DNA of 64,000 bases, taken from Flavobacteriales bacterium. GTDB taxonomy: Bacteria > Bacteroidota > Bacteroidia > Flavobacteriales_D > Sanyastnellaceae. Where the stretch lies: positions 1 through 64,000 of the forward strand of contig PKEB01000023.1 in assembly GCA_002863125.1 (NCBI GenBank), in the 5' to 3' direction. A program made the translations under genes and the position numbers. Position 1 is the stretch's first letter; every line of letters starts with the position of its first letter. Positions 1-64,000 of this stretch are shown piece after piece. Under the pieces are notes generated by a model that was not told where the DNA came from, did no database searches, and was given only the letters and a program-made list of their open reading frames with translations.

Positions 1-906
1 GTTGAGTTGGTCGTCGAAGCTGTAGACAACGGCGGCCAAGTAGAAGGTAATACGTACCGCGTTTACGCAGTATTGCCCTCAGCAGAGCATTCTTTGCACG
101 CTGTTTTTGCTGACGGCGAGCACGTATTGAACGTGGCGACTACCACTGATTTTTACCAGCACCAATACGGTAGCTTCTCGTCTTTGGACGTGAACGACCA
201 AATCGTTGCTTTGGAAGGATCTTTGGCATACGACAGCTGGGTAACCATTGGTGCTACAAACAGCACAAACAATAACCTTTGGACTGTCGGTGTTGATTAC
301 AACAACTTCTTGGGAGGTTCTGAACTCACTGTTACAGACGGTGCTTGGTTTGTAGTTCCCACCGACGTTCAAGCTGTTGCTGAGGCTGGCAACCGCGTTT
401 TGCTCATGCAATTGACAACTGACGGTACAGCTACTGGTATCTTAAACCTCCAGGGTTGGGATGCTGAAGGAGCTGCATGGCGCGCTTATGATTTGACCTT
501 CACTTCAACAGACGCTCAGGTATTCGGTTGCACTGACGCAAATGCTGCTAACTACAACGCCGACGCTACATACAACGACGGCTCTTGCTTTGGTCAGAAC
601 AACGGTGATAGCCACGGCTTGTCTAACATCGATAACACGACTGAGTGGAACATCTTCCCGAACCCAGTATTCGAGAGCACATTCAGCGTGAAGTTTGATC
701 GTGAGTTGAACTTGGGCGGTGAGAACATCATCCTCGAAGTCACTGACATGTCTGGTAAGGCTGTGATTTCTCAGGAAGTTGCTCAAGAAAACATTGTCGG
801 TGGTAACCGCATTGTTGTGAAGCACGACTTGGCTGCTGGTAACTACACAGTTTCTGTGGTTCACGCGAACTTCACAGACGCACAAAACATTGTTGTAGCG
901 AAGTAA
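1..906 (+). CDS. T9SS type A sorting domain protein, 5' end outside window
   Basis: The reading frame is open from base 1, so only the C-terminal ~300 residues of an exported protein are present. The visible part has a beta-rich region of unknown function, then a Cys-bracketed linker of the form CTDxNAxNYNxDAxYNDGSC (around 539-595), which recurs in a similar form in the GH13 protein at 51141. The last ~85 residues begin with WNIFPNPV and end in NIVVAK; this is the layout of the T9SS type A C-terminal sorting domain, which directs export across the outer membrane and is normally cleaved off. The substrate or function of the mature protein cannot be told from this fragment. A strong rho-independent terminator follows 21 bases after the stop. 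Confidence 0.8.
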   Translation, partial: VELVVEAVDNGGQVEGNTYRVYAVLPSAEHSLHAVFADGEHVLNVATTTDFYQHQYGSFSSLDVNDQIVALEGSLAYDSWVTIGATNSTNNNLWTVGVDYNNFLGGSELTVTDGAWFVVPTDVQAVAEAGNRVLLMQLTTDGTATGILNLQGWDAEGAAWRAYDLTFTSTDAQVFGCTDANAANYNADATYNDGSCFGQNNGDSHGLSNIDNTTEWNIFPNPVFESTFSVKFDRELNLGGENIILEVTDMSGKAVISQEVAQENIVGGNRIVVKHDLAAGNYTVSVVHANFTDAQNIVVAK

Positions 907-927
907 ACTTCCTACATCATCGATTTG

Positions 928-953
928 AAAGGGACCCTTCGGGGTCCCTTTTT
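928..953 (+). terminator. Rho-independent terminator after T9SS protein
   Basis: A 10-bp stem (AAAGGGACCC / GGGTCCCTTT) closed by a TTCG tetraloop is followed directly by a T-run. It ends the transcript of the upstream T9SS gene. Confidence 0.9.
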
Positions 954-984
954 TGTTTCCGTATGTTTGATAAAAATTCGTCAG

Positions 985-2325
985 ATGCGCTATTTGAGTA
1001 TTCTTTTCGCTTTGCTTATCGTGGGCTGCAACCAGGATTCAACCCACCGTTCCGAACTGAAGTTGAATGCCTCACCCGTAGTTGGTGACGTAGGCATGCG
1101 CAGCGCTAAGGTGTGGTGTCAACTTGCCTCGGGTAACCAGTTGGAGAAGCCATACGTGTACCTTCTCGATTCAGCAGACCAGCGTATGGTTGCCACGCCA
1201 ATGGCGTCAGCACAACTTGGTGACTGCTTCCAGCTTCAGTTGTCCGACCTTTCGCCGGGCACACGGTACCGGTATTTCATTGGCGACGAACATGGGACAC
1301 TCTTAAGCGAGATGCTCACCATCCGAACCCAACCGCTTTGGCAATACCGCACCGATCCGCCAGAATTAAATTTCTTGCTTGGAAGCTGCACGTACATCAA
1401 CGAACCGGAATACGACCGACCGGGCGAACCGTATGGGGGTGGGTATGGGATATTCAATACCATGGCCCAAGAAGATTTTGACGCCATGCTATGGCTCGGT
1501 GATAATGTTTACCTGCGCGAAGCAGATGTTGGAAGCTTGTCCGGTTTTGTTCATCGGTACACCCACACGCGTTCCTTGCCAGAAATGCAGGCATTGCTGT
1601 CCAAAGGTTCGCATTATGCCATCTGGGACGACCATGATTTTGGACCAAACGATTGCGATGGCTCTTGGATCCATCCGGATTGGTCGCGGGCGGCATTTGA
1701 GGCGTTCTGGCCCAACCCAGATTCGGGCATCCCAACAGCTACAGAATTGAACACCACCCATTTTCTGTACGGTGACGTGGAGTTTTTCCTGTTGGACAAT
1801 CGATCCCACCGCGTAAACCACGACATGGGACCAGAAAAGCGTCAAGTTTTAGGAGAGGCCCAGCGAAACTGGTTATTGAATGCTTTGCGGAACAGCCGTG
1901 CACCATTCAAATTGCTGGCCATCGGTGGGCAGATGGTGAGCGACGCAGCTATCTATGAGAATTTTGCCCAGTTTCCAGAAGAACGAGCGCTCTTATTCAA
2001 TGCCATTGATGAATTGGACATCCGTGGAGTCGTGTTCCTCAGTGGGGATCGTCACAACAGCGAACTGTCCAAATTGAAATTGCCTGGAGGGAATTGGATC
2101 TATGACCTAACGGTGAGCCCATTGACCAGTGGGAGCTATGATCACGAAGATGAGCCCAACACCAACCGCGAGCCCGGAACGATGGTTGGCCTTCGCAACT
2201 ACGGCGTGCTGAATGTAGCGGGGCCGCGCAAAGAGCGGGTGTTGACCATGACGGTCAAAGATGCCGAAGGCCGTGCGCTGTGGACTCGGTCCATCGATGC
2301 AGGGCAAGGGCATGCGCTGCAGTGA
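985..2325 (+). CDS. PhoD-like metallophosphatase lipoprotein
   Basis: Predicted 446-residue PhoD-family phosphodiesterase/alkaline phosphatase, anchored as a lipoprotein. The open frame extends upstream to 925 through the terminator, but the ATG at 985 gives a classic lipoprotein signal (LLIVGC, lipid-modified Cys near residue 17), so I start there. An N-terminal Ig-like region of roughly 100 residues precedes the metal-binding motifs in the order expected for PhoD: GSC (~130), GDN-Y (~170), DDHD (~215) and GDRHN (~353). Families of this type hydrolyse phosphodiesters or phosphomonoesters with Fe/Ca or similar metals; the substrate here is unknown. The gene stands alone and converges on the small minus-strand ORF at 2326, with stop codons directly adjacent. 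Confidence 0.85.
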   Translation: MRYLSILFALLIVGCNQDSTHRSELKLNASPVVGDVGMRSAKVWCQLASGNQLEKPYVYLLDSADQRMVATPMASAQLGDCFQLQLSDLSPGTRYRYFIGDEHGTLLSEMLTIRTQPLWQYRTDPPELNFLLGSCTYINEPEYDRPGEPYGGGYGIFNTMAQEDFDAMLWLGDNVYLREADVGSLSGFVHRYTHTRSLPEMQALLSKGSHYAIWDDHDFGPNDCDGSWIHPDWSRAAFEAFWPNPDSGIPTATELNTTHFLYGDVEFFLLDNRSHRVNHDMGPEKRQVLGEAQRNWLLNALRNSRAPFKLLAIGGQMVSDAAIYENFAQFPEERALLFNAIDELDIRGVVFLSGDRHNSELSKLKLPGGNWIYDLTVSPLTSGSYDHEDEPNTNREPGTMVGLRNYGVLNVAGPRKERVLTMTVKDAEGRALWTRSIDAGQGHALQ

Positions 2326-2550
2326 TTACCAGTCTTCGTCCAGCAAGAAGTCCGTCTTTTTCGGGCGCTGGTCCAATTTGATCAAGTAATTGACGCCTTC
2401 TACGCTGATGCGAATCGCCTTGCAAATCAGTTGCTGTCCCGGGATTTCGAATTCGAACGAATCGTCTTCATATCCATCCGGGTACTTGACTTGTAATGAC
2501 TTGAGCACAGTGCTCGGCAGTTTGCGGTAGCTGATGATTAAATTGCGCAT
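2326..2550 (-). CDS. Small conserved-looking hypothetical protein (74 aa)
   Basis: A 74-residue soluble protein with no signal peptide or membrane segment and an acidic C-terminus ending DEDW. I do not recognise a family with certainty. It is supported as real by its tight convergent fit with the PhoD gene and by a promoter-like TTTTG located 4 bases before the ATG on the minus strand (ATCTTTTG then catc then ATG), the same spacing seen at other starts in this window. Divergent from pdxH. Confidence 0.6.
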   Translation of the reverse strand: MRNLIISYRKLPSTVLKSLQVKYPDGYEDDSFEFEIPGQQLICKAIRISVEGVNYLIKLDQRPKKTDFLLDEDW

Positions 2551-2618
2551 GATGCAAAAGATTTCACCCGCCTTTACTGCATTCTTTATTTAAGGGTTTC
2601 ATTTCAATTGTCCTTTTT

Positions 2619-3260
2619 ATGTCCGACGCTGTCCGTTCTACTCGAAAAGACTACGCCAAAGGCGCACTCAACAAGGCGGATTTACCGCAGAATCCCTTGC
2701 GCTTATTGAGCCAGTGGGTGGAAGAGGCAGCACAGGCTGATCCAGAAGATTACAATGCCATGTGCGTCGCCACGCAGGGGCTGGCCGGTGGGATGAACGG
2801 TCGAATTGTCTTGCTTCGAGCCCTTGAAGGGGATTGCCTGCGGTTCTTCACGAATTACGAGTCTGAAAAAGGCAAGGAGCTGTTGGCCTCACCTGAAATC
2901 GCTTGCGTTTTCTTTTGGAAGGAATTGGAACGGCAAGTGCGCATTCGTGGACATGCCACACCTTCATCTGACGCGGTTAGCGATGCGTATTTTGCCTCAC
3001 GTCCACGTGAGAGCCAAATCGGTGCATGGGCATCCCGGCAAAGCCAGCCTGGCGAAGAAGTGCAATTGACCGAGCGCATTCAAACCTACCAAGCGAAATT
3101 CCAAGCGGAAACTGATATTCCGCGACCGCCATTCTGGGGCGGATTTGACGTTGCCATTCATGACATTGAATTCTGGCAGGGCCGACCGAGCCGCCTGCAC
3201 AACCGCTACCGCTACACGAAATCAACTTCTGGTTGGGCCGTTGAGCGCTTGGACCCTTGA
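2619..3260 (+). CDS. pdxH: Pyridoxamine 5'-phosphate oxidase
   Basis: 213-residue FMN-dependent oxidase that converts pyridoxine/pyridoxamine 5'-phosphate to pyridoxal 5'-phosphate, the last step of vitamin B6 salvage and synthesis. Length matches the family. Recognisable blocks are the N-terminal YAKGALNKADLPQNP segment, the FMN-contacting VLLRALEGDCLRFFTNYESEKGKEL region (around residues 65-90), the FFWKELERQVRIRG strand, the SRPRESQIGAWASRQS loop, and the conserved C-terminal end with FWQGRPSRLHNR and a terminal RLDP. It is a single gene, divergent from the 74-aa ORF and convergent with the methyltransferase, one base from its stop. Confidence 0.95.
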   Translation: MSDAVRSTRKDYAKGALNKADLPQNPLRLLSQWVEEAAQADPEDYNAMCVATQGLAGGMNGRIVLLRALEGDCLRFFTNYESEKGKELLASPEIACVFFWKELERQVRIRGHATPSSDAVSDAYFASRPRESQIGAWASRQSQPGEEVQLTERIQTYQAKFQAETDIPRPPFWGGFDVAIHDIEFWQGRPSRLHNRYRYTKSTSGWAVERLDP

Positions 3261-3261
3261 A

Positions 3262-4446
3262 TCAATCCACCCTCAGAACGAGGCCCTTGAGGTATGAGCC
3301 CTCAGGGTGAAACGCACTTACAGGGTGATCCGGTGGCTGATGCAGCCGGTGGAGGATCCGCACATTTCGCCTTGCTTGAATGGCCGCTGCAATGACGGTA
3401 TGGGTAAACAAACGGTCGTCTACTGCTTGAGAGCAACTGAACGTGAATAAGATGCCACCGGGCTTGATGGTTTCCAATGTGCGCTGGTTGATGCGCTTGT
3501 ACCCTTGTACGGCAGCATGACGAGCCGAAGCGGATTTAGCAAAAGCAGGGGGGTCGAGCACAACGACATCATAATCTGATACACCATTCTTCAAATACCC
3601 CAAAGCATCCGCCTCAATGCTCTCGTGTGTGGCCGCGTCAAAGTCATTCAATCCTACGGCCTCTTCTGCGAGGTCGAGGGCGCGCCGCGAACTGTCTAAA
3701 CTGGCCACGGAAGCAGCTCCGCCTTGCATGGCTGCAATGGAAAAGCCCCCTGTATAACTGAATACATTGAGCACACGCTTACCAGCAGACAGCTTTTGCA
3801 GCAACGTTCGATTCTCCCGCTGATCGATGAAGAATCCGGTTTTTTGACCTTGCTCCAAGTCGATGTAAAATTTCCTTCCACGTTCGGTGGGCTCCCAATC
3901 CTCGGGAAGTGCACCATGAATAAAACCGTCTTCAGCATCGGTTTTACCTGACTTTCGCAAAACTTTTGCGGATTTATCGTAGATGCCCTGCAGCTCCGGT
4001 AACGCTGCCTTCAAGCCGACAACAATGCAGTCCAAACTCAAATGCATCCCCAACGAATGGGTTTGAATGACTGCCACCCGATCATAGTAGTCAACGATGA
4101 GCCCAGACATACCGTCGCCTTCCGCATGAATTAGCCGACAAATGGAGTTGTCACCTTGCATCAATCCGAGGCTCTTTCGAACCTCAACAGCATTTGCTAT
4201 GCGCTCTGACCACCACGTGTCCTCTTGGAATTCTGATTCGAACGACAGCATGCGCACGGCGATGGACGTGTTGGCGCTGAAATGGCCAAAACCCAACGTT
4301 CTTCCTTTGTTCGCACAGACCTGCACGAGGTCCCCGGTTACGGGTTGCCCCTCCATGCGTTTTACAGCCCCTGAGAACACCCACGGGTGTTGGCGGAGCA
4401 GGCTGTCTTCTTTGCGAGGCTTGAGGTAGATTACTTTATCCATCAT
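3262..4446 (-). CDS. RlmI-like class I SAM-dependent rRNA methyltransferase
   Basis: 394-residue methyltransferase of the RlmI (23S rRNA m5C1962) type. An N-terminal PUA-like RNA-binding domain carries HPWVFSGAVKR near residue 20, and the C-terminal Rossmann domain has VLNVFSYTGGFSIAA (motif I, SAM binding), LDSSRRALDLAEE, and the catalytic block VVLDPPAFAKS with a downstream FSCS; the Cys in that last motif is the expected nucleophile for m5C formation. The open frame reaches 4500 inside recQ, but the paired ATGs at 4446/4443 give the family N-terminus (MDKVIYLKPRK), so translation starts there, 22 bases after the recQ stop. Cotranscribed downstream of recQ. Confidence 0.88.
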   Translation of the reverse strand: MMDKVIYLKPRKEDSLLRQHPWVFSGAVKRMEGQPVTGDLVQVCANKGRTLGFGHFSANTSIAVRMLSFESEFQEDTWWSERIANAVEVRKSLGLMQGDNSICRLIHAEGDGMSGLIVDYYDRVAVIQTHSLGMHLSLDCIVVGLKAALPELQGIYDKSAKVLRKSGKTDAEDGFIHGALPEDWEPTERGRKFYIDLEQGQKTGFFIDQRENRTLLQKLSAGKRVLNVFSYTGGFSIAAMQGGAASVASLDSSRRALDLAEEAVGLNDFDAATHESIEADALGYLKNGVSDYDVVVLDPPAFAKSASARHAAVQGYKRINQRTLETIKPGGILFTFSCSQAVDDRLFTHTVIAAAIQARRNVRILHRLHQPPDHPVSAFHPEGSYLKGLVLRVD

Positions 4447-4468
4447 CTGTCGGACGAAGATACGCGCG

Positions 4469-6352
4469 CTACTCAGCTTTGAAGATGCGCCGTTTCTCAA
4501 ATCGGATTTGGCCGCCCTCTTCAGCGGTTTTGAGGGATTGAATAAACACGCCGTACCGGCTCGGAGAAACCTTTCGGATCACCTCATCGAATGCAGCTCC
4601 CTCAGGAGGGATGGCATCTAATAGTTCATGCGTGGCACCCGCCTCTGTTTCAGCAAGGCAATTGTCGCATTTGCCACATGGCGCTGCATCCTCAAATCCA
4701 AAGTAGTGCGCGATGTGCAGTTGGCGGCAGATTGAGGCGTCGAGAAAATCACGAAAGGCGTGCAATCGATTCACCGACCGGGCGAACGGCTCTGTTCCAA
4801 CGGCACTCGGAATGGTGACGTTCCCCGTTGCTCGCGGCTGGGACCACTCAATCTGTTGGGTGTTGTGACCTTCGGAAAAGGTCAAGATGCCCCATTCTTC
4901 CAGTCGACGGAGTCCGGATAGAATTTGGTGCCAGGCAAGACCGGTGTCTTTCCACTCGCTTTGTTTCTTTCGAAGCGATGCATGCACCGCGGAAGGAGCG
5001 AGGTGCTTGGCCAAGGTGCCTTCTTCTGTAGGTGCTTCTGCTATCTCGTACAATTCCGATTGGCTGTTGGCATTGAACGAAATCTCGAGGCTGGCTTCGC
5101 CAATGGATTGGATTTCCCCAAAGTATCCCGACAATTGGAGGAGTTGTAGGCTCCGATTGAAGGCTTGGGCGGAATGGCCGTACCGTTCCAGAAAAGGAGA
5201 AACGTCGAAGGGCGTGAAGCTGTCCGGCTGTGCGCCTGTGGCCACTTGACCTTGATTCGCAATGAACTGATAGGTGTCATTGATGGGCAAAAGCGTCGGG
5301 TCTAATCGCCTCAATTGCTGCAAGCGGTGATCGAACTGTTCAGGATGAACGAAAAGCACGCATTCGCTTTCCTTGCCATCTCGGCCTGCTCGTCCAGCCT
5401 CTTGAACATAGGATTCCAAGTTGGCGGGTACGTATGCATGGTACACCCAACGCACATCGGGTTTGTCGATGCCCATCCCGAATGCATTCGTGCAAACAAT
5501 GATGCGCAGGTCCCCGCTGGCCCATGCTTTGAGTCGTTGAGCGCGGGTATCTGCATCCAACCCGGCGTGGTAGGCTTCCACACCACCATGGACCCCTTCG
5601 AGACGAGACGCCCATTTTTCGGCTTGATACCGAGTTCCCACGTAAACCAACCCCGTGCCTGTTGCACTTAAAACCGCTTGATGCAGCATGGCCTCAGCAT
5701 CCCGAATGCTGCACACCGCATACGTGAGGTTGTCGCGTCGCGTAGATGTGCGGAAAATGGAAGGGTTCTGCAGTTCAAGGTTTCCTTTGATGTCTTCGAT
5801 TACGCGCTCTGTGGCCGTAGCCGTGAAACACCCCCACGTTGCCTTGGAAAGCGCCTTCCGAACAAATGCAAGGTGGCGGTAAGCTGGTCGAAAATCGTGC
5901 CCCCACTCGGAGATGCAATGGGCTTCGTCAACCGCCACGGTGCGAATATCCAACCGCTCTAATCGTGTTCGAACCAGTTGGCCTTTCAATTTTTCCGGCG
6001 ATGCAAACAAAAAGCAAGGCGTGCAACGTTCGGCATTGTCGAGGATGCGTTCCAACGCACGTGCATTTGAAATGCCTGCCAACGAGAACGCATGAATCCC
6101 CCGCGCCTTCAAGTCATCAAGTTGATCTTGCATCAATGCAATCAAGGGGGAAATGACCAAGGTCGTTCCACCTCGCACCAAGCCGGGAAGCTGGTAGCAA
6201 AGTGATTTACCGCCTCCCGTTGGCAACACCGCGATGGTGTCTTCGCCTGAGCAGAGGGCCTCAACAGGACCGAGCTGGTGCGCTCGAAGCGCATCAAATC
6301 CCCAAAACTGGTTCAGCAGAGAACTCCAGGGAAGATGCTGTTCCGAATTCAT
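4469..6352 (-). CDS. recQ: ATP-dependent DNA helicase RecQ
   Basis: 627-residue superfamily 2 helicase for recombination and replication-fork repair. Motif 0 (QLGPVEALCSGED), Walker A (PTGGGKSLCYQLPGL, ~45-55), motif II DEAHCISEWGHDFRP (~140), motif III TATAT, and motif VI QEAGRAGRDG are intact. The RecQ zinc-binding domain is seen near 540-570 as CRQLHIAHYFG followed by CGKCDNC. The HRDC domain found at the C-terminus of Escherichia coli RecQ is not visible; the remaining ~60 residues are short and end FEKRRIFKAE. It is first in a two-gene unit with the RlmI-like gene and divergent from tpiA. Confidence 0.93.
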   Translation of the reverse strand: MNSEQHLPWSSLLNQFWGFDALRAHQLGPVEALCSGEDTIAVLPTGGGKSLCYQLPGLVRGGTTLVISPLIALMQDQLDDLKARGIHAFSLAGISNARALERILDNAERCTPCFLFASPEKLKGQLVRTRLERLDIRTVAVDEAHCISEWGHDFRPAYRHLAFVRKALSKATWGCFTATATERVIEDIKGNLELQNPSIFRTSTRRDNLTYAVCSIRDAEAMLHQAVLSATGTGLVYVGTRYQAEKWASRLEGVHGGVEAYHAGLDADTRAQRLKAWASGDLRIIVCTNAFGMGIDKPDVRWVYHAYVPANLESYVQEAGRAGRDGKESECVLFVHPEQFDHRLQQLRRLDPTLLPINDTYQFIANQGQVATGAQPDSFTPFDVSPFLERYGHSAQAFNRSLQLLQLSGYFGEIQSIGEASLEISFNANSQSELYEIAEAPTEEGTLAKHLAPSAVHASLRKKQSEWKDTGLAWHQILSGLRRLEEWGILTFSEGHNTQQIEWSQPRATGNVTIPSAVGTEPFARSVNRLHAFRDFLDASICRQLHIAHYFGFEDAAPCGKCDNCLAETEAGATHELLDAIPPEGAAFDEVIRKVSPSRYGVFIQSLKTAEEGGQIRFEKRRIFKAE

Positions 6353-6413
6353 GCGTAAGTGACCAATTTATTCCAAGGGATGAGCGAACTTGCGGCCGCA
6401 AAGCGTAAAGGTC

Positions 6414-7169
6414 ATGAAGAACATCGTAGCTGGAAACTGGAAAAGCAACAAATTGTTGCACGAGGCTGTGGAATTGATGAATGAGGTGAAGGCTGGCTTA
6501 TCGGACACCCTCAGCACGGAAGTCATCATTGCACCGCCCGCACCTTACTTGAGCACTATGGCGGGGCAAGCAGGTGAAACCCTCCAAGTTGCCAGCCAGC
6601 AATGCAGCGCAACTGGATCAGGTGCATTCACAGGAGAATTTACGTCTGCCATGCTCGCTTCGTGCAACATCAATTGGGTCATCATTGGCCACTCCGAGCG
6701 CAGAGAAGGGTACGGGGAAACCAACGACGCTGTACGCGATAAACTTCATGCTGCCCTGGCCTCAGGGCTTCACGTACTGCTGTGCTGTGGTGAGTCCTTG
6801 GAAGTACGCGAGTCCGGCGCTCATTTCGATTGGGTTCAAAACCAACTGTCCCATGCCTTGGAAGGCCTGTCAAACGAGGCGATGGACGGTATTGTTGTGG
6901 CCTACGAACCCATTTGGGCCATCGGCACGGGCAAAACAGCCTCTTCGCAACAGGCCCAGGAAATGCACGCATTCATTCGCACGTGGCTGACCAACCGATT
7001 TGACGAGGCAACTGCACAAGCGTGCAGAATTTTGTACGGAGGCAGCTGCAAGCCGAGCAACGCGGACGAGCTCTTTGCGCAACCTGACGTCAATGGAGGC
7101 TTAATTGGAGGAGCTTCGCTCAAAGCCGCTGATTTCCTCGCCATCGTTGCCGTTGCCGAAAAGCACTGA
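6414..7169 (+). CDS. tpiA: Triosephosphate isomerase
   Basis: 251-residue glycolytic/gluconeogenic enzyme interconverting dihydroxyacetone phosphate and glyceraldehyde 3-phosphate. Active-site residues are all present: Lys in GNWKSNK at the N-terminus, His in IGHSERR (~95), Glu in YEPIWAIGTG (~170), followed by the phosphate-binding loops YGGS and GGLIGGASL. The open frame begins at 6390 but the ATG at 6414 gives the standard MKNIVAGNWK start. Only 5 bases separate its stop from prmA, so the two form an operon, a combination of central metabolism with ribosome modification. Confidence 0.96.
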   Translation: MKNIVAGNWKSNKLLHEAVELMNEVKAGLSDTLSTEVIIAPPAPYLSTMAGQAGETLQVASQQCSATGSGAFTGEFTSAMLASCNINWVIIGHSERREGYGETNDAVRDKLHAALASGLHVLLCCGESLEVRESGAHFDWVQNQLSHALEGLSNEAMDGIVVAYEPIWAIGTGKTASSQQAQEMHAFIRTWLTNRFDEATAQACRILYGGSCKPSNADELFAQPDVNGGLIGGASLKAADFLAIVAVAEKH

Positions 7170-7174
7170 TCTGA

Positions 7175-8038
7175 ATGGAGAAGTCCGATCGCTTTCTGCG
7201 CCTTGAGCTACAATTGGAGCCGGTCTTGCCCGCTCGTGAAGTGGCCATTGCGTATTTGAACGGTTGTGGGTTCTCCATGTTTGAAGAACAGCCGACAGGC
7301 CTCGTGGCCTTTGCACGGGAATCAGAATGGGATGAGCAGGGAACGCAAACGGTGCTCGCTGAACTGCGGACGATGGCCGATGTGAACATGTCATCAGCAT
7401 TCGTGGAATCCGAAAATTGGAACGCACAGTGGGAAGCCCAATATGAGCCCATCGATGTGGAAGGGCGGATCATGATGCGAGCGCCATTTCATCCTGCGCC
7501 AACGTCAGGACTGGACATCATCATCCAACCTGAAATGTCGTTTGGCACAGGGCATCATCCAACAACGTGGCAAATGATGCGGTGCCTCCTGGATTTGGAT
7601 TTGGAAGGGAAATCGGTAGTGGACATTGGATGCGGCACCGGCGCCTTGGCCATTGCTGCGCGCAAGCTTGGCGCAGCGCCTGTGGTGGCGTTCGACCTCG
7701 ACGAATGGTCCTACCAAAACACACTTGCCAATTGTGAACGAAACGAATTGGAAGGGGACATCAACGTGCTGTTCGGGACAGTGGAGTCCCTATCGGATGA
7801 GCTCGGAACATTCGACGTGGCCTTGGCGAACATCAATTTGAACGTCTTGAAGGCGGAGATGCACACGTATGCGAAACACCTTGCAGAAAATGGAGTCATC
7901 GCGTTCAGCGGTTTCTACACAGCCGATGTGCCTGCATTGCGGGCTGCTGCTGAGCAGGTAAACCTGAAGTACCTCAGCGAGACAAGTCGTGAAGATTGGG
8001 CGTGTGCATTGTTCGTAAAGACCGCGCATTCCGCATAA
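7175..8038 (+). CDS. prmA: Ribosomal protein L11 methyltransferase
   Basis: 287-residue SAM-dependent methyltransferase that trimethylates ribosomal protein L11. The N-terminal L11-binding domain precedes the catalytic domain, which shows the PrmA signature MSFGTGHHPTTWQM (~120-135), motif I VVDIGCGTGALAIAA (~150-165), the acidic residue after strand 2 (VVAFDLDEW) and LANINLNVL (the NPPY-like motif position). It ends with DWACALFVK, as family members do. Second gene of the tpiA-prmA unit; the next gene starts 35 bases later. Confidence 0.92.
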   Translation: MEKSDRFLRLELQLEPVLPAREVAIAYLNGCGFSMFEEQPTGLVAFARESEWDEQGTQTVLAELRTMADVNMSSAFVESENWNAQWEAQYEPIDVEGRIMMRAPFHPAPTSGLDIIIQPEMSFGTGHHPTTWQMMRCLLDLDLEGKSVVDIGCGTGALAIAARKLGAAPVVAFDLDEWSYQNTLANCERNELEGDINVLFGTVESLSDELGTFDVALANINLNVLKAEMHTYAKHLAENGVIAFSGFYTADVPALRAAAEQVNLKYLSETSREDWACALFVKTAHSA

Positions 8039-8073
8039 ATCCCGGCTCGAACGCGTTGTACTTTCGAAATCGA

Positions 8074-11000
8074 ATGCGACTCAACTTGCGGATTTTCTTT
8101 TCCATTCTTTTAGTTGCCATATACTGCGGCGCTTCTGCCCAAGATGACGCATGTGCAGCCTGGGTAGAGTCACTGGCCAGCGACGTCAAAATTGCTTCTG
8201 CCGACGAATCCAAATGGATCAAAAAAACATTTGGTCCTCACCTGTGCTCAGGCAGCGTAACCGCTGGACACCGCGCGGACATTGAAGCCACCGCAGCCCT
8301 GCTAAAAGCCCAGCGCGTCACAGCGACAAAAGGGCTGTTGGATTACCTGCACGCAGCGGACTCAATCTTGCGAGCCGATACGACACGCTGGGACGCATGG
8401 CACGGGGTCATCCACAGCATGGCGTTAGACAAAAAACTCAGGAAGAGGTTGAAGCCTTTTTTGGAGCAGTCTAAGGATTTGATGTTGCACGGGATCGTTG
8501 GGAGTGGCCCGCGCCACCGATGGCAACTCACCGGTAAGCCCTGGTATTTCGAGATCATGGATTCTCGGAATTTGGTTCGCTTTGACTCCTGCAGCCTTTC
8601 CCTTGGGTTCGAAGGCGATACCATGCGGTTCGAAGGGGTCGCAGGCCAGTGGGATGTATCCGATACAGAAGGCGAAATTTCGGCTTCGCTGTTCCCATGG
8701 CTCGGCACCGTTCACGATCGGCAAACCACATTTGCTACATTGCCGCCGACTACGCTCGATTTTTCGAAAGATGATTTTCGGTTGGACAGCGTCTTGTTTC
8801 ATTCCTCCTTCTCACAGCGGCCGTTATTGGGGAAGCTGACAGGCAAGCTCGAGCCAGGAACGGAGCCGCAGAACAAGCGATACCCCGTTGTTCGCTGCAA
8901 CCAAGCCGCAGTCGTTTTAGACAGCCTGTTCGGGTGTTTGCGGTACGAGGGTGGCATGTACATCCGGGGGTCATCCCTCCGCGGCATCGGCGATATCGAC
9001 GACCCGGCTACGGTGTCATTGATGCAGTCAGATTCGACTTTCATGCAGTTTTCAGTGCTTGAGGTATCATTCACCGATCGTGGCGTGACAGCGCCGCACG
9101 CGGATTTTGAATTGTACTTCAAAGGCGATACCGTGCGGCATCCCGATTGCACGATGCGATTTGATGCGCGCAGTGAGATGATTTCGGTGACGCGGCAATT
9201 GGAAGGCATGGGGCAGCAGGCGTTTGAGGACGGCTACCACGCCTTGGAATGGGACGTCGAGGGCTTTTCTTGGAAAATAGGCCGTCCTCAAATCGAAATA
9301 GGCTATCCCTTGGTTGACAACGCGAAAGCCGGTGTGTTCAAGAGCCTCAACTATTTTGAGAAGTCCAGTTTCGATCAGCTTCAAGGCATCGACCCCATCC
9401 ACCCGGTGATTGAGTTGTACCGGTTTCATGAATCCACTGGTCTGCGCGTGTTCACCTCGTTGGATTACGCCAAGTACATCAAGTTGAGTGAAGTTCAAGC
9501 ACGGGTGGCTTTGATGAATATGGCCAACGCCGGTTACGTAGATTACAATGTGGATGAACGCCTCACCCGCCTTTCCGATAAAACGTTTCGCCACATAGGA
9601 TATGTCTCCGGCAAACGCGACCATGACATCATTCAATTCCGATCCAACCCGCGGGCTGGAAACAATGCCGAGTGGAGCTTGGCGAGCGGAGCACTCAACG
9701 TCAATGGCGTTGAGCGGTTGATTTTCAGTTCCGCGCGAGAGGTCTACATCGATCCGTCGGAAGGAGAGGTGCAAGTCTTGGAGGGTTGTGACATGGTACT
9801 GGACGGATTGGTCCACGCCGGCAACGTTAAACTCAACGGCCAGCAAATGGACTTCTCTTACGAAGCCTTTACCATCGATTTCAATACCATCGAAGCCGTA
9901 CACTTGAGCGTCAATGACCCCGAAAATTTGGACTACCGCGGACGTCCTAAGAAGATTTGGCTCAACAACAGCCTGCAAGACATCTCAGGCCAATTGGCGA
10001 TTGACCGGCCCTTCAATCGTTCGGGAAAAGACGCCGACCGCTATCCATCGTACCCTGAATTCACAAGCAAGGAAACGAGTTTTGTTTACTATGATCGGCC
10101 CGACTTGTACGGCGGCGCATATAAAAGGAGCGATTTCTACTACGCGGTTGAGCCGTTTCAATTGTCCGGCCTCGACAACCTGACCGCGTCCAACTTCCAA
10201 CTCGAGGGGACGTTGGTTTCGGCGGGGATTGTTGCCGACATCAATCAGCCATTGGTGGTGATGGATGACTTCTACATGGGGTTGACTTCCATTACTCCCC
10301 CGGATGGATCGGCGCTTTACAACGGCAATGCGCGATTCACCTCCGCATTGTCGTTGGATGGCTCCGGCTTGAACGGTGCCGGTGAAATCGACTTTTTGAC
10401 GGCGCACGTAGAAGGGAGCGCATTGGTTTTCCTGCCAGACAGCATCATTGGCCCCGTAACGGCCTTTGACAACAATCCGTCCTCGGAGGCGGACGTTCCC
10501 GACGCGATCACAACCGAGGGGTTCGTTCACTTTGACCCAGGCGCAGAGGTGCTCGAGGTGACCACCAGGGTAAAGCCGGTTGAACTGTACAATGGGGAAG
10601 GAGAACTTTCGGGCACGTTGGCTATCGACGCGACTGGGCTGAACGGAATGGGGTATCTGGACCTGGCCAAGGCTGGCTTGGAAGCACGCGATTTTTCATT
10701 CCAATACACGAAGGCGACAACCGCCCACGCGTCCTTTGAACTCTACGGACGGCACGCTTCATTGTCTGCCTTTGAGACCGATGATGTCCAAGGCGAACTG
10801 GATTTTGAGGAGCGAACCGGTGAGTTTATCCCCAATTCCGGGGAGACAGCCATCGAATTGCCCATCCAACAGTACCTCTGTTACATGGATCGCTTCCGCT
10901 GGTTCATGGATGACGATGAGATTGATTTGATCTCGGAGCGGGATGTTGACGCCTTGCCATTCAATTTCAGCGAGAACAGAACCCTGTCCAATTTCATTTC

Positions 11001-12519
11001 AATCGAGCCGAATCAAGACTCGCTTCACTTTTTGAGTACGCATGCTACGTATTTGGTGGGAGAGGATGTACTTCAGTGCAAAGGCGTTAAAGAAATCGCC
11101 GTCGCCGACTCGCGCGTATTCCCTGACAGTGGATTGGTCACCGTCCGACGGGATGCGGACATGGATGAATTGCAAAACGCACGGCTCATTTCCAATGCAA
11201 CAACGCAATACCATTTGGTCGAAAAGGCATTCCTCAAGATCCACGGACGCTATGCATTTCAGGGCGCTGGCGAATACCAATACCGTGGAACAGACAAGAC
11301 CATCCAAACCTTGATTTTGGATGAAATCGGGGTAAATGAGTCCATTGAGACGTACGGAATTGGAAGTGTTAATGCACGCGATAATTTCATGCTCGACCCG
11401 AATTTCCAATTCGCAGGGGACTTCACAATGATGGCCAGCGACGCATTTCTCATCTTCAATGGCGGCGCTCGAATGACCCAGACGTGTCGGCAATTTCAAC
11501 CCGCGTGGATTCAGTTTGAAGCACCCATTGACCCCTCAGCAGTTGCCATTCCCATTCCAGAACAGCCCTTGGATGTCGATGGCGACCTCTTGGCGTGTGG
11601 CATGATGTTCTCGCGTCGCGCTCCGTTTACCCTGTATCCTTCATTCTTGGATCCGTTGGCTGATGAATCCGAGCAGCCAGTGCTCATTCCAGAAGGAGCC
11701 TTGCGGTTCAAAGACGGCGATTACATCATCTCCTCGGCAGCCGCATTTGAAGATGATTCTCGTCCGGGCAACCGCATTGTTCTCGATGCCGCATTGTGCC
11801 AACTTTCCGGTTCGGGTTCGATGAATCTACCATTGGATTTTGGGCTGGTCGACGACAAGATGGTGGGTAGCTTTGACATTGACCCGCGGGGGAATTACCA
11901 CTTCAAGGGTACCGTTCTGTTGAGTTACTACTTCCATCCAGATCTGTTTGAACGGATGGCATTGCAGATTCCTTCATGGCAGTCGAGCGAGCCCTTGGAC
12001 ATTGCGTCCACGAACTACGAGCAGGCGCTGCGCACTTGGATTGGAGACGAGGATAGTCAAAAACTCATCAACGACTTGGCCATGACGGGAAAATTGAAGA
12101 ATGTCCCGAAATTGTTGCAACGGGGGGTGGTCCTGACCGATGTCGATTTGGTGTGGGACGACCCTGAAGAAGCGTGGATTTCGACGAGCGAATTCGGATT
12201 GGTTTCCTTGGGTAAGGAAGCGCTGTTCATGCACATTCCTGGTAAATTGGAACTTAAACGAAGCCGAAGCGGTGACGCGTTCACCTTGTATTTCCATGGT
12301 GACGAGGAGAATTGGTACTACCACGATTTCAAACTGGATGGCAAAAAAGGCCGGATGAACATCACCACAAGTGACATGACCTTCTATGAGGAACTGGCAG
12401 ATTTGAAGGCGAGCAAGAAAGAGGAAACCACCAAAGATGGCCAAAGTTTCTTCTTTCAATACATGGCTTCGCGTCGAAGAAGGGATAACTTGGTAGATTC
12501 CTACCGTGACTTCGATTGA
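8074..12519 (+). CDS. Very large exported protein of unknown function (1481 aa)
   Basis: An uncharacterised protein with a clear signal peptide ([18 protein letters not shown] then GASAQ). The frame is open from 7996 inside prmA, but the ATG at 8074 provides the signal sequence. No domain is recognised with certainty. The body is beta-rich with many short aromatic/acidic strands and few predicted helices, and two similar ~90-residue units lie near residues 720-890, each with a LYNG motif followed by GLNGxG. There is no T9SS sorting domain: the end is basic and acidic (ASRRRR then DSYRDFD), so it is more likely periplasmic or outer-membrane associated. Large beta-rich proteins of this length exist in other Flavobacteriales, but I cannot name a function. 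The fadH-like gene is translationally coupled to its stop by a TTGA overlap. Confidence 0.8.
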
Positions 12520-14531
12520 GTCAGCATCCCACATACCCTCGTTTGTTTTCTCCACTGCAAGTGGCGCACCTTACGTTGCCCAACCGCATCATCATGGGAA
12601 GCATGCACTTGGGCCTGGAAGAGGAATCCGATGGGTTCAGCAAGCTGGCAACGTTTTATGCCGAACGGGCCCGTGGTGGTGCCGGGCTTATCGTTACCGG
12701 TGGGATCAGCCCCAATCGTCGAGGTGTATTAGGGCCGAATGGCGCGCGAATGCAAAGCATGCGGCACGCGAAAAAACACCAAGTCATCACGGAAGCAGTG
12801 CATCGGGAAGGCGGACGCATCCTCATGCAAATTTTGCACGGTGGGCGGTACAGCTACCATCCTTTCAACGTTGCGCCAAGCGCCTTGAAAGCGCCCATCA
12901 ACCGCTTCAAGCCACGCGCGCTTTCAGAAAGAGGGGTCGAGCGAACAATTAAAGATTTTGTGCATTCTGCACACCTCGCAAAAGCCGCAGGGTACGATGG
13001 CGTAGAGATCATGGGCTCTGAAGGGTACCTGATCAATCAATTCCTCGTGTCCTCGACCAACCATCGAAAAGACAGGTACGGCGGAAGCTTTGAAAATCGA
13101 ATGCGTTTTCCTGTTGAGATCATTCGGCGCATCCGTGAACGCATGGGAGATGATTTCGTCATCATGTACCGGCTGAGCATGTTGGATTTGGTTGCGGATG
13201 GAAGCAGTTGGGACGAAGTAATTCAAATGGCCCGGGCCATTGAGGAGGCCGGTGCGAGCATCATCAATACGGGCATCGGTTGGCACGAAGCCCGTGTCCC
13301 CACCATTGCGACCTTGGTACCCCGCGGTGGATTCACCTTCGTGACTAAGCGGTTGATGGGGTCTGTCTCCATTCCATTGGTTACAACCAACCGCTTGAAT
13401 ATGCCCGGTGTGTGCGAAGAAGCGCTGGAGCAGGGATGTGCGGACTTGATTTCAATGGCGCGGCCGTTCCTCGCTGATCCCGACTTGGTCATCAAAGCCA
13501 AGACCAACCGAACCGATGAAATCAACACGTGCATCGGCTGCAATCAGGCCTGCCTTGATCAAATTTTCAAACAGCAAATCGCATCGTGCTTGGTCAATCC
13601 ACGGGCCGCACACGAAGGCGAGTGGCCGCTGGACGCGCGTACATCAGATCCCCGTCGGATCGCTGTTGTCGGCGCCGGACCCGCAGGGTTGAGTGCAGCA
13701 ACCGAATTGGCCAGAACCGGTCATGCCGTCACCCTCTACGAAAAGAGCCATCAAATAGGAGGGCAATTCAACATGGCCAAGCGAATTCCCGGCAAGGAGG
13801 AGTTCAATGAAACCTTGCGGTATTTCAACAGGCAATTGGAGCTCCTCGGCGTTGCAGTCCAACTAAACACCGACGTTCAAGCAGGCGAGTTGCTCGCGTA
13901 CGATGAAGTGGTGTTGGCGACGGGCGTGAAACCGCGGGCTTGGAATGTGTCCGGTGCAGGTGAGGATGCGCGGGTTGTGAGCTACATCGATGTACTCAAA
14001 GGTGATGTAGAGCTAGGCGATACCATTGCCATCATTGGCGCAGGCGGTATCGGTTTTGATGTGGCTGAATTCCTCGTTCACGATGGTCGCCATGACTTTT
14101 ACGAAACGTGGGGCATCGACAAGGAATTGAGAGAGCGTGGGGGCTTGAATGCACCGGCTGACGTGACCTCAGAGCGCACCGTTCACATGCTGCAACGGTC
14201 TGCGAAGAAAATGGGTGGTGGACTCGGTAAGACAACGGGTTGGATTCACCGCATGGGACTGAAAAAGGCGGGCGTACAGATGCACACGGGTGTCGCTTAC
14301 CAATCGCTGTCACCGGATGGCCTGCGGTACACTCAGGACGGAGAAGAACACACCTTGGCTGCCGATCATTTTGTGGTCTGTGCAGGTCAAGAGCCCTTTC
14401 ACCCGCTTGCAGAAGACCTCAAGGTGATGGGCAAACCCGCTCACCTCATTGGCGGCGCGTTGAATGCGTCAAAGCTCGATGCGCAACGCGCCATCAAAGA
14501 GGGCCTCGAACTGGCCTATGCCCTGCGCTAA
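12516..14531 (+). CDS. Old Yellow Enzyme family oxidoreductase, 2,4-dienoyl-CoA reductase-like
   Basis: 671-residue flavoenzyme with the FadH architecture: an N-terminal FMN-binding TIM barrel ([16 protein letters not shown] at the start, [13 protein letters not shown]), a [4Fe-4S] cluster site [11 protein letters not shown] with a fourth Cys 12 residues on (~335-355), and a C-terminal FAD/NAD(P)H domain with [15 protein letters not shown] (~383) and [14 protein letters not shown] (~507). FadH reduces 2,4-dienoyl-CoA in unsaturated fatty acid oxidation; related enzymes act on other enones. The start is a TTG overlapping the previous stop (TTGA); it is preferred because the family conserves the residues just after it and no ATG precedes the first conserved block. 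Stop codons overlap with plsC. Confidence 0.88.
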
Positions 14532-15292
14532 TCTGGCGTCGCAATGTTGGTTGCATGCCATGCCTGCATGCGTTCCACAGCTTCTTGCCCTTCCTTCACA
14601 AACGCCTGCAACGCATGCGGATCATCCGCAGTCGGTGGCGTTATTGGCTTGCCAAACCGCACATGGACGGGGTTCTTTCGCATCAGAAGCCCGCCTTTGG
14701 GAAGCGCCGTGCGGGTGCCGTAAATGTGCAACGGAATGATTACGGCTTGGGACTTTGCGGCCAAGTGAAAAGCGCCTTTTTTGAAAGGCAACATCGTTCC
14801 GTCTTTTGAGCGTGTGCCTTCCGGGTATACAATGACCGAGATGCCGCGTTTCAAGGTTGAAACTAGCCGGTCCACTGATTGCTTGGCTGCTGTTGGATTC
14901 GAGCGGTCAATGAATACGGTTCCAACCCGCTCGTTGAGCAATCCGAGAATCGGCACCTTGCGCACGCTCGCTTTGGCCAGGTAAACAATGGGATGGGGGA
15001 TGGCTGCAGCCGAAGCATTGATGTCCAATTGGCTTCGGTGATTGGCAATAAAAATGGCTTGGCTTGGCCATTGGTCAAATGCTGCTTCGCTTGATTCAAA
15101 CGTGACATTAACTTCGGGATTTCCAACAATGCGAAGCATGTTCTTACTCCACATATTGCTTCCAATCGTCGTTAGTACATAGGTTGCAGCAGACGGCTTG
15201 ATGAGAATGGTCACCAATGCATAGGAGCAACACACCGTGGACCAGAGCAACCCCAGCAACGTGCGGAAGCAAGATGCAATGAACCTAAGCAT
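14528..15292 (-). CDS. 1-acyl-sn-glycerol-3-phosphate acyltransferase (PlsC family)
   Basis: 254-residue membrane acyltransferase that makes phosphatidic acid from lysophosphatidate. An N-terminal hydrophobic region (about residues 1-45) precedes the HX4D motif in IANHRSQLD (~83), the FIDRSN segment (~128) and the acceptor-binding [10 protein letters not shown] (~157). Its start overlaps the 3' end of the pseudouridine synthase by 8 bases, so the two are cotranscribed, and its stop overlaps the fadH-like stop by 4 bases on the other strand. Confidence 0.9.
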
Positions 15293-15881
15293 GGATAGAA
15301 CGTTGGGCGTCTTTGGTTTGATCGGGGTTCAATTCCTGGCATTCGCCAGGGTTGAGCTCCAATGTTTCCAAGGTAAGGGAACCGATGCCAACCCGGACAA
15401 TGCGCAAGGTGGGAAATCCGATGGCTGCAGTCATTTTGCGAATCTGTCGATTTTTGCCTTCCGTCAGTTCGACTTCGAGCCAAGCCGTTGGCACGGTCAG
15501 TCGCTTGCGAATCGGCGGCGTCCGCTCCGGCAGTTCAGGTTCGGGCATCACCCTGACGCGAGCGGGTTTCGTGAGGACGTCTTTCTTCCGAATACGGAGC
15601 CGCATAGGGTGCCGCATGGGGTCAATGGACGATTCTGTTGGCTGACCCTCGACTTGAACCCAGTACGTTTTGCTGTGGCCTTCCGCGGGGTCGGTCAGGC
15701 GTTGTTTGAGCGCGTTATCCGCCGTTAGCAGAAGCAATCCTTCTGAATCGCGATCGAGCCTTCCTGCCGGCCAAACGGTAGGCGGAACCCCCAATTTCAA
15801 ACTCGATAATCCCGGGTGTCCGTCCTCAGATGTGAATTGACTGAGCACCCCGTAGGGTTTGTATACAGCGAACGTACGCAT
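15285..15881 (-). CDS. RluE/RsuA-family rRNA pseudouridine synthase
   Basis: 198-residue pseudouridine synthase without an S4 domain, starting directly in the catalytic domain (MRTFAVYKPYGVLSQF). The catalytic motif AGRLDRDSEGLLLLT (~37-50) contains the essential Asp, and TEGKNRQIRKM with the following GFPTLRIVRVGI (~150-175) is typical of the RsuA branch. Length and lack of S4 match RluE, which modifies 23S rRNA. First gene of a two-gene unit with plsC; three bases separate it from the TolB-like gene's stop upstream. Confidence 0.85.
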   Translation of the reverse strand: MRTFAVYKPYGVLSQFTSEDGHPGLSSLKLGVPPTVWPAGRLDRDSEGLLLLTADNALKQRLTDPAEGHSKTYWVQVEGQPTESSIDPMRHPMRLRIRKKDVLTKPARVRVMPEPELPERTPPIRKRLTVPTAWLEVELTEGKNRQIRKMTAAIGFPTLRIVRVGIGSLTLETLELNPGECQELNPDQTKDAQRSIHA

Positions 15882-15884
15882 GCA

Positions 15885-16982
15885 TTATTCCACCCAATCG
15901 GCGACAAACACGTTGGTGTTGCGCGTACGGCCGTTGTTTCGGTTGGATGAAAAGGCGATGCACTTCCCATCGGGCGAGAACATGGGAAATGAATCAAATG
16001 CATTGTCGAAAGTGACCTGCGTGAGTCCCGTCCCGTCTGTATTCATCATGAAAATGTTGAATGGAAACGCTGCCGTTTTGTGATTGCTTGAAAACAACAC
16101 GCGGTCCCCATCGGGGTGGAAGTAGGGGGCCCAATTGGCTCCACCTAAATCGGTCAACTGCCGCGCATCCGTACCATCAGCGTTGGCGATGAACAGCTCC
16201 ATGGCCGTGGGTTCTACCAATCCTTTGGCGAGTAATTCTGTGTAGTGGGCGACTTCATCGTCTGTTTTGGGTCGGCTGGCACGCCAAATCAATTGGCTGC
16301 CGTCCGGTGAGAAAAACGCTCCGCCGTCATACCCCAACTCGTTGGTTACTTGGACCACGTCACTGCCATCCAACGCGCAGGTGTACAATTCCAAGTCACC
16401 GCTGCGGGTGCTCGTGAATACCATGCGATCGCCTGTGGGGCTTACGGTAGCCTCCGCATCGTAACCAGGCTCGAAAGTCAACTGGGCAATGGGATTGCCT
16501 TCTAAATCATAAGTAAACACATCGTAGCCCTCGTAGATGGGCCAAACATACTCGCCCTTCGGCCCACGTGGTGGAACCTCGGGACACAGGGTGTCCGCCA
16601 AGTGTGTTGAGGCGAACACCACGGTCGTATCGCCCGGAAGGAAATAAGCGCACGTCGTCCTTCCTTGACCGTTGGAAATCTGATTGAGGCCCTCTGCCTT
16701 TTTCGTTGCGTCTGCGGCCAAATCCATCCAAAAGATTTGATCACAGCCCGTGCCCCATGCCGGATTATTGGCTTGGAAAACGAGTTTCTCGCTATCAAAT
16801 GACCAATATGCCTCTGCATTATCGCCGCCAAACGTCAATTGCCGAACGTTTCTGAGGTTTGCTTCTGCGTCGTAGCGCAGGGTGTCAGTATCTGAAGGGG
16901 CAGGAACCTCCGCAACTGGGGTGCCACAGGCAGTCATCAGCGCCAACCCGAAAAACATAAAACCGGTGAAGTGGTTATTCAT
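15885..16982 (-). CDS. TolB-like WD40/PD40 beta-propeller lipoprotein
   Basis: 365-residue lipoprotein with a signal ending LALMTAC (Cys ~20). I use the ATG at 16982; two codons further out there is only a TTG. The mature protein is built from repeated PD40 blades, each with a pattern like FSPDGxxIxFxSxR (for example FFSPDGSQLIWRASR, FHPDGDRVLFSSN and MFSPDGKCIAFSSN). TolB-type propellers bind partner proteins in the periplasm; the partner is unknown. Divergent from the M28 peptidase with only 44 bases between starts, so the two envelope lipoproteins probably share a control region. Confidence 0.85.
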   Translation of the reverse strand: MNNHFTGFMFFGLALMTACGTPVAEVPAPSDTDTLRYDAEANLRNVRQLTFGGDNAEAYWSFDSEKLVFQANNPAWGTGCDQIFWMDLAADATKKAEGLNQISNGQGRTTCAYFLPGDTTVVFASTHLADTLCPEVPPRGPKGEYVWPIYEGYDVFTYDLEGNPIAQLTFEPGYDAEATVSPTGDRMVFTSTRSGDLELYTCALDGSDVVQVTNELGYDGGAFFSPDGSQLIWRASRPKTDDEVAHYTELLAKGLVEPTAMELFIANADGTDARQLTDLGGANWAPYFHPDGDRVLFSSNHKTAAFPFNIFMMNTDGTGLTQVTFDNAFDSFPMFSPDGKCIAFSSNRNNGRTRNTNVFVADWVE

Positions 16983-17026
16983 GTGCAATGTCGAATTTTG
17001 CGCGAAAATACCCTCAACACGGCTGG

Positions 17027-18298
17027 ATGAAAATCAAATGTCAAGAAACTGTACTGTATGCCCTTGTTTTGGTCGCTTCAGCCAGCTTCATCGGATGCGG
17101 AACTGAACCTTTGGGTTCAACTGATTACGTTGAGCGCATTGTCTACGCACTCACCGACAGCACTTTTGAAGGCCGAGAAACCGGCACGCCGGGTGAGGGC
17201 CTAGCGAGCGCATGGCTCGACTCAAAATTTGGTGCACTGGGCCTCCAAGCGAAAGGGGATTCCGCATCTCGTCAAACGTTCCGGTACAAACCACATCCAC
17301 CCATGCAAGTCCACGGGGAGGGTGAAGAGACGCACATGGGCATGGCCTTGGTGACGGAAATCGTTGGTGAGAATGTCCTGTATAGCTTGGAAACGGCAGA
17401 TACGCCATTCTGGGGAATCGTTGGGGCCCACTATGACCACTTGGGGTACGGAGATGAGAATTCTTTGTTCCGAGGCGAACCCGCCATCCACTGCGGTGCT
17501 GACGACAATGCATCGGGCGTGGCAGGGATGTTGGAATTGGCGAAGCGTTTTGATTCGAAATCATCCGGACACTCCGTGCTTTTTGCAGCATTTTCTGGAG
17601 AAGAAAAGGGGTTGTGGGGGTCCAATCAGTTTTGCGAGACCCCCACGATCAACCTCGATTCTGTGCGCTACATGATCAATTTTGACATGGTCGGGAGGTT
17701 GCGAGGAGATACGCTTGCTGTATACGGCACCGGTACGTCACCGGGCTGGATGGAACTTCTGGAGTCTTGCAATGAAGACAGCCTCATATTGGTGCCAAGT
17801 GAGAGCGGTGTAGGCCCCAGTGACCATACGAGCTTTTACCTTGAAGACATCCCCGTGCTGCACTTCTTCACTGGGCAGCACCCGGACTACCACAAGCCCA
17901 GCGATTCGCCTGACAAAATCAACTACGACGGCATTGTGCGAATTGTGGACTTTGTGGAACGGGTAATCCGCAGACTGAATGCAGAAGCTGAATGGGAATT
18001 CACCCCAACCAAAGACCAAGACGAAGACAGTACGCCGCGGTTCAAAGTCACGTTGGGGGTCATTCCCGACTATTTGTTTGACGGTGAAGGCATGCGCATA
18101 GATGGCGTCTCGGAAGGTCGCCCCGCTCAATTGGCGGGGTTGGAGCGCGGAGATGTGGTACTGTCAATTGATACGGTGCAGGTCACGGACATGATGACGT
18201 ATATGGGGGCCTTGAGTCTATTTGAGGCAGGGCAGACATCGGAAGTAGTGGTCTCGCGCAAAGGCGCAACTCAAGCATTCACCGTAACTTGGGACTAA
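17027..18298 (+). CDS. M28 family zinc aminopeptidase lipoprotein with C-terminal PDZ domain
   Basis: 423-residue lipoprotein (signal ending SFIGC) predicted to be a periplasmic metallopeptidase. The two-zinc M28 ligands are recognisable in order: His/Asp in GAHYDHLG (~145), Asp in CGADDNASGVAGMLEL (~165), Glu pair in FSGEEKGLWGS (~193), Asp in INFDMVGRL, and His in FTGQHPDYHKPSD (~287). A PDZ domain occupies about residues 340-423 (GVSEGRPAQLAGLERGD), which usually regulates or targets the peptidase. The ATG at 17027 is chosen because it gives the lipoprotein signal; the frame is open from 16988. Followed at once by the RNase P RNA gene. Confidence 0.9.
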   Translation: MKIKCQETVLYALVLVASASFIGCGTEPLGSTDYVERIVYALTDSTFEGRETGTPGEGLASAWLDSKFGALGLQAKGDSASRQTFRYKPHPPMQVHGEGEETHMGMALVTEIVGENVLYSLETADTPFWGIVGAHYDHLGYGDENSLFRGEPAIHCGADDNASGVAGMLELAKRFDSKSSGHSVLFAAFSGEEKGLWGSNQFCETPTINLDSVRYMINFDMVGRLRGDTLAVYGTGTSPGWMELLESCNEDSLILVPSESGVGPSDHTSFYLEDIPVLHFFTGQHPDYHKPSDSPDKINYDGIVRIVDFVERVIRRLNAEAEWEFTPTKDQDEDSTPRFKVTLGVIPDYLFDGEGMRIDGVSEGRPAQLAGLERGDVVLSIDTVQVTDMMTYMGALSLFEAGQTSEVVVSRKGATQAFTVTWD

Positions 18299-18303
18299 TA
18301 AAA

Positions 18304-18645
18304 CGACACAATCATGTGAATTCACCGCTCTTTTTGGAGAGGAAAGTCCAGGCAACAAAGAGCACCGCACTTCTCAAAAGGAAGGGGCCATGCAGAAATG
18401 TATGGCAACAGAAAGTGCTGTAGAAATTCAAACCGCCGATGGTCTTCGGACACAGGTAAGGGTGAAAAGGTGAGGTAAGAGCTCACCAGTTCCGGAGTGA
18501 TCTGGAAGCTTGGGTAAACCTTGCGGGTTGCAAGACCACGTACACTAATGCTTGAGGGCTGCTCGCCCGAGTTAGGGGGTAGGTTGCTCAGATAAATGGT
18601 GAATCGCCTCGGCGAACAGAACCTGGCTTACGTCATGCTTGTGTT
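18304..18645 (+). ncRNA. rnpB: RNase P RNA (class A)
   Basis: The catalytic RNA of RNase P, which matures tRNA 5' ends. The conserved core is unmistakable: GAGGAAAGTCCAGGC (P4 5' half, ~18339-18353), ACAGAAAGTGCTGTAGAAA, the GGTAAGGGTGAAAAGGTG region, and near the 3' end ATAAATGG with GAACAGAACCTGGCTTAC (P4 3' half). The ends are set by pairing ACACAAtCATG near 18306 with CATGcTTGTGT near 18634 as helix P1, with one mismatch. It lies directly after the M28 gene and before a strong terminator; a separate promoter is not clear. Confidence 0.95.
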
Positions 18646-18650
18646 ATTAG

Positions 18651-18676
18651 AGGGCCTTTCTGGGGCCCTTTTTTCA
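18651..18676 (+). terminator. Rho-independent terminator after rnpB
   Basis: AGGGCC and GGCCCT form the stem around a short loop, followed by a run of T, immediately after the 3' end of RNase P RNA. Confidence 0.85.
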
Positions 18677-18723
18677 TTCCGTGTGGAATTGCCCCTGTTT
18701 TTTCAGTTTTTTATCGCAACTAT

Positions 18724-18731
18724 TACTTTCG
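18724..18731 (+). promoter_or_regulatory. Candidate -7 element for the HTH protein gene
   Basis: TACTTTCG resembles the Bacteroidota -7 consensus TAnnTTTG with one mismatch. It lies after the rnpB terminator and 31 bases before the next start codon. Confidence 0.4.
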
Positions 18732-18762
18732 TAATGCTGCTTATCTGCCTAACTAACACATC

Positions 18763-19308
18763 ATGGAATTGAACGCCAGAGAGGTCAAAGACATACTGTC
18801 ATTCTACCAGGAAGAAAAACTACACTTAAATGCAAAACTGAAGCATGTTGATGCGATGTTGCGCAAGCTGCAAGGAAACAACGTAGATAGTGAATCCGTT
18901 GTCTTGCTAACACGAACGGGTACCAAGGCTAAAAAGCGCGGTCCTAAAAGTGTTTGGGGCAAATTCATCTTGGAACAGTTGGCCAAGGCCCACCGCCCAA
19001 TGACCTATAAAGAACTCATGGACATCGCCATGGAGACCCATGGTTACGACAAATCCAAGTTTTCAAATGTTCGAGCGAGCATTCTGAATAGCGCATTTCG
19101 ACTTCGGGCGATTGCGGGCAAGGTGACGACCATAGGCGAGCTTGGAAAGAAGGAAAAATTCCTTGTGTCTACAACGTGGTTGAACCAAAAGGGACAATTA
19201 CCCAAGGCGCACATAAAATGGTTGAAAGAGACGATGAACTTCACACCTGAACGCGTGGACATGAGCTCCATTCCTGTGGCGAAGTACGAGGAAGATTTAG
19301 TCGGTTGA
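18763..19308 (+). CDS. Coiled-coil plus HARE-HTH-like protein (181 aa)
   Basis: A small soluble, basic protein. Residues 1-45 form a likely coiled coil; residues 48-60 are a flexible basic stretch ending TKAKKRGPKS, which resembles an AT-hook; residues 62-145 look like a winged helix of the HARE-HTH kind (KFILEQLAKA then RPMTYKELMDIAM, followed by a region with NVRASILNSAFRLRAI). Those features suggest DNA binding, but no family is assigned with certainty. It is monocistronic, with a terminator 20 bases after the stop. Confidence 0.7.
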   Translation: MELNAREVKDILSFYQEEKLHLNAKLKHVDAMLRKLQGNNVDSESVVLLTRTGTKAKKRGPKSVWGKFILEQLAKAHRPMTYKELMDIAMETHGYDKSKFSNVRASILNSAFRLRAIAGKVTTIGELGKKEKFLVSTTWLNQKGQLPKAHIKWLKETMNFTPERVDMSSIPVAKYEEDLVG

Positions 19309-19328
19309 TGAGATGAAGACAGAAGAAT

Positions 19329-19358
19329 AAAAAAGGGAGGCGCTGGCCTCCCTTTTTT
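19329..19358. terminator. Bidirectional terminator between HTH gene and pruA
   Basis: A stem AAAAAAGGGAGGC / GCCTCCCTTTTTT with A-run and T-run on either side can stop transcription from both directions; the genes on each side are convergent. Confidence 0.85.
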
Positions 19359-19374
19359 AATGCTCAACCCCTCA

Positions 19375-21003
19375 TCAATCCATGAAAGGATAGCGGTAAT
19401 TCACCGGTGGTACCAATGTTTCTTTAATGGTGCGTGCACTGGTCCAACGCCAGAGGTTCAGAACACTTCCAGCTTTGTCATTCGTTCCGGATCCGCGAGC
19501 ACCGCCAAACGGTTGCTGACCAACGGCTGCACCCGTGGGTTTGTCGTTAACATAAAAGTTTCCAGCTGCATTGACTAAACGCTCCGTGGCGCGATTGATG
19601 GCGTGGCGATCTTGTGCAAACACAGCGCCGGTCAGGGCATATTCACTGGTGCTGTCCACCAAATCCATTGCTTGCTCAAAGTCGCTATCCTCGTATACAT
19701 ATATGGTCAATACAGGCCCGAAAATCTCCTCGACCATCGTTTTAGACTTTGGGTCTGTGGATACCACAACAGTCGGTTCTACGAAATACCCTTTCGATTT
19801 ATCGGCGTTTCCGCCTGCAAGAATGCGCGCGGAATCGTCTGACTTCAAATGTTCGAGGTAACCATTGATTTTGTCCCATGAACGTTCATCGATAACGGCT
19901 GTTATGAAATTTCCGAAGTCCTCTGGTGACCCCATCTTCAGTTCGGCCACCTGCGCGACCAGTTTATTCTCGATCGCCGGCCATAAACTCTTCGGTAGGT
20001 ATGCGCGGGAAGCAGCACTGCACTTCTGCCCCTGGAATTCAAATGCACCCCTTACGAGGCCTGTGACCACTTCGTCAACACCCGCTGAAGGGTGAGCCAA
20101 TACGAAATCCTTGCCGCCTGTTTCCCCAACAATTCGCGGATAGCTTTTGTACTTGGCGATGTTTTGACCAATAGCGGTCCACAAATGACGAAAAACACCA
20201 GTGGAGCCTGTGAAGTGCAAGCCAGCAAAATCGGAGTGGTTAAAGACCACATCCCCTGCAGTTGGACCATCGCACGTTACCATATTAATGACACCATCAG
20301 GAAGTCCAGCTGCCTTGAATACCTCCATGATGACCTGAGCACTGTACACCTGCGAGTCTGCCGGTTTCCAAACAACGACGTTGCCCATCAAAGCGGGGGC
20401 TGCACATAGGTTTGCAGCGATTGCCGTAAAGTTGAAGGGGGTAATCGCAAAAACGAACCCTTCCAGACCGCGATATTCCATACGGTTCCAGATGCCGTCT
20501 TGACTGTCCGGCTGAACATCTTGAATTTCTTGGAGAAAATATGCGTTAAATCGCAGGAAATCAATCAGTTCGCATGCTGCATCAATTTCTGCTTGGAAAA
20601 TGTTTTTGGACTGGGCGAGCATGGTTGCCGCGTTGATTTTGGCGCGATATGGACCTGCGATTAAATCCGCAGCCTTCAGGAACACCGCCGCACGCTCATT
20701 CCATGGAAGAGCAGACCACGATGGTCGGGCAGCGAGTGCCGCATCGATAGCAGCATTGACATGGCTTGCATCGCCGAAATTAAAGTGCCCAAGGATATGC
20801 TGGTGATCGTGCGGAGGGGACATCACCCGTTTGTCATCGGTTTGAACTGTATCTTTTCCAATGTACATCGGAACGTCAATGGGCGCTTGGTTGTGCATCT
20901 CTCTGTATACACGGAGAACTTCCTCGCGTTCAGCAGTGCCTGGAGCGTAGGATAAAACGGGTTCGTTGACCGGATAGGGGATGTTGAAATTGCCTCGGGA
21001 CAT
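19375..21003 (-). CDS. pruA: 1-pyrroline-5-carboxylate (L-glutamate gamma-semialdehyde) dehydrogenase
   Basis: 542-residue NAD-dependent aldehyde dehydrogenase that oxidises glutamate semialdehyde to glutamate, the second step of proline breakdown. Signature elements include FTAIAANLCAAPALMGN, WKPADSQVYSA, the Gly motif GLHFTGSTGVF, catalytic Glu in GETGGKDFV and catalytic Cys in FEFQGQKCSAASR. The open frame reaches 21114, but the ATG at 21003 gives the usual N-terminus MSRGNFNIPYPVNEPV. A perfect minus-strand -7 box (TAGCTTTG, 21041-21034) lies 30 bases upstream of that ATG, which supports the choice. Proline dehydrogenase is not nearby. Confidence 0.95.
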   Translation of the reverse strand: MSRGNFNIPYPVNEPVLSYAPGTAEREEVLRVYREMHNQAPIDVPMYIGKDTVQTDDKRVMSPPHDHQHILGHFNFGDASHVNAAIDAALAARPSWSALPWNERAAVFLKAADLIAGPYRAKINAATMLAQSKNIFQAEIDAACELIDFLRFNAYFLQEIQDVQPDSQDGIWNRMEYRGLEGFVFAITPFNFTAIAANLCAAPALMGNVVVWKPADSQVYSAQVIMEVFKAAGLPDGVINMVTCDGPTAGDVVFNHSDFAGLHFTGSTGVFRHLWTAIGQNIAKYKSYPRIVGETGGKDFVLAHPSAGVDEVVTGLVRGAFEFQGQKCSAASRAYLPKSLWPAIENKLVAQVAELKMGSPEDFGNFITAVIDERSWDKINGYLEHLKSDDSARILAGGNADKSKGYFVEPTVVVSTDPKSKTMVEEIFGPVLTIYVYEDSDFEQAMDLVDSTSEYALTGAVFAQDRHAINRATERLVNAAGNFYVNDKPTGAAVGQQPFGGARGSGTNDKAGSVLNLWRWTSARTIKETLVPPVNYRYPFMD

Positions 21004-21033
21004 AAAAGTGAAGTTTTTGTTCAATTCGTTGTG

Positions 21034-21041
21034 CAAAGCTA
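21034..21041 (-). promoter_or_regulatory. -7 promoter element of pruA
   Basis: On the minus strand the sequence reads TAGCTTTG, an exact match to TAnnTTTG, followed by CAC. It predicts a leader of about 24 bases and excludes the longer upstream reading of pruA. Confidence 0.65.
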
Positions 21042-21114
21042 GTTCAACTGCAGTCAAGGATCTGTGCTTGTCCACATAACTTAGCATGTGATTATACACT
21101 CTACCGCGCTGCAC

Positions 21115-24100
21115 ATGGAAGGCATTGTTCGACCCCTAATTTTATCCTGGCCAACACTCAACCTCAAGCGGTTGTTTATCCCTTTGCTCTTGGCACCCAC
21201 ATTCAGTTCGAACGCACAGAGCGTGGAGTGGTCAGAGAAGGATCTCGCCCGATCGGTGCGCCGCGCTGAGCAAACGTTTCAAGTGGGAGAAATGAGCCGG
21301 GCGTACGGATTGTTTGCCCATCTGGTTAGTGTGGCGGGGGATCGCGCGTTTTTGCATTACCGCTTTGGGGCAACCTGCACATACACATCGCAACGTTTGA
21401 CCGAGGCTATTGAACACCTTGAGATAGCCCGAGAACTCGGAATATTGGAAACAGAGGAGGAGGCGGGTTGGCATTATTACAAGGCCCGCTATCATCATGC
21501 TCGGTTTGAATTCGACCAAGCGGCTGTTCACCTGCGGTCCGCCATTGATTTGGCGCCTAACAAAGCTAAGTGGCTCGAAGATGCAAAGCTTCGCTTTGGA
21601 CAATGCACGACCAATGGTACGTTTCCAATTGAGACAGAGAAGCTCAAGGACGTGGAGACCTTGGTGTCGCATTCCGATGACTACTTCCGGCTGTATGAAA
21701 TGCCCGTATCCGAGGGACGACTGCTGACCATTCCAGAGCAACTGCGCACAAAAGAAGATAAGAGCAGAAACTACACCTCCCAATTGCACTGGCTACCAGG
21801 GGAACGATTTGCATTCTATTCAAGCTATGGGCGGAACGGAGATACCGGCTTGGATGTTTACCGCGTGGCCGTGGACGGTGTGGGCGAATACGGTATACCT
21901 GAGAAGCTGCCCTTTCCGGTTAACAGTGACTTTGATGATTGCGCACCTGTTTGCATGCCCGGTGCTGATGGTGTAACGGCAGACCGTTTGTTTTTTAGCA
22001 GTTCACGCCCTGAAGCGCTTGGAGGCTTCGATGTTTTTGAAGTGAGCGGTGAATTGACAGGCGAGACCATGGAATTGCTTCAGCAAGCTAACGCCGTTCA
22101 ATTGCCATTTGAGGTCAATAGTACGGCGGACGAATTCCTGTATTGGGAAAATGAAGCCGCAGGAGAAGCGTGGTTGACAACGAACCGGAACCAAGATTTT
22201 GAGGGGCGAGAGGTTTGGCGATTCGAATTGGAACGCCAGATTGTGATGCCTGTTGCAGTATCCATTCAAACTAATTTTGGGAGCAGTGAAGGCCGGCTGA
22301 CCATCCGAAGGGAAGGGGACGAGCGCATTGGGATTGAACACCACACGCCAGGCGAGGGAACGGTCGACCTCTTACTTGCTGCAGATGCAACATACATAGT
22401 AGGGTGGGAAGCGAAAGACGGTAGCATAGCCAAGAGCGAACGCATTGCACTGAATCAGAGTGATTCACCAGCATTCGTCGCAGATCCCTTGCGCTTTGAA
22501 GGAGCCCCTAAGGCGATCAGCATGCAATCACAATTGGATGCCAATACAACCATCGCACGAACTGAAATACAGTGGACCCTTTCGGGGCTATCCAGTCAAG
22601 TCGATGCCTCCATGTTCGGCGAGCTGATAAGCGAAACCGCTTTCGCAGAGATCCGTGCAGACGGCATCCATGAGGTCGGCATAGAGAAAGTCCTGCAGGC
22701 TGCAAAAGTTGAAGGCACAGAAGGCTGTCAGATTCCCAATTGGATGCTCGAAGCCATGCACGAAATCGGTGTGGCCACAACCCTCGATCAATTGCCTGAA
22801 CCGGTGCAGCAGACGCGGGAACAAGCAGTTGACATCCAATCGCAAATGGAGACGACACAATGCTGGGACGCACCAGGAACTGAGGCTTGGAAAGTACAGG
22901 CGATGATCGAACGATTCGGTGAACCTGCATTGGCTCTGCTGTCCGAAGAAGTTCGTCAATTGCGCATGCAAGCTCAATCTGAACAGGATCGATGGGGTAC
23001 GTGGAGTGACGCCATTGCCGAATACGTTTACCAAACGGGTGTAGATTCAGAGGACTGGAACGTCCTCAAGGCATACTGCGAAGCCCAGTTTCAAGCTTTT
23101 GCGGGTTCGTATGTACATGCTGAAGACATGTTTAGAAGAATCGACTCCCATCTGCGCTTTGAACGCTGGATGGCCGAAGCGCTTCCCATGGAGATTGAAG
23201 CCTTCCGTGGAGACCTGAATGCCATCATCGCTAGTAATCCAAGTATCGCCCAAGCGTTTTTGTCTGCCGCCCAGGCTACGCATGAGAAAGAAAACGTGGA
23301 AGGCGCTATCGAAACGCTTCAAACTGCGCTTTGGGGATCATTTACGGATGAGATCCTGGGGCATCAAGACCTCGGTATCTATACGTTACCAGGTATGGAG
23401 AAGACCCAAGCTTGGTTCATGCGCAGTGGTGGTATTGTAGAAGAATTACAAAATCAGTCCAATCCAACAAGTCGCATAGAAAAGGGCCAGCAGGCAGTTG
23501 GATTGGCATGGGAAACATGCCGAGAAGGTGCCCGTCACAAAGAACAGGTACTCTTGGAATCTGAAATGAGTCCTGGAGCTTGGTGGGCAGCTTTTGGCCC
23601 AGCTGACTCAGCAAATCAACCATCTCAAGCCGGATATGCTGGGTACGAGTTATTTGTGAAACACGATGACCCGATTTTGAATCAGGCACATGCCTACCAA
23701 GAAGAGCTGGATGTACTTCGAACGTCAGCTCAAAATGAAGAAGCTTATGACGCCTCCTTGAAACGTGCCATTGCGATGCGCTCATCGATCGAACAGGAGA
23801 TGCTAGCACTTTTTGGCGGAGAACGAACCACAAATGCACTCCCAAGAAAAGAGAGGCCAACCTCGGTCGTAGCTGAGCAAGCCAGTGTTAAAGTTGCCGA
23901 AACCATTCAAGAACTGCCAGAACCGGTGGCGCCTGTCCCTGACAAGATTCCGGATACTACGCCAAGCTCAATTGAGCGGACAGAGCTGATGCGCTACACA
24001 GTTCAAATTGGTGCATTTGCCAATTCACCCAATTTTGATGGCATGCCAACAGCGGAAGCGGCGTTTGAATTGAAAGCCGTCGGCGCCCTAACTCCGTACG

Positions 24101-24534
24101 GAAGCGGCACATTCAACAGTTACGAAGCGGCCCAAGCACACCTCAACATCATGCGCACATGGGCAGAGGACGCCTTCATTAAGTTGATCCCCGTTCGCTC
24201 TGCACCTGCAGAAACTGAGCCTTCTGTCCATCGTTCGGTAGAGCCTTCGGCGCCTGAAGTGAGGATCGACGCCCCAACGCCTGTGGCTAAAGATGGCAGA
24301 GGAACCAAGCAATTTCGCGTTCGGATCGTAGGTTACACGGAAACCTTGCAACCGGCCGAGGTAGCCACGTTGTTGCGGCTGGGTAACCAAGTTCCTTTAA
24401 AAACCGCTCGCCTCTCATCCGAAACCGTCTACTTTACCGATACCTTTGATTCATTGGATGCCGCTAAAGATGCCCTCACATTGTGCATCAACCGCGGTTT
24501 CAATGATGCAGAAATTGAAGTGTTGTACGAATGA
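21115..24534 (+). CDS. Exported TPR/PD40 protein with tandem SPOR-like domains (1139 aa)
   Basis: A large envelope protein of unknown role. From the ATG at 21115 there is a long signal region (hydrophobic KRLFIPLLLAPTF then SNAQS near residue 37). TPR-like helices follow (~45-150), then PD40/propeller-like strands with FAFYSSYGRNGDTGLDVYRV and LFFSSSRPEALGGFDVFEV (~225-330), a long helical mid-region, and at the end a SPOR domain (RYTVQIGAFANSP, ~965) followed by a second SPOR-like unit (QFRVRIVGYTETL, ~1065). SPOR domains bind denuded peptidoglycan, so cell-wall association is likely. TPR-PD40 combinations are known in Bacteroidota gliding/T9SS accessory proteins such as PorE, but PorE carries OmpA rather than SPOR. 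Coupled by ATGA to the next gene. Confidence 0.78.
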   Translation: MEGIVRPLILSWPTLNLKRLFIPLLLAPTFSSNAQSVEWSEKDLARSVRRAEQTFQVGEMSRAYGLFAHLVSVAGDRAFLHYRFGATCTYTSQRLTEAIEHLEIARELGILETEEEAGWHYYKARYHHARFEFDQAAVHLRSAIDLAPNKAKWLEDAKLRFGQCTTNGTFPIETEKLKDVETLVSHSDDYFRLYEMPVSEGRLLTIPEQLRTKEDKSRNYTSQLHWLPGERFAFYSSYGRNGDTGLDVYRVAVDGVGEYGIPEKLPFPVNSDFDDCAPVCMPGADGVTADRLFFSSSRPEALGGFDVFEVSGELTGETMELLQQANAVQLPFEVNSTADEFLYWENEAAGEAWLTTNRNQDFEGREVWRFELERQIVMPVAVSIQTNFGSSEGRLTIRREGDERIGIEHHTPGEGTVDLLLAADATYIVGWEAKDGSIAKSERIALNQSDSPAFVADPLRFEGAPKAISMQSQLDANTTIARTEIQWTLSGLSSQVDASMFGELISETAFAEIRADGIHEVGIEKVLQAAKVEGTEGCQIPNWMLEAMHEIGVATTLDQLPEPVQQTREQAVDIQSQMETTQCWDAPGTEAWKVQAMIERFGEPALALLSEEVRQLRMQAQSEQDRWGTWSDAIAEYVYQTGVDSEDWNVLKAYCEAQFQAFAGSYVHAEDMFRRIDSHLRFERWMAEALPMEIEAFRGDLNAIIASNPSIAQAFLSAAQATHEKENVEGAIETLQTALWGSFTDEILGHQDLGIYTLPGMEKTQAWFMRSGGIVEELQNQSNPTSRIEKGQQAVGLAWETCREGARHKEQVLLESEMSPGAWWAAFGPADSANQPSQAGYAGYELFVKHDDPILNQAHAYQEELDVLRTSAQNEEAYDASLKRAIAMRSSIEQEMLALFGGERTTNALPRKERPTSVVAEQASVKVAETIQELPEPVAPVPDKIPDTTPSSIERTELMRYTVQIGAFANSPNFDGMPTAEAAFELKAVGALTPYGSGTFNSYEAAQAHLNIMRTWAEDAFIKLIPVRSAPAETEPSVHRSVEPSAPEVRIDAPTPVAKDGRGTKQFRVRIVGYTETLQPAEVATLLRLGNQVPLKTARLSSETVYFTDTFDSLDAAKDALTLCINRGFNDAEIEVLYE

Positions 24535-26174
24535 ACAAATGGCATAATAGAATGCTGGTTACCTTGGTTTGGTGCCTTGGAGTAACCGGATTGGAGGCTC
24601 AGTCCTTGGTGATCAACGAAGTGCTGGCGAGCAATTCCTCGTTCGATTATGATGACTTTTTTCAATTCGAAGATTGGATTGAGATCTACAATGGTGGCGG
24701 GATCCTCAATTTGGAAGGCTACCACTTAAGTGACGATCCGGACACCTTAGACAAATGGATGTTTCCGTCGACCAACCCCGGCCTGACCACCATTCTGCCT
24801 GGCGGCCACCTACGTATCTGGTGCGACGACGACGAGCAACAAGGTGAGGACCATACGAATTTCAAGCTCAGTGGCGACGGGGAGACTGTATTCCTTGTAG
24901 AGCCGAATGGATTCACCATTGTCGACAGCATCACTTTCGGTTTAGCGCAAACGGACATTTCATATGGACGTGCCTGTGACGGATGCAGCGATTGGATCTA
25001 CTTCAATGTACCCACACCCGATGCGCCTAATAATCTCATTAACCTTCCTGTGAGCACCCTGTTTATCAATGAATACCAGCCTAGCAATAGCGCTACTGTT
25101 TTCGATGAAAATTTCAACTTTAGCCCTTGGATTGAGGTGTTCAATCCCAACGATTACCAAGTCAACTTGTCCGGATACCAGGTCGAATTGAACGGGGCAT
25201 CCCATGCTTTCAACAACAACGAACCTTGGAAAACCACCATCGAAGCAGGAGAGTTCCAAATCTTCTGGATGGACGGAGTCGTTGAACTCGGATCTAATCA
25301 CATCGCAATCGAACCACAAAGCAGTGGGACCATGCGCTTAATCGGCTATGACGATACCGTGGTGGATGAGATTGACTACGACCACTCCATCGGGCTGGAT
25401 GCGAGCAGCGGACGCAGCACAGACGGCTCACCCATGTGGACCACATTCAACACGCCAACGCCGCGCGTTACTAATGCGCTTCAAATCATCGAACCCGCCC
25501 AAGTGGTCATCAATGAAGCGCAATCTGATAACTTCATTTCCTACGCCGATCCCGCAGGGGAATTTGAGGATTGGATTGAATTGCACAACCCGACATCGCT
25601 GCCCATTGACATAGCAGGGTATTTTGTAACCGATCGATTGGACCGCCCCATGAAATGGCAAGTACCAGCCACGGCAGGGGACTCGACCATCATTGCTCCC
25701 GGGGGATTCTTGGTGTTGTTTGCGGATGAAGACGGCTCGCAGGGTTGGAACCACATGAATTTCAAGTTGAGTTCACAAGGGGAGCCTATTGCCCTGCGCT
25801 CATCAGATGGCTTCTCCGTTGCTGATTCTGTGTTCATGCCCAGCGTGATGCAAGACCGGTCTTGGGGCCGTCAATTTGACGCACATCCCAACTGGGTAGA
25901 GTTTCTCATTCCCACACCCAATGCAACAAATGGGGCGAACAACGTCGTGGAACTGGAAAGCGCATCCTTGATGTGTTTCCCTAATCCTGTGCGGGCGCAC
26001 GGAGACGTAACCTTCAACCAAGCGGTCGATATCTATGACATGCAAGGGCGTTTGGTGCAATCTATGGCCGCAGCAGGCGTATGGAATGCCAACCTCCTCG
26101 CAGGAACGTACGCGGTGGTAGCTGTGCGTCAGGCGGGGGTACCCGGGTCGGTGACCAAGCTGCAGATTCAATAA
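24531..26174 (+). CDS. Lamin-tail domain protein, T9SS secreted
   Basis: 547-residue secreted protein with signal peptide ending LEAQS. Three lamin-tail (LTD) domains are visible, each opening with INEVLASN, INEYQPSN or INEAQSDN (~residues 25, 181, 328) and continuing through the DWIEIYN / PWIEVFN / DWIELHN strand and a GGHLRIW or GGFLVLF strand. The C-terminal ~70 residues (CFPNPVRAHGD, IYDMQGRLV, LLAGTYAVV) are a T9SS type A sorting domain. Bacterial LTD proteins are surface or secreted proteins, often of nuclease or adhesion context; no catalytic domain is seen here. Its start overlaps the stop of the SPOR protein by 4 bases. Confidence 0.85.
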   Translation: MNKWHNRMLVTLVWCLGVTGLEAQSLVINEVLASNSSFDYDDFFQFEDWIEIYNGGGILNLEGYHLSDDPDTLDKWMFPSTNPGLTTILPGGHLRIWCDDDEQQGEDHTNFKLSGDGETVFLVEPNGFTIVDSITFGLAQTDISYGRACDGCSDWIYFNVPTPDAPNNLINLPVSTLFINEYQPSNSATVFDENFNFSPWIEVFNPNDYQVNLSGYQVELNGASHAFNNNEPWKTTIEAGEFQIFWMDGVVELGSNHIAIEPQSSGTMRLIGYDDTVVDEIDYDHSIGLDASSGRSTDGSPMWTTFNTPTPRVTNALQIIEPAQVVINEAQSDNFISYADPAGEFEDWIELHNPTSLPIDIAGYFVTDRLDRPMKWQVPATAGDSTIIAPGGFLVLFADEDGSQGWNHMNFKLSSQGEPIALRSSDGFSVADSVFMPSVMQDRSWGRQFDAHPNWVEFLIPTPNATNGANNVVELESASLMCFPNPVRAHGDVTFNQAVDIYDMQGRLVQSMAAAGVWNANLLAGTYAVVAVRQAGVPGSVTKLQIQ

Positions 26175-26209
26175 GGCCTGCTTTGTTAGGTACTTAAAGA
26201 GAATTCCTC

Positions 26210-26217
26210 TACTTTTG
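26210..26217 (+). promoter_or_regulatory. -7 promoter element of rpsA
   Basis: TACTTTTG followed by CAC is a perfect match to the Bacteroidota -7 box. It sits 88 bases before the rpsA start, so the mRNA would have an ~80-base leader, enough for autoregulation, which is usual for S1 operons in other phyla. Confidence 0.6.
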
Positions 26218-26305
26218 CACTCCATTTTACGCTCCGGGGACACGGAGCCTTTACCACTTTTCTGTTTTTGTCCCGAAACAGAATACAAAACCCCTGGGCA
26301 CAGCC

Positions 26306-28540
26306 ATGAGCGAAGAAACCCAGCAACCCGCTGAGCAAGAAGAAAACAACGCTCCCCAGGCAGAGAATACTGCCACCCCCGAAGAACAAGTAGAACCTGC
26401 AGCTGAAGCCGCCACGGAAGCGCCTGCTCCCGAAACGAAAGCGGAGCCAGAAACGTTGACCGAGCGTCCTGCACTTGCAGAGCCCGGCGATTTTGACTGG
26501 GATTCTTTTGAGGCAGATGTAGACGACTACAGCGCCGAAGACCGAGCTTCTCTGGAAACTACTTACGAGAATTCGTTGAACCTCATCCAAGAAAAGGAAG
26601 TGGTCGAAGGAACCATCGTTTCCATCACCAAGAAGGAAGTCGTTGTCAACATTGGCTACAAGTCAGAAGGCATCGTCAGCGCGAGCGAATTCCGATACAA
26701 CCCCGACCTGAAGGAAGGCGATGTCGTTCCGATTTTCGTGGAGCGCCAAGAGGATAAGAATGGCCAGTTGGTGGTTTCGCACCGCACTGCCCGCATCTTC
26801 AGTGCTTGGGATAAGATCAATGAGGCGAAGGAGAAGGACATGATCATCCAAGGCGATGTGAAGTGCCGCACCAAAGGTGGTCTCATTGTAGACGTCTTCG
26901 GAATTGAGGCGTTCTTGCCAGGTTCCCAAGTGGATGTGAAGCCGATTCGCGATTTCGACGTTTACGTTGGTAAGCAAATGGACTTCAAGGTTGTCAAAAT
27001 CAACCAAGAGTTCAAGAACGTCGTCGTATCACACAAAGCGCTCATCGAAGCAGAACTCGAAGAGCAAAAGCGCGTGATCATCAGCGGCTTGGAGAAAGGA
27101 CAGGTTCTCGAAGGAACGGTCAAGAACATCACTTCTTACGGTGTGTTCGTCGACCTCGGTGGCATCGACGGTTTGGTGCACATCACCGACATGTCATGGG
27201 GCCGAGTCAGCCACCCAGAAGAGTTGGTTGAACTCGACCAGCAACTCAACGTTGTTATCCTCGACTTTGATGATGACAAGAAGCGCATTGCCCTTGGTAT
27301 GAAGCAGTTAACTGCTCACCCATGGGATTCAATGACCAAGGACCTCGTAGAAGGTGGCCGCATCAAGGGTAAGGTTGTCGTAATCGCCGATTACGGTGCA
27401 TTTGTAGAAATCGCTCCTGGCGTCGAAGGCTTGTTGCACGTTTCTGAGATGAGCTGGTCACAGCACCTCCGCAGCGCACAAGACTTCTTGAGTGTCGGAG
27501 ACGAAATCGAATGCGTTATCCTCAACATTGACCGCGAAGACCGCAAGATGTCCCTCGGCTTGAAGCAGTTGAAGCAAGATCCTTGGGCTGAGATCGACCA
27601 ACGTTACCCAGTCAACTCCAAGCAGAAAGGCATCGTTCGCAACTTCACCAACTTCGGTTTGTTCGTTGAGCTCGAAGAAGGCATCGATGGTTTGGTGCAC
27701 ATCTCTGACCTCAGCTGGTCGAAGAAGATCAAGCACCCATCAGAGTTCTGCAGCGTAGGAGACGAGATTGAGGTAGTGGTTCTAGAACTGGACAAGGACA
27801 ACCGTCGCATGAGCCTCGGACACAAGCAGCTCGAGGAGAACCCATGGGAAGTATTCGAAACCATCTTCGCTGTGGGATCGAAGCATGCGGGAACGGTGGT
27901 GAAAATGGACGGCAACCAAGCCGTTGTCGCTTTGCCATACGGACTGGAAGGTTCTTGCCATGTGAAGCACCTCCGCAAAGCGGACGAATCCAACCTCGCT
28001 GTGGATGAAGCTGCGGACTTCGTTGTACTCGAATTCAACCGCAATGCCAAGCGCATTACCGTGAGCCACACGCGCACTTTCGAGGAAGCCCCAGCCTCTG
28101 CGGCACCTTCCAAGGAGCGCAAACCACGTTCTGGAGCAGGCAACAACCGCATGATGAATGAGGTGAACGCCAGCGTTGAACGCAGCACGTTCGGCGACCT
28201 CGACGTGTTGAGTGCCTTGAAAGAGCAAATGGACGGCAACGACGACGCTGGAGCGACTGAAGAGCCAAAAGAGGAGAAGAAGCCAGCAAAAAAAGCGGCG
28301 GCTAAAAAGCCCGCTGCCAAGAAGGCTGCGCCGAAGAAGGAAGAAGTTCCTGATGCTCCTGAAGCTGAGGCACCCGCAGAAGCAGAAGCAGCAGAGGAAC
28401 CTAAGAAGCCCGCTAAGAAAGCGGCTGCTAAGAAACCGGCTGCTAAGAAACCTGCAGCCAAGAAGGCACCGGCAAAGAAGAAGGCCAAGAAGGCCGACGA
28501 TGCCGATGCATCTGACGAAGAAGCAAAGGAGGAGAAGTAA
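26306..28540 (+). CDS. rpsA: 30S ribosomal protein S1 with acidic N-terminus and Lys/Ala-rich C-terminal tail
   Basis: 744-residue S1 protein, which binds mRNA on the 30S subunit and helps start translation. An unusual acidic leader of ~70 residues (rich in Glu, Ala, Pro) precedes six S1 OB-fold repeats, starting roughly at residues 92, 180, 262, 349, 434 and 517; repeats 3-5 carry the best-kept pattern GVFVDLGGIDGLVHITDMSW. After residue ~610 a low-complexity tail of about 130 residues follows, with repeated AAKKPAAKK-type units separated by an acidic PEAEAPAEAEA segment, resembling histone H1. E. coli S1 has 557 residues. The tail is encoded by imperfect tandem DNA repeats (about 28266-28490). 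Monocistronic, with its own promoter and terminator. Confidence 0.95.
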   Translation: MSEETQQPAEQEENNAPQAENTATPEEQVEPAAEAATEAPAPETKAEPETLTERPALAEPGDFDWDSFEADVDDYSAEDRASLETTYENSLNLIQEKEVVEGTIVSITKKEVVVNIGYKSEGIVSASEFRYNPDLKEGDVVPIFVERQEDKNGQLVVSHRTARIFSAWDKINEAKEKDMIIQGDVKCRTKGGLIVDVFGIEAFLPGSQVDVKPIRDFDVYVGKQMDFKVVKINQEFKNVVVSHKALIEAELEEQKRVIISGLEKGQVLEGTVKNITSYGVFVDLGGIDGLVHITDMSWGRVSHPEELVELDQQLNVVILDFDDDKKRIALGMKQLTAHPWDSMTKDLVEGGRIKGKVVVIADYGAFVEIAPGVEGLLHVSEMSWSQHLRSAQDFLSVGDEIECVILNIDREDRKMSLGLKQLKQDPWAEIDQRYPVNSKQKGIVRNFTNFGLFVELEEGIDGLVHISDLSWSKKIKHPSEFCSVGDEIEVVVLELDKDNRRMSLGHKQLEENPWEVFETIFAVGSKHAGTVVKMDGNQAVVALPYGLEGSCHVKHLRKADESNLAVDEAADFVVLEFNRNAKRITVSHTRTFEEAPASAAPSKERKPRSGAGNNRMMNEVNASVERSTFGDLDVLSALKEQMDGNDDAGATEEPKEEKKPAKKAAAKKPAAKKAAPKKEEVPDAPEAEAPAEAEAAEEPKKPAKKAAAKKPAAKKPAAKKAPAKKKAKKADDADASDEEAKEEK

Positions 28541-28560
28541 TTCAATTCCCGCGCTCAATG

Positions 28561-28592
28561 AAAAAAGGGAGGCCCGATGGGTTTCCCTTTTT
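28561..28592 (+). terminator. Rho-independent terminator after rpsA
   Basis: GGGAGGCCC pairs with GGGTTTCCC (two G-U pairs) around a GAT loop, with A-run before and T-run after. It ends rpsA transcription just before the pyrR promoter. Confidence 0.85.
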
Positions 28593-28601
28593 CTTTGCCC
28601 G

Positions 28602-28609
28602 TATCTTTG
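28602..28609 (+). promoter_or_regulatory. -7 promoter element of pyrR, very close to the start codon
   Basis: TATCTTTG matches TAnnTTTG exactly and is followed by six bases (caaccg) and then the ATG at 28616. Transcription would start at or next to the start codon, so the pyrR mRNA is predicted to be leaderless and to lack room for a classical PyrR-controlled attenuator. Confidence 0.6.
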
Positions 28610-28615
28610 CAACCG

Positions 28616-29161
28616 ATGGTTTCACAAGTCCTCATGGATGAAGCGCTTTTCGAGCGTGTTGTTGACCGGTTGGCACACCAGCTGCTCGAACACCATGATT
28701 TCAATCACTCTGACCTTATTGGCCTCCAACCTCGTGGATACTGGTTTGCCCAAGTATTGCAACGCCGTTTGCACGAACTCCTTCCAGAAGTCGACATCAA
28801 CTGCGGAGGGTTGGATGTGACATTCCATCGGGATGATTTTCGCCGGAGGGAAAAACCACTGAGTCCCTCTTCGACTCACATGGACTTCTTGGTCGAAAAC
28901 CGGCACGTGATTTTGGTTGATGACGTTCTTTTTACGGGAAGGACCATCCGCGCAGGAATGGATGCGCTGCTCGCTCACGGACGACCCAAATCCGTGCAAT
29001 TACTCGTCCTTGTAGACCGCCGTTTTCAGCGAGAACTCCCCATTGAGCCGCAATACGTCGGCAAAACCATCGACAGCATTGATTGCGAATACGTGCAAGT
29101 GACGCAAGAGGAGGGGTCTGATCAATGCCGAGTTATGCTTCTAAATGAAAAGCCGGAATGA
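28616..29161 (+). CDS. pyrR: PyrR pyrimidine regulator / uracil phosphoribosyltransferase family protein
   Basis: 181-residue phosphoribosyltransferase-fold protein. The PRPP-binding motif is intact as VILVDDVLFTGRTIRAGMDA (~100-118), followed by VQLLVLVDRRFQRELPI, which is the PyrR signature. In Bacillus PyrR binds pyr mRNA and also has weak UPRTase activity; in this phylum the regulatory role is inferred from family and context. The frame is open from 28577, but the ATG at 28616 follows the promoter box. Its stop overlaps the pyrB start (ATGA), so translation of the two is coupled. Confidence 0.9.
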   Translation: MVSQVLMDEALFERVVDRLAHQLLEHHDFNHSDLIGLQPRGYWFAQVLQRRLHELLPEVDINCGGLDVTFHRDDFRRREKPLSPSSTHMDFLVENRHVILVDDVLFTGRTIRAGMDALLAHGRPKSVQLLVLVDRRFQRELPIEPQYVGKTIDSIDCEYVQVTQEEGSDQCRVMLLNEKPE

Positions 29162-30090
29162 ATCAACTTAGCGTTCGTCACCTCACCGGCATCCGCGGCC
29201 TAACGCTCAACGACATCGAGCTCATCTTCCAAGCAGCGAAGGAGTTTAAAGAGGTCATCAACCGACCCATTAAAAAGGTGCCTTCCCTGCGGGACCTGAC
29301 GATCGCGAATTTGTTCTTTGAAAACTCGACGCGAACCCGACTTTCCTTTGAACTGGCCGAAAAGCGGCTGAGTGCAGACGTGGTCAACTTTTCTTCTGCA
29401 AGCAGTTCCGTCAAAAAAGGGGAAACCCTTGTGGACACCGTGAACAACATCCTCGCGATGAAGGTGGACCTCGTGGTCATGCGCCATCCCCATCCTGGGG
29501 CCCCACAATTCCTGGCCAACAAGGTCGACACCATCGTAGTCAATGCGGGTGACGGCACCCACGAACATCCCACCCAAGCCTTGTTGGATGCGTTTAGCAT
29601 GACGGAGCGGCTCGGAGATGTGCGCGGTAAGAACATCGCCATCGTTGGTGACATTCGGCACTCACGCGTTGCCATTAGCAACATTTTGTGCCTCCAATTG
29701 CTCGGCGCAAATGTGCGTGTCTGCGGTCCAAAAACACTGATTCCAAAACACATGGCATCCATGGGGGTAGAGGTCAGCCATGATTTGGATGAAACCTTGG
29801 CCTGGTGCGATGTGGCAAACATGCTGCGCATTCAACTCGAGCGCCAAGATGAACATGCAGTACCGTACTTCCCGACGTTACGAGAATACGCTGTAGGATT
29901 TGGACTCGACAAGGCACGACTTGATCGACTGGACAAAGAAATTACCATCATGCATCCGGGGCCCATCAACCGCGGTGTTGAAATTACCAGTGCGGTCGCG
30001 GACAGCGATCATGCCATCATCCTCGATCAAGTCGAAAACGGGGTGGCCGTACGAATGGCTGTTCTTTATTTGTTGGCATCGAACAAGTAA
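29158..30090 (+). CDS. pyrB: Aspartate carbamoyltransferase catalytic subunit
   Basis: 310-residue enzyme that joins carbamoyl phosphate and aspartate, the committed step of pyrimidine synthesis. Carbamoyl-phosphate site FFENSTRTRLSFELAEKRL (~55-73), SSVKKGETL, VVMRHPHPG, HPTQALLDAFSM (~137) and C-terminal MHPGPINRGVEI (~265) are all present. No pyrI regulatory gene is adjacent, so it is probably the unregulated trimer type. Second gene of the pyrR-pyrB unit. Confidence 0.96.
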   Translation: MNQLSVRHLTGIRGLTLNDIELIFQAAKEFKEVINRPIKKVPSLRDLTIANLFFENSTRTRLSFELAEKRLSADVVNFSSASSSVKKGETLVDTVNNILAMKVDLVVMRHPHPGAPQFLANKVDTIVVNAGDGTHEHPTQALLDAFSMTERLGDVRGKNIAIVGDIRHSRVAISNILCLQLLGANVRVCGPKTLIPKHMASMGVEVSHDLDETLAWCDVANMLRIQLERQDEHAVPYFPTLREYAVGFGLDKARLDRLDKEITIMHPGPINRGVEITSAVADSDHAIILDQVENGVAVRMAVLYLLASNK

Positions 30091-30127
30091 CTGCGATTCT
30101 TCTATATTTACAGCATACATCTGATTC

Positions 30128-30508
30128 ATGAAGTTCACAACTGAAATCCGCGATCAAATCGCAATCATCACTTCCCACGTGGAAAAGTTGGATGCATTGC
30201 ATGCACCCGAACTCAAAGGCGAGCTCGTGCGTGTTTCCAAGGAAGGAACGAAGTACATGGTCCTCGACTTGACCGAATCTCGCTACTGTGATAGTTCCGG
30301 ACTGAGCGCGGTTCTGATTGGCAACCGCCAGTGCCGAGATGCCGAAGGGCATTTTGTGTTGACCGGCCTCCAGCCTTCGGTAGAGAAATTGGTTCAAATC
30401 AGTCAGCTCGACAAGGTTTTGACCATTGTCCCCACCGCATCAGAGGGATTTGATCTGCTGGTCATGGAAATCACCGAATCAGAACTGAACGCTTCCGATA
30501 ACGACTAA
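30128..30508 (+). CDS. STAS domain protein (anti-sigma factor antagonist-like)
   Basis: 126-residue single-domain STAS protein. The phosphorylation loop is seen as YCDSSGLSAVLIGNR (~55-70), with the serine that SpoIIAA-type proteins have phosphorylated by an anti-sigma kinase. No kinase or sigma factor gene lies nearby, so its partner is unknown. A TATATTTA box (30103-30110), close to the -7 consensus, sits 17 bases before the ATG, so it may have its own promoter as well as read-through from pyrB 37 bases upstream. Confidence 0.85.
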   Translation: MKFTTEIRDQIAIITSHVEKLDALHAPELKGELVRVSKEGTKYMVLDLTESRYCDSSGLSAVLIGNRQCRDAEGHFVLTGLQPSVEKLVQISQLDKVLTIVPTASEGFDLLVMEITESELNASDND

Positions 30509-30519
30509 GACCTGTATCT

Positions 30520-31293
30520 ATGAAATATTTTACGCTTCTTGTTGCCTTGTTTACATTCCTTGCCGGACAGGCACAGTGTGAGCCCGATTTTGATTTTGGT
30601 GAAGTAGAATGGGGAGCATCTCCTGACGCCTCTGTTGGTGAGCAATTCGACACCGCGTTTGTCAATGTGCCCTACGCTGACGTGTTCCATGTGTTGGTTC
30701 CGACTGACGCGTCTGCCATTGACCCCATTTTCCAACTTCCATTGGACTCCGTAATCTTGATGGAAGTAGTCCTTACGGATACCGTTACGTTGGAGCAATA
30801 CACATTGGCTGACATCGGCCTAGATATCGTTTGCAACAACCTCGGTTCTTCTCCAGACCCCTGCACCTTAATTGCTGGCGCTCAGTACTGCGCCTCTTTA
30901 GAAGGGACACCAACCGCTGGTGGCGTATTCCAGATGAGCTTGGATGTGGCCGCTTGGGTGACGGTGTTTGGCGTAGGAGTTGCCCAGCCCTATTCATTTG
31001 CCGGATACATTTTGGATGTCATCGGCGAGCCCATCAACCAGGTTGGAGACTTGCAAGCCAACGATTGGTCTGTTTACCCCAATCCTGCTAATGATGTTTT
31101 GACCGTTCAAAAGGCCTCACCCGATGCATGGGTAGAAGTGTACAATGTGGCCGGTCAAACGATGCCTGTTAGCAGCAATCAAGCGACAAGCCATGTCCAG
31201 CTGGAAACAGCGTCTTGGACCAACGGGCTGTACTTCGTTGTGCACCACAACGCTGCTGGCACCAGTACACGACGCGTGGTCGTCCAGCACTGA
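30520..31293 (+). CDS. Secreted protein with T9SS type A sorting domain (257 aa)
   Basis: A signal peptide (MKYFTLLVALFTFLAGQAQC) leads a ~165-residue beta-rich domain with four cysteines and no recognised family. From residue ~183 the NDWSVYPNPANDVLTVQ motif and the following WVEVYNVAGQ and LYFVVH strands form a T9SS type A sorting domain, so it is exported and probably attached to or released from the cell surface. It sits 11 bases after the STAS gene and 27 bases before rnz. Confidence 0.82.
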   Translation: MKYFTLLVALFTFLAGQAQCEPDFDFGEVEWGASPDASVGEQFDTAFVNVPYADVFHVLVPTDASAIDPIFQLPLDSVILMEVVLTDTVTLEQYTLADIGLDIVCNNLGSSPDPCTLIAGAQYCASLEGTPTAGGVFQMSLDVAAWVTVFGVGVAQPYSFAGYILDVIGEPINQVGDLQANDWSVYPNPANDVLTVQKASPDAWVEVYNVAGQTMPVSSNQATSHVQLETASWTNGLYFVVHHNAAGTSTRRVVVQH

Positions 31294-31320
31294 GTCCATT
31301 CAGTTACGACGGGTTGACTC

Positions 31321-32268
31321 GTGCAGTTCGAGGTCACCATCCTTGGTTGTGGTGCAGCCACGCCGACGCTACAGCACGCACCTACTTCTCAGGTCATCAA
31401 TTGGCAAGGAAAGTGGGTTTTGTTGGACTGTGGTGAAGGCCTCCAGACCAACCTGAGGAAGTACAAAATTCCGCTGCAAAAAATTGAACTGATCTGCATT
31501 TCGCATCTCCACGGCGATCATGTGCTGGGTTTGATTGGCTTGTTAGGAAGCATGAATTTGTTTGGACGCGAGCGTCCACTGAAGATTGCAGGTCCATCGG
31601 CCATTGTGGAATTTGTGACGCGTTCATTGGAACTCACCCACACCCACATCCGTTTTCCAATTGAATTCATTGACTGCAATGGGCTGGAGGATGAACCTGT
31701 GATTACGTGGGGGGAGAACACAGTGCGTGCATTTCCAGTAAGGCACCGAATTCCCGCATACGGCTTTAACTTTATTCACCGTCCAAGCATCCATCGCTTG
31801 CGGAAAGACAGCATCGATGCACAGGGGCTTCAACGAAGTGAGATTTTGAAATTGAAGGCCGGCGAGGACGTCACACGCAATAACGGTGAAGTCCTTCGCG
31901 TGCAGGATCACTGTGAACCGCTCCAACCGTCTATTCGGTACGTCTACAGTGGAGACACACGACCGTGTGATGCAGTTCGAACCGCAGCGATGCATGCCGA
32001 TGTGCTTTATCACGAATCCACCTTCCTGCACGACCTATCGGCAACAGCCAAATCCACGGGGCACAGCACGGCACAACAAGCCGCAATCTTGGCAAACGAG
32101 GTCGGTGTCCACCTCCTCGTCTTGGGACATTTATCCTCACGATACCGCGACGAAAGCCGCGTACTGGACGAAGCGCTTCGCCATCACCCGAACGCATGCT
32201 TGGCGAACGAAGGAATGCGCATTCGTATGGTTCCCGGAGAAAAGCCATCTGTCCATTATTTGGAATGA
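31321..32268 (+). CDS. rnz: Ribonuclease Z
   Basis: 315-residue metallo-beta-lactamase-fold nuclease that removes 3' trailers from tRNA precursors. The zinc site HLHGDH in ISHLHGDHVLGLIGLLGS (~62-75) and later ligands (VRHRIPAYGF, YSGDTRPCD, YHESTFLHD, HSTAQQAAILAN, LGHLSSRY) are in family order. It starts with GTG at 31321; the next residues (QFEVTILGCGAATPT) match the usual N-terminus. tRNA-Ser in this window lacks an encoded CCA, consistent with a need for RNase Z. Confidence 0.94.
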   Translation: MQFEVTILGCGAATPTLQHAPTSQVINWQGKWVLLDCGEGLQTNLRKYKIPLQKIELICISHLHGDHVLGLIGLLGSMNLFGRERPLKIAGPSAIVEFVTRSLELTHTHIRFPIEFIDCNGLEDEPVITWGENTVRAFPVRHRIPAYGFNFIHRPSIHRLRKDSIDAQGLQRSEILKLKAGEDVTRNNGEVLRVQDHCEPLQPSIRYVYSGDTRPCDAVRTAAMHADVLYHESTFLHDLSATAKSTGHSTAQQAAILANEVGVHLLVLGHLSSRYRDESRVLDEALRHHPNACLANEGMRIRMVPGEKPSVHYLE

Positions 32269-32287
32269 TTCCAAATAGATACCTTTG
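32259..32287 (+). promoter_or_regulatory. Promoter of the orphan response regulator, overlapping the end of rnz
   Basis: TTTG (32259-32262) and TACCTTTG (32280-32287) are spaced by 17 bases, fitting the Bacteroidota -33/-7 layout. Five bases later comes the ATG at 32293, so the transcript should be leaderless. The -33 part lies within the last codons of rnz. Confidence 0.6.
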
Positions 32288-32292
32288 CACCC

Positions 32293-32967
32293 ATGCAGGG
32301 CACCATTGTCATCGCTGATAGCAGTCCGGTCTTCCGCCATGGGCTGGAACAAATTCTGCTGAAACGTGGAAACGACACGACCGTTGTACACGCAGAAAGT
32401 GGAGAAGAACTGCAGGCAGTGCTCATTCCGAATGCACCCGAATTGGTCATCATTGATTGCATGGCACCCAAATTCAGCGTGGACGACGTGCTCGCTTGTC
32501 AGCGTGTGCACCCCGGACTGAAAATGCTTGCCATCACTGCAGCGCACAGTGGACAAAGCATCGTGCATGCACTCAGAGCCGGAATCACGAGCTACGTGAA
32601 GAAAGACTGCAGCATGGAGGAAGTGTTGGAGGCGATCGACGAAACAAGCGCTGGCGGTACGTTTTTTTGCGGTCAGATTCTCGCTGCAATCGAGGCGGAC
32701 AGCATACCCGTTGACGATTTGGAGTCCGCAGACGCATCGTGTGACCCCATTGTACTTTCCAACCGCGAAATTGAAGTGCTCACCCTGATTTCAGAGGGAT
32801 TGACCAACGTTCAAATCGCGGACAAGCTCTTCTTGTCCAGCCACACGGTGAACACCCACCGGAAAAACATCATGCAAAAGTTGCGGGTGAACAATACCGC
32901 CGCCATGGTGATGTACGCCGTCAAGTCGGGGTTTGTTAGCCCCAACCGATTCCTGTTTCATCAATAG
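32293..32967 (+). CDS. LuxR/NarL-family response regulator, orphan
   Basis: 224-residue two-domain regulator. The receiver (1-~125) has the likely phospho-acceptor Asp55 in LVIIDCMAPK, a Thr in LAITAAHS and Lys in YVKKD. The acidic pair normally found near residues 9-10 is Asp-Ser (IADSSPVF) rather than Asp-Asp, so metal binding may be weak. The C-terminal LuxR helix-turn-helix is standard (LSNREIEVLTLISEG, NVQIADKLFLSSHTVNTH, ~155-195). No histidine kinase gene is adjacent. Confidence 0.9.
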   Translation: MQGTIVIADSSPVFRHGLEQILLKRGNDTTVVHAESGEELQAVLIPNAPELVIIDCMAPKFSVDDVLACQRVHPGLKMLAITAAHSGQSIVHALRAGITSYVKKDCSMEEVLEAIDETSAGGTFFCGQILAAIEADSIPVDDLESADASCDPIVLSNREIEVLTLISEGLTNVQIADKLFLSSHTVNTHRKNIMQKLRVNNTAAMVMYAVKSGFVSPNRFLFHQ

Positions 32968-33060
32968 TTAAAACTGGCCAAATGGCCCGTCCGATTTGGA
33001 CAATGGTGCCGAAAAACCGACTTTTGCACCGTGCTAAATGATAGACGGCAGACTTTGATG

Positions 33061-34125
33061 ATGATCGACACGACCCCTTCCTTTGACATCCACCAGACCG
33101 AGACCTCTCGGCTCTCGCAAGTTGACTTTGACAACCTGGATTTTGGACGTGTATTCTCCGACCACATGTTTGTGATGGAGTACGAAGATGGGAAGTGGCA
33201 GCGGGGTAAAATTGAACCCTACGGTCCGTTTACCATGAGTCCAGCGACGATGGTGTTCCACTACGGACAAGCCATCTTTGAGGGAATGAAAGCGTACCGC
33301 TCTGCCAACGGAGACGTGACGTTGTTTCGCCCTGGCAAGAACATCGCCCGATTCAATCATTCCGCCACACGCATGTGCATGCCAACCGTCCCTGAAGACA
33401 TTTTCATGGAGGCCATTGCGGCACTCGTGGCGTTGGACAAAGATTGGGTCCCAAGCGGAGAGGATGCATCCTTGTACATTCGCCCCTTCATGATTGCCAC
33501 CGACTCGTATGTCGGAGTCAAAGCCAGTGACAAGTACGCTTTTAGCATCTTCACTTGCCCCGTCGGCGCATACTACAAAGGTTCTGTCCGTGTCAAGGTC
33601 GAGCGCACATATACCCGTGCAGCTGCTGGAGGAACTGGGTACGCCAAAGCCGCAGGCAACTACGCGGGTTCACTGTATCCATCGCAGCTCGCCCGCGAAG
33701 AAGGGTACGACCAACTCATTTGGACCGACGCGAAGGAGCACAAGTACATCGAAGAAAGCGGAACCATGAATGCCATGTTTGTATTCAACGGGACGCTGGT
33801 TTCCCCTAAGACAAGCGAAACCATCTTGGATGGTGTAACCCGTGACTCGGTGCTGCAGTTGGCAAAGGACTTGGGTATTCCCGTGGAGGTACGCCGCATC
33901 ACGGTGGAAGAATTGCGACATGGGTTGTCGAATGGCAGCGTCACGGAAGCATTCGGCGTGGGAACAGCCGCCACGATCAAGCCTATTGAGGAAATTGGCA
34001 TCGACGGCATTAATTATCCGTTAGTTGGGAACAGTCCTTCCGTGTCCTCTCGGTTGCTCAACGAACTCGATGGGATTCGCCGCGGACGCCTTGAGGACCG
34101 ACATCACTGGAACATTCCCGTTTGA
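33061..34125 (+). CDS. ilvE: Branched-chain amino acid aminotransferase
   Basis: 354-residue fold-type IV PLP enzyme for the last step of leucine, isoleucine and valine synthesis and the first of their breakdown. HYGQAIFEGMKAYR (~63-76), YIRPFMIATDSYVGV, and the PLP-lysine region GYAKAAGNYAGSLYPS (~190) followed by DQLIWTDAKEHKYIEESGTMN are all typical. I place the start at the ATG 33061 (MIDTTPSFDIHQTETSR), which fits the family; an in-frame GTG at 33031 lies 4 bases after a GACTTTTG promoter-like box and would add ten residues, so it is a real alternative. The next gene overlaps its stop by TTGA. Confidence 0.92.
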   Translation: MIDTTPSFDIHQTETSRLSQVDFDNLDFGRVFSDHMFVMEYEDGKWQRGKIEPYGPFTMSPATMVFHYGQAIFEGMKAYRSANGDVTLFRPGKNIARFNHSATRMCMPTVPEDIFMEAIAALVALDKDWVPSGEDASLYIRPFMIATDSYVGVKASDKYAFSIFTCPVGAYYKGSVRVKVERTYTRAAAGGTGYAKAAGNYAGSLYPSQLAREEGYDQLIWTDAKEHKYIEESGTMNAMFVFNGTLVSPKTSETILDGVTRDSVLQLAKDLGIPVEVRRITVEELRHGLSNGSVTEAFGVGTAATIKPIEEIGIDGINYPLVGNSPSVSSRLLNELDGIRRGRLEDRHHWNIPV

Positions 34126-35639
34126 ACACGATTGGATTCAACCTTATTCCACCGACGCTAACAGCTGACACGCTGCACTGGCGCTTCGTCTTTGTTCTTG
34201 TTTTCTTTGGCCTCAGTTTCGACGGCATGGCTCAGAACCGCTACCTCACCACAGGGACTGGTGGCACGCCCATGGCGCTTTCAGGCGATTACCGCTCCCT
34301 CGGTTGGAATCCTGGACACCTCACGTTTTCGCCGTTGCTTGAGCCCAACTGGAAATCAGCAGCGGGTGGTGTTGAAGTCGGCGCACGCGTCAGTTCATCT
34401 GTTTTGGAAAGAGAGGACGTATGGGACGGAATATGGAGCCGAACCGATGGGGAAACGGATGCATGGGATACCAATGAATGGAGTGACTACGTAGATCTGC
34501 TGTCCAATGAGCACTTCGCTGTCAATGCCGATGTTGTTTCCGCAGCATGGGCGAAAAAATGGAACACCTGGGGCGTGGCATATTCGAACACCCAACACCT
34601 CCAGGCGGAAGCGTTTTTCAGTGATGAAACCTTGGGGCTACTCGTGCAGGGTGCTGCGCCGCAATGGACGTCGTGGTTTGACGCCTTTGTAACAGCCAGC
34701 GGTGATACAGTGCCCAATACCGAGGACTTCTCCGCGGAGGGCCTTTTGGGATTTATCGGGGGAGTCAACTTCGATGGGGACGCTGTCTTGTCCCAAATCT
34801 TGGCCCATACGCGGCTTGGTTTCTCCTGGCATCGAAGCCATTGCGTTGGTTTGTCAAAAGCGTGGCAACTCGGAACGGTCAGGCTTCATACAGGTGCATC
34901 GGGGAGGCTGCTGCTGGGCAACGGGTACTTTTCCATTCAAAATACCGCGGATGGACTGGACGCATTTGGCGCCTTTTCATATGGATTCAATGTGGCAAGC
35001 ATTGCTGCACTTTCCGGCGGAACCCCCACTGAATTTGAACAGTTGAGAATGTGGGGGCCTGTGGGGCAAGGATGGGCCATGGACTTCGGCGCAGTGGTTG
35101 AATGGGAAAACAAGGCTTGGGCATCGGCTTCGCTCACCGATATCGGAACGATGGAGTGGCGGGGGGAACGGTATAGCTTGAACACCTTGTTTTCAGAATG
35201 GGCCACGCCGGTGACAGACCCCACCAACATTTTGGACGTGGTCATCGGTGCCATGGATCCCAACACCTGGTTTGAAACAGCCGAATACGAAACGCGATCA
35301 GTTCCGCATGGCATTGCATTCCAATTGGGTGGCGGATTGAAGTTGGGGAGCTTGCTGATGCTGGCTGCCGAGGCTTCGTTCGACAATCCCGAACTGATGG
35401 GAAATCCGGGCACACGATTTGGCGCTACAGCCGTAGTGACGCCTTTCCGGTTCTTGCGGGCGGACATTGGCATCAGCAAATGGGGAGACGAAACATCACG
35501 GGTCCCTGCCGGGTTAATGATTAAAACCGGAAAAAAAGGATTTGAATGCGGCATACAGGCATCCGACGTCCAAGCACTTTGGAAACCCTCACAACCCGAG
35601 GTTGGCTTTCGCATGGTCGCCATGCGTTGGGTGTGGTGA
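34122..35639 (+). CDS. DUF5723-like outer membrane beta-barrel protein
   Basis: 505-residue exported protein. From the TTG at 34122 (which overlaps the ilvE stop as TTGA) there is a signal peptide WRFVFVLVFFGLSFDGMAQN; no ATG lies upstream of the signal, so the TTG is the only sensible start. The mature protein begins with LGWNPGHLTFSP, typical of the DUF5723/PorV-like family, and is made of alternating amphipathic strands with many Trp, Gly and Tyr, ending MRWVW with a terminal aromatic as in outer membrane barrels. The function is unknown. The msrA gene overlaps its stop. Confidence 0.78.
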   Translation: MNTIGFNLIPPTLTADTLHWRFVFVLVFFGLSFDGMAQNRYLTTGTGGTPMALSGDYRSLGWNPGHLTFSPLLEPNWKSAAGGVEVGARVSSSVLEREDVWDGIWSRTDGETDAWDTNEWSDYVDLLSNEHFAVNADVVSAAWAKKWNTWGVAYSNTQHLQAEAFFSDETLGLLVQGAAPQWTSWFDAFVTASGDTVPNTEDFSAEGLLGFIGGVNFDGDAVLSQILAHTRLGFSWHRSHCVGLSKAWQLGTVRLHTGASGRLLLGNGYFSIQNTADGLDAFGAFSYGFNVASIAALSGGTPTEFEQLRMWGPVGQGWAMDFGAVVEWENKAWASASLTDIGTMEWRGERYSLNTLFSEWATPVTDPTNILDVVIGAMDPNTWFETAEYETRSVPHGIAFQLGGGLKLGSLLMLAAEASFDNPELMGNPGTRFGATAVVTPFRFLRADIGISKWGDETSRVPAGLMIKTGKKGFECGIQASDVQALWKPSQPEVGFRMVAMRWVW

Positions 35640-36241
35640 CGTGGCTTTTGCTATTCGTTGGTCAACCGCTGTTCGTCCAATCGCAAACTGAAGCCATGGA
35701 AAACAAGGAATCGTTGTCATCAATTGCCCTCGGAGCAGGTTGCTTCTGGTGCGTGGAAGCTGTTTTTGAACAATTGGAAGGCGTCCAATCAGCGGTGTCG
35801 GGATACATGGGTGGTCACATCAAAAACCCGGGTTACCGCGAGGTGTGCACAGGACGAACGGGACACGCAGAAGTGGTGCTGGTCACTTTCGATGAGGCCC
35901 AAATCGCGTTAGGAGACATTCTGGAGGTATTCTTCGCAACGCACGACCCGACGACGTTAAACCGCCAGGGGGCCGATGTTGGAACCCAGTACCGTTCGGC
36001 AATTTTTTATGCTTCCGAAGAGCAGAAGGCGATGGCAGACGCCGCCCTTCAAAAGGCACAGCTTGGCTTTGACGTTGGCATAGTCACCGAGATCACTCCG
36101 GCAACCGTATTTTACGAAGCCGAAGACTACCACCAAGCATACTACGAACTCAACGGTGAAGCGCCGTACTGCAGGGCTGTCATCGCCCCGAAAATGCAGA
36201 AATTCAGAAAGCAGTTCGAGCCGCTGCTCAAGGTGCATTAA
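35636..36241 (+). CDS. msrA: Peptide methionine-S-sulfoxide reductase, probably exported
   Basis: 201-residue reductase that repairs oxidised methionine (S-epimer). Catalytic Cys lies in LGAGCFWCVEAVFEQLEG, followed by YMGGHIKNPGYREVCTGRTGHAEVV and, near the end, the YHQAYYELNGEAPYC region with a resolving-type Cys. The frame is open far into the DUF5723 gene; an ATG at 35696 would give a cytoplasmic enzyme, but a GTG at 35636 forms a GTGA overlap with the preceding stop and adds TWLLLFVGQPLFVQSQTEA, a signal-like sequence. I therefore favour an exported form. Its stop abuts the minus-strand lipoprotein gene. Confidence 0.85.
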   Translation: MTWLLLFVGQPLFVQSQTEAMENKESLSSIALGAGCFWCVEAVFEQLEGVQSAVSGYMGGHIKNPGYREVCTGRTGHAEVVLVTFDEAQIALGDILEVFFATHDPTTLNRQGADVGTQYRSAIFYASEEQKAMADAALQKAQLGFDVGIVTEITPATVFYEAEDYHQAYYELNGEAPYCRAVIAPKMQKFRKQFEPLLKVH

Positions 36242-36796
36242 TCAATCGGATTCCGCCTCATTGATCAACTGATCGAGCAGGGCCTCAATCTCCTGCAACT
36301 CCGCTTCGGAAATCTGCTTGTCCAGCTTTGCTTGCTTTTTCAAGAAGCGGTACATGGCGCTTTTCTTGATTTCCATGGCAACATAGCATGTGTAGCTGCC
36401 GTCTTCAGCCATGTATTTCTCCGAGCCAATGATGCGGATGTCAGCGAGTTTCGTATTGGTGATTTCCCGAGCGAGGGTCTCAAATCGGTTCATCGCGTCG
36501 TCGACGTGGTCGCCCGTGGTCACCCGCTGGTAATCGTCGGTCACTACCTCGAAATACGTCTGCACTTGTTGGGCCAATTGTTGGCGCGCCCGCAGCTCCG
36601 CTTGGCTTTGGGCCACATTGTCCATCTTGCTCGATCCATTGCCTGTACTGCGGAAGTAGCGGTTGTTTGATTCGTATTTCGATCCCGAGAAGGGCTCTTT
36701 GACGGACTTGCCCAAAGGATTGGAACAGCCGGTGATGACCAAAACCATCAGAGAAAGCACGACGGGAAAGAAACGGGAAGGGGTAAATGTGCGCAT
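36242..36796 (-). CDS. LPP20-like lipoprotein
   Basis: 184-residue lipoprotein; the ATG at 36796 yields a signal RFFPVVLSLMVLVITGC with lipid Cys near residue 24. The mature domain includes AQSQAELRARQQLAQQVQTYF and the later strand YTCYVAMEIKK, a pattern like the LPP20/FlgT-N fold, and a C-terminal helix rich in Glu, Gln and Leu. The role is unknown; relatives are envelope proteins. Convergent with msrA with no gap, and divergent from the DUF6913 gene. Confidence 0.72.
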   Translation of the reverse strand: MRTFTPSRFFPVVLSLMVLVITGCSNPLGKSVKEPFSGSKYESNNRYFRSTGNGSSKMDNVAQSQAELRARQQLAQQVQTYFEVVTDDYQRVTTGDHVDDAMNRFETLAREITNTKLADIRIIGSEKYMAEDGSYTCYVAMEIKKSAMYRFLKKQAKLDKQISEAELQEIEALLDQLINEAESD

Positions 36797-36895
36797 GGCA
36801 AATCGTTTTAGATAGTTCAGACTATGCGAATGTCGTGCCAAACTTCGCATTAAATTTGTCCAGAGCCTGTTGCAGTGAAAATTTTACCAACATCT

Positions 36896-37432
36896 ATGCA
36901 GAAGCGGATTGCCCAGCGCATGCTTCGCTCTGCTTCTTCTCAAGAGCGGCCGAAGAAGGGGGTCAACCTGCGTGGGGCGAACCAAATCATCTTGGTCTAC
37001 ACCGAGACGGATGAACGAAAATTCAAGTTGGTCAAAGACATTGCCGTCTACCTCAAAAAGGAATACGACATCAAGCGAGTGATGCGCTTTGCCTACATCA
37101 CAGGAGATGAAAAGTCGATCCCAGCGTGGCACATGCGCAAGCTCGAATCTGATTTTTTCTGTGCATCCGACTTGAATTGGTACGACAAGCCCGTCAAACA
37201 TGTGGCTGCGCACATCAGTGAACCGTACGATGTACTTATCCAATTGGACCCGGATGAATCCATTGCCTTGGACTTTTTTGTAGCGGAGTCAAAAGCCAAA
37301 ATGAAGGTGGCCAATTTCTCAACCAACCGGCCACAGGACTTTGACATTCTCATTCCGCCACAAGCCAATGACACGTGGAAGCAACGGAATCACAGAATCA
37401 TTGAATTCATTGGAGACTCACCATTGACATGA
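36896..37432 (+). CDS. DUF6913-like protein
   Basis: 178-residue soluble protein with no signal. It has an alpha/beta pattern: a basic N-terminal helix, INQ-like strand NQIILVYTETDE, DIKRVMRFAYIT, DLNWYDKP, and YDVLIQLDPDESIALDFFVAESKAKMKV, ending FIEFIGDSP-like. This resembles the Bacteroidota family DUF6913, whose members often neighbour dapA, as here. I choose the ATG 36896; an in-frame GTG at 36875 is also possible. A TAAATTTG box (36851-36858) lies upstream. Its stop overlaps the dapA-like start (ATGA), so the two proteins are probably made together. Confidence 0.72.
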   Translation: MQKRIAQRMLRSASSQERPKKGVNLRGANQIILVYTETDERKFKLVKDIAVYLKKEYDIKRVMRFAYITGDEKSIPAWHMRKLESDFFCASDLNWYDKPVKHVAAHISEPYDVLIQLDPDESIALDFFVAESKAKMKVANFSTNRPQDFDILIPPQANDTWKQRNHRIIEFIGDSPLT

Positions 37433-38337
37433 ACAACGCGTTTCGACTTTCTGGGATGGGGGTGAACCTCGTCACGCCTTTCAATGCAGCCGGGGAAATT
37501 GATTTTCCTGCATTGGAGCGGCTGGTGCTCAAGATCAAGTCAACGCCCATCGAATTCATTGCCGTCAACGGCAGTGCCTCCGAAGCAGCCCTGCTCAGTC
37601 CAGAAGAGTGCCTGAGGAGCCTGGAATTCGTTGCTGAGATCAACAAAAACGAGAAGCCAATCATCGGCGGATTGCCCGGGGGAGACACGCGTTCGAGCGT
37701 TAGCCAGATCCTGTCATTTACCGAGCGAACGCCATGTGCCGCAATCCTTTGCCACGAGCCGTTGCCTCGGGCCCGCACCGCTTCAGGCTACTTGGGGCAC
37801 TTTCGCAGCCTCGCTCAAGCCTCTGCCTTGCCCATCATCATTGAACACAACCAGTCGTCCATTCCCGATGTTTCTGAGGCACTCGTCGAATTGGCGAGGG
37901 ATCCGAACGTATGCGGTATTGTGGATGCCACCGGCGATGTGGCGCTGAACGGCGAATTGATTCGCAACACCCCCGACAACTTCTTTGTGCTCACAAGCCG
38001 TGATGTGATGATGCTGCCGTTAATGGCCTTGGGTGTCGACGGCGCCGTATCAACCATTGCGAATGCTTTCCCTCAGGAATGCAGCGACATGATGGGGCAG
38101 ATGGCATTTGGAAACTTTCAAGACGCGCAAAAAACGCACCACTCCCTCGCACCACTGCTGAGAATTTTGGAGCTGGAAGGGGAGGCGTCTGGCATCAAAG
38201 CCATCCTGAATCACTTCCATTGGTTGGAAAATTTGGTACGTCTGCCGAACACGCCCGTATCTGAGGAGACCCGCACAGCCATTTACAATGAACTTGCCGC
38301 TCTTCCTCAGCAGATGGTTGAGAACGCGATGCAATAA
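37429..38337 (+). CDS. DapA-family protein lacking the catalytic lysine (probable pseudoenzyme)
   Basis: 302-residue TIM-barrel protein clearly related to 4-hydroxy-tetrahydrodipicolinate synthase: GMGVNLVTPFNAAGEIDF at the N-terminus, the family loop at ~47-57, PIIIEHN, GIVDATGD (~163-170), LPLMALGVDGAVSTIANAFP (~195), and LPNTPVSEETR near the end. However, the expected active-site residues are changed. Where DapA has Lys161 in GIKEATGD this protein has Val165; the Tyr133 position is Glu139; the Thr44-Thr45 pair is Ser49-Ala50; and the Arg138 position is Ser. Without the Schiff-base lysine it should not perform the DapA aldol reaction. It may be a regulatory or binding paralogue of the neighbouring DUF6913 protein. 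A true dapA would be expected elsewhere in the genome. Confidence 0.8.
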   Translation: MNNAFRLSGMGVNLVTPFNAAGEIDFPALERLVLKIKSTPIEFIAVNGSASEAALLSPEECLRSLEFVAEINKNEKPIIGGLPGGDTRSSVSQILSFTERTPCAAILCHEPLPRARTASGYLGHFRSLAQASALPIIIEHNQSSIPDVSEALVELARDPNVCGIVDATGDVALNGELIRNTPDNFFVLTSRDVMMLPLMALGVDGAVSTIANAFPQECSDMMGQMAFGNFQDAQKTHHSLAPLLRILELEGEASGIKAILNHFHWLENLVRLPNTPVSEETRTAIYNELAALPQQMVENAMQ

Positions 38338-38343
38338 CGCCGC

Positions 38344-39327
38344 TTACAGCGCCGCTGGAGCGGTACGCATCACATCCTCAACTTGCGCTTCAATGGCCTT
38401 GGCGTTCAAACCGTATTTCTCCATCAACTGAGCAGGCTTGCCGCTCTCGCCAAAGGAGTCCTCGACGGCCACTTGCCGCATTGGGGTAGGGCAATGCGCC
38501 GCCAAGAGCTGAGCGACCAACGCGCCGAGGCCACCGATTCGCTGGTGCTCTTCCGCAACAACAACACAGCCGGTTCGCTTTACCGAATCCAAGATGGTCT
38601 TGCCGTCCAGCGGCTTGATCGTGTGGACGTTGATTACCTCCGCGCGGATGCCACGTTCCAAAAGCGCCTGACTGGCGAGCATGGCTTCCCAAACCAGGTG
38701 GCCGGTCGCCACAATCGTGACATCGTTGCCTTCGGTCAAGACCTGCGCTTTCCCAATTTCAAAAGGGGCATCGGAACGCATGAACACGGGAACTTTCGGA
38801 CGTCCAAAACGCAGGTAAACCGGCCCTTCATGCTCGGCCACAGCAAGCGTGGCCTGGCGGGTCTGTTCAAAGTCCGCTGTGCAGATCACCGTCATGTGCG
38901 GCAGCATGGCCATCATGCCCATGTCCTCGAGGATCTGGTGCGTCGCACCGTCTTCACCTAGGGTTAAACCGGCATGCGAAGCGCAGATTTTGACGTTCTT
39001 TCCGGAGTAGGCAATGGATTGGCGAATTTGGTCGTAAACCCGTCCCGTGGAGAAATTCGCGAACGTGCCCGTGAAGGGGATTTTACCCCCAATGGTCATG
39101 CCCGCGGCTACCCCCATCATGTTGGCCTCTGCTATGCCCACCTGAAAGAAACGATCCGGAAAGGCTTTCTTAAATCCGCCCATTTTCAAGGACCCCGTCA
39201 AGTCGGCGCAAAGCCCGACGATGTTGTCATTGGCCTGACCTGCCTGCAACAGGCCTTCACCAAAGCCGCTGCGCGTGTCCTTGGATACCTCTGGGGTCAG
39301 GGTTTCGATGTAGCGTGAATTAACCAT
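38344..39327 (-). CDS. Transketolase C-terminal subunit
   Basis: 327-residue half of a split transketolase carrying the pyrimidine-binding and C-terminal domains. The thiamine-activating Glu lies in VGIAEANMMGVAAG (~65), followed by the GKIPFTGTFANFS and KICASHAGLTLGEDGATHQ blocks; the C-terminal domain shows VIATGHLVWEAM and VINVHTIKPLDG. The frame is open to 39540 but the ATG at 39327 (MVNSRYIETLTPE) is the proper start; it overlaps the end of the vWA gene by 8 bases, so it is translationally coupled to that gene rather than to the N-terminal subunit. Confidence 0.93.
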   Translation of the reverse strand: MVNSRYIETLTPEVSKDTRSGFGEGLLQAGQANDNIVGLCADLTGSLKMGGFKKAFPDRFFQVGIAEANMMGVAAGMTIGGKIPFTGTFANFSTGRVYDQIRQSIAYSGKNVKICASHAGLTLGEDGATHQILEDMGMMAMLPHMTVICTADFEQTRQATLAVAEHEGPVYLRFGRPKVPVFMRSDAPFEIGKAQVLTEGNDVTIVATGHLVWEAMLASQALLERGIRAEVINVHTIKPLDGKTILDSVKRTGCVVVAEEHQRIGGLGALVAQLLAAHCPTPMRQVAVEDSFGESGKPAQLMEKYGLNAKAIEAQVEDVMRTAPAAL

Positions 39328-40753
39328 TGAGTGAGAGATGTGTTGTGAATCCGGAACGAATGTTGATTGGTTTCGATTGTGAAAAGGCCATGGACCGCGC
39401 GGAACGCGAGCGGTACACAACCGTGTAGTTGCCCGGCTGCAAAAGGTAACGTCCAGACGGGTTTTGCGTCCCAACGTCCCACTTGTACACCACGAGGCCT
39501 TCTTCTGATAAAATGCTCCCGTAGCCAGCTGCTGCAGCATCCAGCTGGAGGTAGCCAGGCTGCGGAATGATCACCGGCGCTTCCTGATCCTCCTTTACTT
39601 CGATGCCCTCCAACCGCATGGGCGGGTAGGTGGGAAAGAAAACGTCGTACGTGCCGGTAAGCACCTTGAGGCGCTCATTGAGGCCGAGGGTGATGAGCGG
39701 TTCGGCTTCTCCCGGCCGATGAATGGCAACAGGCAAACCACCGTATGCGTTGCGTTCCCCTCGGGCAAACTGCGGGATGATTGTGCCTTGGCCGGCGTTT
39801 TCGAACCGAACATGGTTGTGCTTACGCGGTGTAAAGCGAACGCCATCACGCTCGAGGGGAGGAATGGTGTGCACCACAATTCGGTAAGTTGGGACAGGGT
39901 CCACGGGAATGGTATCCGTTTCTCCGAATGGCCCAAGGGTGTGAACGAAGCGTTCGAGTAGTTCGCCGGAATTCGAATCAAATAAACTCGTGGCCACATT
40001 GGTCACCGTGGCTTCTCCTTCACCATCGATCAAATCCACCTCGAAGGAGGTATCCAGCATCGCCTGCTCGATGACAATGTCCAACACCTCTTCAAACGTA
40101 GCAGGGTCTGCTGCGTCGAAGAAATTTCCAACGCAGCGGAACGTGTCTTTGTATTCTTCTTCCAATCCGATGCCAATGATGAACGGCTTGACGACAATGC
40201 CCTCCTCTTGAAGCATCCGCGAAACGGCACACGGATCTTCATCGCAGGCTTCGATGCCGTCGGTGATCAGCACAATCACCTTGCGTGCATCTTCAGCAGG
40301 AAAATCCGCTGCGGTGCGTTCCAACGACCGCGCGATGGGCGTGGTTCCGCGGGCTTGAATGCGACCGAGTGCCTTTTGAATCAACAGGTTGTTGCCCTCG
40401 GCAAGGGGTACCACCAATTCGGTGTCGTCACAATCCTGTTCTCCTTGAATGAATTTCGTTTGATGGCCATAAACGCGCAGACCCAGCTTTAACCCAGGGA
40501 TGCCGTACAAACTGGCAAGGGATTCGGAGAGGAGGGAAGTGGCGACCTCAATTTTGCGTTTGCCCTCCCAGAATGCATTCATGCTGTTGGACGCATCGAA
40601 GACAAACAAGATGTGTGTGTTCGCTTCGGCATCCCCTGAAGCATCGTCGCGCTGTGCGTGTACGGCACTGGTGGTCACAAGCAAGCACACCACAAGCGCC
40701 AATCGCCCGTAGACAATAGCGGCTTGCTGCTTTATCTGGTCGCCCGCTCGCAT
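39320..40753 (-). CDS. Exported von Willebrand factor A domain protein
   Basis: 477-residue secreted/periplasmic protein with signal peptide RLALVVCLLVTTSAVHAQ. The vWA domain (~45-225) has a complete MIDAS metal site: DASNSM, the Thr in GTTPIARSL, and Asp in VIVLITDGIEACDEDPC. The remaining ~250 residues contain repeated beta-rich units (for example around IEVKEDQEAPVIIP and LQPGNYTVVYRSRSARS) without a recognised name. No T9SS domain. The gene lies between the two transketolase subunit genes, 8 bases after the first and overlapping the second, so all three belong to one transcript. Confidence 0.85.
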   Translation of the reverse strand: MRAGDQIKQQAAIVYGRLALVVCLLVTTSAVHAQRDDASGDAEANTHILFVFDASNSMNAFWEGKRKIEVATSLLSESLASLYGIPGLKLGLRVYGHQTKFIQGEQDCDDTELVVPLAEGNNLLIQKALGRIQARGTTPIARSLERTAADFPAEDARKVIVLITDGIEACDEDPCAVSRMLQEEGIVVKPFIIGIGLEEEYKDTFRCVGNFFDAADPATFEEVLDIVIEQAMLDTSFEVDLIDGEGEATVTNVATSLFDSNSGELLERFVHTLGPFGETDTIPVDPVPTYRIVVHTIPPLERDGVRFTPRKHNHVRFENAGQGTIIPQFARGERNAYGGLPVAIHRPGEAEPLITLGLNERLKVLTGTYDVFFPTYPPMRLEGIEVKEDQEAPVIIPQPGYLQLDAAAAGYGSILSEEGLVVYKWDVGTQNPSGRYLLQPGNYTVVYRSRSARSMAFSQSKPINIRSGFTTHLSLNG

Positions 40754-40761
40754 CAGAAGAT

Positions 40762-41604
40762 TCAGTAATCTGCGTGGCTCGATTGCAATTGCGCCAAGGC
40801 GCTTTCCAGCTGGTCGTCATTGGGCGCTATGCCGTGCCATTCGTGCGTTCCTTCCATGAAGTCAACGCCTTTGCCCATTTCGGTTTTCATCAGCACGACG
40901 GTCGGACGGCCCGATCCACGGTTGGATTTGGCTTTCGCAATGGCGTTGCGAAGGGCGTCAAAATCGTGGCCATCGCAAGTCAACACATGCCAATTAAACG
41001 CAGCCCACTTGCCGGCCAAATCCCCCAGGTTCATGACGTCATCCGTTGAACCATCAATTTGCTGGCCGTTGCAATCGACAAAGCTGATCAAGTTGTCGAC
41101 GCCGTGGTGCGGGGCGTACATCGCTGCCTCCCAGATTTGCCCTTCTTGCAATTCACCATCCCCGTGCAACGAAAAGACCCAGGTGGACTCGCCGTTCAAT
41201 TTCTTCACCTGCGCCGCACCAATCGCCGCGCTCAATCCTTGGCCCAAAGACCCCGAGGCAATGCGAATCCCTGGCAAACCCTCTTCCGTTGCCGGATGGC
41301 CTTGCAACCGCGTGTTCAGCTTGCGGAACGTAGCGAGTTCCTCCACCGGGAAATACCCACGGCGGCTCAATACGGAATACCAGACCGGGCTGATGTGCCC
41401 GTTGGACAAAAAGAACAAATCTTCATCCGTGCCATTCATGTCGAATTGATCAGGATTCAATTGCATCTCTTCGAAGTAGAGCAGCGTCAACAGGTCGGCA
41501 CAACCCAAACTCCCACCGGGGTGACCAGATGCTGCACCGTGCACCATACGCACAATGTCGCGACGCACTTGCGTTGCCATTTGAATGAGGGCCTGATTTT
41601 CCAT
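40762..41604 (-). CDS. Transketolase N-terminal subunit
   Basis: 280-residue thiamine-diphosphate-binding half of transketolase, an enzyme of the pentose phosphate pathway. Signature pieces are GAASGHPGGSLGCADLLTLL (~25-43), GSLGQGLSAAIGAA (~115), and the ThDP motif HGDGELQEGQIWEAAMYA ending in the DCNGQQIDG block (~145-180). It starts the three-gene unit tkt(N)-vWA-tkt(C). Split transketolases are common in this phylum, but the halves are normally adjacent. Confidence 0.94.
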   Translation of the reverse strand: MENQALIQMATQVRRDIVRMVHGAASGHPGGSLGCADLLTLLYFEEMQLNPDQFDMNGTDEDLFFLSNGHISPVWYSVLSRRGYFPVEELATFRKLNTRLQGHPATEEGLPGIRIASGSLGQGLSAAIGAAQVKKLNGESTWVFSLHGDGELQEGQIWEAAMYAPHHGVDNLISFVDCNGQQIDGSTDDVMNLGDLAGKWAAFNWHVLTCDGHDFDALRNAIAKAKSNRGSGRPTVVLMKTEMGKGVDFMEGTHEWHGIAPNDDQLESALAQLQSSHADY

Positions 41605-41746
41605 GGATATCTAACGGTATTGGGGGTTGAAATCGTGCGTAAAACTACCGCAGAAGCTACGGATGGCTTCAGAATTGTTGAGAAAGTGTGAAAACCAATT
41701 GTCCCGCTCTGCGTACCTTCGCCACTCCGAAAAAACCTCGATTGCA

Positions 41747-42844
41747 ATGGCTTTAAAATGCGGCATTGTTGGACTCCCCAACGTCGGTAAATCCACCCTG
41801 TTCAACTGCTTGTCCAACGCCAAGGCACAGAGCGCGAATTTTCCGTTTTGCACCATTGAACCCAACGTTGGCGTGATTACGGTTCCCGACCCGCGGTTGG
41901 AGAAACTCGCCGAATTGGTCAAGCCACAAAATGTGGTTCCCACCACCGTTGAGATTGTGGACATTGCCGGGCTTGTTAAAGGGGCGAGCAAGGGGGAGGG
42001 CCTGGGCAACAAGTTTCTCGGGAACATCCGCGAGACCGACGCCATCTTGCACGTGCTGCGGTGTTTCGATGACGGCAATGTGGTTCACGTCGATGGCAGT
42101 GTCGACCCCATTCGAGACAAGGAGGTGATTGACATGGAGTTGCAGTTGAAAGACCTGGAAACGGTTCAAGCCCGCGCCACCAAAATCAAGAAGGCCGCCC
42201 AAACTGGAGACAAGGACGCCGCTAAGTCCTACGGTTTCTACGAAAAGGTGCTGGCCGCTCTGGAGTCCGGACAATCCGCACGGTCGGTGGAATTGGACGA
42301 TACCGAGGTGGTCATGATGAAAGAATTGCAGCTCTTGACCTCCAAACCCGTGCTCTATGTATGCAACGTCGACGAAGGCTCAGTGGTCAGCGGAAATGCT
42401 TACGTGGAACAGGTTCGACAAGCGGCAGAGGCTGAAGGCGCTTCCATCATGGTGATCGGCGCTGCCATCGAGGCAGACATCGCTGAACTGGAAACGCACG
42501 AAGAACGGGCCATGTTCCTCGAAGACTTGGGATTGGAGGAAGCTGGCGTTGCGAAATTGATTCGCCAAGCCTACGCGCTGCTCAATCTTCAGACCTACTT
42601 CACGGCGGGCGATAAGGAGGTCCGCGCATGGACCTTCCGCCGTGGCTATACCGCACCTCAAGCCGCGGGGGTGATCCACACCGATTTCCAAAAAGGGTTC
42701 ATCCGGGCAGAAGTCATGAAGTACGATGATTTTGTGGCGTTGGGCTCTGAGTCGGCCGTAAAGGACGCTGGCAAGCTCAGCGTTGAGGGAAAGGAATACC
42801 CCGTCCAAGATGGGGACATCATGCACTTCCGATTCAACGTATGA
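41747..42844 (+). CDS. ychF: Redox-regulated ATPase YchF (Obg family)
   Basis: 365-residue P-loop protein associated with ribosomes and oxidative-stress regulation. G1 is NVGKST in [52 protein letters not shown] and a C-terminal TGS domain ([23 protein letters not shown], then MHFRFNV end) are typical. The frame is open from 41627, but the ATG at 41747 gives the usual [12 protein letters not shown] start, with a TACCTTCG promoter-like box at 41714. The downstream lipoprotein gene overlaps its stop as ATGA. Confidence 0.96.
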
Positions 42845-43299
42845 CACGCATGGGCAACAGCATCAGTTGGTTCACGGCGACGATACTCGTGCTCGTTGCC
42901 TGCGGAACAGATAAGCCAGTGAACGAGGTTCCATCGGAAGTCGCATCCAAAATGGCCGCTCAGGAAGCTGCTTGGAATGCTGGCGACATTCCATCGTTTA
43001 TGGACATTGCCTACTGGCAGGACGACGCGCTGCTTTTCGTGGGCAGCAAAGGGCCAACCTACGGCTTTGAAGCAACGTTAAACAACTACTTAAAGAGCTA
43101 CGCCTCGCCCGAAGAAATGGGGCAACTTCGTTTCGAGCTACTGGAATGGAAAACGCTTGGAACGAAGCACGGTTTTTTGCTCGGGAGTTGGGCCTTGGAC
43201 CGAGGCGATGCACTGGAAGACCTGTCCGGTCACTTTACCCTGACATGGGAGCTCAAACCCGATGTCGGCTGGGTCATCATCGCCGATCACAGCAGTTAA
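42841..43299 (+). CDS. NTF2-like (SnoaL/DUF4440 type) lipoprotein
   Basis: 152-residue lipoprotein with signal SWFTATILVLVACG (Cys ~21). The remaining ~125 residues show an NTF2-like cone pattern: KMAAQEAAWNAGDIPSFMDI, then DDALLFVGSKGPTYGFEATLNNYLKSY and paired strands ending LTWELKPDVGWVIIADHSS. Such domains bind small ligands or act as enzymes; none of these can be specified here. Translation is coupled to ychF through an ATGA overlap. Confidence 0.82.
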   Translation: MTRMGNSISWFTATILVLVACGTDKPVNEVPSEVASKMAAQEAAWNAGDIPSFMDIAYWQDDALLFVGSKGPTYGFEATLNNYLKSYASPEEMGQLRFELLEWKTLGTKHGFLLGSWALDRGDALEDLSGHFTLTWELKPDVGWVIIADHSS

Positions 43300-43309
43300 A
43301 GACCTGACC

Positions 43310-43921
43310 ATGAGTTGGATGCTCCTCATTCTGGTCATCACGGTCATTGCTTCGTACCAAGCCTTCAATCGTCCGACATTGAAGGAGCAACTGCTGTACC
43401 ATCCCTACCGCGTAAAAACCTATCAGGAATGGCATCGGATTGTCACGCACGCATTTGTACACGCTGATTTCACCCACTTGGCACTGAATGCCTTTGTCTT
43501 GTTTCAATTTGGTGCACGGATCGAGGCCTTGATGCAGCAAACACTGGGACCTGGCGTATTTCCGCTGCTGTACTTCGGAGGGGTGGTGTTTGCGGCGATT
43601 CCCGGTATGATTCGGCACCACGACAATCCAACCTACCGAAGTCTCGGTGCAAGCGGCGCTGTGAGCGCTGTGCTCATCGCCTATATCCTGCATTTCCCCA
43701 CCGCGGAACTGCTGCTATTCTTTGTTTTGCCCTTGCCCGCATTTGCCGTTGGTATCCTGTTTTTTGTGTACGAACACCAAATGGATAAACGTTCGAAGAG
43801 CAACATCGCACACGATGCCCACCTATGGGGCGGTTTGTATGGATTGCTCTTCACCGTAGCGACAGCACCACAGGTCGTGCCCGCATTTTTCGGTGCCCTT
43901 AGTGCGTATTTGGGCTTTTAG
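43310..43921 (+). CDS. Rhomboid family intramembrane serine protease
   Basis: 203-residue polytopic membrane protease with about six transmembrane segments. The serine nucleophile lies in LGASGAVSAVLIAYIL (~125) and the partner His in AHDAHLWGGLYGLLF (~178); HAFVHADFTHLALNAFVLFQFG (~48-68) supplies the oxyanion-region His and Asn. I use the ATG at 43310 rather than the open frame from 43262, as it leads straight into the first membrane helix. Its 3' end overlaps the DivIC-like gene on the opposite strand by 23 bases. Confidence 0.9.
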   Translation: MSWMLLILVITVIASYQAFNRPTLKEQLLYHPYRVKTYQEWHRIVTHAFVHADFTHLALNAFVLFQFGARIEALMQQTLGPGVFPLLYFGGVVFAAIPGMIRHHDNPTYRSLGASGAVSAVLIAYILHFPTAELLLFFVLPLPAFAVGILFFVYEHQMDKRSKSNIAHDAHLWGGLYGLLFTVATAPQVVPAFFGALSAYLGF

Positions 43922-44234
43922 CAGGCTCCTTCTCAACGATGCGGAACAAATCTTCGTTGTCCCGTTTCATGTAATACTTCTCACGTGCAAACCGTTCCAA
44001 ACGCTCGGGATTGGAGGTCAGGTCGATCAATTGATTGCGCGTGGCGTCAATTTCAAGCTCGTAGTGGGCTACCTGGTTCTCAAGCCGGTTCAACTCCATT
44101 TGGCTTTTGGCTAAATAGATCAAGTCGATTTCAGAAATGAAGGTGACCCAGACCAAGCCAACGGCAACAGTCAGAACATAGCGATTGCTGAACCACTCAA
44201 ACGCCTGAGACCACCAATCAGCCTTCTTCCTCAT
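43899..44234 (-). CDS. Septum formation initiator (DivIC/FtsB-like)
   Basis: About 111 residues: a short basic N-terminus, one transmembrane helix (VLTVAVGLVWVTFISEIDLI), then a coiled coil (SQMELNRLENQVAHYELEIDAT) and a conserved tail with LERFAREKYYMKRDNEDLFRIVE. This is the FtsB/DivIC plan for division-site assembly. I take the ATG at 44234, which has a purine-rich AGGAAAG upstream; an ATG at 44261 is also in frame. It overlaps clpC by 17 bases at its start and the rhomboid gene by 23 bases at its end, so both edges are compressed. Confidence 0.85.
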   Translation of the reverse strand: MRKKADWWSQAFEWFSNRYVLTVAVGLVWVTFISEIDLIYLAKSQMELNRLENQVAHYELEIDATRNQLIDLTSNPERLERFAREKYYMKRDNEDLFRIVEKEPAKSPNTH

Positions 44235-46833
44235 CCGACGTGCTTTCCTCGGAGACGGCATCGTCCTTCAGCGCTTCTTGAGCGCCCTCTGGCATGGACA
44301 AGAACCCGCCTTTGACTACAGAGATCTTCAATTCACTTCCGCCTTTCTTGAAGTCCGCTTTGAGCAAGTCGCCTTCTTCGATTTGTGCGTTGATGATTTC
44401 CTCCGCGAACGGGTCCTCGATGAACTTTTGGATCGCACGCTTCAGTGGCCGTGCACCGTACTTTTCGTCGTAGCCCTGTTCCACAAGGAAGTCCTTGGCT
44501 TTTTTGGTCACCTCAATGCCGTAACCCAGGCCTTCGATGCGCTCAATGAGGGCTTTCAGTTCCAAATCAATGATGGCGTGGATGTGGTCGCGGTCAAGGC
44601 TCTTGAATACCACCACGTCATCAATCCGGTTCAAAAATTCGGGGCTGAATGCACGCTTCAACGCTGTCTGGATGACTGCGTCGCGGTTGGCGTTTTCATT
44701 CTCCACGCGCGCCGAGGTACCAAATCCAACGCCCGTTCCGAATTCGGCGAGCTGACGTGCACCAATGTTGGAGGTCATAATGATGATCGTATTGCGGAAA
44801 TCGATCTTGCGGCCCAAGCTGTCCGTCATCTGACCATCGTCCAAGGCCTGCAATAAGAGGTTGAATACGTCTGGATGGGCTTTCTCAATCTCGTCGAGCA
44901 GAACGATGGAGTAGGGGTGACGGCGCACCTTTTCGGTCAGCTGACCACCTTCTTCGTATCCCACGTAACCGGGAGGCGCTCCCACCAAACGGCTGATGGC
45001 AAACTTCTCCATGTATTCGCTCATGTCGATGCGAATCAGGGACTCTTCCGAATCGAACATGAACCGTGCGAGGATTTTCGCCAATTGCGTTTTACCAACA
45101 CCGGTAGGGCCGAGGAAAATAAACGAGCCAATGGGTTTGTTGGGATCCTTCAATCCCGCTCGGTTGCGCTTGATGGCACGCGCTACACGGACGATGGCAT
45201 CGTCTTGGCCAATGACCTTTCCTTGCAAGTCAGCGTTCATACGGGCGAGGCGTCCAGACTCCTTCTCAGCAATGCGCTGCACGGGAATGCCCGTCATCAT
45301 ACCGACGACGTCGCCTACGTGATCAACGGTCACGGTCACCCGCTTGTTTTTGCTGTCCTCCTCCCACTGGAGCTTGGCCTTTTCGAGCTTGTCATTCAGC
45401 GTTCGCTCCGTATCCCGCAGGCGAGCGGCTTCTTCGTAGCGTTGCGAACGAACCACCCGGACTTTTTCCTCTTTGATGTTTTCAATCTCCTCTTCAATCT
45501 GAACGATTTCATCGGGGACATTGATGTTGTTCAAATGGACGCGGGAACCCACCTCGTCCATGGCATCGATCGCCTTGTCGGGCAGGTGCCGATCGGTGAT
45601 GTACCGCGCGGTGAGGTTCACGCACGCGTCAATGGCTTCCGGCGTGTAGGTCACGCTGTGGTGTTCCTCGTACTTGTCCTTGATGTTGTTCAGGATTTGA
45701 ACGGTTTCATCGATGGATGTGGGCTCGACCAGCACCTTTTGGAAGCGGCGCTCAAGGGCTCCGTCCTTTTCAATGTGCTGGCGGTATTCGTCCAAGGTGG
45801 TAGCTCCGATGCATTGGATCTCGCCGCGGGCGAGTGCCGGCTTGAACATGTTGGAAGCATCGAGGGAGCCGCTTGCTCCACCAGCACCAACAATGGTGTG
45901 AATCTCGTCAATGAACAGGATCACGTCGGGCGACTTCTCCAATTCGTTCATCACGGCCTTCATACGTTCTTCAAATTGCCCGCGGTACTTTGTTCCAGCG
46001 ACGAGGGATGCGACGTCGAGCGTTACGATGCGTTTGTTGAACAGGACGCGGCTCACTTTCTTTTCGACAATGCGCAAGGCCAGTCCTTCGGCGATGGCGC
46101 TTTTACCAACCCCTGGCTCACCGATGAGGATGGGGTTGTTCTTCTTGCGGCGGGAAAGAATCTGAGAAACGCGTTCGATTTCCTTCTGGCGTCCCACAAT
46201 GGCATCCAAACGGCCTTCCTCAGCCATCTTCGTCAGGTCTCGACCGAAGTTATCCAAGACAGGCGTTTTGCTCTTGGGGTCCACTTTTCTAGCGGAACCT
46301 CCACCGGAACTACCAAGGGGATCACTTCCGCCTTCTTCTTCGCCATAATCAGCCGCCTCTGCTCGAGGAGCTGGACTCGTTTGGCCTTCCTTCGAGTTGT
46401 CCATCATGCCCTCGTATTCCTCTTTCGCTACGTCGTAGTCGATGTTAAAGGCCGAAAGGGCCTTGGTAGCAACGTTGTCCTCGTCTTTGAGGATGCTGAG
46501 CAACAGGTGCTCCGTGCCAATCAAGTTGGATTTGAAAATCTTCGCTTCGAGGTACGTGATTTTCAAAATTTTCTCCGCCTGCTTCACGAGGGGAATGTTG
46601 CCTGCTCCAACTGAAGACCCGGCCGTCGGTCGAATGCTCCCTTCGAGCGCTTTGCGCAACTTCTGCAGGTCCACGTTCAACCCTTCCAAAATGCGCACTG
46701 CCGTTCCTTCTCCTTCCCGGATAATGCCCAGCATGAGGTGCTCGACTCCAATGTAATTATGCCCTAACCGCAGCGCCTCTTCTCTGCTGTACGTGATGAC
46801 GTCCTTTACCCTCGGCGAAAATTTAGCGTCCAT
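44218..46833 (-). CDS. clpC: ATP-dependent Clp protease ATP-binding subunit ClpC
   Basis: 871-residue AAA+ unfoldase that feeds ClpP. Two N-terminal Clp repeats ([20 protein letters not shown], then the second near residue 85) are followed by a Ser/Gly linker, AAA-1 with Walker [14 protein letters not shown] (~245) and [10 protein letters not shown], a UVR-type coiled coil in the middle domain ([15 protein letters not shown]), and AAA-2 with [14 protein letters not shown] (~575) and the C-terminal D2-small domain, ending in a Glu/Asp-rich tail. The UVR motif marks it as ClpC rather than ClpB. Transcribed divergently from gyrA. Confidence 0.95.
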
Positions 46834-46945
46834 GTTGCTTTGAATTCTGTTTTCTGTCTGTTCAGAAGCGATACCTCAATTGGTGCCTCTTCGACGTTTC
46901 TAAACTACAATCCCCATGTAACAAACATCTTGCCAAGGTCATGGT

Positions 46946-46979
46946 TTATCCACAGCACATTGGGGAGTTTTGTGGGTAA
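46946..46979. promoter_or_regulatory. Two inverted DnaA-box-like sites between clpC and gyrA
   Basis: TTATCCACA (46946-46954) is a perfect DnaA box, and TGTGGGTAA (46971-46979) is its inverted partner with one mismatch, 16 bases away. Both are in the 245-base divergent intergenic region. They could make gyrA or clpC respond to DnaA, or be chance; I do not see the AT-rich element or box cluster of an origin. Confidence 0.4.
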
Positions 46980-47078
46980 GTGAAGGCTTGAAACACCCGC
47001 TATTGGCGGTTTGCCTGCGTATTTTCGTTAGCAGATTGAGAAGAGGGGAATTGCACCAAATTAGGAACCACTGACACG

Positions 47079-49592
47079 ATGGCAGAAGGAGAAAAAATAG
47101 TCCAAATCAACATTGCGGAAGAAATGAAGTCGGCCTACATCGATTACTCGATGTCCGTCATTGTTTCGCGTGCACTACCCGACGTTCGGGACGGATTGAA
47201 GCCCGTTCACCGGCGCGTGCTTTATGGCATGCTCGATTTGGGCGTGCTCTCAAACCGAGCATACAAGAAGAGCGCAAGAATCGTAGGGGAGGTGTTGGGT
47301 AAATACCACCCTCATGGCGACAGCTCGGTTTACGACACCATGGTCCGCATGGCCCAGGACTGGTCCTTGCGTTACCCCATGGTCGATGGCCAGGGAAACT
47401 TTGGCTCCATTGACGGAGACAACCCCGCAGCGATGCGTTACACGGAGGCCCGCCTCCGCAAGATCGCTGAGGAAATGCTCGACGACCTTGACAAAGAGAC
47501 GGTTGATTTCCGTCCCAACTTTGACGAGAGTTTGAACGAACCCACCGTACTGCCTTCCAAGGTTCCGAACCTATTGGTGAATGGCGCTTCGGGCATTGCG
47601 GTCGGTATGGCCACCAACATGCCTCCCCACAACCTCAGTGAGGTCGTTGACGGTGCCATCGCGTACATCAACAACAACGACATCACCGTTGACGAGCTCA
47701 TGGAGCACGTGAAAGCACCGGATTTCCCAACTGGCGGCATCATTCACGGTGTAGAAGGCGTGCATGAAGCATTTCACACAGGCCGTGGCCGCGTGGTAGT
47801 TCGAGGTCGCGCCCGCATCGAAGAAACCAAGACTGGAAGGGAGGTCATCATTGTGGAAGAAATTCCCTACCTCGTCAACAAGGCCGATATGGTGAGAAAA
47901 ACCGCCGAGTTGGTCAACGACAAGAAAATCGAAGGCATCTCGGAAATTCGAGACGAGTCGGATCGTAAGGGGATGCGGGTCGTGTACGAAATCAAGCGCG
48001 ATGCCATGGCGTCGGTCGTGCTCAACAAGCTGTACAAGTACACCGCACTGCAGAGTTCCTTCTCGGTCAACAACATTTGCTTGGTCAAGGGGCGACCTCA
48101 GTTGTTGAACCTGCGCGGGCTCATCTCCAACTTCGTAGAGCACCGCCACGATGTGGTCACGCGACGCACGCAATACGATTTGCGCAAGGCGCAAGAGCGT
48201 GCCCACATCCTGCAGGGCTTAATCATTGCCATCGACAACCTGGATGCGGTCATTGAATTGATTCGCGCCAGTGCAACGCCCGAAGAAGCGCGCAACAACC
48301 TGATGGGCACGTTTGAGCTTTCTGAAGTTCAAGCACGGGCCATCCTTGACATGCGCCTTCAAAAGCTCACCGGACTCGAACGTGACAAACTGCGCGCAGA
48401 GTACGATGAACTCTTGGCCACCATTGCCGATTTGGAGGACATCCTCGCACGAGTCGAGCGGCGAATGGAGATCATCACGCAAGAATTATTGGACGTCAAG
48501 GAACGTTTTGGTGACGAGCGCCGCTCGGACATCGAGTTCAGCAGTGCCGACGTCCGCATGGAGGACCTGATCGCCGACGAACAAGTGGTCGTGAGCATCA
48601 GCCACGCGGGCTACATCAAGCGCACCCGTCTGGCCGATTACCGATCGCAGAGCAGAGGAGGAGTGGGGTCCAAGGGTGCCACGACGCGGGATGAAGACTT
48701 CGTTGAACACATTTTCACTGCAACCAATCACAATTGGCTGCTCATTTTCACGGCCAACGGCCGGTGCTTCTGGATGCGCATCTTCGAAGTTCCAGAAGGG
48801 TCCAAAACATCGAAGGGCCGAGCGATTCAGAATTTGATTCAAATTGAACCAGATGATAAGGTTTTGGCCTACATCCCGGTCCAAGATTTGAAGGACGAGG
48901 AATACGCCAACAACAACTTCGTCGTTTTGGCTACACGCCAGGGCTTGATCAAGAAGACGACCCTCGCAGCCTACTCTCGTCCCCGTTCCAACGGCATCAA
49001 TGCCATCACCATCCGTGAAGGCGATGAGCTCCTCACAGCCCGATTGACCAACGGTGACAACGAAATCATCATCGGCAAGAAGTCCGGCAAGGCCATTCGC
49101 TTCCACGAAAGCACGGCTCGCGCCGTCGGCCGAACCGCCATGGGCGTGAAGGGGGTAACCCTCGAAGGGCCAGAAGACGAGGTCATCGGAATGGTATGCG
49201 TCCGCGGTTTGGACAGCGACATCCTCGTTGTTTCGGAAAACGGCTACGGCAAGCGATCAGCGGTCGAGGATTACCGCATTACCAACCGCGGTGGGAAGGG
49301 CGTCAAAACGCTCAGTATAACCGAAAAGACCGGTTCACTCATCAGCATCCTGAACGTCACGGACGAGGACGATTTGATGATCATCAACCGATCGGGCATC
49401 ACCATCCGAACCGGTGTTGAAGAATTGCGCGTCATGGGCCGAGCCACACAAGGGGTGAAGCTGATTTCACTGCGAGGCGATGATCAAATTGCATCAGTGT
49501 GCCGCGTTCCTAAAGGCGACGATGAAGAAGTCGTGGCTGAAGGAGAGGAGCCGACCACCGATTCTGAAAGCCCCGCAGAAAGCGGCGAGTAA
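47079..49592 (+). CDS. gyrA: DNA gyrase subunit A
   Basis: 837-residue breakage-reunion subunit of gyrase. The catalytic Tyr is in [12 protein letters not shown] (~122). The quinolone region reads [19 protein letters not shown], with Ser and Asp at the usual positions 83 and 87, the susceptible form. The C-terminal pinwheel domain is present, and its GyrA box appears as a diverged [10 protein letters not shown] rather than QRRGGKG, but the position and the wrapping-domain blades ([31 protein letters not shown]) support GyrA over ParC. The end is an acidic tail. Confidence 0.94.
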
Positions 49593-49623
49593 ACCACATC
49601 CTGTGCGTTTTCAATTGTGGCAT

Positions 49624-49631
49624 TACTTTTG
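49624..49631 (+). promoter_or_regulatory. -7 promoter element of the TPR protein gene
   Basis: TACTTTTG followed by CGCCC is an exact match to the -7 consensus, 33 bases before the ATG at 49665. Confidence 0.6.
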
Positions 49632-49664
49632 CGCCCTGAATAGCACATCAAGACAAAACCAGCG

Positions 49665-50804
49665 ATGAAAAACATTTTCGCCATCGTGTTCATTGCGGCC
49701 GCCAGTGTCGCTGTAGCACAAAAACAAGTCGTATCAGCTTACAACGCCAACAAATCAGGCGATTACAAGGCTGCAGCAGGCTACATTGAAGAGGCCATTA
49801 CCATTGAAAAAGCGGCTCTCAAGGACAAAACCTGGCGCTACCGTGGAGAGATTTACTTGAACATCGCCAATGACAGCGCTTTAGTCCTGGAATTCCCCAA
49901 TGCACTATGGGTAGCGAAGGAATCGTACACCAAGGCCAAGGAATTGGACACCAAAGGCAACTACGAACGTGAGATCAATACGGGACTTGGCTTGGTACAA
50001 ACTACTGCGGGCAACCAAGGCATCACGGATTACACCACTGAGAACTACACTGGGGCTGCAGCGAAGTTTGACCTGAGTGCCGAAGTTGCGGGCATGTTCG
50101 AGGTCATCGACACCATGGCTGTATTCAATGCAGCGCTTTGCTACGAGAAATCAGGCGATGTAGACTTGGCTGTTGCGCGCTACAAAACCTGTGGAAGCTA
50201 CGGCTACCAGGTGCCTAACGTGTACCTCTTTGTGGCCAATTTGCTTCGCCAAGACGGACGAGTCGAAGAAGCATTGACGGAACTTCAAGCGGCACGCGAA
50301 TTGTTCCCACGTGAGCAAAGCTTGATCATTGAAGAGCTCAACATTTACCTCGAAAACAAAGACTACGAGCGCGCTGAAAACAACTTGAAACTCGCAGCAG
50401 AAGGAGACCCAACCAATGAAATTCTTTGGTTCAGCTTGGGCAGCGTCTATGACAATTTGGGCAAGACGGAACTCGCTGCAGAAGCGTACCTCAAAGCACT
50501 CGAAATAAATGCTGCGTACTTCGACGCGAATTACAACCTCGGCGCGATGTACTTCAACGAAGCTGTTCAAGGCATCAACGCCGCAAACGACATGTGGAAG
50601 CCGCGCATGACGAAAGCGGAGAGTGCTGAACAAAAGGCCCTAGAAGACGCAGCAAAAGAAAAATTCATCGAAGCACGACCTTATCTCGAGGCTGCTCACG
50701 AAGCGAATCCGGAGGACATCGATACCATCCGCTCGTTGCGCGACATTTATGCGCGAACTGGACAGGATGAGTTGATGCTCAAGATGAGCGGCTTACTCAA
50801 GTAA
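49665..50804 (+). CDS. Exported TPR-repeat protein
   Basis: 379-residue protein with signal peptide MKNIFAIVFIAAASVAVAQ. The rest is tetratricopeptide repeats, readable as helix pairs such as YKAAAGYIEEAITIEKAA, FNAALCYEKSGDVDLAVARY, VANLLRQDGRVEEALTELQAAR, LSFSLGSVY-like and AEAYLKALEINAAYFDANYN. TPR proteins of this kind in the Bacteroidota periplasm are scaffolds; the partner is unknown. It has its own promoter and terminator. Confidence 0.85.
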   Translation: MKNIFAIVFIAAASVAVAQKQVVSAYNANKSGDYKAAAGYIEEAITIEKAALKDKTWRYRGEIYLNIANDSALVLEFPNALWVAKESYTKAKELDTKGNYEREINTGLGLVQTTAGNQGITDYTTENYTGAAAKFDLSAEVAGMFEVIDTMAVFNAALCYEKSGDVDLAVARYKTCGSYGYQVPNVYLFVANLLRQDGRVEEALTELQAARELFPREQSLIIEELNIYLENKDYERAENNLKLAAEGDPTNEILWFSLGSVYDNLGKTELAAEAYLKALEINAAYFDANYNLGAMYFNEAVQGINAANDMWKPRMTKAESAEQKALEDAAKEKFIEARPYLEAAHEANPEDIDTIRSLRDIYARTGQDELMLKMSGLLK

Positions 50805-50828
50805 TCCAGCTTGGAACAAAAGACAGCA

Positions 50829-50852
50829 GAGGGGCCCGTTCGGCCCCTTTTC
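50829..50852 (+). terminator. Rho-independent terminator after the TPR gene
   Basis: AGGGGCC / GGCCCCTTTT stem around CGTTC, 25 bases after the stop codon. Confidence 0.85.
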
Positions 50853-50973
50853 TGTTTCTAATACCATTTAACATAATATTTATTATCATTCAAAAGGGCT
50901 GATTCTAAATCGCTCAAGTTCAACGTCCTGTTGATTAAAGCGCAGAATCCGAAACATTTTTAAATGAATGACG

Positions 50974-50981
50974 TAAATTTG
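50974..50981 (+). promoter_or_regulatory. -7 promoter element of tRNA-Ser
   Basis: TAAATTTG followed by CACCCGCAC leads straight into the mature tRNA 5' end at 50991. Because the tRNA must be transcribed whole, the start of transcription lies within about 9 bases of TTTG, which calibrates the other promoters in this window. The ~120 bases before it (50853-50973) are AT-rich and hold nothing else I can see. Confidence 0.7.
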
Positions 50982-50990
50982 CACCCGCAC

Positions 50991-51076
50991 GGAGGTTTGG
51001 CAGAGTTGGTCGATTGCACCGGTCTTGAAAACCGGCGTACCGCAAGGTACCGGGGGTTCGAATCCCTCAGCCTCCG
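50991..51076 (+). tRNA. tRNA-Ser (anticodon UGA)
   Basis: The acceptor stem pairs GGAGGTT with AGCCTCC. The anticodon stem CCGGT/ACCGG encloses CTTGAAA with anticodon TGA at 51026-51028, reading UCA serine codons. A long variable arm (GTACCGCAAGGTAC) is the type II feature of tRNA-Ser, and GGTTCGAATCC is the T-arm. The 3' CCA is not encoded. Followed by a terminator. Confidence 0.96.
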
Positions 51077-51081
51077 CATCG

Positions 51082-51108
51082 AAAAGCGCCCGCATCAGCG
51101 GGCGTTTT
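51082..51108 (+). terminator. Rho-independent terminator after tRNA-Ser
   Basis: CGCCCGC / GCGGGCG around ATCA, flanked by AAAA and TTTT (one bulged G), directly after the tRNA. Confidence 0.8.
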
Positions 51109-51137
51109 GCTTTGGTCCAAGCCCTTGGTTAAATTGA
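51106..51137 (+). promoter_or_regulatory. Candidate promoter of the GH13 gene
   Basis: TTTG at 51106-51109, partly within the tRNA terminator, and TAAATTGA at 51130-51137 are 20 bases apart. The -7 box has one mismatch. The GTG start of the GH13 protein follows after only three bases. Confidence 0.45.
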
Positions 51138-51140
51138 GAC

Positions 51141-53648
51141 GTGCTTTACAAACGTCTCATTATCATTTTGTCAACGGTTTGCACAACCTCCGTGGCAGTG
51201 TGTCAAACCCCATTGATTCAAGATCCACCGGACGGAATCGTTGATGGTGTAAACGTGTTGTCGGCATACTCGGCCATAGTTCAATTGCGCGCTCCTGGCA
51301 AGGACTACGTGCACTTGCGCGGCGATTTCAATGGATTTGCCATCAACAATGCCTCCTTGATGCACCAATCCGTAGATGGCACACGGCATTGGCTGCAGGT
51401 CGACGGATTAAACCCATACCAGTACTGGCGTTACCATTTTTTAATTGAAGGCTCACTGGAAGTCGGTGATCCTTATGCGGAATTGGTTTTGGATCCTTGG
51501 AATGATGGCTACATCCCTGAAGATCACTTTCCGAACTTACCTGATTTCCCCTTTGGACAAGCCAATTGGCCAAACGGCGTTTTTCGCACTGCTCCGTCGG
51601 AGTTCCCATGGACGGACGGTGCGTACGTGCGTCCATCGCAGGATGAATTGATCATTTATGAATTGCTGATTCGGGATTTTGACGAGGGCCAAAGGTATCA
51701 AGATGTATTGGACCGGCTGGATTATTTGGAGTGGCTTGGAGTCAATGCCATTGAATTGATGCCGGTAAGTGAATTCGACGGAAACCTCAGCTGGGGATAC
51801 AACCCCAGTTTTCGCATGGCTCCGGACAAATATTACGGCACCGGCACACTGCTCAAAAGCCTGATCAATGCGGCCCACGAGCGCGGAATCGCTGTCATCA
51901 TGGACATCGTGCCCAACCACAGTTTCGGATTGGACCCCATGGTGCGCATGTACCAGGACACCGATGGCTCCGCGGCTTCCGACAATCCGTGGTTCAATGA
52001 AGTGGCCATGCACCCCTTTTCACCCGGCTACGACTTCAACCACAGCAACCCGTGGACCGTTGAATATTGGAAGCGCATCTTCGATCATTGGCTCGATGAA
52101 TACCACTTCGATGGATACCGAATCGACCTTTCTAAGGGCCTAACTCAGACCTACAGTGGCTCGGATGTTGGACAGTGGAACCAGTACGACCAAGGCCGAA
52201 TCGATGTGCTCTTTGAATACGCCAACCACATTTGGATGGACCATCCAGGGGCCTACATCATTTTGGAACATTTGGGCAACAATGAAGAAGAATCCGTGTT
52301 GGCCAACGGTGGTTTCATGCTCTGGGGCAAAATGGCCACGGCGTATACGGAAGCGACCATGGGCTATGGTGGCGACCTCAACTGGGGCGTCTGGAGCAAC
52401 CGCGGTTGGAACTGGCCCAATTTGGTCACGTATTTCGAGAGCCACGACGAGCAGCGATTTGCCTACGAAGTGCAAGCATACGGCGCGAGCAACGGTGGCT
52501 ACAACATTCAGGAATTCGGAACCGCCATGGAGCGCATCGCATTGGCTCATGCATTCTTGCTCTTGGCTCCGGGCCCGAAAATGATGTGGCAACAAGGTGA
52601 ATTCGGCTACGACTTGAACCTGTTTGATTGCGGCAATGGCACATTCAATGAATCGTGCAAATTGGATGAAAAACCCGCGTTGTGGGAATACCTCGACATC
52701 CCCGAACGCCGTCGTTTGGTCAAACACATCAGGGCATTTGCCAACCTCAAGGCCTCCCAGCCAGTTTTCACCTCGTGGGATTTCAACGTCGACATGGCCA
52801 ATGGAGGCAAGCGAATTCACCTGTACTCCCCTACCCAAAATGCCGTCATCATCGGCAATTTTGAAACGACAGGAATCACCATGGTTCCCGGTTTCCCGTA
52901 CACTGGAACGTGGAACGACTATTTAACCGGCGAAGCCATCAACGTATCGGATTTGACCGATGCTTGGTCCCTTGACCCTGGCGAATTCCGAATCCTATTG
53001 GACACGCCCCTGCCCGTGCCCGATTTGGATCCCAACTCACCCCTGCAAATCCACACCGGCTGCACCGACATGGCGGCCTCCAATTACGATCCAGACGCAA
53101 CTACCGATGATGGCACATGCAGTTACCTTGTGACGTTTTCGGTTGATTTAGGCACAGTGGAACCCAACGCCGCTGGCGTCCATCTGGCTGGTGATTTTCA
53201 AAATTGGAATCCAGGCGACACCCCGCTGCAATTGAATGAAACGGGCACATGGGAAACCCAGGTAGACTTGGTGCCAGGACAAGCCTATGCCTACAAATTC
53301 GTCAACGGCAATGAGTGGGGATTGGACGAAAGTGTGCCCGACAGCTGCGGCACGCCAAATGGTCTTGGGGGATTCAACAGATTGTGGGCATTCGACACAG
53401 CCTCCACTCCCGGACCAACCCTGGTCTGCTGGTCGAGTTGCACGAGCTGCAGCGACAGCGACGGTGCGGATGAAACGGGAGCAGCTTTCTGCGGTCCAGG
53501 CACGGTGTGGTCGCCTGACCTCCAATTGTGCGTTGGAACGGACGAAGCGAATGCATGCCCAGAAGACATTACCGGTGATGGCATCGTCACCGTTGCTGAC
53601 TTATTGGCTTTGTTGGCTGCATTTGGTGACGTGTGCACAGGTGAGTAA
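51141..53648 (+). CDS. Secreted GH13 alpha-amylase/branching-enzyme-like protein with dockerin-like C-terminus
   Basis: 835-residue secreted enzyme; starts with GTG, signal LIIILSTVCTTSVAVCQ. A CBM48/E-set-like domain (~35-130, GKDYVHLRGDFNGF) precedes the GH13 barrel. The four GH13 regions are intact: DIVPNHS (~256), catalytic Asp in FDGYRIDLSKG (~329), general acid Glu in IILEHLG (~374), and ESHDEQR (~434). It acts on alpha-glucans; amylase versus branching or debranching activity cannot be told. After the C-domain comes a CTDxAASNYDPDAT linker (~637), a second starch-binding-like module (GVHLAGDFQNWNPGD, ~675), a Cys-rich region, and a final EF-hand-like unit DITGDGIVTVADLLALLAAFG (~805-830), which resembles one dockerin type I repeat. 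No T9SS type A domain is apparent. Confidence 0.88.
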   Translation: MLYKRLIIILSTVCTTSVAVCQTPLIQDPPDGIVDGVNVLSAYSAIVQLRAPGKDYVHLRGDFNGFAINNASLMHQSVDGTRHWLQVDGLNPYQYWRYHFLIEGSLEVGDPYAELVLDPWNDGYIPEDHFPNLPDFPFGQANWPNGVFRTAPSEFPWTDGAYVRPSQDELIIYELLIRDFDEGQRYQDVLDRLDYLEWLGVNAIELMPVSEFDGNLSWGYNPSFRMAPDKYYGTGTLLKSLINAAHERGIAVIMDIVPNHSFGLDPMVRMYQDTDGSAASDNPWFNEVAMHPFSPGYDFNHSNPWTVEYWKRIFDHWLDEYHFDGYRIDLSKGLTQTYSGSDVGQWNQYDQGRIDVLFEYANHIWMDHPGAYIILEHLGNNEEESVLANGGFMLWGKMATAYTEATMGYGGDLNWGVWSNRGWNWPNLVTYFESHDEQRFAYEVQAYGASNGGYNIQEFGTAMERIALAHAFLLLAPGPKMMWQQGEFGYDLNLFDCGNGTFNESCKLDEKPALWEYLDIPERRRLVKHIRAFANLKASQPVFTSWDFNVDMANGGKRIHLYSPTQNAVIIGNFETTGITMVPGFPYTGTWNDYLTGEAINVSDLTDAWSLDPGEFRILLDTPLPVPDLDPNSPLQIHTGCTDMAASNYDPDATTDDGTCSYLVTFSVDLGTVEPNAAGVHLAGDFQNWNPGDTPLQLNETGTWETQVDLVPGQAYAYKFVNGNEWGLDESVPDSCGTPNGLGGFNRLWAFDTASTPGPTLVCWSSCTSCSDSDGADETGAAFCGPGTVWSPDLQLCVGTDEANACPEDITGDGIVTVADLLALLAAFGDVCTGE

Positions 53649-53699
53649 TGAATCATTGAAATGAGGCAACTTTTCAAGAATTCTCATTGTTATGCCCAC

Positions 53700-54971
53700 A
53701 TGACACATAAGGTTCGTTCTTCCCTCCTGTTCCTGTCCCTGCTGTTCGTGAACGCAACCAACGCGCAGGTAAGCGTCTACGGATTTTACAGCACGTACAC
53801 CGACCCGAGCAATCCCATCGTGCTTGGCCAGTACGAGGCCATTTCCGGTGAGTGGTTGGAATGGGATACCCTCGCATTTTGCGACGGCGTGGTCATGGGA
53901 TCGTCCGCATTTGACGCGGGGACAGAGAGCTACATGTTTGCAGGAATCAGTGCAGCACCCGGGAACAATAGCATCCAATTCTGGGATTATGATGTGATCG
54001 ACAACGCCATCGTCAACAACCCGAGTTTCAACCAAACCATCAACGCCATTCAACACGACATGGCGAGCGATCGGTTGCTCGCCTTGGGTACATACGCTCA
54101 GGATTCGACCTTCATTGATTTCGGCAATGGTACCGGATACTGGGAGTACGAATGGGGCTCAGAATTGATTGAACTCAACCCGGAGGAAAGCTCCGTCACC
54201 TCCATTGCCCCCATAGCAGGCATAAACGGGGTCGTCCTTGGGGCTACCGCATTTGATTCCGATAACGACATCTATGCCTTGGTGGGAATGGATTACGCCG
54301 GAAATCAAAAGTTCATCCAACTTGACGGCACCACGGGCGCGGTGATTTCTTCTGTGAACCTGCAGATTCCTTCGAACATAGGATTCAACGAATTGGAGTG
54401 CTTCATCAACGGAGAAACATTCCTCGGCATCAAGCGACCATACGGAATCAACCCCAACGCAGAAACGACGGCATTGGTCTCCGTCAACCCCCTCACAGGT
54501 GAGCTAACCAACTTGGTGGAACTTCCTCAGATTTACGCGTTCTCCCCCAATGCCAGTGTGTTTGAGCAAACGACAGGCCTCTTCATCATGCTCTATTACG
54601 ACTTCAACAACCAGAGCCACATCCTGGTCGTTGACCCCGTTGAAGCGGAAATCGTTGCCGACCACCAGATCAACGGTTCCTTCATCGAGTTGCAGATCAA
54701 CAACCGAGAATTCATGGTGGCTGCCTATGGGAATGCGAGTTCCATTCATGGCGCGACTGCTGAAGCAGCTTGGAAACTGTGGCCCAATCCTGCAAACGCC
54801 GTGGTGCGTATTCAAGCGCACGCGGCCCCGTACCAGGTTTACGATGCTGCAGGCCAGTTGGTGCAGCCTTGGTCGTCCGCTTTGGAAATCGACGTGCGGG
54901 ATTGGCTGGCCGGGACATACATCGCTGTCCAGGCGAACGGTCGAACTGCCCGCTTCAACGTGGCACATTAA
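53700..54971 (+). CDS. Secreted protein with T9SS type A sorting domain (423 aa)
   Basis: Signal peptide MTHKVRSSLLFLSLLFVNATNAQ; an ATG at 53661 would extend it by 13 residues and cannot be ruled out. The ~330-residue body has repeated kelch/propeller-like strands with conserved phrases such as YMFAGISAA and DIYALVGMDYAGNQKFIQLD, compatible with a beta-propeller. The C-terminus from AAWKLWPNPANAVVRIQ through LAGTYIAVQANG is a T9SS type A sorting domain. Function unknown. The gene follows the GH13 gene by ~50 bases (13 if the upper start is used) and may be cotranscribed. Confidence 0.82.
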   Translation: MTHKVRSSLLFLSLLFVNATNAQVSVYGFYSTYTDPSNPIVLGQYEAISGEWLEWDTLAFCDGVVMGSSAFDAGTESYMFAGISAAPGNNSIQFWDYDVIDNAIVNNPSFNQTINAIQHDMASDRLLALGTYAQDSTFIDFGNGTGYWEYEWGSELIELNPEESSVTSIAPIAGINGVVLGATAFDSDNDIYALVGMDYAGNQKFIQLDGTTGAVISSVNLQIPSNIGFNELECFINGETFLGIKRPYGINPNAETTALVSVNPLTGELTNLVELPQIYAFSPNASVFEQTTGLFIMLYYDFNNQSHILVVDPVEAEIVADHQINGSFIELQINNREFMVAAYGNASSIHGATAEAAWKLWPNPANAVVRIQAHAAPYQVYDAAGQLVQPWSSALEIDVRDWLAGTYIAVQANGRTARFNVAH

Positions 54972-55055
54972 AGCGAGCTGCGCCGGATATTTTATCCGTG
55001 ACAGAAACACGAAAGGGACACGGCATTCGTTGTTAATTTGCCCCGTCCCTTCCGC

Positions 55056-55892
55056 ATGGCCTCACCCACTCAACATCCCAATTCGTGGTTCAGCGATCCG
55101 AGCTGGCTACAAGCCTTGCAGGTAGAACAAGCCGTCGACAGCGCCGCGCTGGCCCGCCAACGGATCAAAGGCATTCCAGCCGCCATCACCCCTCCCTGGG
55201 CACTGGAAACCGGCAAAATCACCATCGACCATGTACAGGCGCTTCGACGCGCGTTGGAATCAGCTGCCCTTCCCTTGGTGGTGTGCGACCTGCCGCCTGG
55301 CGTCTCCTGCACGTGGGAAAAGCCGTGGATTGTCCAACACAAGCATACGCGCTGGTTGCAGGCGATCGATGGTCAATTCCCTTCCCTGCCTAAGCACCGC
55401 TCAAAACAAGCACGGAAGGCCGTAGCACAGGGACTGCGTCTCGAACCATGCGCAGACGTCGCGCTGTTGCTCCAGCTGCATCAGCATGTCAGGGAACGAA
55501 AGTCCATCCCCTCCGATGCAGCGGCATTAAGGCGGCTGCTGACCTGGATCCTCACCTCGCCTCACCAATCGAGCTACGTGGTTTACGACGATCAGAATCA
55601 GGCCATAGCGAGCGCAACATTCCTGCACAACAACGGCCGGACTGTATACGCTTTCGGCGGGCAGGAGCGTTCAAACGTATCCGCACTGGCGACCGTGTTG
55701 CTCATCCAACAAGGCATCCGCGACGCCGAAGCGGTGGGAAATGACATTTTTGATTTCGGGGGGTCGGCCGATGCAGGCGTCGACCGGTTTTACGCCGAAT
55801 TTGGCGCGCATGCGGAGCCTCGGTTTCGGGCCATCCTCGTGAAAGGATGGGCACGCCCCTGGTTGCGGGTGTTCCGGCCGGATTTATTTTGA
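55056..55892 (+). CDS. GNAT/FemAB-like acyltransferase family protein
   Basis: 278-residue cytoplasmic protein with two GNAT-like halves, as in FemAB and related enzymes. Readable elements are SLPKHRSKQARKAVAQGLRLE (~110-130), SYVVYDDQNQAIASATFLHNNGRTVYAFGGQ (~178-208, a GNAT strand-turn-strand), and GNDIFDFGGSADAGVDRFYAEFGA (~230-255), which is typical of the FemAB/BioF2-like family. Substrate unknown. I choose the ATG at 55056; the open frame starts at a TTG at 55038. A TTAATTTG box ends 15 bases before the ATG. Confidence 0.75.
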   Translation: MASPTQHPNSWFSDPSWLQALQVEQAVDSAALARQRIKGIPAAITPPWALETGKITIDHVQALRRALESAALPLVVCDLPPGVSCTWEKPWIVQHKHTRWLQAIDGQFPSLPKHRSKQARKAVAQGLRLEPCADVALLLQLHQHVRERKSIPSDAAALRRLLTWILTSPHQSSYVVYDDQNQAIASATFLHNNGRTVYAFGGQERSNVSALATVLLIQQGIRDAEAVGNDIFDFGGSADAGVDRFYAEFGAHAEPRFRAILVKGWARPWLRVFRPDLF

Positions 55893-55907
55893 AGCCCCTC
55901 TACGAAG

Positions 55908-58133
55908 TCAGCGGACGACCGTAACCGGACCGGTGTGATGAAACGGTTCTGTGTCGCATACGTGGTGGGCATCGAAAATGACGTAGTACGTCCCTTCTGC
56001 GATTTCGGGGCCGGGCCTCCACCCTTTTCCCGCTTGGCTCGTAGCGAATAATTCATTGCCCCAGCGGTTGAACACCTGCAAGCGGTAATCGATGAACTGA
56101 CCTGGATCCAGCACGGCCAAAGTTTCACCATCAGGACCAATCAAAGCAGCGGTCAAGGCATCATTCTTGGCGTCGTTGTTTGAAGAAATCACGTTGGGAA
56201 CCACGTACTCAACACCCAACATTGGCGGTGGGACATCGGCCGTGACAGGCCAAGTCGCTTCAATGTCGCAGTAAGCATTGTACAGCGTGATGGACCCATC
56301 GTATTCACCGATACCAGGAAAATAAGCTTCGACCGTCGGTTCGCTTGAAGTAAGCACTCCCGGGAAATCCCACGTCACTTCATCTGCTCCATCCCCGAGG
56401 TATTGAAGCAAGGTGAACCCCGTTTCCTCACACATCGACAACGGCTGGATGGTCCAGACGGAATCAAAGGGCAACACGGGAAGAACCGTGACTTCTTGGG
56501 TCATCACATCCGGGCATTCAGTACCCGCACCTGCGGTCAGGGTCACGCCGTAGGTGCCATAAGCCGGATAGGTGAACGTTGGGCTCGTTTCGGAATTCGG
56601 AAGTCCTGCACCTCCCCCGAAATCCCAGGAAAATGGCCCGCTATCCGGCGACAGGTTTTCGAAAGCGACCTCAAGACCCGAGCACGGCTCCGAAATCACT
56701 TCAAAATTCGCCGCGGGCAAGGCGGGCAACTCAAACGCAATATTCGCATCGTTCTGGCAGCCAAATGCATTGGATTCGAGCGAAACATTGATGTTTTCGC
56801 CTTCTGGGAACCACACTTCACCTGGATGCTGGTCGATGAGAATTGGAGGCATTGAGTTTGCCCCAAAATCCCAATTGTATGCGATGTACGGAGTCCAATC
56901 GCTTGTGTCAAGTACCACGTTTCCTGACCAACCCCCATCGTCACACGTCAAGTCCACCACGTCAAATTCCGTATCCCACGGGTCATGCGCCACTACCTCA
57001 AAAAACAGCGAGTCTGCGCATGTCCCCGTTTCGAAGTACAAGCTCACGTTGTAAATACCGGGTTCATCATAGGTGTACGATGGTTCCGCCTCGAAGCTCA
57101 CGTCGTCGGTTGTGCCGTCTACACCAAAATCCCAGGTGTATGCTTCACTTGGGTTGGAAAACTGATCGAATTGCGCTGTCAAACCGGTGCACGGCTCGGG
57201 AGCGTCGTAACCGGGTGATTGGATGTTGCACGTTACGACATCCAGCGTAAAATCACGCAAAATGCTGCCGATGGGGAGGCCGTTGCGCCATTCCGTGACA
57301 CAGATGCCCAAGGCGAATTTTCCCGGGAGATTGGGCGTTCCGGTCAGCACTCCCGTGTTGGGATTGATGTTCAAGCCTGCCAATGCCCCCAATGGATTGC
57401 CCGCATTGAAACCTGCAGCCCATCCCACTTCCGTAAACGGAGGTCCCGTCGGTGGATTGGGGATCGGCGTTAAGTAGGTTCCGCCCAAGTAAATTGAACA
57501 CAGGGAAAAGCTCAGGGAGTCCCCATCCAGGTCCTCGGCCCCATTGTTCAGCTGGAATGGGTAGTTGTTGCACACAAAGGCTTGGGGCAGCTCCGAAAAT
57601 TCCGGAGATGAATTGGGATTTGAAAACGTCAAGCTCGCTGGAATGGTCGTCGTCAGTGTAAAACCTTGGTCTTCGGGTGTATCCAAATTCGTGATGGCCG
57701 GTGACCTGCAGCAACGTTGGTGCACCAAGGTGTAGGGTTGCTGACTGGGCTCAAGTGCGATGTTCACAATGTACTCGGCACGCTCGATGCACAAGTCTTC
57801 CGGCAAAAACGCGCAATTGTTGGGATTCTGCGGAATGACATCCGTCACCAAGTTGAAATCCAAATTGCCCGACACCGTGGTAATCAAACTCGTTCCTTGG
57901 TACACCCCAATGGCAGCGGAGAAGTCAAAGTCCGTTTGGTTGGTATTTGCAGAGCTGCAATCGCGGTAGATGTAGCAATGCACTTCAAACTCATTCAGTC
58001 CAGCAGCATTCAATCCTTGGTACACATACGTCAGCTCACCCCCGACTAAGTGGGTTGCCCCTGCGCGCTGTGGCATGGCGAAGCACAGCAACGCCATGGT
58101 CATGTAAAAGCAAAAAAGGCGAGATGTTTTCAT
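55908..58133 (-). CDS. Large PKD-repeat protein with T9SS type B (gliding-associated) C-terminus
   Basis: 741-residue secreted protein. Signal peptide MTMALLCFAMPQRAGA, then a ~280-residue N-terminal domain opening THLVGGELTYVYQG, seen in many Bacteroidota surface proteins. PKD-type repeats follow (for example AYTWDFGVDGTTDDVSFEAEPSYTYD with the WDFG and YxxxGxYxVxL patterns, ~325-365, 520-550). The last ~100 residues (VPNVISSNNDAKNDAL, YRLQVFNRWGNELF, GTYYVIFDAHH) are the type B sorting domain used with T9SS and gliding proteins. Divergent from the GWxTD gene; starts are 59 bases apart. Confidence 0.88.
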   Translation of the reverse strand: MKTSRLFCFYMTMALLCFAMPQRAGATHLVGGELTYVYQGLNAAGLNEFEVHCYIYRDCSSANTNQTDFDFSAAIGVYQGTSLITTVSGNLDFNLVTDVIPQNPNNCAFLPEDLCIERAEYIVNIALEPSQQPYTLVHQRCCRSPAITNLDTPEDQGFTLTTTIPASLTFSNPNSSPEFSELPQAFVCNNYPFQLNNGAEDLDGDSLSFSLCSIYLGGTYLTPIPNPPTGPPFTEVGWAAGFNAGNPLGALAGLNINPNTGVLTGTPNLPGKFALGICVTEWRNGLPIGSILRDFTLDVVTCNIQSPGYDAPEPCTGLTAQFDQFSNPSEAYTWDFGVDGTTDDVSFEAEPSYTYDEPGIYNVSLYFETGTCADSLFFEVVAHDPWDTEFDVVDLTCDDGGWSGNVVLDTSDWTPYIAYNWDFGANSMPPILIDQHPGEVWFPEGENINVSLESNAFGCQNDANIAFELPALPAANFEVISEPCSGLEVAFENLSPDSGPFSWDFGGGAGLPNSETSPTFTYPAYGTYGVTLTAGAGTECPDVMTQEVTVLPVLPFDSVWTIQPLSMCEETGFTLLQYLGDGADEVTWDFPGVLTSSEPTVEAYFPGIGEYDGSITLYNAYCDIEATWPVTADVPPPMLGVEYVVPNVISSNNDAKNDALTAALIGPDGETLAVLDPGQFIDYRLQVFNRWGNELFATSQAGKGWRPGPEIAEGTYYVIFDAHHVCDTEPFHHTGPVTVVR

Positions 58134-58156
58134 GGTGCGTTACCCAATGTACAACA

Positions 58157-58188
58157 TTGGAGGAGATGTCGGAAAGGGAATACCTTTG
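58157..58188 (+). promoter_or_regulatory. Promoter of the GWxTD gene
   Basis: TTG (58157-58159) and TACCTTTG (58181-58188) are separated by 21 bases, and the ATG at 58193 follows after four bases (tggc). This is an exact -7 match and predicts a leaderless transcript. Confidence 0.6.
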
Positions 58189-58192
58189 TGGC

Positions 58193-59680
58193 ATGAACGC
58201 AACGAAACTCGGAACAGCAGCAAGTTGGTTGCTGGCTTGCTGGTTAGGGCTCGCTTCAGTCCGTGCACAGGCGCCCATTGCGTGCGATGTTCTCCGGTTT
58301 CAAAGCCTTGAAACGGCGTTTCTCGAAGTCCACGTCGATTTTGAAAGCCGTCTTTTTCACGCGGTTCAGAGCGAGGGTGGATGGCACACCCGCGTACAAG
58401 TCGAAGCCGTCGTAGAATCGCCCAAGGGCATTGTCAACTACGGGAAGACGAACATCGACGGTCCATTCGGGATGGACTCCCTCGCCGCGCTAAATAGCCG
58501 ACAGTTCCACCTTGAACGGATTACCGTACCACCCGGGGCCTACAACGTCACCATCACCCTGCGGGATCAAAGTGGCAAGGGAGTCTTCGAGGAAACAACT
58601 TCGATTCCAGTCGAATTTATGGCCACCGATGCACCGGCATTTTCCGACCCTTTCATCGTTGAGGCATTTGCTCCATCAGCGAGCGGAGAGCCGACGAACC
58701 TAACGCGGTCGGGATACGAAATGCTGCCGCTCGTACAAGCCGAATTGTCAACCGAAGCAACGAAGCTTCAGTTCTACACGGAGCTGTACAGGGCAGACGA
58801 AGTGGTCGATTCGTTGTTTCTCGTACAATGTTGGTTGGAATCAGCGAACGGCAGTGTCCTGCCTTCGACCCGTCGTTTCTTTCGGAAGGAAGCAGCGGCA
58901 ATCCTGCCCGTGTTCACCTCCATTCCGCTGATCGATGTGCAGGAAACACAACGGGCTACGCTCGTCGTGCAGGCGTTAACCCGCAACAACGAACTCATCG
59001 CAGAGAACTTCCTCCCCTTGCAATTTGTCGCGCCCAACAGCTCCATTGCTCTGGCGGAATTCGGCGGAACCTTGCCCGCGCACCTGGCGGCGTTTACGGA
59101 CTCCACCACCCTGCAGCAACACATCCGGGACCACCACCCGAAAGCCGATGCTTCGCAGCGCAAAACCATTGACGGGTTTCTCGGAGAAGCGACGGTCACG
59201 CAAATGCAAGCCTTCCTCGCCTATTTCTGGGAACAGCAGGCACCGGACAATCCTGAGTTGGGCTGGCGCACGTACACGACTGCCATCGCCTACGCTGATT
59301 CCGCTTACGGTGCGTGCAGGCAGGGGCACGGCGCTGAAACGGACATGGGGTACGTCTACCTCCGTTACGGCCCGCCCAATACCATCGTTAAGCGGCACAA
59401 CGAAACCGACTATTACCCCTATGAGATCTGGCACTACCACCGGGCGGGGCCATTTACCAATAAGCGTTTCCTGTTCTTTTCTCCCCACATGGTAGCTGAA
59501 TGCTTCACGTTGCTGCATTCGGATATGCTCGGTGAAGTTTCGAATAACGATTGGCTGCAAATCCTCCGCAGCCGGGAAAACCCCTTGCGGGTGACCAGCA
59601 GCCAGCTCAATCGCTTAAACCCCCGACGTGACACCTTTTCGGGTGAAGAACCGGAGGACCTTTTCTTCAATCCCCGATGA
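58193..59680 (+). CDS. GWxTD domain protein
   Basis: 495-residue exported protein with signal SWLLACWLGLASVRAQ. Its C-terminal domain shows DNPELGWRTYTTAIAYADSAYG followed by HGAETDMGYVYLRYGPPNTIVKRHNE and YYPYEIWHYH (~360-420), which is the GWxTD region common in Bacteroidota. The function of that domain is not established. The open frame extends upstream across the divergent gene, but the ATG at 58193 is set by the promoter box and the signal peptide. The stop overlaps the glycosyltransferase start (ATGA). Confidence 0.85.
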   Translation: MNATKLGTAASWLLACWLGLASVRAQAPIACDVLRFQSLETAFLEVHVDFESRLFHAVQSEGGWHTRVQVEAVVESPKGIVNYGKTNIDGPFGMDSLAALNSRQFHLERITVPPGAYNVTITLRDQSGKGVFEETTSIPVEFMATDAPAFSDPFIVEAFAPSASGEPTNLTRSGYEMLPLVQAELSTEATKLQFYTELYRADEVVDSLFLVQCWLESANGSVLPSTRRFFRKEAAAILPVFTSIPLIDVQETQRATLVVQALTRNNELIAENFLPLQFVAPNSSIALAEFGGTLPAHLAAFTDSTTLQQHIRDHHPKADASQRKTIDGFLGEATVTQMQAFLAYFWEQQAPDNPELGWRTYTTAIAYADSAYGACRQGHGAETDMGYVYLRYGPPNTIVKRHNETDYYPYEIWHYHRAGPFTNKRFLFFSPHMVAECFTLLHSDMLGEVSNNDWLQILRSRENPLRVTSSQLNRLNPRRDTFSGEEPEDLFFNPR

Positions 59681-60738
59681 CCACTTCAACCTCACCCAGG
59701 GTAGCGGTCGTCATATTGAATTGGAACGGACGACACCACCTCGAAACGTACCTACCGTCTGTCGTCGAACATTCGCGTGAGCATGCCGAAGTAGTGGTCG
59801 TTGACAATGGGAGTACGGACGACTCCACAACCTGGCTGAAGGAACACCACCCGTCCGTGCGCGTGGTTGAACTCGATGAGAACAAGGGATTTGCAGGGGG
59901 GTACAACGATGGAATCGAACGCGTAACCGCGGACGTTTTCGTCCTATTAAATAGCGATGTACGGGTCTCAACCAACTGGATTCCTCCCGTTCTTGAGATG
60001 ATGCACAACGAGGGGTACGCGGCATGCCAGCCCCTCATTCGCAACGACACGGATCCCGAATTATTCGAATACGCAGGCGCTGCTGGTGGATTCATTGATC
60101 GTGATGGGTTCACATTCTGTGCAGGACGCATTTTCGAGGTATTTGAAACCGATGCTGGGCAGTACAATGCCAACCGCGAGGTGTTTTGGGCCTCTGGAGC
60201 CGCGTTGTTCATTCAAGCCGAGGCATGGCGCGAAGTGGGAGGCCTGGACGAGGATTTTTTCGCCCACATGGAGGAAATTGACTTGTGCTGGCGATTGAAG
60301 AACCGAGGGTACCGAATTGGCGCGTGTGGACAATCTGTGGTCTTCCACCTCGGAGGAGGAACATTGCAAAAAATCAGTCCGTTCAAGTCGTACTTGAATT
60401 TTCGGAACAACCTGTACATGCTGGTCAAGAACCAGCACCAACGCGCGCTGTACCCCATGTTGTTCCGGCGCATGGTCTTGGATGGTATCGCGGCCTTGAA
60501 GTTCTTGGTCGAAGGGTCCACTCCCCTGTTCGCCGCTGTTTGGAAGGCGCATCGGGATTTCAAGGCCAATTTTCGCACCATGAAAAACCGCCGGGAGCAA
60601 GAAATCAGGACGTGTCGCTCAGTGCAGGGAAACCATCCCAACCGTTCGGGACGCTACCGGGGAAGCATCCTCGTCGACTACTTCATTCGCCGGAAGCACA
60701 CGTTCGGCCAGTTGGATTCCAAACGCTTCTGGAAATAA
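59677..60738 (+). CDS. Glycosyltransferase family 2
   Basis: 353-residue GT-A-fold enzyme. VAVVILNWNGRHHLE at the N-terminus, VVVVDNGSTDDST (~48), the sugar-nucleotide loop DENKGFAGGYNDGI, LLNSDVRVS (DxD-equivalent, ~95) and ASGAALFIQAEAWREVGGLDEDFFAHMEEIDLC (~178-210) are typical of rhamnosyltransferase-like GT2 proteins that build cell-surface glycans. A basic C-terminal part follows. Translationally coupled to the GWxTD gene. Confidence 0.93.
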   Translation: MTTSTSPRVAVVILNWNGRHHLETYLPSVVEHSREHAEVVVVDNGSTDDSTTWLKEHHPSVRVVELDENKGFAGGYNDGIERVTADVFVLLNSDVRVSTNWIPPVLEMMHNEGYAACQPLIRNDTDPELFEYAGAAGGFIDRDGFTFCAGRIFEVFETDAGQYNANREVFWASGAALFIQAEAWREVGGLDEDFFAHMEEIDLCWRLKNRGYRIGACGQSVVFHLGGGTLQKISPFKSYLNFRNNLYMLVKNQHQRALYPMLFRRMVLDGIAALKFLVEGSTPLFAAVWKAHRDFKANFRTMKNRREQEIRTCRSVQGNHPNRSGRYRGSILVDYFIRRKHTFGQLDSKRFWK

Positions 60739-60755
60739 CGTCGAACAACCGGATG

Positions 60756-60802
60756 CCTCCGGCGCTGAAGCCGCTGTATACGGCGGGGAATTCTCCCGGA
60801 GG
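60756..60802 (+). promoter_or_regulatory. Hairpin that could mask the comEC ribosome binding site
   Basis: CCTCCGG (60756-60762) is complementary to CCGGAGG (60796-60802), with an inner stem GCCG/CGGC (60770-60773 with 60781-60784). The 3' arm contains GGAGG, which lies 8 bases before the comEC ATG at 60811 and is a good Shine-Dalgarno match. If it forms in the mRNA the ribosome site would be paired. Confidence 0.45.
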
Positions 60803-60810
60803 TTTGCGCC

Positions 60811-62577
60811 ATGGATGCAGAGGCTTTTCGGTCGCCGCTAGCGAAGTTCGCCTTGGCCTTGTGGATGGGCTGTTTGCACTGGCCATTCACCATCCCATTT
60901 GTGTGTGCGCTCCCCCTGTTGCCTCGCAGCTCCAAGGGCCGAACGCAGGCGTGGAGCATGCTCATGTTGTTTGCGCTGGGCTGGACGGCCAACAGCGTAC
61001 AGGAGGCGTTTGACCCCGTGCTCACAGCGCCCAAAACAGCGAAGTGGACCTGCAAGCGCAACGCTAATGCAAACGCCTGGAAGCCGCAATTCACCTGCGT
61101 CAACACTGCGGGCAATGCCTATACCGTGGAAGCCGAGGCTGCCCCGCCCCTCCACTCATCCTTTCTCGGCTCCTTGTGGCCCTTTCGCAGCGCCTCTTGG
61201 CGGCGGTTCAAGCACAGCCAAGGTGTGCACGGAACGATTCGGGCTACGCTTCCCCACACCCCACCTGCGGAAACGACTTCGGAGCAAAACCTGCCCAACC
61301 ACGTGCTGTGGACGTTCCTCAATCGTCATTTTACGGGCGCTGTCCCGGGCCTGTTGTTTGCGCTGAGTAGCGGCAATAAACGCCAGTTGGATCCAGCCCT
61401 CAAAATTCGGCTGAACCATGCCGGACTGGCTCACTTGATGGCCGTCAGCGGGTACCATGTAGGCCTCGTATCGTTTCCATTGCTTTTGTTCATGAGACAC
61501 CGTCGAAGTGCTTTCAGGTTCATCGGTTTCGTGGGGCTCGTGGGAACGTGGAGTTTCATTGGGTTCTGTGGATTTCCCACCTCAGCTGTTCGTGCAGGGC
61601 TCATGGTAACCGGATACAGCCTGTCCCAGCTGGCTCGGTTGAACTTGTCAGCCATGCAATTGCTAAGCCTCGCCGCATGGAGCATGCTCATTTATTGTCC
61701 TGCTTGGTCCCGAGACCTCGGCATGCAGCTGAGCTTCGTCGCGGTGTATGCCATCCTGCTGGGCATTGAATTGTTGAAAGTGAGCCACATCCGTCACCCC
61801 ATCGCTTTGTACCTCGCGGTGCCCGTCGCAGCCCAACTCGGTACGGGGTTCATCGCCTGGCCCACATTCGGGGTGTTCCCGAAGTTTTTTCTCTTCTTCA
61901 ACATCTTGGCCTCGCCCCTGATGGCGTTGTTGGGAACTGCACTCGTTGGCATCGTGGGAGCCGACCTCGTCTTGGGCTGGCGAGCGGCGGTGCACATCGG
62001 AAGTTGGACTGTCGATGGCGCATTGAATCAACTGTTGACGTGGTTGGCGTCATCGCATTCACCTGCATGGATCTGGAACCTGCACGCCGTGGATAGCGGA
62101 TTGCTCATGGCGTTGAGTTTGGGATGGCTTGTAGGAGGAACCCTCGTTGTAGCACAGCGGCTCTCCTTACGCCGGTCCTTATGGGCTTATTGTGCCGTTG
62201 GATTGGCCTTGATTCCTTGGATCGGATGGCAGACGCACCACCGCATCGTTGTGGGGTTCCGCTATGGACTTGTTATCGACGGTGCATCGTCAATGGACGC
62301 ATCCATGGTGACGCATACACGGGACAGCACTCGGCTGGTTGTACAGAAGGCTGCAAGTGGAGCGGACAATGGCTCTCATGCCGTGCTTCTCTCCAACCCA
62401 TTGGCAAAGCATGCTGCCGACACGTGGGCCATTTCGCCTTCTCGGAATGCCGGATTTGGCCAAATCAAAAGCCGCCCTTTCGCATGGAAGCGAATGGACG
62501 GCTCAACAATACGGTTCAACTATGGAGCGGACACCGTCCACCTGGGTCAGTGGAGTCGGCCGGCTTTCATCGAATGA
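60811..62577 (+). CDS. ComEC/Rec2-family competence channel protein
   Basis: 588-residue polytopic membrane protein. The N-terminus resembles DUF4131, followed by the competence domain: LAHLMAVSGYHVGLVSFPLLLF (~208-230), FIGFCGFPTSAVRAGLMVTGYSLSQLARL (~250-280) and MQLSFVAVYAILLGIELL. This matches ComEC, which passes single-stranded DNA across the inner membrane during natural transformation. The C-terminal metallo-beta-lactamase domain of some ComEC proteins is absent: the sequence stops after an ~85-residue tail. It starts at the ATG 60811. Convergent with the small ORF at 62578. Confidence 0.85.
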   Translation: MDAEAFRSPLAKFALALWMGCLHWPFTIPFVCALPLLPRSSKGRTQAWSMLMLFALGWTANSVQEAFDPVLTAPKTAKWTCKRNANANAWKPQFTCVNTAGNAYTVEAEAAPPLHSSFLGSLWPFRSASWRRFKHSQGVHGTIRATLPHTPPAETTSEQNLPNHVLWTFLNRHFTGAVPGLLFALSSGNKRQLDPALKIRLNHAGLAHLMAVSGYHVGLVSFPLLLFMRHRRSAFRFIGFVGLVGTWSFIGFCGFPTSAVRAGLMVTGYSLSQLARLNLSAMQLLSLAAWSMLIYCPAWSRDLGMQLSFVAVYAILLGIELLKVSHIRHPIALYLAVPVAAQLGTGFIAWPTFGVFPKFFLFFNILASPLMALLGTALVGIVGADLVLGWRAAVHIGSWTVDGALNQLLTWLASSHSPAWIWNLHAVDSGLLMALSLGWLVGGTLVVAQRLSLRRSLWAYCAVGLALIPWIGWQTHHRIVVGFRYGLVIDGASSMDASMVTHTRDSTRLVVQKAASGADNGSHAVLLSNPLAKHAADTWAISPSRNAGFGQIKSRPFAWKRMDGSTIRFNYGADTVHLGQWSRPAFIE

Positions 62578-62832
62578 TCAGTTCAAGTGCAACAAGTTGA
62601 TGAGGACTTGGTCTACATACCCTTCCCATTCCGGCAAGTCAGCGATGGGCAAGATGGCATTGACTCGGTTGTTGCGTCGGCTGTAAATGGCCTCGACGTA
62701 AAATCCATTCAACTCAAAAATGCAGAGGATGTAGCGGTTCTCAACGATGCGTTGGGCCAAACAAACTCCGTGGTCCCACATATAATTCGTTTTCTCGTCG
62801 AGCGGGAGGCGGTTGAAAGCGGTCAAGTCCAT
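62578..62832 (-). CDS. Small conserved hypothetical protein (84 aa)
   Basis: An 84-residue soluble protein, MDLTAFNRLPLDEKTNYMWD at its start, with a well-ordered pattern of strands (RYILCIFELNGFYVEAIY then RVNAILPI). I believe similar short proteins occur widely in Bacteroidota but I cannot name a family or role. No signal peptide. Its stop abuts the comEC stop and it is divergent from the HMG-CoA lyase gene. Confidence 0.75.
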   Translation of the reverse strand: MDLTAFNRLPLDEKTNYMWDHGVCLAQRIVENRYILCIFELNGFYVEAIYSRRNNRVNAILPIADLPEWEGYVDQVLINLLHLN

Positions 62833-62908
62833 TTTGATATATACTAAGTGAAAATTCGTAGGCCTTCTTACGTGATTCGACGAAAAAAGGTTGCGGTCTG
62901 AATTGAAT

Positions 62909-62916
62909 TAACTTTG
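62909..62916 (+). promoter_or_regulatory. -7 promoter element of the HMG-CoA lyase gene
   Basis: TAACTTTG matches the consensus exactly and is followed by aatc and then the ATG at 62921. The spacing predicts a leaderless mRNA. Confidence 0.6.
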
Positions 62917-62920
62917 AATC

Positions 62921-63784
62921 ATGTCCGCTGTCCAACTCGTCGAATGCCCACGCGATGCCATCCAGGGATGGGCCCATCCGGTTTCCACCGAGGATAAGAT
63001 TGCCTATTACAAAGGGTTATTGGAAGTTGGATTTCACACCCTGGACTTGGGGAGTTTTGTCTCCCACAAAGCCGTTCCACAGATGAAGGACACCCGAAAG
63101 GTGTTGCAATCTCTGAACGATGAGGGCGTCTTTTCGAGTGCAACCAACGTTTTGGTGATTGTGGCCAACGAACGAGGTGCCAAGGACGCTGTTGCAGCAC
63201 CCGGAGTCACGCACGTTGGATTTCCCATGAGCATTTCCGAGACGTTTCAATTGCGGAATACAGGCGCTGACCTGAATCGAGCATGGGAGCGATTGCTCAA
63301 CATCCGAGAAATCGTTGAACAGGGCAATCGTCAATTGATCGTGTACCTCAGCATGGGATTCGGCAATCCTTATGGCGACGATTGGAGTCCGACCCTCTTG
63401 ATGGATTGGGCCGCCAAAACCGACGAGATCTTGCGGCCTGAAGTGATTGCACTCAGCGACACCATCGGGCACGCGGAGCCCGATCTCCTGCGTTCGGTAT
63501 TTACCGAACTTACTGCTGCCGGACTGAGCGCCACGTTGGGCGCCCATTTGCACGCGACCCCCTGGGCTGCCGCATCCAAAATCAACGCGAGCTGGGAAGG
63601 CGGATGCCGGCGGTTTGACGGTGCGCTTGGGGGGATTGGTGGCTGTCCCATGGCACAAGATGAACTGGTGGGCAACCTGCCAACCGAAACCTTGGTTTCC
63701 TTCCTGCGAACCCACGGTGACTTGCCATTGGACGAGCGCGCATGGAACCAGTCACAGGCCTTCGCCGTTGATCTATTTGGATGA
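62921..63784 (+). CDS. Hydroxymethylglutaryl-CoA lyase
   Basis: 287-residue TIM-barrel lyase that splits HMG-CoA to acetyl-CoA and acetoacetate, the last step of leucine breakdown. The conserved Arg-Asp pair is in VECPRDAIQGW (residues ~8-17), SFVSHKAVPQMKD fits the family, Ser-Asp-Thr in ALSDTIGHAEPD (~183), His in GAHLHATPW (~205) and the active-site Cys in GGIGGCPMAQDELVGN (~240) complete the site. The bound-metal residues are in order. A convergent terminator for the opposite strand begins at its stop. Confidence 0.92.
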   Translation: MSAVQLVECPRDAIQGWAHPVSTEDKIAYYKGLLEVGFHTLDLGSFVSHKAVPQMKDTRKVLQSLNDEGVFSSATNVLVIVANERGAKDAVAAPGVTHVGFPMSISETFQLRNTGADLNRAWERLLNIREIVEQGNRQLIVYLSMGFGNPYGDDWSPTLLMDWAAKTDEILRPEVIALSDTIGHAEPDLLRSVFTELTAAGLSATLGAHLHATPWAAASKINASWEGGCRRFDGALGGIGGCPMAQDELVGNLPTETLVSFLRTHGDLPLDERAWNQSQAFAVDLFG

Positions 63785-63811
63785 AAAAAGCCCCAACTTT
63801 TCAGTTGAGGC
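63785..63811 (-). terminator. Minus-strand rho-independent terminator
   Basis: On the minus strand GCCTCAACT pairs with AGTTGGGGC (one mismatch) around GAAA and is followed by TTTTTT. The plus strand has no T-run after it, so it serves a minus-strand transcript coming from the right. Confidence 0.75.
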
Positions 63812-63908
63812 AGTATTCAAACAAGTTGACATCAAATCGGTGCCGGTGCAAGTAGATCTGTTCAAACTTGTGGATGTCGATGTGGATACGGTAGTGTTTC
63901 ATGAGCAT
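63801..63908 (-). CDS. Possible 35-residue small ORF ending inside the terminator
   Basis: ATG at 63908 opens MLMKHYRIHIDIHKFEQIYL and the frame closes with TGA at 63801, within the 5' arm and loop of the minus-strand terminator. It is rich in His, Tyr, Phe and Ile. No family is recognised. A purine-rich AGAAAAGAG lies upstream. The case rests on the terminator placed exactly at its end; an alternative is that this stretch is the 3' untranslated part of a transcript whose gene lies beyond the window. The rest up to 64000 (about 90 bases) holds no ORF I can support. Confidence 0.35.
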   Translation of the reverse strand: MLMKHYRIHIDIHKFEQIYLHRHRFDVNLFEYCLN

Positions 63909-64000
63909 GGTTAAGTGCTCTTTTCTACGTATTCATCTAAAAAAAGTTTCGTTTTGTCGTCAGATTCCTGTTGTAAGCACAGCAAGAACCAATCCGGCTA

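What the first reader, a model, noticed from the sequence alone, without database searches (positions are those of the whole stretch)
37429..38337. DapA homologue that has lost every catalytic residue I can locate
Alignment by eye to DapA landmarks puts Val165 at the Schiff-base Lys161, Glu139 at Tyr133, Ser49-Ala50 at Thr44-Thr45, and Ser at Arg138. The fold-defining motifs (MGVNLVTPF, DATGD, LPLMALGVDGAVSTIANAFP) are kept, and the gene is intact and coupled to a DUF6913 gene. This looks like a retained pseudoenzyme, either regulating lysine synthesis, binding a keto acid, or forming a complex with the DUF6913 protein.
Basis: partly seen in the sequence, partly recalled or inferred. Interest (0 to 1): 0.65.

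Follow-up and report, generated by a model that had tools for sequence, protein, structure and literature searches.

The report
DapA relative stripped of catalytic residues
In one lineage of marine Flavobacteriales the first enzyme of cell-wall diaminopimelate synthesis has lost all its catalytic residues and two later pathway enzymes are gone, yet the dead protein is kept under strong selection beside an unknown partner gene, so it probably has a second, non-enzymatic job and the cell wall must get its diamino acid another way.

Summary
Against E. coli DapA, K161→V165, Y133→E139, T44/T45→S49/A50, R138→S144, and also Y107→P113. The fold is DapA's (Z 31.8). It is not a one-genome oddity. All 20 DapA homologues read from this genus (19) and one sister genus (G029) have Val or Ile at 161 and form one clade (100/99). 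All 34 live relatives read have Lys.

The genome has no second DapA. The pathway itself is gone: DapB and DapD are found in 0 of 20 of these genomes, against 33/34 and 34/34 in the Lys-bearing ones. DapF with both cysteines, MurE with the DNPR motif, and MurI remain. The dead gene is not decaying: 20/20 frames are open and omega is 0.03-0.06, although it evolves about 2.7 times faster relative to MurE than live DapA.

Coupling to DUF6913 is an old, order-wide arrangement shared with live DapA. DUF6913's own rate is unchanged after DapA died.

My best reading is a retained pseudoenzyme: a non-catalytic TIM barrel working with DUF6913, kept after the diaminopimelate branch was lost. That part is inferred. 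What diamino acid fills the cell wall is open and testable.

The parts
37429..38337 (+). DapA-family (PF00701) homologue without catalytic residues, 302 aa
   Evidence: predicted fold matches solved DapA at Z 31.8
36875..37432 (+). DUF6913 (PF21857) gene, 185 aa, overlaps the dapA-like start codon by 4 bases
   Evidence: arrangement conserved in live and dead relatives
37573..37578 (+). codons Ser49-Ala50, at the place of E. coli Thr44-Thr45
37765..37767 (+). codon Pro113, at the place of E. coli Tyr107 (Pro in 19/19 of the genus)
37843..37845 (+). codon Glu139, at the place of E. coli Tyr133
37858..37860 (+). codon Ser144, at the place of E. coli Arg138
37921..37923 (+). codon Val165, at the place of the Schiff-base Lys161 (Val or Ile in 20/20 dead homologues)
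37999..38001 (+). codon Arg191, new conserved residue (18/19 of the genus; Asp187 in all live relatives aligned)

Best explanation
The gene is the vertically inherited dapA of this lineage, turned into a pseudoenzyme once, in the common ancestor of this genus and genus g9 (G029). Shown: it lacks the residues of the DapA Schiff-base mechanism (no Lys161, Tyr133, Tyr107, Thr45 or Arg138). The next step (DapB) and the DapD step of the diaminopimelate branch are absent from the same genomes, and the protein is still under strong purifying selection. Inferred: DapA had a second, non-catalytic role as a structural or ligand-binding partner of the protein of the coupled DUF6913 gene. When the lineage stopped making diaminopimelate, only that role was kept, so active-site constraint vanished while fold, gene pair and some surface and C-terminal helix positions stayed or became fixed. 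Also inferred: since MurE, MurI and DapF persist, peptidoglycan is still made, with a diamino acid that does not come from the DapA route.
For: Residue loss in 20/20 dead versus none in the 24 live homologues aligned. The dead set is one clade, 100/99; MurE agrees that G029 groups with the genus (96/95). PF00701 has one hit in a 98.7% complete genome. DapB and DapD are absent in all 22 genus genomes and G029 but present in 33/34 and 34/34 genomes whose DapA reads Lys. All 20 frames are intact and omega is 0.029-0.056 in pairs with usable dS. Column identity at six catalytic positions is 0.48 dead versus 0.99 live, while positions 221-240 and 281-300 rise from 0.37 to 0.60 and 0.22 to 0.63. DapA/MurE distance ratio is 3.41 dead versus 1.28 live, while DUF6913/MurE is unchanged (2.55 versus 2.41). 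DUF6913-dapA adjacency is kept in both groups. DapF cysteines, MurE DNPR and MurI are retained.
Against: No direct evidence of a DapA-DUF6913 interaction. The DUF6913 model was too poor to use (pLDDT 42.6) and no complex could be predicted. Conserved new polar residues in the former pocket (Glu52, Arg191, Asp192, Asp/Glu166) would also fit a new ligand or a new reaction. The genomes of the lineage are drafts, and the whole pattern is one evolutionary event, not independent replicates. PDB holds an E. coli K161A DapA (3i7q), so loss of the Lys alone would not prove zero activity.
Confidence: 0.5

Rival explanations
1. Neofunctionalised enzyme: the barrel has been rebuilt for another reaction or substrate that needs no Schiff base, with Arg191, Asp192, Glu52 and Asp/Glu166 lining the pocket.
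For: Arg191 replaces an invariant Asp in 18/19 of the genus; Glu52 and Asp192 are invariant and position 166 is always Asp or Glu.
Against: Positions 135-139 and 44 are almost free to vary (column identity 0.08-0.22), G029 does not share Arg191, and no catalytic set is recognisable.
Confidence: 0.25
2. Ligand sensor: the dead barrel binds a keto acid, lysine or another metabolite and regulates DUF6913 or amino-acid uptake.
Against: The lysine pathway it would regulate is not encoded; lysine-site positions are weakly conserved (0.35).
Confidence: 0.15
3. Still the working DapA: it makes HTPA by an altered mechanism, and DapB and DapD were replaced by unrelated enzymes.
For: It is the only DapA homologue, and DapF and MurE are kept.
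Against: The catalytic positions are lost in every species and one active-site loop is unconstrained. No DapL above cut-off. Several replacements would be needed together.
Confidence: 0.04
4. Decaying pseudogene on its way out.
For: Faster protein evolution than live DapA relative to MurE.
Against: 20/20 open frames, omega 0.03-0.06, conserved gene pair and conserved new residues.
Confidence: 0.04

Closest known systems
DapA, 4-hydroxy-tetrahydrodipicolinate synthase (TIGR00674, PF00701)
   Same: Fold, length, locus and descent; Thr11, Glu47, Gly165 and Asp188 kept; DUF6913 neighbour as in the order
   Different: No Lys161, Tyr133, Tyr107, Thr45 or Arg138; scores under the dapA cut-off; DapB and DapD partners missing
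Fusobacterium nucleatum cell wall (meso-lanthionine in place of DAP; PMC11602996, PMC9600241)
   Same: No DAP synthesis but a DapF homologue kept
   Different: Lanthionine not shown here; the only CBS/CysK-type enzyme in G000 is closest to cysteate synthase. In F. nucleatum the DapF homologue turned out to be a histidine racemase, and no dead DapA is described in the passages read
DUF6913 (PF21857)
   Same: The upstream partner gene is a member (64.8 bits, cut-off 27)
   Different: No function known; no paper found in the library

Membership tests
DapA (HTPA synthase) | Schiff-base Lys161 | tested here: not met
   Val165; Val or Ile in 20/20
DapA (HTPA synthase) | Catalytic triad Thr44, Tyr107, Tyr133 | tested here: not met
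   Ser49, Pro113, Glu139
DapA (HTPA synthase) | Arg138 that binds the second substrate | tested here: not met
   Ser144, variable across the clade
DapA (HTPA synthase) | Score above TIGR00674 cut-off | tested here: not met
   156.7 versus 206.15 bits
DapA (HTPA synthase) | DapB present to use the product | tested here: not met
   0/22 in the genus and absent in G029
DHDPS superfamily, PF00701 (fold and descent) | Score above gathering cut-off | tested here: met
   126.7 versus 22.1 bits
DHDPS superfamily, PF00701 (fold and descent) | DapA-type TIM barrel with C-terminal helices | tested here: met
   Model pLDDT 79.6; Z 31.8 over 280 residues at 2.2 A to 6mqh
DHDPS superfamily, PF00701 (fold and descent) | Tetramer assembly | not testable with these tools
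   Only monomer prediction available
Lanthionine-type peptidoglycan (Fusobacterium-like) | No DAP synthesis route | tested here: met
   DapB and DapD absent, DapA dead, no DapL above cut-off
Lanthionine-type peptidoglycan (Fusobacterium-like) | Dedicated lanthionine synthase | tested here: inconclusive
   One CBS-like protein, best model cysteate synthase, below every cut-off shown
Lanthionine-type peptidoglycan (Fusobacterium-like) | Lanthionine in the cell wall | not testable with these tools
   Needs chemistry

The most novel reading that the evidence does not exclude
A whole lineage of marine Flavobacteriales has stopped making diaminopimelate and builds peptidoglycan with another diamino diacid made in the cell, such as meso-lanthionine processed by the retained DapF and MurE, while the former DapA survives as a non-catalytic partner of DUF6913 and so exposes a second role of DapA that may exist across the order.
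Probability: 0.25. Interest if true: 0.82.

Novelty: new variant of a known kind. Interest (0 to 1): 0.62.

Why it matters
DapA is a textbook Schiff-base enzyme and an antibiotic target. A natural clade in which its whole active site is gone but the protein is still selected for is a ready-made separation-of-function set: whatever it does is very unlikely to be HTPA synthesis. Because DUF6913 sits with dapA across the order, the result may point to a second role of DapA in ordinary flavobacteria. The co-loss of DapB and DapD with DapF and MurE kept also makes a sharp, checkable prediction about cell-wall chemistry in these bacteria.

Tried and rejected
A second, Lys-bearing DapA elsewhere: none in this genome. 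In G009 a second PF00701 hit has a Lys but is only a remote relative of this DapA (22.5 bits by phmmer), probably another aldolase. Chance or misalignment: rejected by the clade-wide alignment. DUF6913 coupling as special to the dead form: rejected. DapF kept to supply D-glutamate, as in Chlamydia (PMC5885031, abstract only): made unlikely because MurI is above cut-off in all 60 genomes. Muropeptide salvage by Mpl: no hit over cut-off in any of 16 genomes, live or dead, so it does not discriminate. CBS as a lanthionine synthase: not supported as specific, since relatives have a homologue and the best model is cysteate synthase. DapL bypass: only generic aminotransferase scores. DUF6913 structure: model too poor to search. 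G033 as a genome without dapA: not claimed, because its DUF6913 lies at a contig edge and the next gene is off the contig.

Full report
Observation. The frame at 37429-38337 is intact and encodes a 302-residue DHDPS-family protein. Its only PF00701 place in the genome is this one; the genome is 2.27 Mb in 35 contigs, 98.7% complete. Aligned with E. coli K-12 DapA (fetched) and 43 relatives, it has Val165 at Lys161, Glu139 at Tyr133, Ser49-Ala50 at Thr44-Thr45, Ser144 at Arg138 and Pro113 at Tyr107. The predicted monomer (pLDDT 79.6) matches solved DapA structures over nearly its whole length, Z 31.8, 2.2 A over 280 residues. It falls below the curated dapA cut-off (156.7 versus 206.15 bits).

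It is a lineage trait. Of 60 genomes searched (this one, 21 others of its genus, 15 of other genera of its family, 23 of its order), 20 hold a homologue with Val or Ile at position 161: 19 of the 22 genus members and G029 of another genus. The other three genus members (G004, G013, G017) had no hit, and they also lack DUF6913, which suggests missing contigs. All 34 homologues read from the remaining genomes keep the Lys. The dead proteins form one clade (100/99). A MurE tree puts this genus, G029 and G033 together (96/95), with the Lys-bearing G023 and G034 as neighbours. One loss event is therefore the simplest reading. Named records with close relatives of the gene include MAGs called Flavobacteriales bacterium UBA6969 and Crocinitomicaceae bacterium MED692.

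The pathway is gone. DapB and DapD are absent from all 22 genus genomes and from G029. Among the 34 genomes with a read Lys-bearing DapA, DapB is found in 33 (missing in G059, 85% complete) and DapD in 34. A DapL-type bypass is not seen above cut-off in any genome. LysA over its cut-off is missing in this genus and also in most of the family, so in these relatives the diaminopimelate branch probably served only the cell wall, and loss of lysine synthesis probably came first (inference). MurE with the DNPR motif is kept, DapF is kept with both catalytic cysteines and the surrounding motifs, and MurI is present everywhere. So the machinery that uses a diamino acid remains while the route that makes diaminopimelate does not.

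The gene is not decaying. All 20 dead frames are open. omega is 0.029-0.056 in the five pairs with usable synonymous distances. Constraint has moved: column identity at six catalytic positions fell from 0.99 to 0.48, the loop 135-139 is nearly free, while the C-terminal helices and several other positions became fixed. Relative to MurE, dead DapA evolves 2.7 times faster than live DapA (ratio 3.41 versus 1.28), but DUF6913 keeps its pace (2.55 versus 2.41). Because the genus is a shallower sample than the order, the equal mean column identity (0.56 versus 0.53) itself reflects relaxation of DapA and should not be read as equal constraint.

The neighbour. DUF6913 overlaps the start of the dead dapA by four bases and lies directly upstream of dapA in most loci read, live and dead alike (DUF6913 present in 56 of 60 genomes). 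The pairing is therefore ancestral. Its survival after catalysis and pathway were lost, with DUF6913's rate unchanged, is the main reason to think that the pair shares a role that never depended on DapA's reaction. That step is inference. Gene order around the pair is also shared between the window and G029 (transketolase halves, VWA protein, DUF6913, dapA, MsrA, DUF5723).

Cell wall. If diaminopimelate is not made, position 3 of the stem peptide must be filled by salvage or by another diacid. Fusobacterium nucleatum lacks diaminopimelate synthesis and uses lanthionine made by a CysK-type synthase that is essential unless lanthionine is fed (PMC9600241; PMC11602996). DapF of Anabaena and Arabidopsis epimerises lanthionine (PMC12039745). 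These make replacement plausible here, but no dedicated synthase was identified: the only CBS/CysK-type enzyme of this genome is nearest to cysteate synthase. DapF in Fusobacterium turned out to be a histidine racemase, which warns against reading function from its retention.

Verdict. As an HTPA synthase the protein is very probably dead (established knowledge of the DapA mechanism plus the tested residues; PMC11201819, describes the Thr44/Thr45, Tyr133 and Arg138 contacts). Its positive role, partner of DUF6913, is the best guess at about even odds.

Noticed in passing
L076:5784-7871 (G000:C19, - strand): DapF is fused in one frame to an Lnb-type membrane protein (DAP_epimerase + Lnb_N + 5TMH_Lnb). 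Frames of similar length (about 700 aa) carry DapF in other genus members and in G029, G023 and G034.
   Followed up: partly
L104:1390-2455 (G000:C12): The only CBS/CysK-type enzyme of this genome is closest to cysteate synthase of sulfonolipid synthesis (471 bits, cut-off 600) and lacks the C-terminal region seen in the longer homologues of G022 and G031.
   Followed up: partly
family f1 genomes: LysA over its cut-off is missing from most of the family even where DapA, DapB and DapD are present, suggesting widespread lysine auxotrophy with diaminopimelate kept only for the cell wall.
   Followed up: no
window 38344-39540 and 40762-41604, - strand: Transketolase is split into two genes that flank a VWA-domain gene (39320-40753); the same order is seen in G029.
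   Followed up: no
L044 and L045 (G014): G014 has two near-identical dead dapA copies at two contig ends, probably strain variants from assembly rather than a duplication.
   Followed up: no
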